From Bacteroidales bacterium (GTDB taxonomy: Bacteria; Bacteroidota; Bacteroidia; Bacteroidales; JAIORY01): a DNA stretch of 37,549 nt. A program made the position numbers and the translations under genes. The stretch spans positions 1-37,549 of the forward strand of contig JAIORY010000231.1 in assembly GCA_021107915.1 (NCBI GenBank), written 5' to 3'. The notes beneath the pieces were generated by a model that was not told the DNA's origin, did not search any database, and saw only the letters and a list, made by a program, of their open reading frames with translations. Below are positions 1 through 37,549 of this stretch, in pieces. Position 1 is the first letter of the stretch. The number at the start of each line of letters is the position of its first letter.

Positions 1-22
1 TTCACTTTAAGTACTTTATTTA

Positions 23-1609
23 TTACCTCTTCTCATATTTATGAGAAATATCTTCAGCAGTTTTATCAAGAATTTTTATAACCTCATCAGTTAATTTTCC
101 TTCTTTAAGAGTGTTAAGAACCTCTTTGTTGTGAATTTCAAGAAAATGAAGATATTCTTCTTCAAAATCAATAATACTTTTAATAGGAACTTTTCTTAAT
201 AATCCTTTAGCTCCGCAATAAATAATTGCGATTTGTTTTTCAACGGGCATTGGAGAATATTGAGCTTGCTTAAGAATCTCAACATTTCTTCTTCCTTTTT
301 CAAGTACTGCTTTTGTAGCCGGATCGAGGTCAGAACCGAATTTTGAAAAAGCTTCGAGTTCGCGGAACTGTGCCTGATCGAGTTTAAGTGTACCGGCAAT
401 TTTTTTCATTGCTTTAATTTGCGCATTACCACCAACTCTCGAAACAGAAATCCCAACATTAATAGCCGGACGAATACCTGCATTAAATAAATTTGATTCG
501 AGGAATATTTGACCATCAGTAATTGAAATCACATTAGTTGGAATATATGCAGAAACATCACCTGCCTGGGTTTCGATAATTGGGAGTGCGGTTAATGAAC
601 CTCCACCTTTTACCATCGGTTTGATAGAATCAGGCAAATCATTCATTTTTTCAGCAATCTCATTTGAGTTAATGACTTTTGAGGCTCTTTCGAGTAATCT
701 CGAGTGAAGATAAAAAACATCTCCGGGATAAGCTTCCCGTCCCGGAGGTCTTCTAAGCAATAATGAAACTTCGCGATAAGCAACAGCTTGTTTCGACAAG
801 TCATCATAAATAACTAATGCGGGACGTCCTGTATCTCTGAAAAACTCTCCAATGGCAGTACCTGCAAAGGGAGCATAAAATTGCATAGCTGCCGGATCGG
901 ATGCAGTTGCAGTAACAATAATGGTATAAGGTAAAGCTCCATTATCTTCAAGGGATTTTACAATGTTGGCAACAGAAGAACCCTTTTGTCCGATTGCAAC
1001 ATAAATACAGTAAACAGGTTCACCTTTATCGTAAAACTCTTTTTGGTTAATGATAGTATCAATGGCAATTGCTGTTTTTCCGGTTTGCCGGTCACCAATA
1101 ATTAACTCTCTCTGTCCACGTCCTACAGGTATCATCGAGTCAATAGGTTTAATACCGGTTTGAAGAGGTTCGCTAACAGGTTGACGGAAAATAACACCCG
1201 GGGCTTTTCTTTCGAGTGGCATTTCATAAGTTTCTCCTTTTATCTCACCTTTACCATCAATAGGTTCTCCGAGAGTGTTGATAACTCTACCTAACATGCC
1301 TTCTCCAACATTTAGCGAGGATATTTTTCCGGTACGTTTTACTATATCACCTTCGCTAATATTTCGGCTTTCGCCAAGAAGCACAATACCAACATTATCT
1401 TCTTCAAGGTTAAGGACAATTCCTTTTAAGTTTCCTTTTTCGAATTCAACCAGTTCGCCTGATTCAGCATTGTTTAATCCGTAAACACGGGCAATACCGT
1501 CACCTATTTCAAGTACAGTACCTACTTCTTCGAGTTGGACTTCGTCTTTGAATCCAGCTAATTGTTGACGTAAAATTGCGGATACTTCAGAGGGTTTTAT
1601 TTCTGCCAT
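23..1609 (-). CDS. atpA: F-type ATP synthase subunit alpha
   Basis: 528 aa; Walker [30 protein letters not shown] signature of F1-alpha. Confidence 0.98.
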
Positions 1610-1629
1610 CTTTATAAATATTTAAATTT

Positions 1630-2187
1630 TTAAAATCCTTTTTCGTACAAATTAATATTAAACTCTTTTTTTAGGTCCTCAATCTGTTTTAAAATACTGG
1701 CATCATATTTATTATCGCCAAAATCTAAAACAAAACCACCGAGAAGTTCTTCTTTAATTTCTTCTATTAGTTCAATCTCTCCTCCTGTTTGCTTTTTCAT
1801 TAAGTCAAGAATTTTGTTTTTGATGTCATCATCAATTTTTACAACAGTTTTAAGATATGTAGTTATAATATTTTTATATTTTTTATATAAATTAATAAAC
1901 TCTTTGGCGATAGATTCTAAATAAGCTTCCCTTCTTTTATTAGTTATTATTAGTAAAAAATGAAGTGATATCTTTTGCAAATGCTTTTCGAAAAGAGCAT
2001 TAATAATAGCTATTTTCTTTTTTGAATTAATGATAGGACTTTGCAGAAGAAGCCTGAAATCTTTATTTTCTTTACAAACAGAGATTACAAGCTCCATATC
2101 TTTTGTTGTTTGATCAAGCATTTTTATATCAATAGCCATATCAAACAAAGCTTTTGCGTAACGTTTTGATATCCGTGTTTGTCTCAT
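1630..2187 (-). CDS. atpH: F-type ATP synthase subunit delta (OSCP)
   Basis: 185 aa; starts RISKRYAKALFDMA; ends GGFVLDFGDNKYDASILKQIEDLKKEF, typical of delta; position between atpA and atpF. Confidence 0.93.
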   Translation of the reverse strand: MRQTRISKRYAKALFDMAIDIKMLDQTTKDMELVISVCKENKDFRLLLQSPIINSKKKIAIINALFEKHLQKISLHFLLIITNKRREAYLESIAKEFINLYKKYKNIITTYLKTVVKIDDDIKNKILDLMKKQTGGEIELIEEIKEELLGGFVLDFGDNKYDASILKQIEDLKKEFNINLYEKGF

Positions 2188-2192
2188 TATAT

Positions 2193-2687
2193 CTAATTAA
2201 AATTAATATCCTTAATGAGGTCATTAACAAATTCTTTTTGTTTATTATCGTCGGATAGTTCTTTTTTCAGAATTTTTTCAGCGATTTCAATTGATAATGA
2301 AGCGAGTTGATTTTTCAGATTAGTTGTTGCAGCCATCTTTTCGTTTTCGATTCTTTCTTTTGCACTTTCAACTATTCTGTCAGCTTCTTCATTAGCTTTT
2401 ATTTTAGCTTCCTTAATTATCGAATCTTTTACTTTTCTACCGGCACGCAAAATTGCATCCCTTTCTTCTTTAGCCTCTTTAAGTAATTGTTCGTTACTGA
2501 ATTTTAATTCTTTCATTTCTTCTTTTGCGTTGTTAGCTGCATTCAGAGCTTTATCAATAGAAGTTTCTCTTTCGTGCAATGCTTTCATTATAGGTTTCCA
2601 TGCGAATTTTGAGAGTACCCATAATACAATAGCAAAGGATAATGTCATCCAAATAATTAAACCTATGCCGGGTTGTACTAATTCCAT
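2193..2687 (-). CDS. atpF: F-type ATP synthase subunit b
   Basis: 164 aa; N-terminal TM helix followed by long charged coiled coil; operon position. Confidence 0.95.
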   Translation of the reverse strand: MELVQPGIGLIIWMTLSFAIVLWVLSKFAWKPIMKALHERETSIDKALNAANNAKEEMKELKFSNEQLLKEAKEERDAILRAGRKVKDSIIKEAKIKANEEADRIVESAKERIENEKMAATTNLKNQLASLSIEIAEKILKKELSDDNKQKEFVNDLIKDINFN

Positions 2688-2967
2688 TTGTTTATATTTT
2701 AATTTTGTTTAAAATAAAAAATAGTCCTTTATAACTAATTAGTGCCTATAGTTTGGAGTGCCTAAAATGCCTAAAGTTGTTGTTTATTATGAATTGATGT
2801 AAAAATGACAAATGTTTCATATACAACAATAAAAATAAAATCATTTTTTATAAACTTTAGGCACTCTTTCCCGAAAGCTTTCGGGATTAGTTCACTTTAA
2901 GTACTTAAAAATTCACTTTATATCTCAACCAACCGTTAAGATGCAAAGGAAAATTACTCACGTTTGT

Positions 2968-3246
<279 letters not shown>

Positions 3247-3299
3247 TTAATTAATTGTTTAATTTTAAATATGTCTGTCCATAAAGTCAATCATATTGA

Positions 3300-3355
3300 T
3301 AAAATTTTAGATTTATGATTTTAAATTTTAAATCTGAATTCTAAAATCTTAAATT
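3300..3355 (+). repeat. Inverted repeat, left arm, at the F/V-ATPase junction
   Basis: 42 bp (3301-3342) is the exact reverse complement of 13385-13426; extends to about 55/56. Confidence 0.95.
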
Positions 3356-3410
3356 GTTAGAGCGTGATTTTATAGACCGGCACTAAATAGTGTTGTTTCA
3401 CTTTATATAC

Positions 3411-3923
<513 letters not shown>

Positions 3924-4097
3924 TTATTTATAACTTTTCAGTACCTAAAATAATTAGTTAACTTTAAGTACTCTTATATAACTAAACAGGTTATTTCTTT
4001 CTGAATTTTAAATTCATCATTTTAAATTTTAAATTTCTTTCAACAATGCAAAATGTAGAATTTTAAATGCAAAATGTAAATCATTCTATTTACTCTT

Positions 4098-5888
4098 TTA
4101 TCCCGAAAAGGGTTTATATTCTTTTCCTCCACCTGTAAACCCGGCATTTTTATAAAACTCAACAAATGTGAGTCGCATAGGATGAACAAACGATCCGAGT
4201 GATGATATTAATATATTTAAACCATGTCCGAGTATAAGAAATATTACAAAAAACACAGGTCCTAATATCGGTGATGAACCAAGTATTTGCATTGCAATAT
4301 TATTTATTACTAACCCTAAAATACCACTTGACAAACCTAATGCAAATAAACGGATATATGATAACAGGTCGCCGAATATTCCGGTTACCGTTGAGTAAAT
4401 ATCCCAAACCCCTTTTCCTATACGAGCAGGAATACTGATTTCGACATCGCTAAAAAATATAATTAAAAATCCGCCAAGCGAAAGAATTGTATATAAAATA
4501 ATATTGTTTGCGGCTATATATTCTAACTTTGTTAAAGCTGCATAAATTCCACCGCCTATTAAAATAATGAGCCATCCAAAAGTTGCAAGTGAGTGCATGA
4601 ACCCATATTGTTTTATCTGATTTGCTGCTTTTATAAACATCCCGAAAATAATTTGTAATGCACCAAGTGCTAATGCCAGATTAAACATGTTGTCGGGATT
4701 AAGAAACAAGTCTTTGTAATTTGCAAATAATTTGGTATTTTCGTCTATTAAATCTATGCCAAATAATGTTCCAGAAATAATCCCAAATATAATGGTTGCT
4801 AAACCAAGAAATTGTACTAAAGACAATATTGGTTTAATTTCCTTTTTTGCCTTTAATTTATAAATACCTGCTCCAATCACAAACAATAATCCATATCCGG
4901 CATCGCCAAGACAAAAACCGAAAAACATCATAAAAAATGGGGCAAAGAACACAGTTAGATCAAGTTCGGAATAAGCCGGTAAAGAAAACAATTTTCCGAT
5001 AGGCTCGAACAATTTACTAAATCTGTTGTTTTGTAACAAAACAGGAACTTTATCCTTTTTTGTGGCTTTATCAATTATGTGCAAAATGTTGCTTTTATCC
5101 AAAAAATCATCAATTTGTTTTTTCTTTGTTTTCGGAACCCAGCCTTCAAGTATTTTCATTTTTTCATCTGCTTCAACGGCAGTATTTAAAATAACTTTCT
5201 CAAATTCCAAATTTGTTGCTATTGCTTCTCGTTCCTGTATAAGCAATGGAATTGATGTTTCGGAGTAATTGTCAAAATCATTGTTTATCAGCGTAATTTT
5301 TTCTTCTATTTCTTTTATATGTTTTTCTATTTCAGAAAGGGAGCTTTCGGGTTGTTTAATTTCTTCGGCATCAATATTTAGTTTTTCATCGCCTTGTTGA
5401 ATAATAATAAAATAGATATGGTTTCCGCTTTCAGTAATTATTTCTGCATTGTATTCAGAAAGAAGTTTGGTGTTAAATTTCTTTTTAGAAGCGAGAAAAA
5501 ACTTCAGGTAAAAATTTTCATCTTTTAGCTTGTTAATAATTTCAGCAGAAAAATCACCCCAGGGTTTTATTTTTATAAGTTCTTTATGGGTAGTAGCAAG
5601 TTCTTGATGCAATGTATCTAATTCCTTTTGCTTTTGTATTATTTCTTCAATAATTTTCAATCCATCTAAATCAGGGCAGTTATCAGTTTTCTCCGTTTCG
5701 CGTTTTTCGAGGGACTTAATTATTTTATCAATGCGATTTACTAATTGATATTTTTCCTTGATATCATCACTGATTTCAGTTTCTTTTTCAATTACATGAA
5801 GCACACCAAGCTCTTGCAGATTTTTCAGAAAATCACCATATTCCTTATGATAAACAAGGAAAGAATATTTTTGCATCGGTATTATCAT
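4098..5888 (-). CDS. ntpI: V/A-type ATPase subunit I (a-type stator)
   Basis: 596 aa; cytoplasmic coiled-coil N half and polytopic C half; GDAGYG and SYIRLFALGLSSG motifs. Confidence 0.95.
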   Translation of the reverse strand: MIIPMQKYSFLVYHKEYGDFLKNLQELGVLHVIEKETEISDDIKEKYQLVNRIDKIIKSLEKRETEKTDNCPDLDGLKIIEEIIQKQKELDTLHQELATTHKELIKIKPWGDFSAEIINKLKDENFYLKFFLASKKKFNTKLLSEYNAEIITESGNHIYFIIIQQGDEKLNIDAEEIKQPESSLSEIEKHIKEIEEKITLINNDFDNYSETSIPLLIQEREAIATNLEFEKVILNTAVEADEKMKILEGWVPKTKKKQIDDFLDKSNILHIIDKATKKDKVPVLLQNNRFSKLFEPIGKLFSLPAYSELDLTVFFAPFFMMFFGFCLGDAGYGLLFVIGAGIYKLKAKKEIKPILSLVQFLGLATIIFGIISGTLFGIDLIDENTKLFANYKDLFLNPDNMFNLALALGALQIIFGMFIKAANQIKQYGFMHSLATFGWLIILIGGGIYAALTKLEYIAANNIILYTILSLGGFLIIFFSDVEISIPARIGKGVWDIYSTVTGIFGDLLSYIRLFALGLSSGILGLVINNIAMQILGSSPILGPVFFVIFLILGHGLNILISSLGSFVHPMRLTFVEFYKNAGFTGGGKEYKPFSG

Positions 5889-6499
5889 TTGTTTGCCTCC
5901 ATTTGTCGTTGCTGACGATCTTTAACAATTTTCTGTGACGATTTTGACAGGTTTTCTTCATCTTCCAAAAAACGTTTAATTTTTCTTATTGCATCTTCGT
6001 AGCCGGGAATTTGAACTTTTTCATACAAATTTACTTTTTGTGTCGTTTTTCTTCGTGCATGATTGAGCAATTCCATTTTTCTGTTAAAAAACTCTCTTTC
6101 TATTACAACCTCTGCTAACTCTTTTACAATTGAAATTCCTTCAGGAAACCATTTCGGGTTATCGAACAAACTGAAATCCTCAGTCTGAAGAAGTACTTCT
6201 TCTAAAACGGGTGTTTTTACCCCTGCAATTTTCTTTGTTGTTGTTTTTACATCATCAATTGTAATAAGGTTTGTATTAAATTCATTCCAAATACCCGGTG
6301 TTAAAGTATATGCTTGTATTTTTTGAGATAATTTTTTATCTAATTCTTTTACCTTGGTCTTTGCTTTTTTCACCTCCATACGTAATGCTGTTTCCTTATT
6401 TTTAATCACAGGAAGTGCATTCAACCTCATTTTTAATTGTTTATTAAGGCTTTGTAATGCTGTTTTATTATATTGAAATTTAATTGCCATTTTAGACAC
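5885..6499 (-). CDS. ntpD: V/A-type ATPase subunit D
   Basis: 204 aa; helical D-subunit pattern (ARRKTTQKVNLYEKVQIP); 4 bp overlap with the subunit I gene. Confidence 0.92.
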   Translation of the reverse strand: MSKMAIKFQYNKTALQSLNKQLKMRLNALPVIKNKETALRMEVKKAKTKVKELDKKLSQKIQAYTLTPGIWNEFNTNLITIDDVKTTTKKIAGVKTPVLEEVLLQTEDFSLFDNPKWFPEGISIVKELAEVVIEREFFNRKMELLNHARRKTTQKVNLYEKVQIPGYEDAIRKIKRFLEDEENLSKSSQKIVKDRQQRQMEANK

Positions 6500-6756
6500 T
6501 AATTACACTAATTTACACTAAATCCTTTGACACGAATTGCACGAATTTACACTAATGTTTTATTTTATTTACTGACACTAATTTCACTAATTTACACTAA
6601 ATCTACTGACACGAATTGCACGAATTTACACTAATGTTTTATTTTATTTACTGACACTAATTTCACTAATTTACACTAAATATTTTGCAATATATTTCTT
6701 TTTAAAATTCTATTCGTGTTAATTCGTGCAATTCGTGTCAAAGTACAATTTGTGTC
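6495..6756. repeat. Hairpin-forming iteron repeat downstream of the GxxExxY gene, including two tandem copies of a 79 bp unit
   Basis: Units at 6529 and 6608; GACACGAATTGCACGAATTTACAC (6608) pairs with GTGTTAATTCGTGCAATTCGTGTC (6716-6739). Confidence 0.95.
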
Positions 6757-7140
6757 TTATAACACAACTCTTTTATAATTTAAACTATCTTCTCCAAAAT
6801 TAACCAGTAATCCCAACTTTAGTTTTGAAGCAGCCATATAGTTCAATGTTTGTTTTATATGGCTGTTTGTTAAAGATTCAATTGCTTTTACTTCCAATAT
6901 TATTTTATCATAAACCACAAAATCAGCATTATAACGATGTGGCAAAATCACATCCTTATATTCAATTTTATATTTTTGTTCTCTTGAATAAGGAATCTTT
7001 TCTTTTTGAAACTCATACTCCAGCGCATCTTTATAGATCACCTCATTATGTCCCTTACCTAAAATACTATGAACTTCCATACATATACCTATAATTTTAT
7101 ACGATTCATCTTTATAAATTAACTTATTCATATTCACCAA
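6757..7140 (-). CDS. GxxExxY family protein (putative PD-(D/E)XK nuclease fold)
   Basis: 127 aa; GHNEVIY motif; ADFVVYDKIILEVKA resembles the D...ExK nuclease core; flanked by inverted repeats. Confidence 0.9.
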   Translation of the reverse strand: MVNMNKLIYKDESYKIIGICMEVHSILGKGHNEVIYKDALEYEFQKEKIPYSREQKYKIEYKDVILPHRYNADFVVYDKIILEVKAIESLTNSHIKQTLNYMAASKLKLGLLVNFGEDSLNYKRVVL

Positions 7141-7148
7141 CTTTATAG

Positions 7149-7224
7149 GACACTAATTTCACTAATTTTTTATAACATAATTTTTCCCAAAATCTAATTC
7201 GTGTTAATTTGTGAAATTTGTGTC
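7149..7224. repeat. Hairpin-forming repeat upstream of the GxxExxY gene
   Basis: gacactaatttcactaatt ... attcgtgttaatttgtgaaatttgtgtc. Confidence 0.9.
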
Positions 7225-8543
7225 TTGTTTTTTCCGTATTTTTCAACAAGCTCAGATTTTATGCCAATTTCGGCAACTGAAAAATAGTTATTTAATAATT
7301 CCCAAGCTGTGTTGAGCATTGCATCAATTTCAATATTAATATCAATAGCAAGCAGCTTTTCCGAATATTCTTTTGCAAATTTCATGGTTCTTTCATCGTA
7401 ATCAGTCAGGTCGAAACCATTTTCCAATTTTGTTTTTGCATTTGCAGCATCAGCATAAAGCCGGATTGCAGCATTCATAACCTGCGGATGATCTTCTCGT
7501 GTTTTTTTACCGATAACAAGTTGTTTTAATCGCGACAAGCTACGGAAGGGGTCAATAATTACTTTTCCGATATCCGTATCTCTACGCACAAATAATTGTC
7601 CTTCGGTAATATAACCCGTATTGTCGGGAATTGCATGTGTAATATCACCGCCTGATAATGTTGTAACGGCAATAATTGTTATTGATCCCCCACTTGGGAA
7701 TTGTACTGCTTTTTCGTAAAGCCTTGCCAAATCGCTGTAAAGCGAACCGGGCATACTGTCTTTCGAAGGAATTTGGTCCATCCGGTTAGAAACAATACTT
7801 AAAGCATCAGCGTAAAGTGTCATATCTGTTAAAAGAACCAGAACATTTTGGTTTTTTTCTGAGGCAAAATATTCTGCGGCAGATAAAGCCATATCCGGGA
7901 CAAGAAGCCGCTCAACAGGCGGGTCTTCGGTTGTATTTACAAAACTAATAATACGGTCAAGTGCTCCGGCATTTTCAAATATATTTTTAAAGAATAAATA
8001 ATCATCGTTTGTAAGTCCCATTCCGCCAAGGATAATTTTATCGGCTTTTGCACGCAAGGCAACCATTGCCATAACCTGATTATACGGCTGGTCGGGATCG
8101 GCAAAGAAAGGGATTTTTTGTCCTGTAACAAGTGTATTGTTCAGGTCGATTCCTGCTATGCCTGTGGCAATAAGTTCGGAAGGCTGTTTTCTTCTTACCG
8201 GATTTACCGATGGTCCTCCAATTTCTACTGCATTACCATCAACTTCTGGTCCTCCGTCAATAGGTTGTCCATAAGCATTAAAGAATCTTCCGCTCAATTC
8301 ATCACTTACCGATAATTTAGGTGCATGACCCAGAAATACTACTTCTGCATTTGTCGGAATACCTTCTGTTCCTGAAAATATTTGCAGGGTTACCAAGTCT
8401 CCCTGTATTTTAACTACCTGTGCCAGCCTGCCATTTACAGTTGCCATTTCTTCATAACCTACTCCATCGGCATGTAACGAGCATGTTGCTTTTGTAATAT
8501 GATCTACTTTAGTGTGTATTTTTTGAAAAGCTGTTGTTTCCAT
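7194..8543 (-). CDS. ntpB: V/A-type ATPase subunit B
   Basis: 449 aa; METTAFQKIHTKVDHITKATCSLHADGVGYEEMA, family-specific N terminus; SRMDQIPSKDSMPGSLYSDLA. Confidence 0.97.
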   Translation of the reverse strand: METTAFQKIHTKVDHITKATCSLHADGVGYEEMATVNGRLAQVVKIQGDLVTLQIFSGTEGIPTNAEVVFLGHAPKLSVSDELSGRFFNAYGQPIDGGPEVDGNAVEIGGPSVNPVRRKQPSELIATGIAGIDLNNTLVTGQKIPFFADPDQPYNQVMAMVALRAKADKIILGGMGLTNDDYLFFKNIFENAGALDRIISFVNTTEDPPVERLLVPDMALSAAEYFASEKNQNVLVLLTDMTLYADALSIVSNRMDQIPSKDSMPGSLYSDLARLYEKAVQFPSGGSITIIAVTTLSGGDITHAIPDNTGYITEGQLFVRRDTDIGKVIIDPFRSLSRLKQLVIGKKTREDHPQVMNAAIRLYADAANAKTKLENGFDLTDYDERTMKFAKEYSEKLLAIDINIEIDAMLNTAWELLNNYFSVAEIGIKSELVEKYGKNKTQISQINTN

Positions 8544-8550
8544 TTTTTAA

Positions 8551-8585
8551 TTTATGATTTACGATTTACGATTTATGATTTACGA
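8551..8585. repeat. Five tandem 7-mers (TTTATGA/TTTACGA) upstream of ntpB
   Basis: tttatga tttacga tttacga tttatga tttacga. Confidence 0.95.
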
Positions 8586-8603
8586 TTTTCAAATAGTCAA
8601 TTG

Positions 8604-10367
8604 TCAATCATCAATCATAACTCTTTCATTAATAATTTCCTGTAATTCTTTCTCAAATTTATTGAATTTCTCCGACTCAAATTCAGAATAATTCATTTGT
8701 TTGAAAACATTTATCATTCTTTTAAAATATGGATTTACTTCCTCGAATGTTTCAAATTTTAAATTTGCTTTATAAACATCAAGCACTTTATTCATCATGT
8801 ATTGTTGTCGCTTGATAGATGTTGAAGCATCAATTTTGTCAAAAGCATCTTGTTGAAGAATAACAAAATCAATAACCTCTGATTTCCAAAATATCTGATG
8901 ATAATCAATTGGCACTCCATCATCACCCAATATATTTATCTGCTCATAAGCTTCATGTCCTCTGATAAGGATATTTTTTGCCAGCATTATATTATCAATC
9001 CAATCGGGTGAAATATTTTCTTTGATAAATTCTTGAAATTCGGGATATTCAATATATTTCGAATAACTGTCAACCGCATCAATAGCAGGGTATCTTTTGC
9101 TGTCGGCACGATCCTGCGAAAGAGCGTAAAAACATCGTGCTGCCTTTTTCGTTGATTCAGATACAGGTTCTTTAAGGTTACCTCCTGCCGGCGAAACAGT
9201 TCCTATAAATGTTACGGCACCGGTCTTTCCATTATTAAGATAAACGAAGCCTGCACGAGCATAGAAATTTGAAATAATTGCCGGCAAGTCCATCGGGAAA
9301 GCGTCAGGTCCCGGCAGTTCTTCCATTCTGTTCGACATTTCGCGAAGTGCCTGCGCCCAGCGTGATGTTGAATCGGCAAGTAATAAAACTTTTAAGCCCA
9401 TTGAACGATAATACTCGGCAAGTGTCATTGCTGTATAAACAGATGCTTCACGAGCTGCAACAGGCATATTTGAAGTATTGGCTATGATTGTTGTTCTTTC
9501 CATCAATTTTCGTCCGGTTCTCGGGTCATCAATTTCTGGAAATTCTGCAAATATCTCTACTACCTCGTTGGCACGTTCTCCACAGGCTGCAACAATAATC
9601 ATATCGGCATCGGCTTGTTTCGAAAGTGCATGTTGCAATACGGTTTTTCCTGTTCCGAATGGTCCCGGAATAAAACCTGTTCCTCCTTCTACAATGGGGT
9701 TCAGGCTGTCAATTACCCTGATACCTGTTTCCATGAGGACAAATGGGCGCGGTTTTTCTTTGTATGCTTTTATTGGAATTTTTACGGGCCATTTTTGAAC
9801 CATGCTGACTGGAATTTCATTATTATCTGAATCAATTAAAACAGCAATGGTATCGTTAATTTTATATTCGCCCTGTTCGGTAATGCTCTTTATTGTGAAA
9901 GTTCCTTCAAATTTAAAAGGTACCATAATTTTATGAGGTATCCAGTTTTCTTCGACTTCGCCAAGCCATGAACCCGGAACAACAATATCACCTTTTTTTG
10001 CGATAGGTTTAAATTCCCAAAGTTTATCGTCTTCCAAAGCAGGTGTGTAATCACCTTTTTTCAGGAAAATGCCTTCCATTTTATTTAGATCGTGTTGCAG
10101 TCCGTCAAAATTTTTCGACAAGATACCCGGGCCAAGTGTTGCTTCCAGCATGTGACCGGTAAATTCAACTTCTGTTCCCGGTTTCAAACCCCTTGTGCTT
10201 TCAAATACCTGGACATAAGCATTTTTTCCGCCAATTCTAATAACCTCCGCCATTAGTTTTACATCACTCATTTTGATATAACAAATCTCGTTTTGAGAAA
10301 CCGGTCCGTCAACCTCAACAATTACGAGGTTTGCTATAATACCTGCAACTTTACCTTTTGTACTCAT
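8604..10367 (-). CDS. ntpA: V/A-type ATPase subunit A (catalytic)
   Basis: 587 aa; Walker A GPFGTGKT; GERANEVVEIFAEFPEI; DSTSRWAQALREMSNRMEE. Confidence 0.98.
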   Translation of the reverse strand: MSTKGKVAGIIANLVIVEVDGPVSQNEICYIKMSDVKLMAEVIRIGGKNAYVQVFESTRGLKPGTEVEFTGHMLEATLGPGILSKNFDGLQHDLNKMEGIFLKKGDYTPALEDDKLWEFKPIAKKGDIVVPGSWLGEVEENWIPHKIMVPFKFEGTFTIKSITEQGEYKINDTIAVLIDSDNNEIPVSMVQKWPVKIPIKAYKEKPRPFVLMETGIRVIDSLNPIVEGGTGFIPGPFGTGKTVLQHALSKQADADMIIVAACGERANEVVEIFAEFPEIDDPRTGRKLMERTTIIANTSNMPVAAREASVYTAMTLAEYYRSMGLKVLLLADSTSRWAQALREMSNRMEELPGPDAFPMDLPAIISNFYARAGFVYLNNGKTGAVTFIGTVSPAGGNLKEPVSESTKKAARCFYALSQDRADSKRYPAIDAVDSYSKYIEYPEFQEFIKENISPDWIDNIMLAKNILIRGHEAYEQINILGDDGVPIDYHQIFWKSEVIDFVILQQDAFDKIDASTSIKRQQYMMNKVLDVYKANLKFETFEEVNPYFKRMINVFKQMNYSEFESEKFNKFEKELQEIINERVMIDD

Positions 10368-10386
10368 ATATTTTTAATTTATTTTA

Positions 10387-10527
10387 GACACTAATTTTCA
10401 CTAAAAAGACTGACACTAATTTCACTAATTTTCACTAATTAATTTTATTATTACAATTCATTTTCAAACTTTTATTCGTGTTAATTCGTGCAATTTGTGT
10501 CTAAATTTAATTTGTGCAATTCGTGTC
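10387..10527. repeat. Same repeat family between ntpA and DUF2764, without a passenger gene
   Basis: gacactaattttcacta...attcgtgttaattcgtgcaatttgtgtc...ttgtgcaattcgtgtc. Confidence 0.9.
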
Positions 10528-10571
10528 TTTTTATAAGTTTACAATATGGATTAATTAGTTCACTTTAAGTG

Positions 10572-11444
10572 CTAATTAATTCTAATGTTTGTTTTTACGC
10601 TAAATTCCTCAGGAAATTTATAACTCATTTTTATATCATTTATCAATCTGTTAAAAAGTGCTTTCCCTGTTTCGTTATCAAGTTTTATCCAGCGTTCAAC
10701 TATATTTAATTTAATTACAAAGCTTAATATTTTTTCAATAGTAAAATAATTGAAGAACGTATGCTCGTCAAGGAATTGCCATTTTATATTGTCAAGAGCT
10801 TTTTCTTTTTCTGATATATCCATTTCGGATTCTGCGATCTGCAATATTTTTTCAATGTATGGAACTTCGTCTGCAAGTAAATCCGCTTTAGGACTACTCT
10901 TGATTAGAATTTCATACACTTCGTTTTTATCCTTAACGGGAATAAGTTGTTTTTCAATATCATAACCATATTTATGGCAATTTACAGCAGTTAAAATATT
11001 TTTTATATCCCTGTCGAACTTGAACCATTGCTCTAAAAAATCATTTTTCACTTGCAATGCGTACTCATAATATAAACTTTGCAATTCGTTTTCGCTACTC
11101 AAATTTGAATTTCCGGAAGCTTCAGTTTTAATATTGAAGATAAGTTGTTTCATATAATCAACAATATTTGTGGGTTCCTTAATTTGTTCCTCCAAATATT
11201 CTTCTGTATAATTCCCAAGAGTAATAAATTGGTTTTCTTGTTTTAAAAGCAGATTCAACAAATTATTATTATCATAATTCAGATAAAGTAATTCAGCCAA
11301 TTTATAATCAGATGAATGCAGTTGTTCCGCAAGTTCATTTTTAAACTCATGACTTGTTTCCCCGGGTTTGTTTCCGTCAATTATTATATCGGGAAGTCCT
11401 GCAACTAAACAGTAATAATTTCTTTTTAACATTGTTAAATCCAT
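10572..11444 (-). CDS. DUF2764 family protein of V-ATPase operons (C-subunit-like position)
   Basis: 290 aa; NYYCLVAGLPDI N-terminal signature; located between E and A subunit genes. Confidence 0.88.
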   Translation of the reverse strand: MDLTMLKRNYYCLVAGLPDIIIDGNKPGETSHEFKNELAEQLHSSDYKLAELLYLNYDNNNLLNLLLKQENQFITLGNYTEEYLEEQIKEPTNIVDYMKQLIFNIKTEASGNSNLSSENELQSLYYEYALQVKNDFLEQWFKFDRDIKNILTAVNCHKYGYDIEKQLIPVKDKNEVYEILIKSSPKADLLADEVPYIEKILQIAESEMDISEKEKALDNIKWQFLDEHTFFNYFTIEKILSFVIKLNIVERWIKLDNETGKALFNRLINDIKMSYKFPEEFSVKTNIRIN

Positions 11445-11618
11445 AGATTATTTTGATAAAAAAATCAGCTATTCTACTACTTCTTAACAATTTTGCAACC
11501 CCGATAGCTATCGGGGAAAGCTGTTTATACATACGCACAAACTCTTATGAGTTTGGAAGTAGTAATGCGGTACAAAACAAAACTATAAATTTTGCAATTT
11601 TGTTCCGTACAAGTATCA

Positions 11619-12230
11619 TTAATCAAAAATCATTTTTTTTGTTTTGTCTTTGAGATAATTTATAAAATAATTTTCAAAATCTTTATCAGTAAAACTTATA
11701 TAATAACTACCGTCTTTTGGTCCGATTTTAAAACCGCTTTTAATATTTGGTTCAAAGTTAATTTCAAGACCTGAATCCAAGAGTTCTTTTGCCTTATTAT
11801 TGAAAAAATCTGTAAGTTCTTTTTCTTCTTTTTGCGGAAGCAGCAAGCTGATATTAAATTCTTCCGGTTTTTGCGGGTTCCAGTTTTTAATAATTGTAAG
11901 GATAATATTTTTTACAAATCCCTCGTCTTTGAATGCATCCTTTACGGGAACTTCGACTTGTGCGGTTGTAATAAGTCCGGTAATTTGTTGTTTTAAGTTA
12001 CTGATAAATTGCCGGGCAGCCAAGCGTATTTCCGAATCTGCATTTTTTTTAAGCTCATCTGCTTGTTTTTGTGCTTGTTCAGCAATTTCTTTTTCTTTGT
12101 TTTTTGATGCATTAATAATATTATCAGCTTCTTTTTTTGCATTTGCAATAATCAGTTCGGCTTCCTTTTTTGCTTTTTCAACTCCTTCGTTGTATATTTT
12201 TTCTGTTAGTTCAAGAATTTTTTTTGTCAT
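11619..12230 (-). CDS. ntpE: V/A-type ATPase subunit E
   Basis: 203 aa; KKEAELIIANAKKEADNIINASKNKEKEI coiled coil typical of the peripheral stalk. Confidence 0.88.
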   Translation of the reverse strand: MTKKILELTEKIYNEGVEKAKKEAELIIANAKKEADNIINASKNKEKEIAEQAQKQADELKKNADSEIRLAARQFISNLKQQITGLITTAQVEVPVKDAFKDEGFVKNIILTIIKNWNPQKPEEFNISLLLPQKEEKELTDFFNNKAKELLDSGLEINFEPNIKSGFKIGPKDGSYYISFTDKDFENYFINYLKDKTKKMIFD

Positions 12231-12315
12231 GATAATTTCCTTTTTTAAAAAACGCTTGCAAAATTAGTAAGTTTTTGCATTGTTTCTTTTATAATTGTTT
12301 CTTTTTTTTGATTTG

Positions 12316-13365
12316 TTAACCAACATTTATTACAGCCCAAACAATGTAAGCAACATAAAGCAGTATTAGAAACGCACCCATTTTTTTGCCTACAACCCAT
12401 TTGTTAATAATAAATAACCCAAACAAAACTGCCACGGAAGCCAAAAGAAACTGTACTGACATATTTAAATCATCAATATGCAGGCTGATATTCCCTCCGG
12501 TAATTAATATAATTAATAAAAAGGGCAACCCAAGTCCTATTAAAATATCAAATATATTCGATCCTATTACATTGCTGATAGCCATGCCGCCACGTCCTTG
12601 CTTAGAAACTACTACTGAAGAAATAAAATCAGGCACAGAAGTGCCGACTGCCAATACTGTAACTGCAATAACAGCCTCGGAAATATTTAAAATATGAGCT
12701 ATGCCTATAGCACTTTCTACAAGAACCCAACTTAATGCAGCTATAATTAAAATCGAAATAAAAAAGATAGCATAATATTTTTCAGGCTTTGGAAAAATTT
12801 TATCTAAAACAAAGTCGAACGGAGAAGTAATTTTTTTGACGAATTCCGATTTATCAATATTTTTTTTGACTTCTTGTTTTTCTTCATTCGGATCAACATA
12901 ATTGAACATTCTTCGCCAAAACACAACAACAATAATATATATAAGGTAAATACCAATAAATAACGCTGCATCTGTCCATTCTACTTTACCGTCTTTAAAT
13001 AAAAATATTAATAATAATATTGCAATTGCGTAAAAAACAAGGTCGCGGATAACTGCCTGCCAGGCAATCAGAGCTTTTCTTACAACTGCTATTGCACCTG
13101 TAATTGCCAAAATATTGAATAATGCTGAACCAACAATGTTGCCTATTCCAATAGCTTCATGGTTTCCTGGGCGCAAGACTGCAAAAAGGGCAATAAATAA
13201 TTCAGGTGCGCTGGAGCCAGCTGCCATTAAAGTTGCCCCAGCTGCATCAGATGACATTTTTAGTTTCGCTGCAATTTTATCCAGCGAGTCCACAAAATAT
13301 CTTTCAATAACTTTTGCTAAAAGATAAAACGACAGAAGCAAAACAATGATCAACAATATAAGCAT
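12316..13365 (-). CDS. Calcium/sodium antiporter (CaCA family)
   Basis: 349 aa polytopic; two alpha repeats AAGSSAPELFIAL...GNIVGSALFNI and AVGTSVPDFISSVVV...SNVIGSNIFDI. Confidence 0.95.
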   Translation of the reverse strand: MLILLIIVLLLSFYLLAKVIERYFVDSLDKIAAKLKMSSDAAGATLMAAGSSAPELFIALFAVLRPGNHEAIGIGNIVGSALFNILAITGAIAVVRKALIAWQAVIRDLVFYAIAILLLIFLFKDGKVEWTDAALFIGIYLIYIIVVVFWRRMFNYVDPNEEKQEVKKNIDKSEFVKKITSPFDFVLDKIFPKPEKYYAIFFISILIIAALSWVLVESAIGIAHILNISEAVIAVTVLAVGTSVPDFISSVVVSKQGRGGMAISNVIGSNIFDILIGLGLPFLLIILITGGNISLHIDDLNMSVQFLLASVAVLFGLFIINKWVVGKKMGAFLILLYVAYIVWAVINVG

Positions 13366-13371
13366 AATTAT

Positions 13372-13427
13372 AATTTAAGATTTAAGAATTCAGATTTAAA
13401 ATTTAAAATCATAAATCTAAAATTTTA
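13372..13427 (-). repeat. Inverted repeat, right arm, at the antiporter/atpB junction
   Basis: See left arm at 3300-3355. Confidence 0.95.
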
Positions 13428-13455
13428 ACTTTCAGACTTTATAGACCGACTCTAA

Positions 13456-14601
13456 TCAATGATGTTCTTCTGTTGCCATTCCGATATAAAGTGCTGATAA
13501 TAATGTAAAAACATAAGCCTGAATAAGAGCAACAAGCAATTCGAGAAAACCCATGAAAATAGCAAAAGCCACAGATAATACCGAAACACCATATCCTAAT
13601 ACCGGATTTATATTTCCGAAAATAAAAATCAGGCTAATAAAACCCAAAACAATTATATGTCCGGCTGTAATATTAGCAAAAAGTCGCACCATTAATACAA
13701 AAGGTTTTGTAACTAATCCCATAATTTCAACGATAGGCATTAATGGAATAGGGATTTTTAACCACCATGGAACCCCCGGAGTATTAACAATATGTTTCCA
13801 GTAATTTCTGTTTCCGCTAACTGCTGTAATAATAAAAGTAAAAACAGCTAAAACCCCCGTTACGGCTATATTACCTGTAATATTTGCTCCTCCGGGAAAA
13901 AATGGAACTAATCCAAGTAAGTTATTTAGAAAGATGAAAAAAAACAGGGTGAGTAAATACGGCATAAATTTTTCGTATTTTTTTTCACCGATTGCCGGTT
14001 TTACAACATCATCCCTGATAAAAAGAATTATTGGTTCAAGTAATGATTGCAGTCCTTTTGGTGCTTTACCTTTTCTTTTGGTATATGTTCGGGCAATCGA
14101 AATAAACATCCAGCAAATGAGTACCATGCTGATTAATATCGCAAAAACATTTTTAGTGATTGATAGATCCAAAGGCAGGTTAGGATCAATAACTCCGGCT
14201 TCGTCAATACGAACAATTTTACCTTTATATTCTCCATCAGACATTAATTTGTATCCTTTGTATGAATCGTGTCCGTGATGAAATTTACTTGACCAAAAAG
14301 TTACTATCGTTCCATTATCAATTAAAATAATAGGTAAAGGTATTGAAACATGAGTATGTCCATAAGTTAAAATATGCCATTCATGCGAATCAACTATGTG
14401 ACTAATGATTTCTTTCCCAGCTTTAAATTCTGATTTTTCTACTTCTTCTTCCCAGCTTTCAGCATGTTCTTTGTTTTCGTTTACCGGAGAATTATTTGTA
14501 TGTTGTGCATTGATAAATTGGATCTGAAAAACACACAAAAGAAAAGCTAAAAATAAAATCCTGAAAACATTTATTTTATTATGTTTGATCGTACTTTTCA
14601 T
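13456..14601 (-). CDS. atpB: F-type ATP synthase subunit a, with signal peptide and His-rich extracytoplasmic N-terminal extension
   Basis: 381 aa; LMVRLFANITAGHII (conserved Arg); FLELLVALIQAYVFTLLSALYI. Confidence 0.96.
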   Translation of the reverse strand: MKSTIKHNKINVFRILFLAFLLCVFQIQFINAQHTNNSPVNENKEHAESWEEEVEKSEFKAGKEIISHIVDSHEWHILTYGHTHVSIPLPIILIDNGTIVTFWSSKFHHGHDSYKGYKLMSDGEYKGKIVRIDEAGVIDPNLPLDLSITKNVFAILISMVLICWMFISIARTYTKRKGKAPKGLQSLLEPIILFIRDDVVKPAIGEKKYEKFMPYLLTLFFFIFLNNLLGLVPFFPGGANITGNIAVTGVLAVFTFIITAVSGNRNYWKHIVNTPGVPWWLKIPIPLMPIVEIMGLVTKPFVLMVRLFANITAGHIIVLGFISLIFIFGNINPVLGYGVSVLSVAFAIFMGFLELLVALIQAYVFTLLSALYIGMATEEHH

Positions 14602-14801
14602 TTACTTTAGAATATAATTTTTCAAAATGCAATTTTACAAAAAATTAATGAAATCAATTTCTTAATTCTGAAAAAATCAAAAAAAGAAATTGCAATTGAC
14701 AAAAAAAAATCTTATTTTCACAAAAAATATGTAACAACACTATTTTGACCAGCGTAAAACTATTTAATATCATAATTTTCAAAAAAGAAAGGGAGCATTT
14801 T

Positions 14802-15311
14802 ATGAAAAAATTTATTTTATTATTATTTACAGTATTCTTTATCGGACTTACCGGATGTAATGAGTGTGAAAAAAAAGAACCTGCAATTAATCTTGAAGAG
14901 GAAAAACTCCAAATTGAAAATATTCTCGATCAGTATGTTATTGCCAATGAAAATAAGGATTTAAGTATTATTGAAAAAATATGGGCAAATGAAGATGATA
15001 TTGTTTTAATTGGAACCGATAGCGATGAAAAGTTAATAGGTTGGAAGCAAATTAAAAATGCAATCCAGCATCAGTTCAAATCATTTGAAGATGTTTATAT
15101 TTCGGTTTCCGAGCAAATGATATTTGTAAATGAGACAGGAAATACAGCATGGTTTTCCGAAATACTCAGTTATAATTTTATTTATAATGGAGAGGCTATG
15201 AGTTTTGAAGGAATAAGATTTACCGGAGTTCTTGAAAAATCTACTGATTGGGAAATTGTTCAGGGACATTTATCAATTCCTGCAGAAGTTGATATTGAAA
15301 CTAATAAATAA
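14802..15311 (+). CDS. SnoaL/NTF2-like (DUF4440-like) lipoprotein
   Basis: Start moved to ATG 14802 (RBS-like aaagaaagggag upstream); lipobox LTGC; Trp/aromatic pattern typical of SnoaL-like folds. Confidence 0.75.
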   Translation: MKKFILLLFTVFFIGLTGCNECEKKEPAINLEEEKLQIENILDQYVIANENKDLSIIEKIWANEDDIVLIGTDSDEKLIGWKQIKNAIQHQFKSFEDVYISVSEQMIFVNETGNTAWFSEILSYNFIYNGEAMSFEGIRFTGVLEKSTDWEIVQGHLSIPAEVDIETNK

Positions 15312-15347
15312 ATAAACAACCAAATTATTAACCAAAACCAAATTATC

Positions 15348-15378
15348 AGACCGGACGATTTTTTCGTTCGGTCTTTTT
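15348..15378 (+). terminator. Rho-independent terminator
   Basis: AGACCGGACG-ATTTTTT-CGTTCGGTCT followed by TTTT, just after the SnoaL-like gene. Confidence 0.85.
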
Positions 15379-15463
15379 AATGATCAAATGTTATTATTCA
15401 ATTTTGTTGGAGGATTTTTCTATAAAAAAATTAAAACTTAAATTTGCAAAAAAAATTAAAAAA

Positions 15464-16297
15464 ATGAAAGCAATATTTTATTTTATTATAGCAATTCTCG
15501 TATTAGTTTCATGTTCGTCGGGTGAAGATAAAAAAGAAAAATCGGGCAAGGAAATGATTTTAAATAAACAAATATCTCCTGAATCGAAATCAGTTAATAA
15601 TCAAGAGAAAACAATTGTGCCGGATTCCATTTCCGGATTCCAAAAAGAAGATTCTTTAGTAAAAAAAGAGCCACAAACCTCTGAACCAAAACTTACGTCA
15701 AGTAATAAAATGAAGATGATACCTACTAAGGAAAGATTAAATACTGATAAACTTGTCATGAAATATATCAGAAAAGGATTGTTTTATTACCAAAATAAGA
15801 ATTTTGAACAGGGTATTGAAGAATTTGAAATGGTTATAAAATTAAAACCCGGTGATGCAAAGGCATTTTATCATATAGGTATGGGAAAATATAGACTAAA
15901 CGATTATTATGGTGCTTTGGAAGCTTTTTCTGCATCTTCAGGCTTAAATCCTCAGGACACAGTTTCATTGATATATGCGGGTCTTTCGAAGTTTTATCTT
16001 GAAGATTATTATGGAGCAATCAGATATTATGATAAAGCAATTGATCAAAACCCGGATTATGAATATGCATATTTTAATCGTGGGATTGCTAATGGGAAAG
16101 TTGAAAATTATGAAAGAGCAATTACTGATTTTAACAGAGCAATAGAATTGAAATCGAATTATTTTGAAGCGTATAATAATCGCGGAAATGCATATTATTA
16201 TTTAAAGCAAAAAGAACATGCCTGTGCCGACTGGGAAAAAGCAAAAGAATTAGGTGCTAAGGGTATTGATGAAATTTTAGAAAAACTTTGTAAATAA
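15464..16297 (+). CDS. TPR-repeat lipoprotein
   Basis: Internal ATG 15464 gives MKAIFYFIIAILVLVSCSSG lipoprotein signal; at least 4 TPR motifs (YYGAIRYYDKAIDQNPDYEYAYFNRG etc.). Confidence 0.88.
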   Translation: MKAIFYFIIAILVLVSCSSGEDKKEKSGKEMILNKQISPESKSVNNQEKTIVPDSISGFQKEDSLVKKEPQTSEPKLTSSNKMKMIPTKERLNTDKLVMKYIRKGLFYYQNKNFEQGIEEFEMVIKLKPGDAKAFYHIGMGKYRLNDYYGALEAFSASSGLNPQDTVSLIYAGLSKFYLEDYYGAIRYYDKAIDQNPDYEYAYFNRGIANGKVENYERAITDFNRAIELKSNYFEAYNNRGNAYYYLKQKEHACADWEKAKELGAKGIDEILEKLCK

Positions 16298-16333
16298 ATT
16301 ACAAAGTTTATCGAAAAACCTTAATATACTTGT

Positions 16334-16660
16334 TTAAGACAAAGTCCCTGAAATTGTAGCTAAAGCATAATCGCCTGATTTTGATGTCTCATTAATAATT
16401 TCCCCGTCGTAGAAAACAGAAAGTTCTATAATAGCATTTCTGTTATTGGCCTGAGCAGAGGCATAATAATAATCGCCGGGTTTTCCAACAAATGACTTTG
16501 TCCACCCGTTTTTTACTTCCGGTTTTTGGATTGTTTGTTTTTTAAAATCCTTAAATGTGATGTTGTAGCTATTAGCAGTTCCACCTAATACATATTTGAC
16601 AGTTCCAGGAAGATCCTTTTTCTTAAAAATTGAAGCGAGAAAACTAAATATATTTGCCAT
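16334..16660 (-). CDS. Small MmpS-like beta-sandwich protein
   Basis: 108 aa; VKYVLGGTANSYNITF...SFVGKPGDYYYASAQANN...IIELSVFYDGEIINETSKSG pattern. Confidence 0.5.
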   Translation of the reverse strand: MANIFSFLASIFKKKDLPGTVKYVLGGTANSYNITFKDFKKQTIQKPEVKNGWTKSFVGKPGDYYYASAQANNRNAIIELSVFYDGEIINETSKSGDYALATISGTLS

Positions 16661-16932
16661 AATAATTTTTTTTCAAATATAAATAATTAATAATTAAAAA
16701 GCAAATAATCAGTATAAAAATAATAATGAAAATATAGGAAAGAATGAAAATAAGGGGAATAATAGAAATATGGAAAAAGAATGGAAATATATAAAACTTA
16801 TACCTTTATACCCCTATTTCCCTATAACTACAGGGTGTCCGTCCAAACGAATTCCTTTCAGTCATATGAATACCATTTTAAAAATTTATTGAGGTTTTTG
16901 ATCTATTAGAAAATTATATTTTTTTTATAAAT

Positions 16933-17169
16933 TTACTCTGCTAAAACAAGAACTTTATTATTTAATACTTCAACTACACCTCCACTGACTTCAAAGAATT
17001 GTGTTTTTTTATTTTTGTCAGAAACTTTTATTTTGCCTTTTTTCAAAACTGAGATCAAGGGAGCGTGATTATTCAAAATTTCAAAAAGCCCGTCAACTCC
17101 GGGTAATTGAACTAAATTTACCTCTCCTTCAAAAATTGTTTTGTCCGGTGTAATAATTTCGATTCGCAT
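16933..17169 (-). CDS. atpC: F-type ATP synthase subunit epsilon (N-terminal domain only)
   Basis: 78 aa; EIITPDKTIFEGEVNLVQLPGVDGLFEILNNHAPLISVLKKG. Confidence 0.96.
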   Translation of the reverse strand: MRIEIITPDKTIFEGEVNLVQLPGVDGLFEILNNHAPLISVLKKGKIKVSDKNKKTQFFEVSGGVVEVLNNKVLVLAE

Positions 17170-17219
17170 TTTTATAAAAAAATTAGGTTTTGTGTGAAAT
17201 ATAGTGGGTAATCAAATTT

Positions 17220-17281
17220 GCCACAGATTCACAGATTATAAAATTAATTTTTTTGTAATTAATAATCTGTGAATCTGTGGC
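17220..17281. repeat. Long inverted repeat / hairpin between atpD and atpC
   Basis: GCCACAGATTCACAGATTA (17220-17238) and TAATCTGTGAATCTGTGGC (17263-17281) are perfect complements; T-rich tract follows on the + strand. Confidence 0.95.
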
Positions 17282-17316
17282 TTTTTATTTTTTTCCCACA
17301 TCAAATCAAAAATAAT

Positions 17317-18885
<1,569 letters not shown>

Positions 18886-18982
18886 TTAAAATTTAAAATT
18901 TATAGAATTATTTGCGAAGTGTAGCTCTTTCTTGCGAAGCAGGAGAAATGTCTGAAAGGCAGAGGAGTAAATGAATAATCCT

Positions 18983-19579
18983 TTATTTTTTAAAAAAACT
19001 TCTTTGAAAAAAGATCAAAATAAAAACGCCGATAGTGATTGCAGAATCTGCAATATTAAAAACAGGGCGGAAGAAAATAAATCTTTCGGAACCCCAGAAC
19101 GGAAGCCAGTCAGGGAATGTTCCTTTTAATACAGGGAAATAGAACATATCAACAACTCTTCCGTGAAGAAAAGTTCCGTACCCTCCATCTTCGGGTATAA
19201 ATGATGCTACCTGATGGAAATTACTTTCGCTGAATAATAATCCGTAAAAAGCACTATCAATAATATTTCCCAAAGCTCCTGCAAAAATCAGGGATAGACT
19301 GATGATAAGCCCTGTACTATGCTTTTTCTGAGAAATTTTATAAATATAAATCCCGATTGCAATTACGGCGAGTATCCTGAAAATACTTAGAAAAAGTTTA
19401 CCGAATTCTCCGGCAAACTGAAACCCAAATGCCATTCCGTAATTTTCGGTGAAATGCAGAATAAACCAATCACCCATAACATGAGTTTCCTGTCCAAGAA
19501 ACATAGTAGTTTTTATCCAAAACTTTAATGTCTGGTCGAGGATTAAAACCAGAAGTATTATAATGGCAGATTTCTTCAA
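18983..19579 (-). CDS. lspA: Lipoprotein signal peptidase II
   Basis: 198 aa, 4 TM; GNIIDSAFYG, GRVVDMFYFP and NIADSAITIG catalytic-Asp motifs. Confidence 0.96.
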   Translation of the reverse strand: MKKSAIIILLVLILDQTLKFWIKTTMFLGQETHVMGDWFILHFTENYGMAFGFQFAGEFGKLFLSIFRILAVIAIGIYIYKISQKKHSTGLIISLSLIFAGALGNIIDSAFYGLLFSESNFHQVASFIPEDGGYGTFLHGRVVDMFYFPVLKGTFPDWLPFWGSERFIFFRPVFNIADSAITIGVFILIFFQRSFFKK

Positions 19580-19613
19580 AATTTATTACGATAAAAATTA
19601 ATGAAAAACGAAA

Positions 19614-20012
19614 TTAATCGTATTGTTTGTTTTTTGCAGCAATGCTCAAAGTAGCATGAGGTACACTTCTTAATCTTTCTTTTGAAATAAGATTTCCGGT
19701 AGCTCTGCAAACTCCATACGAACCGTTTTCGATTCTAATAAGAGCATTTTCGAGGTTTGTAATAAATTTTTGCTGACGGGCAGCTAATTTACTGTTTTCC
19801 TCTTTCGAGAGAACCTGATATCCTTCTTCCAAAACTTTAAAAGTTGGAGAGGTGTCATTGGTTCCATGCTCATTATTGTTGGTATAAGCATCTGTTAACA
19901 TTTTAAGATCGCGGCGTGCTTTTTCAAGTTTATTCAGGATGAGATCCTTAAATTCCTGTAACTCTTCAATAGAGTATTTTGTTTTTTTTATTCCCGTTTT
20001 AGTGTCTTTCAT
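19614..20012 (-). CDS. TraR/DksA family protein lacking the canonical zinc-finger cysteines
   Basis: 132 aa; IENGSYGVCRATGNLISKERLRSVPHATLSIAAK; one Cys where CxxC pairs are expected. Confidence 0.88.
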   Translation of the reverse strand: MKDTKTGIKKTKYSIEELQEFKDLILNKLEKARRDLKMLTDAYTNNNEHGTNDTSPTFKVLEEGYQVLSKEENSKLAARQQKFITNLENALIRIENGSYGVCRATGNLISKERLRSVPHATLSIAAKNKQYD

Positions 20013-20052
20013 AACTCATTCTTTTAGTAAGAAACGAAATATTTGAGTAATA

Positions 20053-23000
20053 TTATTTATCTGTTTTATTAATATTTATTGTTATTTGAATATCACTATT
20101 CAATTCTATTTTTACAGCTTCGTTAGTTTTTATTTTGTCAAGAAACTCTAAATTATCCGTTAAAGTTTCCGAACAAATGTAAGAAATATTATTGTTAATT
20201 GCATCAAAAACAGAATTATTTTTTTCTATCTGTAAAGCAATCTTATCCGTAACTTCAAAACCTTTGTCTTTTCTCAGATTTTGAATCCGGTTTACTATCT
20301 CTCTTGCAATTCCTTCTTCTTCAAGTTCCTTTGTAATTGTGATATCAAGAGCAACTGTCAGATTATCCAAATTGGTAACAACCCAACCCGGAATGTCTTC
20401 GGTCATAATCTCAACATCATCAATCGTTATTTCTATTTTTTCGTTTTCGAGAGATAACTCATATTTATTGTTTGTTTCGATTAAGCTGATATCTTCCTGA
20501 TTAAATGTGTTGATTGCCTGAGAAATTTGTTTCATCAGCTTGCCGTATTTCGGACCTAATGTTTTAAAATTCGGCTTGATCTTTTTAACTAATATTCCTG
20601 ATGCATCAGAAATATATTCAATTTCTTTTACGTTGACTTCCGACAAAATAAGATTTTCGACTGCCTGTACTTGTTTTTTGAAATTCTCGTCAAGAACAGG
20701 AATCATAATTTTATTAAGCGGTTGACGAACTCTGTTTTTTGTTTTCTTCCGTAAAGATAAAACCATTGAAGAAATTTTTTGCGAAAGCTGCATTCTTTCC
20801 TCCAAGTCTTTATCTATTTGCTTATAAAAGGCTTTTGGGAAATCCGTAAGATGAATAGATTTCACATTATGTTTTTTTGTTACTTTGTTGAGATCAATAA
20901 ATAAATTATCAGTAAAAAAAGGTGCAATAGGTGAAGATAATTGTGCAATTACTTCAAGACATTTATAAAGTGTTTGGTATGCAGATATTTTATCATCAGA
21001 ATAATCGCCTTTCCAAAACCTTCTTCGTGATAAACGAACATACCAGTTACTTAAATAGCTGTCAACAAAATTCTGAATAGCTCTACCTGCTTTTGAAGGT
21101 TCATAATCATCGTAATAATCATCAACATTTTTGACGAGAGTATTTAGTTCTGATAAAATCCAGCGATCAAGCTCCGGTCGTTTTTCAAACGGAATATCAT
21201 CTTCCGAGTAATCGAAACCGTCGATATTGGCATAAAGAGTAAAAAATGCGTAAATATTATAAAGTGTTCCGAAAAACTTCCTTTGAACCTCACCGATTCC
21301 GGCAGGATCAAATTTTAGATTATCCCATGGTTGTGCGTTTGTCATCATGTACCACCTGAGAGCATCCGGCCCGTATTGATTGATAATCTTAAACGGATCG
21401 GCAGCATTGCCAAGGCGTTTCGACATTTTGTTTCCATCTTTGTCGAGAACCAAACCGTTAGAAACGCATGTTTTGTACGATACCGAGTCGAAAAGCATAA
21501 CAGCAATTGCGTGCATTGTAAAAAACCATCCTCTTGTTTGATCAACACCCTCGGCGATAAGATCGGCAGGGAAATTATTTTCAAACTCTTTTTTATTTTC
21601 AAAAGGATAGTGCATTTGTGCATAAGGCATTGCTCCCGAATCAAACCAAACATCAATAAGATCCAGTTCGCGGAACATTTTTTCCCCTGAAGGAGAAACA
21701 AGAATTATCTCGTCGATGTACGGACGATGAAGGTCAAAAGTCTCATAATTTTCTTTTGAGTTATTTCCCGGAACAAAATTTTCGAGAGGATTTGTTTTCA
21801 TAAATCCTTTTTCAACAGACTTTTCGATTTCTTTTTTCAGGTCAGTAACCGAACCGAGACAAATTTGTTCTTTACGATTTTTGGTAAGCCAAATTGGAAG
21901 ACCAACACCCCAAAAACGTGATCTTGATAAATTCCAGTCAACAAGATTTTCTAACCAATTTCCAAAACGACCGATACCGGTTGAGGTTGGTTTCCAGTTG
22001 ATTGTTTTGTTCAATTCAATCATCCTGTCTTTAAAAGCGATAGTTTTTATAAACCACGAATCCAGAGGATAATAAAGAATTGGTTTATCGGTACGCCAGC
22101 AATGCGGATATGAGTGAATATATTTTTCGGTTTTAAAAGCTTTATTTTCTTGTTTTAATTTTACGATTATGTCGATATCCAGAGTTTCTTTTTTCTTGGG
22201 ATCATTATTTGGGTCGAATTCATTTTTTACATATCTGCCTGCAAATTCACCCATTTCTTCGGTGCATTTTCCTTGTTTGTTTACAAGAGTCAACGAACCA
22301 ATTCCGTTTTGTTTTGCCACTCTCTGGTCGTCGGCACCAAAACTTGGAGCAAGATGAACAATTCCTGTACCTTCCTCGGTTGTAACAAAATCGCCAATCA
22401 AAACTTTAAAAGCATCACCATCTTTGGGTTGTGCATAAGGTAATAATTGCTCGTAACGGATTCCTTCCAAATCTTTTCCAACGTACTCTCCGGCAACTTC
22501 AAAAGGAATATTTTTTTGTCCTGCTTCAAAGTCATCCATTTTCAATTCAGCATTTTTTTCAGGAAAATATTTTCCGAGAAGTTCTTTGCCAAGAATTACT
22601 GAAATTGGTTTTGAAGTATATGGATTAAATGTTTTTACTTTTATGTAATTGATTTTTTTACCAACACCCAAAGCTGTGTTCGAAGCAAGAGTCCATGGAG
22701 TTGTTGTCCATGCGAGAAAGCTTACATTTTCATTATCATCATCAAATAAAAAATCAGATTTTTCATTTTTAACAACTTTGAATTGAGCTACAAGTGTGCT
22801 GTCTTTTACATCGCGATAGCAACCCGGAAGATTAAGCTCGTGAGAACTTAATCCTGTTCCTGCGGCAGGCGAATATGGCTGAATTGTGTGACCTTTGTAA
22901 AGCAAACCTTTATCGTTAAGTTTGTTTAAAAGATACCAAACAGATTCAATATATTTATTATCGAAAGTGATATAAGGATTATCGAGATCGACCCAGTAAC

Positions 23001-23421
23001 CCATATTTTTGGTAAGATCATCCCATTTATCCTTATATTTCATTACCTCTTTGCGGCAAGCTTTGTTATAATCTTCAACCGAAATATTTTTTCCAATATC
23101 TTCTTTGGTGATACCGAGAGTTTTTTCAGTTGCGATTTCAATTGGCAAACCGTGAGTATCCCAGCCGGCTTTACGTTTTACCTGAAATCCTTTCAGGGTT
23201 TTATATCTGCAAAATAAATCTTTTATTGTTCGGGAAATCACATGGTGAATGCCGGGCAAACCGTTTGCTGACGGAGGACCTTCATAAAAAACATAAGACT
23301 TATGACCTTCGCGAATAGCCATACTTTTTTCAAATATTTTATGATCTTCCCAATATTTTTCAATATCTTCTCCTATCCCTGCTAAGTTTAGCTTTTTGTA
23401 TTCCCGGTATTTTGCTTTCAT
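20053..23421 (-). CDS. ileS: Isoleucyl-tRNA synthetase
   Basis: 1122 aa; PPSANGLPGIHHV (HIGH) and GNKMSKRLGN (KMSKS) motifs. Confidence 0.98.
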   Translation of the reverse strand: MKAKYREYKKLNLAGIGEDIEKYWEDHKIFEKSMAIREGHKSYVFYEGPPSANGLPGIHHVISRTIKDLFCRYKTLKGFQVKRKAGWDTHGLPIEIATEKTLGITKEDIGKNISVEDYNKACRKEVMKYKDKWDDLTKNMGYWVDLDNPYITFDNKYIESVWYLLNKLNDKGLLYKGHTIQPYSPAAGTGLSSHELNLPGCYRDVKDSTLVAQFKVVKNEKSDFLFDDDNENVSFLAWTTTPWTLASNTALGVGKKINYIKVKTFNPYTSKPISVILGKELLGKYFPEKNAELKMDDFEAGQKNIPFEVAGEYVGKDLEGIRYEQLLPYAQPKDGDAFKVLIGDFVTTEEGTGIVHLAPSFGADDQRVAKQNGIGSLTLVNKQGKCTEEMGEFAGRYVKNEFDPNNDPKKKETLDIDIIVKLKQENKAFKTEKYIHSYPHCWRTDKPILYYPLDSWFIKTIAFKDRMIELNKTINWKPTSTGIGRFGNWLENLVDWNLSRSRFWGVGLPIWLTKNRKEQICLGSVTDLKKEIEKSVEKGFMKTNPLENFVPGNNSKENYETFDLHRPYIDEIILVSPSGEKMFRELDLIDVWFDSGAMPYAQMHYPFENKKEFENNFPADLIAEGVDQTRGWFFTMHAIAVMLFDSVSYKTCVSNGLVLDKDGNKMSKRLGNAADPFKIINQYGPDALRWYMMTNAQPWDNLKFDPAGIGEVQRKFFGTLYNIYAFFTLYANIDGFDYSEDDIPFEKRPELDRWILSELNTLVKNVDDYYDDYEPSKAGRAIQNFVDSYLSNWYVRLSRRRFWKGDYSDDKISAYQTLYKCLEVIAQLSSPIAPFFTDNLFIDLNKVTKKHNVKSIHLTDFPKAFYKQIDKDLEERMQLSQKISSMVLSLRKKTKNRVRQPLNKIMIPVLDENFKKQVQAVENLILSEVNVKEIEYISDASGILVKKIKPNFKTLGPKYGKLMKQISQAINTFNQEDISLIETNNKYELSLENEKIEITIDDVEIMTEDIPGWVVTNLDNLTVALDITITKELEEEGIAREIVNRIQNLRKDKGFEVTDKIALQIEKNNSVFDAINNNISYICSETLTDNLEFLDKIKTNEAVKIELNSDIQITININKTDK

Positions 23422-23696
23422 TAAATATGTTATGTATTTTAAAAATTGGGTGCAAAAGTAATAAAAAATTGATGAAATGCCTGCTTGATTGGGAATTATG
23501 ATAAATTTTATTATTTTTGAAGAAAAAATAGATGAAATTCTTATGCTAAGTATTCAAGACAAAAGAGAATGAATATAAAAAGAAATTTGAAATTTGAAAT
23601 TTGGAAAAACTCATTTTGATAACCCAATTTCCAATTTCTAATTTCCAATCACAGGTTTATCAAATAGTTTTTAAATAATTGAAAAAAGAAAAACAG

Positions 23697-23879
23697 ATGA
23701 AAAAGGAAATTCAAGGAAACGCTCCTGCTGGAGCAGTTTATGGTTTAGGCTTTATCGGAGCAGCAATTTTTTTTATTTCTCACGCATGCACTTTTTGGAT
23801 GGGTGTGATTGGATTTTTAAAAGCAATTGTCTGGCCGGCTTTTCTTATCTATGAGGCTTTTAAACATTTGGGGGCGTAA
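23697..23879 (+). CDS. Small conserved-looking membrane protein
   Basis: about 60 aa; APAGAVYGLGFIGAAIFFISHACTFWMGVIGFLKAIVWPAFLIYEAFKHLG; hydrophobic segments. Confidence 0.7.
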   Translation: MKKEIQGNAPAGAVYGLGFIGAAIFFISHACTFWMGVIGFLKAIVWPAFLIYEAFKHLGA

Positions 23880-23984
23880 GAAAAAAAATATTTTGTGAAG
23901 TTGACACAAATTACACGAATTATCACTAATTTATTTTCGTAAAAAATTATTGTACAACCTTAAATCCGCAAATAAAATAAATAA

Positions 23985-24079
23985 ATAGCCGCGAATGCGC
24001 GAATAATAAAATATAACTTATTTTACTTAACCCAAATTAGTGAAGTAAAATTCGCTTAAATTTGCGATATTAGCGGCTA
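23985..24079. repeat. Imperfect long palindrome of the 'gcgaat' type
   Basis: TAGCCGCGAATGCGCGAAT ... AATTCGCTTAAATTTGCGATATTAGCGGCTA. Confidence 0.75.
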
Positions 24080-24130
24080 ATAAAAAAACACTTGCACTAA
24101 ATTTTGTATTATTGGTAAACTAAGAAAAAT

Positions 24131-24843
24131 ATGGCTCAAAAGAAAGATATACCTGCCGAAGGTTTTTCGCAAATATTGCTTTACACCACACCCAATGGAA
24201 ATGTTAAAGTTGAAATATATTTGAAAAACGAAACGGTTTGGCTTACGCAACAAAAAATTGCCGATTTGTTTGGGGTTGACAGAAGTGTGGCGACCAAACA
24301 TTTAAAGAACATTTATGATGATAGTGAGCTTAGCAAAAAGTCAACATGTGCAATTTTTGCACAAGTTCAATTAGAGGGTATTCGGGAAGTTAAAAGGAAT
24401 ATAGAATTCTACAATTTAGATGCAATAATTTCTGTTGGTTACCGTGTAAACAGTCGGCAAGCTACACACTTTAGAATCTGGGCTACCGAAAGGCTGAAAG
24501 AATATATCATCAAAGGTTTTACCATGGATGATGAGCGGTTGAAAAACCCAAACAATATTTTTGGTAAAGATTATTTTGAAGAACAGCTTGCCCGAATACG
24601 CGATATACGCAGCAGCGAAAGGCGATTTTATCAGAAAATTACAGATATATACTCACAGTGTAGTGTCGACTACGATATAAACGACCAGATTACCAAAGAC
24701 TTTTTTGCTACGGTTCAAAACAAATTGCATTGGCAATTACCGGACAAACAGCAGCAGAAATAGAACTTGAAAAATACCGTATTATCCAAGACCGTATATT
24801 AGAATCGGATTTTGATAAAGAGATAAAAAAACTGCAAGGATGA
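24131..24843 (+). pseudogene. RhuM-family protein, frameshifted and internally deleted
   Basis: Intact N-terminal RhuM sequence; after TVQNKLH the reading continues in another frame as AITGQTAAEI-ELEKYRIIQDRILESDFDKEIKKLQG, with the expected middle (about 100 aa from memory of the family) absent. Confidence 0.8.
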
Positions 24844-24917
24844 AATAGGAGTACAATCTTGCCGGCGAGCAGTAAATAATAATAGATAAACCAATAATCA
24901 TTCAAATAGATTACATT

Positions 24918-25435
24918 ATGAATAATGCTAAACTAAAAATATTTCAAGAACAAAGTGTAAGAACACACTGGGACGATAAACAAGAAAAATGGTTTTTTTC
25001 TATTGTTGATGTTATTGGAATTTTAACCGGACAAATTAACCATCAAGGAGCAAGAAACTATTGGAAAGTATTAAAAAAGAGACTTTTGAAAGAAGGAAAT
25101 GAAACGGTTACAAATTGTAACCGTTTGAAAATGCTTGCAGCTGATGGCAAAATGCGAATGACTGATGTAGCAGATACAGAGCAGTTGTTACGGCTAATTC
25201 AATCTGTTCCATCGCCCAAAGCAGAGCCTTTTAAAAGATGGTTGGCAAAGCCTCAACAACAGAAATTGCCCGAAATAAAAATGCTCAGGGGTTTTTCGAA
25301 AACAAAAATGCTGCAAAACAAGGTGGAAGCGTAGCAGGCAAAGCAAGAAAAGACCTTGAGAAACGCAGCGGTAAAAAAGTAATCAGTAAACAAAATTATC
25401 ATCAGTTGGGCGAAGGTAACTATAAAGAAGAATAA
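24918..25435 (+). pseudogene. Bro-N/prophage antirepressor-like protein, internally deleted and frameshifted
   Basis: N part ...VPSPKAEPFKRWLAK joins out of frame to C part ASTTEIARNKNAQGFFENKNAAKQGGSVAGKARKDLEKRSGKKVISKQNYH. Confidence 0.78.
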
Positions 25436-25478
25436 GCTATATTTGTTTTTTTTTGATATTTAACCATAAAATTTAAAT

Positions 25479-25486
25479 TAACTTTG
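25479..25486 (+). promoter_or_regulatory. TAnnTTTG-type promoter element
   Basis: TAACTTTG 17 nt upstream of the ATG of the ABC-ATPase fragment. Confidence 0.35.
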
Positions 25487-25502
25487 TAAATTAGCCAACT
25501 CA

Positions 25503-25590
25503 ATGTTGGAAATCAAAAACATATACAAATCATTTGGAGAACAAAAAGTTCTTCAGGGTTTAAATATGTCTATTGAGAAGGAAAAACTAA
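25503..25590 (+). pseudogene. N-terminal fragment of an ABC transporter ATPase
   Basis: MLEIKNIYKSFGEQKVLQGLNMSIEK is a canonical ABC N terminus but breaks before Walker A. Confidence 0.7.
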
Positions 25591-25939
25591 TGCAATTTAT
25601 GTTGAGCGTGCAAAAGAAGTATTGAAATTTTATAAACCTGATAAATGATTTTGATATTGGAGAAATAAAAATAATGTAGTTCATACAACAATGTTAGTGT
25701 TCATTTTGTTCGAGAAAAGAAGCGCAGGTTTAACACATTTGGGGTTTACCGAAATACGCAAAACACGCAAAAAACCAAAAGGGATACCTTTTGCTGGCAC
25801 ACTAAAAATAAAATGCAAAGACTTGAAAACAAAAAAACATTACAAACGAATTATAAAAGCAAATAAATAAAGAAATGGTAGAGATATTTATTTTTAAATT
25901 AAAAATGACTTACTTTGCAAGTAATTAAGAAATTTATGT

Positions 25940-27361
25940 ATGGAAACAAAAATTAAAACAATAAAAAAGGCAACAATATACTTTAACTATTCATTCATGC
26001 CTAGCTCTAATGACTTCACGTTAAAAGATGATGACATTGAAAAGCTTTACAAAGCATTAGAAAATGAAGATAAACTAAAGGATAGAATTAATGACAAATA
26101 TAATTTTGGCAAACCAAAGGAGAGAATAGGCATATCTTCTTTTAATTCATTGGAGCACAAAAATATTGGTTACCTTCAATTACCGGAAATGTTAGTTAAA
26201 ATTGATTCAATTAATTTAACAATTGAACCATTGTTTCGTTTTTTTCCTAATGGAAGTACCTTGACATTCAAAGTTGAAACCCAGGATAGTGAAATTGATC
26301 AATATATAATCCATAAGGTATTACATATGGTAAGCCAGGAAAGAAACGAAAAAGCAGATGTTACTTTTGTTTTTTCCAAAGAGATAGATAAAGCAAGCAA
26401 ACATTTTTACAAAGACTTTTTTAATATTGATACTAAAGAAGAAGAAAAGGAAATAGTAGTCTATCACAAAGAGAAAGAATTAGATATTAATTATACTCCG
26501 GAAATAAAATTATCACATGACTTCTTTACTGAAGAAAACCAAAATATCACCCTATTTCAATTGTTCAAAGGACTTGTAGAAAAATATATTCTAGTGGCAA
26601 GTAAAGAAGAGAAACTAAATGAAAAAGAGAAAAAGGATAAAAAAGATGTATTATTCAAATTGAAATGCAAGGAATACCTTAATACTAATGAGGAGGAGCC
26701 AAGAACTCCATGGGTAATTACTGTTTTAGATGTAGATGATGAATTAAATGAAATCCTTTGTTCCGGGGGTTCTAATAACGAGAGAACTAATGCCATATTA
26801 GAAAAGTCAAAGCTGATAGCTCCAATTCTATATCGTTCAGTTTCGGGTTCAGACTTTGAGCTAGAGCCATCCTATCCTTTTTTACCTAAAAGATTAAATT
26901 TCTTCAATCTTAATCTGGATTCAAGGCTTTATGTCGACATCTCAAGAAGATCAATTCTTTGTATAAAAACCAATGAACAAAAATATCCTGCGTATTATTT
27001 TATCCCGGTATTGTTAGATATTTCTGAAATGACATTCTCAAGATGGCAATCCCTATTAATTATTAATAAAATTATTGATGAGGCATTAAAAAATTTTACT
27101 GAAAAATCGCTTTCTGCTGGAGATCGTGTTAAAAAAATCATGAATCTTTTAAATAAATTTTCAGCATGTATTGAGGATACTTCAAACTATTTTATTGGTG
27201 GAGATGCTCTTCGAGAAATACATGATAAACTTATAGATAACTTTAAAGTGAATGACTTAATGAATATTACTTTAAGAAAAATAGATATGCTTGAAAGAAC
27301 CTATAAATATCAACTTGAACAAGCCTGGACTGAGCCTTATAAAGTAAGAAATAATGAGTGA
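25940..27361 (+). CDS. Uncharacterized 473 aa protein, partner of a TIR protein
   Basis: Long ORF; no TM or signal; helical C terminus (RWQSLLIINKIIDEALKNF...LRKIDMLERTYKYQLEQ); 8 bp overlap with the downstream TIR gene. Confidence 0.85.
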   Translation: METKIKTIKKATIYFNYSFMPSSNDFTLKDDDIEKLYKALENEDKLKDRINDKYNFGKPKERIGISSFNSLEHKNIGYLQLPEMLVKIDSINLTIEPLFRFFPNGSTLTFKVETQDSEIDQYIIHKVLHMVSQERNEKADVTFVFSKEIDKASKHFYKDFFNIDTKEEEKEIVVYHKEKELDINYTPEIKLSHDFFTEENQNITLFQLFKGLVEKYILVASKEEKLNEKEKKDKKDVLFKLKCKEYLNTNEEEPRTPWVITVLDVDDELNEILCSGGSNNERTNAILEKSKLIAPILYRSVSGSDFELEPSYPFLPKRLNFFNLNLDSRLYVDISRRSILCIKTNEQKYPAYYFIPVLLDISEMTFSRWQSLLIINKIIDEALKNFTEKSLSAGDRVKKIMNLLNKFSACIEDTSNYFIGGDALREIHDKLIDNFKVNDLMNITLRKIDMLERTYKYQLEQAWTEPYKVRNNE

Positions 27362-28883
27362 TAGGAAACATTATAGTGAAGAAAGTGATAGGCTGACGAA
27401 AGTATTAGATTCCCGAGCTAGAAAAATTAGAAGATCAGAAAGTTTAATAGTTCTAAGTGAAGAATTTCCTGAGACTAAAAATATTATAGAAAAGATTCTC
27501 GAATACTATTTCTTTGAGTCTAATATGTTTGAAGAATTAGCGACTTCCATTACTTATCTCAAATTAAATAATGAAATCGATAGCCAAAAATTTAAATTTT
27601 GGATACACATAATTGATATTGCAGATGAAATTAGTTGGGAAACAAAACAATCATTTGGTGAATTAATTTATAAGACTTTTGATATAGGAGAAGAGTTTTT
27701 TAATAGACTTAATCGAAATCTTGTCGAAATAGAAAAGGCTCATAATAAGTTTTTTGAAAATATCAAAAAGAACAAGCAGTTATTACCGAAGGATACTAAA
27801 ACATTATTAGATAAATTTCTTGTTAAAAATAACATTTTGGACAATAATGTGAAAGTTGAAAGTGAATCAGTAAAAAATGATAGCATTGAATTGGAAACAA
27901 AAATCAACAATTCGAATAAAAATGTAAATGAAAAAGGCCCTATAAAAGCTTTTATCAGCTATGCCCATGAAGACGAAGATTTTAGAATAAATCTTAGAAA
28001 ACATTTAAAGAGTCTTGAACGCAGAAATCTGATCGAAGTATGGGATGATCGTGAAATTGTTGCTTCAGATGAGTGGAGAGAGGAAATTAAAAAAGCTTTA
28101 AGAAATTGCCAACTTGCTTTGTTATTGATTAGTATTGATTTCATCAATTCCGATTTCATCAATGATCAAGAATTAAATGAATTTTTAAGAAAACGAAAAG
28201 ATGAGGGACTAAAGATTGTTCCGATTATTATTCGTGAGTGTGATTGGAAGGAGGAGATATTTGCTAACCTTCAAGCTACTCCAAAAGACGGAGAATCAAT
28301 TAGTTCATATCAGAATAGAGATTTAGCATGGGTAGAAGTTGTGAATGAAATAAAGAGGGTACTTAAAAATATTTCAGAAACCACATCATCGATTGAAAAT
28401 ACATTAAATGATTCATTTAGTAAAACTAATATAGAGCATAATAAAAGTGTAATTCCTATGGAAACAGAAAAAGCACATACGAAAGCAAATTTGCAGGCAA
28501 TTGAAGTTAGATTATTAGCATCTTTCAATACGATAAAAGTTTTAGATGCAAAATTTAGAAGAAAAGAAATAACACCTGAATTCTATTTTGATAAAAGAAA
28601 AGCATATGTTGAAGATAACTTTTCTGATTTCAATGAAATTATAAAAATATTGAAAGAAACAGGAGCTTCAGATTTTGCAGATGTTTTTGAGAGAACTATT
28701 AATTTAGATACAACTAATAAAGAACAAGAAGTTGCTATAAAGGAGGAATTAATACTTGAAACAGAAAAGGCTGAGGACAAAGGATGGATAAAAAACTTAA
28801 AAGAAAAAGTGAGTCAACATAAAGGTGATATAATTGATGTTGCAATAAAAACAGCTATTGCAATTGGAACAGCATTGCTATAA
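27354..28883 (+). CDS. TIR-domain protein with unknown helical N-terminal domain and hydrophobic C-terminal tail
   Basis: KAFISYAHEDEDFRINLRKHLKSLERRNLIEVWDDREIVASDEWREEIKKALRNCQLALLLISIDFINSDFINDQELNEFL is a TIR_2-type domain; C terminus GDIIDVAIKTAIAIGTALL. Confidence 0.9.
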   Translation: MSDRKHYSEESDRLTKVLDSRARKIRRSESLIVLSEEFPETKNIIEKILEYYFFESNMFEELATSITYLKLNNEIDSQKFKFWIHIIDIADEISWETKQSFGELIYKTFDIGEEFFNRLNRNLVEIEKAHNKFFENIKKNKQLLPKDTKTLLDKFLVKNNILDNNVKVESESVKNDSIELETKINNSNKNVNEKGPIKAFISYAHEDEDFRINLRKHLKSLERRNLIEVWDDREIVASDEWREEIKKALRNCQLALLLISIDFINSDFINDQELNEFLRKRKDEGLKIVPIIIRECDWKEEIFANLQATPKDGESISSYQNRDLAWVEVVNEIKRVLKNISETTSSIENTLNDSFSKTNIEHNKSVIPMETEKAHTKANLQAIEVRLLASFNTIKVLDAKFRRKEITPEFYFDKRKAYVEDNFSDFNEIIKILKETGASDFADVFERTINLDTTNKEQEVAIKEELILETEKAEDKGWIKNLKEKVSQHKGDIIDVAIKTAIAIGTALL

Positions 28884-28902
28884 ACATTTAAAAATATTTA
28901 TC

Positions 28903-29901
28903 ATGAAAACAAGATTATTAATTTTCGCTATCATACCAGTTCTCTTTGTATTAATTGGTTGTAATAGCAACAAAACGAAAAATACGGAAAAAGAAATTCA
29001 GGTTACTTGGGGTGGTCCTAAAAACATTTCAATGTTACCAATTATAGCAGAAAAAAAGGGATTTTTTAAAGAGGAAGGCTTGAACATTGAAACTAAGTAT
29101 TTACAAACCGGCAAAATTGCAATGGATGCACTTTTAAGTAAAGACCTTGATTTTGCGGTAATGGTAGAAACAAATGTTGCCTTTATAGAATACCAGAAAG
29201 GAGCAGATATAGAAGTTATTTGTTCTATTGAGGAAAAATATGATGATGCTATTGTTGCAAGGAAAGATAAAGGCATTAATGAACCTAAAGACTTGGAAGG
29301 TAAAACCGTTGGGATTTTAATCGGGACAACATCTCATGTTTTTGCTGATAGATTTGTAAATTATTACAATCTTGATGCAAGTAAAATCAACTTTATAAAC
29401 TTAGCTCCTCCAGCCATCCAGGCGGGATTATTAACAGGGCAAATAGATGCAGGAAGTGTTTGGCAACCATTCAGGTATAATGTTGAAAAACAACTTGGTG
29501 AAGATGTTATTCAATTCAATGCTAAGGATATTTACAAGGCGTATGGGATAATATCCATCAGGAATCAATTTGGGGAAGAACATCCTGAAACTGTTAAAAA
29601 ATTCCTGGCAGCCTTAATCAAAGCTGAAAACTATGTAAAAACCAATCAAGCTAAATCAATCAAAATTCTAGCGAAAGAATTAGCTATGCAGGAAGAAGTA
29701 TTAAGCGCAATTTGGAGTGAATACATATTGAATGTTAAGCTAGATGCGGAATTATTGACATTAATTAAAGAAGAGGGCGAGTGGATCCATAGCAGCCAAA
29801 AAGGTTTTGAAAATAAACAAGTTCCTTCATACGAAAATGTGCTGAATCCAACTTTTCTTTCAGAACTTAAAAAAGAGAACGCAGAGGAACTCTCAAAATA
29901 A
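28903..29901 (+). CDS. NitT/TauT-type ABC transporter substrate-binding lipoprotein
   Basis: Start at ATG 28903 gives MKTRLLIFAIIPVLFVLIGC lipobox; PIIAEKKGFFKEEGLNIE...GILIGTTSHVFADRF. Confidence 0.9.
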   Translation: MKTRLLIFAIIPVLFVLIGCNSNKTKNTEKEIQVTWGGPKNISMLPIIAEKKGFFKEEGLNIETKYLQTGKIAMDALLSKDLDFAVMVETNVAFIEYQKGADIEVICSIEEKYDDAIVARKDKGINEPKDLEGKTVGILIGTTSHVFADRFVNYYNLDASKINFINLAPPAIQAGLLTGQIDAGSVWQPFRYNVEKQLGEDVIQFNAKDIYKAYGIISIRNQFGEEHPETVKKFLAALIKAENYVKTNQAKSIKILAKELAMQEEVLSAIWSEYILNVKLDAELLTLIKEEGEWIHSSQKGFENKQVPSYENVLNPTFLSELKKENAEELSK

Positions 29902-29913
29902 TTATCAATTTGA

Positions 29914-30660
29914 ATGAAGAAACTCCTTTTTGTAATAGGGCCAATTGCATTATTAATTCTTTGGTGGATATTAACGAAGTTTGGATTCGCCAATTCTTTT
30001 TTACTTCCGTCACCTGAAGATACTTTTTCAAGATTATTTGGATTATTTTCGTCAGGAGAGGTGTTTAATGATATAAGGTTAACTTTTTATCGGTGGTCAA
30101 TTGGATATCTTTTAGGCTGTGTTGTTGGCATTCCTTTAGGTATTTTAATGGGTTATTCTGAAAAAGTATATAAAAGTTGTGAATTTCTGATTGAATTTTT
30201 CAGGTCCCTACCTGTTACAGCCATGTTCCCTCTATTTTTACTAATGTTTGGAATTGGAGACAGCTCAAAAATTGCCATGACTTTTACAGCAACAGTCTTT
30301 ATTATAATAATAAATAGTGCTTATGGAGTAACACAAACAAAAAAGTCTCGAATTAAAGCTGCCAAAACATTCGGAGCTACAAATTTTCAGATTTTCACTA
30401 ATGTTGTGTTTTATGAATCCCTGCCTCATACCTTGATTGGAATGAGAACAACACTAAGCCTTTCATTGATTGTTGTAATTGTAAGCGAAATGTTTATTGG
30501 TACACAGTTTGGACTTGGGCAACGAATTTATGATGCCTACACCAGAAATTCTGTTGATGAGCTTTATGCTGTGATAGTATTATTGGGAATAATCGGCTAT
30601 TTTTCGAATAAGTTATTTATGTACATGGAAACTAAAATTGCATTTTGGACAGGAAAGTAG
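29914..30660 (+). CDS. NitT/TauT-type ABC transporter permease
   Basis: 248 aa polytopic; ESLPHTLIGMRTTLSLSLIVVIVSEMFIGTQFGLGQ. Confidence 0.92.
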   Translation: MKKLLFVIGPIALLILWWILTKFGFANSFLLPSPEDTFSRLFGLFSSGEVFNDIRLTFYRWSIGYLLGCVVGIPLGILMGYSEKVYKSCEFLIEFFRSLPVTAMFPLFLLMFGIGDSSKIAMTFTATVFIIIINSAYGVTQTKKSRIKAAKTFGATNFQIFTNVVFYESLPHTLIGMRTTLSLSLIVVIVSEMFIGTQFGLGQRIYDAYTRNSVDELYAVIVLLGIIGYFSNKLFMYMETKIAFWTGK

Positions 30661-31415
30661 TACATATAAAAGTAGATAAAATATCAAAATCATTTAAAAA
30701 TGATGAAGGTAGAATAGAAGTGCTTAAACATGTAAGCCTGGAAATTTATAAGGGTGAATTTTTAACATTCTTTGGTCCGAATGGCTGTGGAAAGTCGACA
30801 TTAGTAAACATTCTTGCAGGAATTGAAGAGGCTGGAGATGGAGAAATAACCTTTCCGGAAACCAACGGGAAACCGAAAATTGGGTTTGTCTTTCAAAACT
30901 ACCGGGATAGTTTAATGCCCTGGCTAAATGTTGAAAAAAATATCTGTTTCCCATTAAAATTAAAGGGAATAACTAAGAGTGAGCAAAAGGAAAGGTTGAA
31001 AACATTAATATCAGAATTTGAAATTAATATTGACCTGAAATCTAAGGTTTATAATTTATCAGGAGGTCAGGCTCAAATGGTTTCAATCTTACGCGGCTTA
31101 ATTGTTAATCCTGAAATATTGATCATGGATGAACCTTTTTCTGCTCTTGACTATCAGACAAATTTAATGTTGTATGAAGAATTATTAAAAATTTGGAGAA
31201 AGCTTAAGATTACAGTCATTTTAATTTCTCATGAAATTGACGAAGCTATATATCTCGGTGACAGAGTTGCTTTTTTAAGTAAAAAACCCGCTTCAATATT
31301 TAAAGTTTTGAATTCTGATTTACCAAGACCAAGGAAATTGGAAGATATGGGATCGCAAGAGTTTGCTGAATTAAAGAAAAAAGCATTAGAAATATTCAGA
31401 AATACAGCGACGTAA
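30645..31415 (+). CDS. NitT/TauT-type ABC transporter ATP-binding protein (TTG start)
   Basis: Walker A GPNGCGKST; LSGGQAQ signature; MDEPFSALD; overlaps permease by 16 bp. Confidence 0.95.
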   Translation: MDRKVVHIKVDKISKSFKNDEGRIEVLKHVSLEIYKGEFLTFFGPNGCGKSTLVNILAGIEEAGDGEITFPETNGKPKIGFVFQNYRDSLMPWLNVEKNICFPLKLKGITKSEQKERLKTLISEFEINIDLKSKVYNLSGGQAQMVSILRGLIVNPEILIMDEPFSALDYQTNLMLYEELLKIWRKLKITVILISHEIDEAIYLGDRVAFLSKKPASIFKVLNSDLPRPRKLEDMGSQEFAELKKKALEIFRNTAT

Positions 31416-31424
31416 TTAAATTTA

Positions 31425-32318
31425 TTATTTAGTTAGATTGGTGTATGAAACAATTTCCATTATAAGATTATTAATCCAATCAACACAATTGTCATTATCT
31501 TTTGATGGTATATAGTTAGCAATGCTAATTCCTGCAATTTCAAAATCTTCTAATAACTGGAGAGTGATATCTGATATCTCTTGTTTTAACAATCCATTAG
31601 AATGTGGAGCATAAACCGGAGGATCTTCCGAAGAGTCAATAACATCCAAATCATAGTGAATGAAAATTGATTTTATCCTATTTTGAATTAACTTTTTTGA
31701 TAATTCAGAAATCTTCTGATCTACATTTTCCTTTAAATTATCACCAGAGTATAATATTATCTTTTGTTTGTCTATAAGTTTTTTCTCTCCTTCATCAAGG
31801 TTTCGCTGCCCTAACATTATAACATTGGATGGTTTAATAAATTCCCTCATTTTATTCAATTCCAGAATTTCCGGGTGACCAAATCCAAGTATATGGGCTA
31901 ATCCCATTCCGTAAAAACAACCACTTGGACTGGTTTCAGGTGTATTAATATCAGCATGAGTATCAAACCAAATTATTCCAACATCATGATTATTAGCTAA
32001 TACGCCATATACAGTACCAATTGTTGATGAATCATCGCCCATTAACACCAATGGAATATTACCAGATTTTACTGTAGTTTGTACTTCTTCCTGTATTACT
32101 CTATTTAATTGTAATATCTCAGGTAAATTCTTAGAATTTGCATATTCACCCTGTGAATGCTCTGGTTTTGGTACTGGTATTTCTATTCTAATAACATTAT
32201 TACTAATACCTTCACCCACCTTTTTTAGTACCGATGATAAAACAACCGGTCCTTTTTCCATTCCACAATTAATATCGGGAGCACCGAGACTGCTTGAAAC
32301 TTCAATTATTTGAAACAT
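31425..32318 (-). CDS. Arginase/ureohydrolase family protein with divergent first metal motif
   Basis: FDTHADINTP and HYDLDVIDSSEDPP motifs; MGDDSS where GGDHS is expected. Confidence 0.85.
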   Translation of the reverse strand: MFQIIEVSSSLGAPDINCGMEKGPVVLSSVLKKVGEGISNNVIRIEIPVPKPEHSQGEYANSKNLPEILQLNRVIQEEVQTTVKSGNIPLVLMGDDSSTIGTVYGVLANNHDVGIIWFDTHADINTPETSPSGCFYGMGLAHILGFGHPEILELNKMREFIKPSNVIMLGQRNLDEGEKKLIDKQKIILYSGDNLKENVDQKISELSKKLIQNRIKSIFIHYDLDVIDSSEDPPVYAPHSNGLLKQEISDITLQLLEDFEIAGISIANYIPSKDNDNCVDWINNLIMEIVSYTNLTK

Positions 32319-32321
32319 ATC

Positions 32322-33446
32322 TTAATGAGGTTTATAAATTGGTTCTCTTTTTGGTAGTTCTTTTATTCTCTCTACTGACAAAACAATTTCGCCAACAGTT
32401 CTTTTAAATATTGGAGTAGAAAATATCCAATTCTCAATATTTATTAATTTATCAACATCCCATCCTCGCTCTGATACCTTTTGTAAAAATACTCTTTTGT
32501 AAGCTTGAAAAATCGTACTATTGTTTAAATAAAACTGAACGGCTTCTTCTTTCGTATCAACTATATGCACAAATGGCAAACTACTTTTAACAACTTCTAC
32601 ATAAGACTGAAGACAAAATCTTTTTAAAAAATCATCGTCCGGTTTTTCTGGTATTCCAACAACTTTAAATGTATCAAAGTCGCATAAAAATAAATCCAGA
32701 TTGCCTTGTTCATCAATATTAATAACATCATTACCAATATTACTGTTAAGCAATCCCCTGAAACCTCCATTAAAATTCATATTTACTAATAGCAAAGCTT
32801 TAGTATAGGTATAAAATGAATTATTAATTCCTGTTAAATTCACTTCCCTTCCCAAGCCATGTCTTAAATCGAATAAATCCGATTTTACCTTTAAATTTAG
32901 CAGACTATCTATTGTTTGATTTTCATATTCAAATCTTGATTCAATTCTTGTTTCTGATACTGTTTTTTCAACAATGCAATATCCTTCTCCAATCGGAAAT
33001 ACAGCAACAGGAATGAGATTAGTTTGTAAATTGTACTTCTTGAAAAAACCATAACCCAGTATTTCTCTAATTACCTGATCTATGGTAAGAATACCATATG
33101 GTATCGTAGTTACTTTAACATTCTCCTCACCAAAAAACATACTCTCGCTTGGGAATTTTCTTTTTTCATGATATGGATTACACCCTTTTAATTTTAGCAT
33201 TTTATCAGATATAAAAGCTGATCTTTCGCCATGTCTATAAGCATATTGAACACCCTTTTCCGACTTTAACCACTTGGCTCTTGATAAAGGAACCTTAAAA
33301 TCATCAATCGAATTTTTGTATAGTTTGTTATCTGAAAGAATTTTTATTTCCCGATTTGATAATTGAACATTATTAATATGCTTACTAACAAAATCGGTAA
33401 TTGAATAAATATTACTTTCAAACTCATATAGCTTTATCTTTTCCAT
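32322..33446 (-). CDS. Uncharacterized 374 aa protein, possibly kinase-fold (SelO-like)
   Basis: GERSAFISDKMLKLKGC and GGFRGLLNSNIGNDVINIDEQGNLDLFLCDFDTF faintly resemble nucleotide-loop and N...DFD kinase elements; 2-3 bp gaps to both neighbours. Confidence 0.8.
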   Translation of the reverse strand: MEKIKLYEFESNIYSITDFVSKHINNVQLSNREIKILSDNKLYKNSIDDFKVPLSRAKWLKSEKGVQYAYRHGERSAFISDKMLKLKGCNPYHEKRKFPSESMFFGEENVKVTTIPYGILTIDQVIREILGYGFFKKYNLQTNLIPVAVFPIGEGYCIVEKTVSETRIESRFEYENQTIDSLLNLKVKSDLFDLRHGLGREVNLTGINNSFYTYTKALLLVNMNFNGGFRGLLNSNIGNDVINIDEQGNLDLFLCDFDTFKVVGIPEKPDDDFLKRFCLQSYVEVVKSSLPFVHIVDTKEEAVQFYLNNSTIFQAYKRVFLQKVSERGWDVDKLINIENWIFSTPIFKRTVGEIVLSVERIKELPKREPIYKPH

Positions 33447-33448
33447 AT

Positions 33449-35263
33449 CTATCGCAGGTGTTCAGAAACTGTCTGAAAACTTAAATTCATTCTGGATAAA
33501 AGTTCCAGGTCATGCTCGTTTTTTCTGGCAATCAAATAATTATTCATGACCAAAAAGTCAATTTTTCCTTTGCCAGATGAAAGGAAATTTTCAAGTGCAT
33601 GTTGTGGACTGTGAACAATAGGTTGTCTGATATTAAAAGATGTATTTACTAATATTGGAATTTTGGTTAATTTATGAAACTCTTTAATGAGATTATAAAA
33701 TGGTTTGTTCGAATCTTCTGAAACGACCTGCACTCTACCAGTATTATCATAATGCGTTACTGCCGGGATTTCCCCAATCTTTTCCGGTTTTATTTTATAA
33801 GAAAAAAGCATCCATTTATCAGATTCGGCACCACCTTTAGGTCTGATAAACCAATTATCCACCTCACTTTCCAAAACAGAAGGAGCTAATGGTCTAAACC
33901 ATTTACGTCCTTTAATATCCTGGCTTAATCTCTTTAATATATCACTTCGTCTGGGATCAGATAGAATACTTCTATTACCTAAAGCTCTTGGGCCAAATTC
34001 CATTCTACCCTGATACCAGGCTATTATTGCTCCTTTTGTTAACAGATCAGCGGTTATTGTGTCAATGTTTTCAATCTGAATAAACTGTATTTCATCACAA
34101 TTTGCCAGATACTCACTAATTTGATTATTATCAAATTGCGAACCCAGATATGGTGTAAATAGTTGATGATTAGTATTGCCAACAATATGTTTATCTACAT
34201 AAAGAGCAGCTCCTAATGCAGTTCCCATATCATTAGCTGCTGGTTGAATAAAAATATTTTTAAACTTACTATTTTCGAGAATGTATGTATTGGTAGTACA
34301 ATTAAGAGTAACTCCTCCCGCCATACATAAATTATCTGATCCAGTTAAATCGTGTAGCTTATTTGCCCAAATCAATACTATTTCGTTTGTTAATTTTTGC
34401 ATTGCTGCGGCAAAATCCATGTGATCCTGAGAAAACTCTTCATTTTCTTTTCTTGCTTTAAACCCAAATAATTTTTCATATTCTTCATGTGTTTCATATC
34501 TGAATTGAAATATCTCATCATTAATTTGGAAGTCACCTTCATTGTTGTAGTAAACAAATGACCGAAATTCTTTATAATAATTATCTGGATTTCCATAAGA
34601 TGCAAGAGCCATTAACTTTCCAGCTCCATATTCGCCCATTCCATTTATCAGTGCACTAAGAAATCTAGATGCTTTAGTCCATAGAAAACCAAGCGAATTG
34701 GGATAACCACCTTTTTCTTCAAATATTTGTAATAACCCCTTCCCTCCTTTTGCAAACATTCTGCTATAGTATTCTCCAATTCCATCAATGGTTAAAACAG
34801 CAGAATCCTCAAATGGTGAAACAAAATATGCACTTGCAGCATGACAAACATGATGAGGTATCCAATGCCATTTATTTCTTAAATCAACTCCATATTTACT
34901 TTCTAATATTTCTGGTATTGAGTTAACTAATTTATAATATTTGCTTTCTCCGGAAAGGCTCCCCCAATCTCCTTCAATAACATTACCATTTTGATCAATG
35001 TTTCTGATAAGTCTTTGAATAGGATCAAATGAAAATCCAATGTGATTAATTTCTTTAAAAGTAATATTAGCAAACTTCAAACATTCATTAATTGCTAGAA
35101 ATGGTAATTGATGTGGATTGGTAATTAAAGCTGATTTTCCATGCCTAACCCTGTTTAGTCTTTCTTCTTCAATTGCAAATAATACTTCACCATTTTTTAA
35201 TAAACAGGCTGCCGGTTCATGATAAACAGAATTAATTCCTAATATAAAAGTATCTTTACTCAT
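33449..35263 (-). CDS. NodU/CmcH (TobZ-like) carbamoyltransferase
   Basis: 604 aa; GINSVYHEPAACLLKNGEVLFAIEEERLNR; WYQGRMEFGPRALGNRSILSDPR; LVNTSFNIRQPIV. Confidence 0.95.
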   Translation of the reverse strand: MSKDTFILGINSVYHEPAACLLKNGEVLFAIEEERLNRVRHGKSALITNPHQLPFLAINECLKFANITFKEINHIGFSFDPIQRLIRNIDQNGNVIEGDWGSLSGESKYYKLVNSIPEILESKYGVDLRNKWHWIPHHVCHAASAYFVSPFEDSAVLTIDGIGEYYSRMFAKGGKGLLQIFEEKGGYPNSLGFLWTKASRFLSALINGMGEYGAGKLMALASYGNPDNYYKEFRSFVYYNNEGDFQINDEIFQFRYETHEEYEKLFGFKARKENEEFSQDHMDFAAAMQKLTNEIVLIWANKLHDLTGSDNLCMAGGVTLNCTTNTYILENSKFKNIFIQPAANDMGTALGAALYVDKHIVGNTNHQLFTPYLGSQFDNNQISEYLANCDEIQFIQIENIDTITADLLTKGAIIAWYQGRMEFGPRALGNRSILSDPRRSDILKRLSQDIKGRKWFRPLAPSVLESEVDNWFIRPKGGAESDKWMLFSYKIKPEKIGEIPAVTHYDNTGRVQVVSEDSNKPFYNLIKEFHKLTKIPILVNTSFNIRQPIVHSPQHALENFLSSGKGKIDFLVMNNYLIARKNEHDLELLSRMNLSFQTVSEHLR

Positions 35264-35422
35264 TCAATTATTAAGTTAAAACATTAAAATTAAAAATTAG
35301 GAGACAAAAATAATAAAGTAATGTAGAATTATACTACATTTTTGAAATTAATTGAGCTATACTCACACAGCTAACCACCTTTCTAATCCCCCAAAAACCA
35401 AACCCCAACAAAGTTTTTTCCA

Positions 35423-35608
35423 TCAAATCATCTTCCCAATCCTCGAATTTACCAGTATTCCGCTTAAAATTCCAATAGAGGTTTCGTATCCGAAGACTTT
35501 TAGTTTTTCGGAAATCTTTGTTTTTCTTTTGCACCGAGGTTTGATTTGATAATTTTCGTAGCATAGTTATTTATACATAAAGAATTATTGTAAATTTGTA
35601 GTATAAAA
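35423..35608. repeat. 186 bp dispersed repeat, copy 1 (gene-tail remnant plus promoter)
   Basis: Aligns without indels to 36123-36308 at an exact 700 bp offset; gene-tail part also matches 37167-37308. Confidence 0.95.
35591..35598 (+). promoter_or_regulatory. TAnnTTTG promoter element carried in repeat copy 1
   Basis: TAAATTTG, 20 nt upstream of ATG 35619. Confidence 0.5.
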
Positions 35609-35618
35609 AGTTATCATT

Positions 35619-35939
35619 ATGAAACATTTAGAAATAAAACAAAACGAACAAAATTATCCTGATTTATTTGAAAAAGACAATACCGAGCCTTTTTTAGTTG
35701 AAAATAGCAAAGGCAATCATTTTTTAGTTTTACCATTGCAACAAATGAATTGGCAGGAAATATTTTTTCAGTTATATCAATTACCTTCAAATTTGTTTTT
35801 ACATAAAAAAGAAGTGAAAACAAATTATGATAATATTGAGAATTTATGTGGTTCTATGGAAGGGTTGTTATCATCAAGTAATAGTTTTGCGCAAAACAAA
35901 CAAAATGAAATTGATTTGGAAAATAAAAAGTGGAAGTAA
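35619..35939 (+). CDS. Small protein, antitoxin-like by position
   Basis: 106 aa soluble ORF; its stop overlaps the ATG of a truncated PIN-like toxin. Confidence 0.55.
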   Translation: MKHLEIKQNEQNYPDLFEKDNTEPFLVENSKGNHFLVLPLQQMNWQEIFFQLYQLPSNLFLHKKEVKTNYDNIENLCGSMEGLLSSSNSFAQNKQNEIDLENKKWK

Positions 35940-36035
35940 TGAAAACATATATTCTTGATGCTGTTGAAAAAAACTCAAAACTTAAATTTTATTGGTTGCG
36001 ATGAAACCATTGCTTTAAAAGAAACAAAAAATTGA
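35939..36035 (+). pseudogene. PIN-domain toxin remnant
   Basis: MKTYILDA N terminus, then in a shifted frame LKKTQNLNFIGCDETIALKE resembling a PIN C terminus; middle absent. Confidence 0.4.
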
Positions 36036-36122
36036 TACTGATTATGAAGTTCAGTTTTTTTATTGTTGGCAACCATTTTTTAGAAATACAGAGTAAAAGA
36101 AAAAGATAGGAAAACTTATCTT

Positions 36123-36308
36123 TCAAATCATCTTCCCAATCCTCGAATTACCCAGTATCCCGCTTAAAATTCCAATAGAAGTTTCGTATCAAAAGACTTT
36201 TAATTTTTCGGCAATCTTTGTTTTTCTTTTGCGCCGAGGCTTGATTTGATAATTTTCGTAGCATAATTTTTAATACGTAAATAATTATTGTAAATTTGTA
36301 GTATAAAA
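36123..36308. repeat. 186 bp dispersed repeat, copy 2
   Basis: Indel-free alignment to 35423-35608. Confidence 0.95.
36291..36298 (+). promoter_or_regulatory. TAnnTTTG promoter element carried in repeat copy 2
   Basis: TAAATTTG, 19 nt upstream of the GTG start at 36317. Confidence 0.5.
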
Positions 36309-36316
36309 TAGAAATA

Positions 36317-36640
36317 GTGAAAACAAATATTAAAATTCTAAAAAAACTAAAGAAATCTCTTATTAACAAGTTTGGAGAAAACATAAAAGAAGTGATTTTA
36401 TTTGGTTCCCATGTAACAGGCAAGGCTCACGAAAATTCCGATTATGATGTATTGGTTATATTAAACAATGATTATAACTGGAAATATAAGAGAGAAATCT
36501 TACACGTTTGTTATGATATTGAATTAGAACACGATATTTTTATTGATATTAAAATTATTTCTATTAATGAGTTAAATCATTCTATTAAAGGGCAGCATCC
36601 TTTATACGAAGAAGCTTTAAATAAAGGAATACTAATATGA
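36317..36640 (+). CDS. MNT-type minimal nucleotidyltransferase (antitoxin-like)
   Basis: GSHVTGKAHENSDYDVLVI; overlaps a HEPN remnant; GTG start. Confidence 0.88.
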   Translation: MKTNIKILKKLKKSLINKFGENIKEVILFGSHVTGKAHENSDYDVLVILNNDYNWKYKREILHVCYDIELEHDIFIDIKIISINELNHSIKGQHPLYEEALNKGILI

Positions 36641-36833
36641 CATTAAATGATGAGAACAGGCAAAGTTTGATAAAAAATATAATCAGATTTTGAGAGATGC
36701 TTTTACTGTCCGTTCAGAGGCAGATTATGGAGAATTTGTTGAATTTACTGAAGATCAAGTACTCGAAATGTTTGAAGAAATGAAAGACTTTATAAATGTT
36801 GTTAAGCCATTAATACTATCCAAAGAATATTAA
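36637..36833 (+). pseudogene. HEPN-domain protein remnant, internally deleted
   Basis: MTLNDENRQSLIK followed out of frame by KYNQILRDAFTVRSEADYGEFVEFTEDQVLEMFEEMKDFINVVKPLI. Confidence 0.75.
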
Positions 36834-37046
36834 TATTAATTTTCGGTTATACCGATACGGAATAGAATTGTAAATTTTTATAAAGTTTATCCTTACGGCA
36901 TAACTACTTCTAATAGAATACATGAAGTTTTCGGGATAATGTTTTTAATAGGAATCAGGATTTTAAACCTATCGAATTCGATAGGTTTAGAAATAAAGTC
37001 GGGAGTAATTATTTTGTATTATCTAATGATTTATGGAAAAAATTTA

Positions 37047-37105
37047 TCATCGAATTGAACGAATTATACGAATTTTCAATTCGTTCAATTAGTGTAATTC
37101 GATGA
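37047..37105. repeat. Iteron hairpin of the 'cgaatt' type
   Basis: TCATCGAATTGAACGAATTATACGAATT...AATTCGTTCAATTAGTGTAATTCGATGA. Confidence 0.85.
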
Positions 37106-37166
37106 CAAAAATTATAATTTGATGACAAAACAAGGATATTTGTCATACACCCAATCTGCCTGTTTT

Positions 37167-37549
37167 TCAAATCATCTTCGCAATCCTCGAATTTCCCAAT
37201 ATTCCGCTTAAAATTCCAATAGAAGTTTCGTATCCGAAGACTTTTAGTTTTTCGGCGATTTTGGTTTGTTTTTCTTTGGAGCTTAGGCTTGATTTGATGA
37301 TTTTTTTAAGTTCTTTATATTGAGAGCCTTTTAGTTCGTCTTGTAATATTTCGTTAATGATGTTGATGATTTCTATTGAACTTGCATCATCTGTTTTTCC
37401 CGGAATACCGAAAATTTCAATTTCTGCTATTGCTGCTTCGAGAATTTCGCGGGCAAGTTTTTTTGAGGCGTCAATAATGGAGGATGAGCCTGATGTATCT
37501 CGTAATGACCAACTGCTATAATCAGATTCAATTTTTTCGATCTGAATTA
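37167..37549 (-). CDS. Uncharacterized protein, C-terminal part (runs off the right edge)
   Basis: Open minus-strand frame to the window end: KIESDYSSWSLRDTSGSSSIIDASKKLAREIL...EKLKVFGYETSIGILSGILGNSRIAKMI*; not in the supplied ORF track. Confidence 0.75.
   Translation of the reverse strand, partial: IQIEKIESDYSSWSLRDTSGSSSIIDASKKLAREILEAAIAEIEIFGIPGKTDDASSIEIINIINEILQDELKGSQYKELKKIIKSSLSSKEKQTKIAEKLKVFGYETSIGILSGILGNSRIAKMI

What the first reader, a model, noticed from the sequence alone, without database searches (positions are those of the whole stretch)
25940..28883. Two-gene module: unknown 473 aa protein coupled to a TIR-domain effector
The 473 aa gene and TIR gene overlap by 8 bp (ATGAGTGA), implying translational coupling. 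The TIR domain keeps the expected Glu in NDQELNEFL and has an uncharacterized N-terminal helical domain and a hydrophobic C-terminal tail. TIR proteins in accessory regions often act in antiphage defence (Thoeris, SPARTA and others), but the partner matches none I recognise. Candidate new TIR-based immune or signalling system, with the 473 aa protein as possible sensor.
Basis: partly seen in the sequence, partly recalled or inferred. Interest (0 to 1): 0.75.

Follow-up and report, generated by a model that had tools for sequence, protein, structure and literature searches.

The report
TIR protein tied to nutrient importer
The two genes are the front part of a rare five-gene cassette that also encodes a complete bacterial importer, and the TIR domain (a domain often used to kill infected cells) is one interchangeable option in it, so this looks like an undescribed importer-linked signalling or immune module rather than a stand-alone TIR pair.

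Summary
A 473-aa gene (A, 25940-27361) overlaps by 8 bp (ATGAGTGA) a 509-aa TIR gene (B, 27354-28883) with the putative catalytic Glu273. A matches nothing in Pfam, NCBIfam, PADLOC or PDB sequence searches. Three more genes follow at once: a lipoprotein substrate-binding protein, a permease and an ATPase of a NitT/TauT/Ssu-type ABC importer. I found three other A-bearing loci (Bacteroidota; A 60%, 36% and about 20% identical). All have the same order A-B-SBP-permease-ATPase, so the unit is five genes. B is modular. In the closest relative, DNA similarity runs through A, breaks across B's N-terminal 70% (TIR included), and resumes for B's last ~142 aa (82% identical) and the importer. None of the three other B proteins has a recognisable TIR. 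The cassette lies in a ~13-kb island beside ileS that is missing from a congener. Best reading: A and B are cytosolic partners of a dedicated importer, B joining a fixed C-terminal docking part to a swappable output domain (here TIR). Importer-gated signalling or immunity is inferred, not shown. It is rare: three genomes found in all searches. Defence remains possible but unproven.

The parts
25940..27361 (+). Gene A: 473-aa protein of an unnamed family; predicted strands followed by helices; no signal peptide or TM segment
   Evidence: ORF; relatives in L006, L004 and L015, each heading the same cassette; no family match; low-confidence model
27354..28883 (+). Gene B: 509-aa modular protein: helical N-terminal region (aa 1-197), TIR (198-345), constant C-terminal region (about 367-509)
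   Evidence: breakpoints from the comparison with L006
27945..28388 (+). TIR domain coding region of B, putative catalytic E273 (codon 28170-28172)
   Evidence: PF13676; E273 invariant in 7 TIR domains
28455..28883 (+). Constant C-terminal region of B (about 142 aa), 82% identical to the otherwise different B of L006
28903..29901 (+). Lipoprotein substrate-binding protein, NMT1/SsuA-like
   Evidence: PF09084 3.4e-29; TIGR01728 4.3e-41, below its curated cut-off; hydrophobic N-terminus ending in a lipobox-like IGC
29914..30660 (+). ABC importer permease
   Evidence: PF00528 9.8e-19
30645..31415 (+). ABC importer ATPase; DNA similarity to L006 ends at its 3' end (31408)
   Evidence: PF00005 6.5e-29
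23941..37162 (.). Accessory island of about 13 kb that carries the cassette, absent from a same-genus genome
   Evidence: G470:C151 joins the left (to window 23940) and right (from 37163) flanks within about 0.1 kb

Best explanation
Shown: A and B are the first two genes of a conserved, rare five-gene cassette, A-B-SBP-permease-ATPase, found in Bacteroidota, on a mobile-looking island here. B is modular: its C-terminal part is constant between close relatives while its N-terminal and central part, here including a TIR domain, is replaced. Inferred: A and B are cytosolic proteins that work with the dedicated NitT/TauT-type importer. The lipoprotein SBP binds a small molecule outside the inner membrane; B's C-terminal region and/or A couples the pair to the transporter or membrane; ligand binding, transport state or an insult is relayed through A to B, whose interchangeable output domain acts. 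Here the output would be TIR assembly with NAD+ cleavage or a TIR-made signal. The purpose would be signalling or immunity gated by an importer.
For: Same gene order in 4/4 loci although A falls to 17-23% and the SBP to 32% identity. In 198 genomes of the order, an SBP this similar (E<=1e-40) occurs only in the two A-carriers. DNA similarity to L006 starts 39 bp before A and ends at the ATPase stop, with one gap exactly over B's N-terminal and TIR region. B's C-terminal region is 82% identical to that of a TIR-less B. A and B lack TM segments, while the SBPs carry lipobox-like signal sequences. Putative catalytic Glu retained.
Against: Only four loci in three genomes. No direct evidence that A or B touches the importer, senses anything or has activity. 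B in L004 and L015 is assigned by position, not by significant sequence similarity. Two loci carry a radical-SAM enzyme after the ATPase, which could point to metabolism. Models of A and B are poor.
Confidence: 0.4

Rival explanations
1. A metabolic uptake operon: the importer brings in a specific nutrient or cofactor precursor, and A and B are accessory or regulatory proteins. The TIR domain is a scaffold or a glycosidase acting on the imported compound, with no role in immunity.
For: SBP, permease and ATPase are of the sulfonate/taurine/thiamine-precursor type. Radical-SAM/B12-binding genes follow the ATPase in two loci. The L006 locus sits among housekeeping genes.
Against: B's replaced N-terminal and central part, and the faster change of A than of the importer (60% against 82-87%), are unusual for a metabolic operon. 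Very patchy distribution; island location in the window.
Confidence: 0.3
2. One reading: A (sensor) and B (TIR effector) form an antiphage pair; the importer is a passenger.
For: TIR closest to PADLOC's ThsB model; island with MNT-like, RhuM and Bro-N genes that PADLOC lists as defence candidates; an LmuB/PtuA-like ATPase near the L004 cassette; replaceable B domain.
Against: The importer is kept in 4/4 loci and shows the highest conservation. TIR in only 1 of 4. No A or B in phage, plasmid or viral collections.
Confidence: 0.2
3. A ThsB-like protein of an incomplete Thoeris system, its ThsA encoded elsewhere in the genome.
For: Best PADLOC model is ThsB, E=1.4e-36 over the TIR domain.
Against: The ThsB match covers only 145 of 509 aa. 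No ThsA-like neighbour among the genes scanned. A recurs with B proteins that have no TIR.
Confidence: 0.05

Closest known systems
Thoeris (ThsA/ThsB)
   Same: TIR domain of B is best matched by the ThsB model; putative catalytic Glu present
   Different: No ThsA beside it; B has extra N- and C-terminal regions; partner A unrelated; linked to an ABC importer; most relatives lack the TIR
SPARTA (short pAgo with TIR-APAZ)
   Same: Two adjacent genes, one encoding a TIR protein
   Different: A has no Argonaute match and B no APAZ match in Pfam
TIR-SAVED CBASS
   Same: TIR similarity to the PADLOC SAVED_TIR model, 1.5e-11
   Different: No CD-NTase or SAVED domain; the match is limited to the TIR region
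NitT/TauT/Ssu-type ABC importers
   Same: Lipoprotein NMT1/SsuA-like SBP, one permease, one ATPase, in the usual tight order
   Different: Below every curated NCBIfam cut-off; always preceded by A and B in the four loci; substrate unknown
NTP-dependent conflict systems with modular effectors (Kaur et al. 2020, eLife 52696)
   Same: Idea of a fixed part joined to exchangeable effector modules; that paper mentions periplasmic-binding-protein domains as one variable module
   Different: No STAND, MoxR-vWA or GTPase component here; the text has no mention of 'ABC transport', 'permease' or 'NMT1'
CorA cytosolic domain (lead for A only)
   Same: Top Foldseek hits of A's low-confidence model are CorA chains (best E 0.017, probability 0.94); strands followed by long helices
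   Different: No TM helices; hhalign against a small CorA alignment is not above shuffled controls

Membership tests
TIR domain superfamily (domain of B) | Significant TIR profile match | tested here: met
   PF13676 57.5 bits against cut-off 28; PF01582 27.7 against 21.3
TIR domain superfamily (domain of B) | Putative catalytic Glu of NAD-cleaving TIRs | tested here: met
   E273 invariant in 7 aligned TIR domains; activity itself not testable here
Thoeris | ThsB-type TIR protein | tested here: met
   PADLOC ThsB 1.4e-36, aa 200-344 only
Thoeris | ThsA next to ThsB | tested here: not met
   A and the scanned neighbours match no ThsA or SIR2 model; rest of the genome not searched
SPARTA | Short Argonaute partner and APAZ domain | tested here: not met
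   No Pfam or PADLOC match of A; B matches TIR only
CBASS | CD-NTase in the operon | tested here: not met
   No such domain among the cassette genes. The MNT-like gene at 36317 gives only a weak cyclase hit, 2.5e-4, about 5 kb away
NitT/TauT-type ABC importer | SBP + BPD_transp_1 permease + ABC ATPase in one operon | tested here: met
   PF09084, PF00528 and PF00005 all above cut-off
NitT/TauT-type ABC importer | Assigned substrate subfamily (taurine, sulfonate, nitrate, Sao) | tested here: not met
   All NCBIfam scores are below curated cut-offs
CorA family (for A) | Two C-terminal TM helices (with GMN motif) | tested here: not met
   No TM segment in any of the four A proteins; hhalign not significant
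Antiphage defence system (functional class) | Protects cells from phage | not testable with these tools
   Needs a phage challenge

The most novel reading that the evidence does not exclude
A previously undescribed class of bacterial immune or signalling system: a periplasmic binding protein and its ABC importer act as the input arm, perhaps taking up a molecule released by neighbours or disturbed by infection, and a new protein family (A) relays this to a modular effector (B) with a fixed docking end and interchangeable output domains, one of them a TIR NADase.
Probability: 0.25. Interest if true: 0.9.

Novelty: new variant of a known kind. Interest (0 to 1): 0.6.

Why it matters
I know of no TIR system wired to a nutrient-type importer, and my searches of open-access papers found none. 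If A and B take their input from the importer, bacteria would have a TIR-type response gated by small-molecule uptake, with the effector domain exchangeable on a constant C-terminal region. Even if the answer is metabolic, two unclassified protein families with a fixed importer partner are a clear, testable target.

Tried and rejected
Family scans of A (Pfam, NCBIfam, PADLOC, PHROGs) and PDB sequence searches: no meaningful match (a single PHROG hit at E=0.0018 over 60 aa was not pursued). Plasmid and phage tblastn and five viral-contig scans: no A relative and no B relative outside the TIR domain. Two weak genome hits to the A profile (E 0.03): the one examined is a chance match in an unrelated lipoprotein-like gene; the other was not examined. 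The idea that all four B proteins share an N-terminal helical region, with a TIR inserted in one, was attractive by eye but is not supported for the window's B (41/400 shuffles reach its score against L006); L006-L004 is borderline (5/400). CorA homology of A: suggestive in Foldseek, not significant in hhalign; one of the seven CorA rows was read in a wrong frame, which weakens that control. The AF2 model of B was unusable and did not recover even the TIR fold. The arginase/374-aa/carbamoyltransferase operon was rejected as part of the system because none of its genes is in the other three loci. No riboswitch or other Rfam family near the cassettes.

Full report
Observation. The two ORFs are as described: A 25940-27361 (473 aa) and B 27354-28883 (509 aa), overlapping in ATGAGTGA. 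B has a TIR domain at aa ~198-345 (PF13676 2.4e-15; PADLOC ThsB 1.4e-36). Its E273 is invariant in an alignment with six TIR domains from plasmid-borne genes. A has no match in Pfam, NCBIfam, PADLOC or PDB sequences. The C-terminal 'hydrophobic tail' is moderate (Kyte-Doolittle 1.49, below a usual TM threshold).

The unit is larger. Nineteen bases after B begins a lipoprotein SBP (28903-29901, NMT1/SsuA-like), then a permease (29914-30660) and an ATPase (30645-31415) of a NitT/TauT-type importer.

Relatives. A is rare. Searches of 396 (phylum), 295 (order) and 395 (class) genomes, which are overlapping sets, found one relative besides the window's own, in G527. A scan of the GTDB-220 contigs, limited by two seed patterns, returned that locus again (Bacteroidetes bacterium GWE2_42_24; L004/L005) and a new one, L006 (Prolixibacteraceae PL24a_bin.47). 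A three-sequence profile then found a second, far more distant A in L006's genome (G1020:C31; locus L014/L015). The four-sequence profile found no further members in 295 order genomes or 253 phylum genomes apart from two weak hits (E 0.03), of which the one I looked at is spurious.

Conserved order. In all four loci the order is A-B-SBP-permease-ATPase, with gaps of -26 to +19 bp. Identities to the window: L006 A 60, SBP 82, permease 87, ATPase 85%; L004 A 36, SBP 36, permease 44, ATPase 39%; L015 A 23 (global pairwise; 17% in the multiple alignment), SBP 32, permease 24, ATPase 36%. Keeping five genes together through such divergence is hard to explain by chance. In 198 genomes of the order, an SBP this similar (E<=1e-40) occurs only in the two genomes that carry A. 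L004 and L015 add a B12-binding radical-SAM gene after the ATPase.

Modularity of B. Between the window and L006, DNA similarity runs from 25901 (39 bp before A) to 27310, stops, and resumes from 28499 to 31408 at the end of the ATPase. The gap covers B's N-terminal and TIR region. The last ~142 aa of B are 82% identical. The L006 B has no TIR match, nor do the B-position proteins of L004 and L015. Third codon positions in B's C-terminal region are more alike (70%) than in the importer genes (55-58%), which fits a more recent exchange of that segment, though the sample is small. Whether the N-terminal regions of the different B proteins are homologous is unresolved: L006-L004 5/400 shuffles, window-L006 41/400. 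B in L004 and L015 is therefore assigned by position.

Genomic setting. In the same-genus genome G470 the flanks of window ~23941-37162 lie about 0.1 kb apart, so the cassette is on a ~13-kb accessory island beside ileS. The right part of the island holds two partial copies (35423, 36121) of a ~140-190-bp stretch whose third copy (37165) lies in the flank shared with G470, which fits repeated integration at one spot. The arginase/374-aa/carbamoyltransferase operon in the island is not found in the other loci.

Structure. The AF2 model of A (four-sequence alignment) has mean pLDDT 46 and pTM 0.53: strands followed by a helical C-terminal third. Several of the best Foldseek hits are CorA (best E 0.017), but hhalign against CorA gives nothing above shuffled controls and A lacks TM helices. 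This is only a lead. The model of B is unusable.

Mechanism. Shown: linkage, modularity, island location, presence of the TIR glutamate, and no membrane spans in A or B against lipobox-like signals in the SBPs. Inferred: A and B are cytosolic partners of the importer; B's conserved end docks and its variable part is the output; in this genome the output is TIR-based.

Known systems. The TIR resembles ThsB, but Thoeris, SPARTA and CBASS membership fails for lack of their partner genes among the neighbours. The paper searches found no description of a TIR system tied to an SBP-dependent importer; the library is open-access only. I therefore rate it a new variant of known kinds (TIR effector plus ABC importer), with a real chance of being a new class.

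Noticed in passing
window 35423-35608, 36123-36308, 37165-37319: Three direct copies (84-92% identical) of a ~140-190-bp stretch; the third lies in a gene end shared with the congener G470, so the others look like duplicated target ends left by successive integrations.
   Followed up: partly
window 31425-35263 (-): Three-gene operon convergent to the cassette: NodU-like carbamoyltransferase, an unclassified 374-aa protein, an arginase-family protein. It looks like a small biosynthetic set and is not in the other cassette loci.
   Followed up: partly
window 36317-36830 (+): MNT-like nucleotidyltransferase (PADLOC PDC-S09 1.2e-18) followed by a short ORF, possibly an MNT/HEPN toxin-antitoxin pair.
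   Followed up: no
window 24131-25334 (+): RhuM-family gene and Bro-N gene, both shorter than their profiles and probably truncated, inside the island.
   Followed up: no
L015 2610-9138: The genome of L006 carries a second, very divergent A-B-importer cassette with a radical-SAM gene: two copies in one genome.
   Followed up: partly
L004 14668-17073 (+): 801-aa SMC-like ATPase (weak LmuB/PtuA matches) two genes after the L004 cassette, followed by a 394-aa protein; possibly a defence pair.
   Followed up: no
L006 9343-9915 (-): A class-I glutamine amidotransferase gene stands divergent and adjacent to the L006 cassette; relation unknown.
   Followed up: no
window 28455-28883: B's C-terminal region shows higher third-position identity to L006 (70%) than the importer genes (55-58%), hinting at recent exchange or extra nucleotide constraint.
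   Followed up: partly
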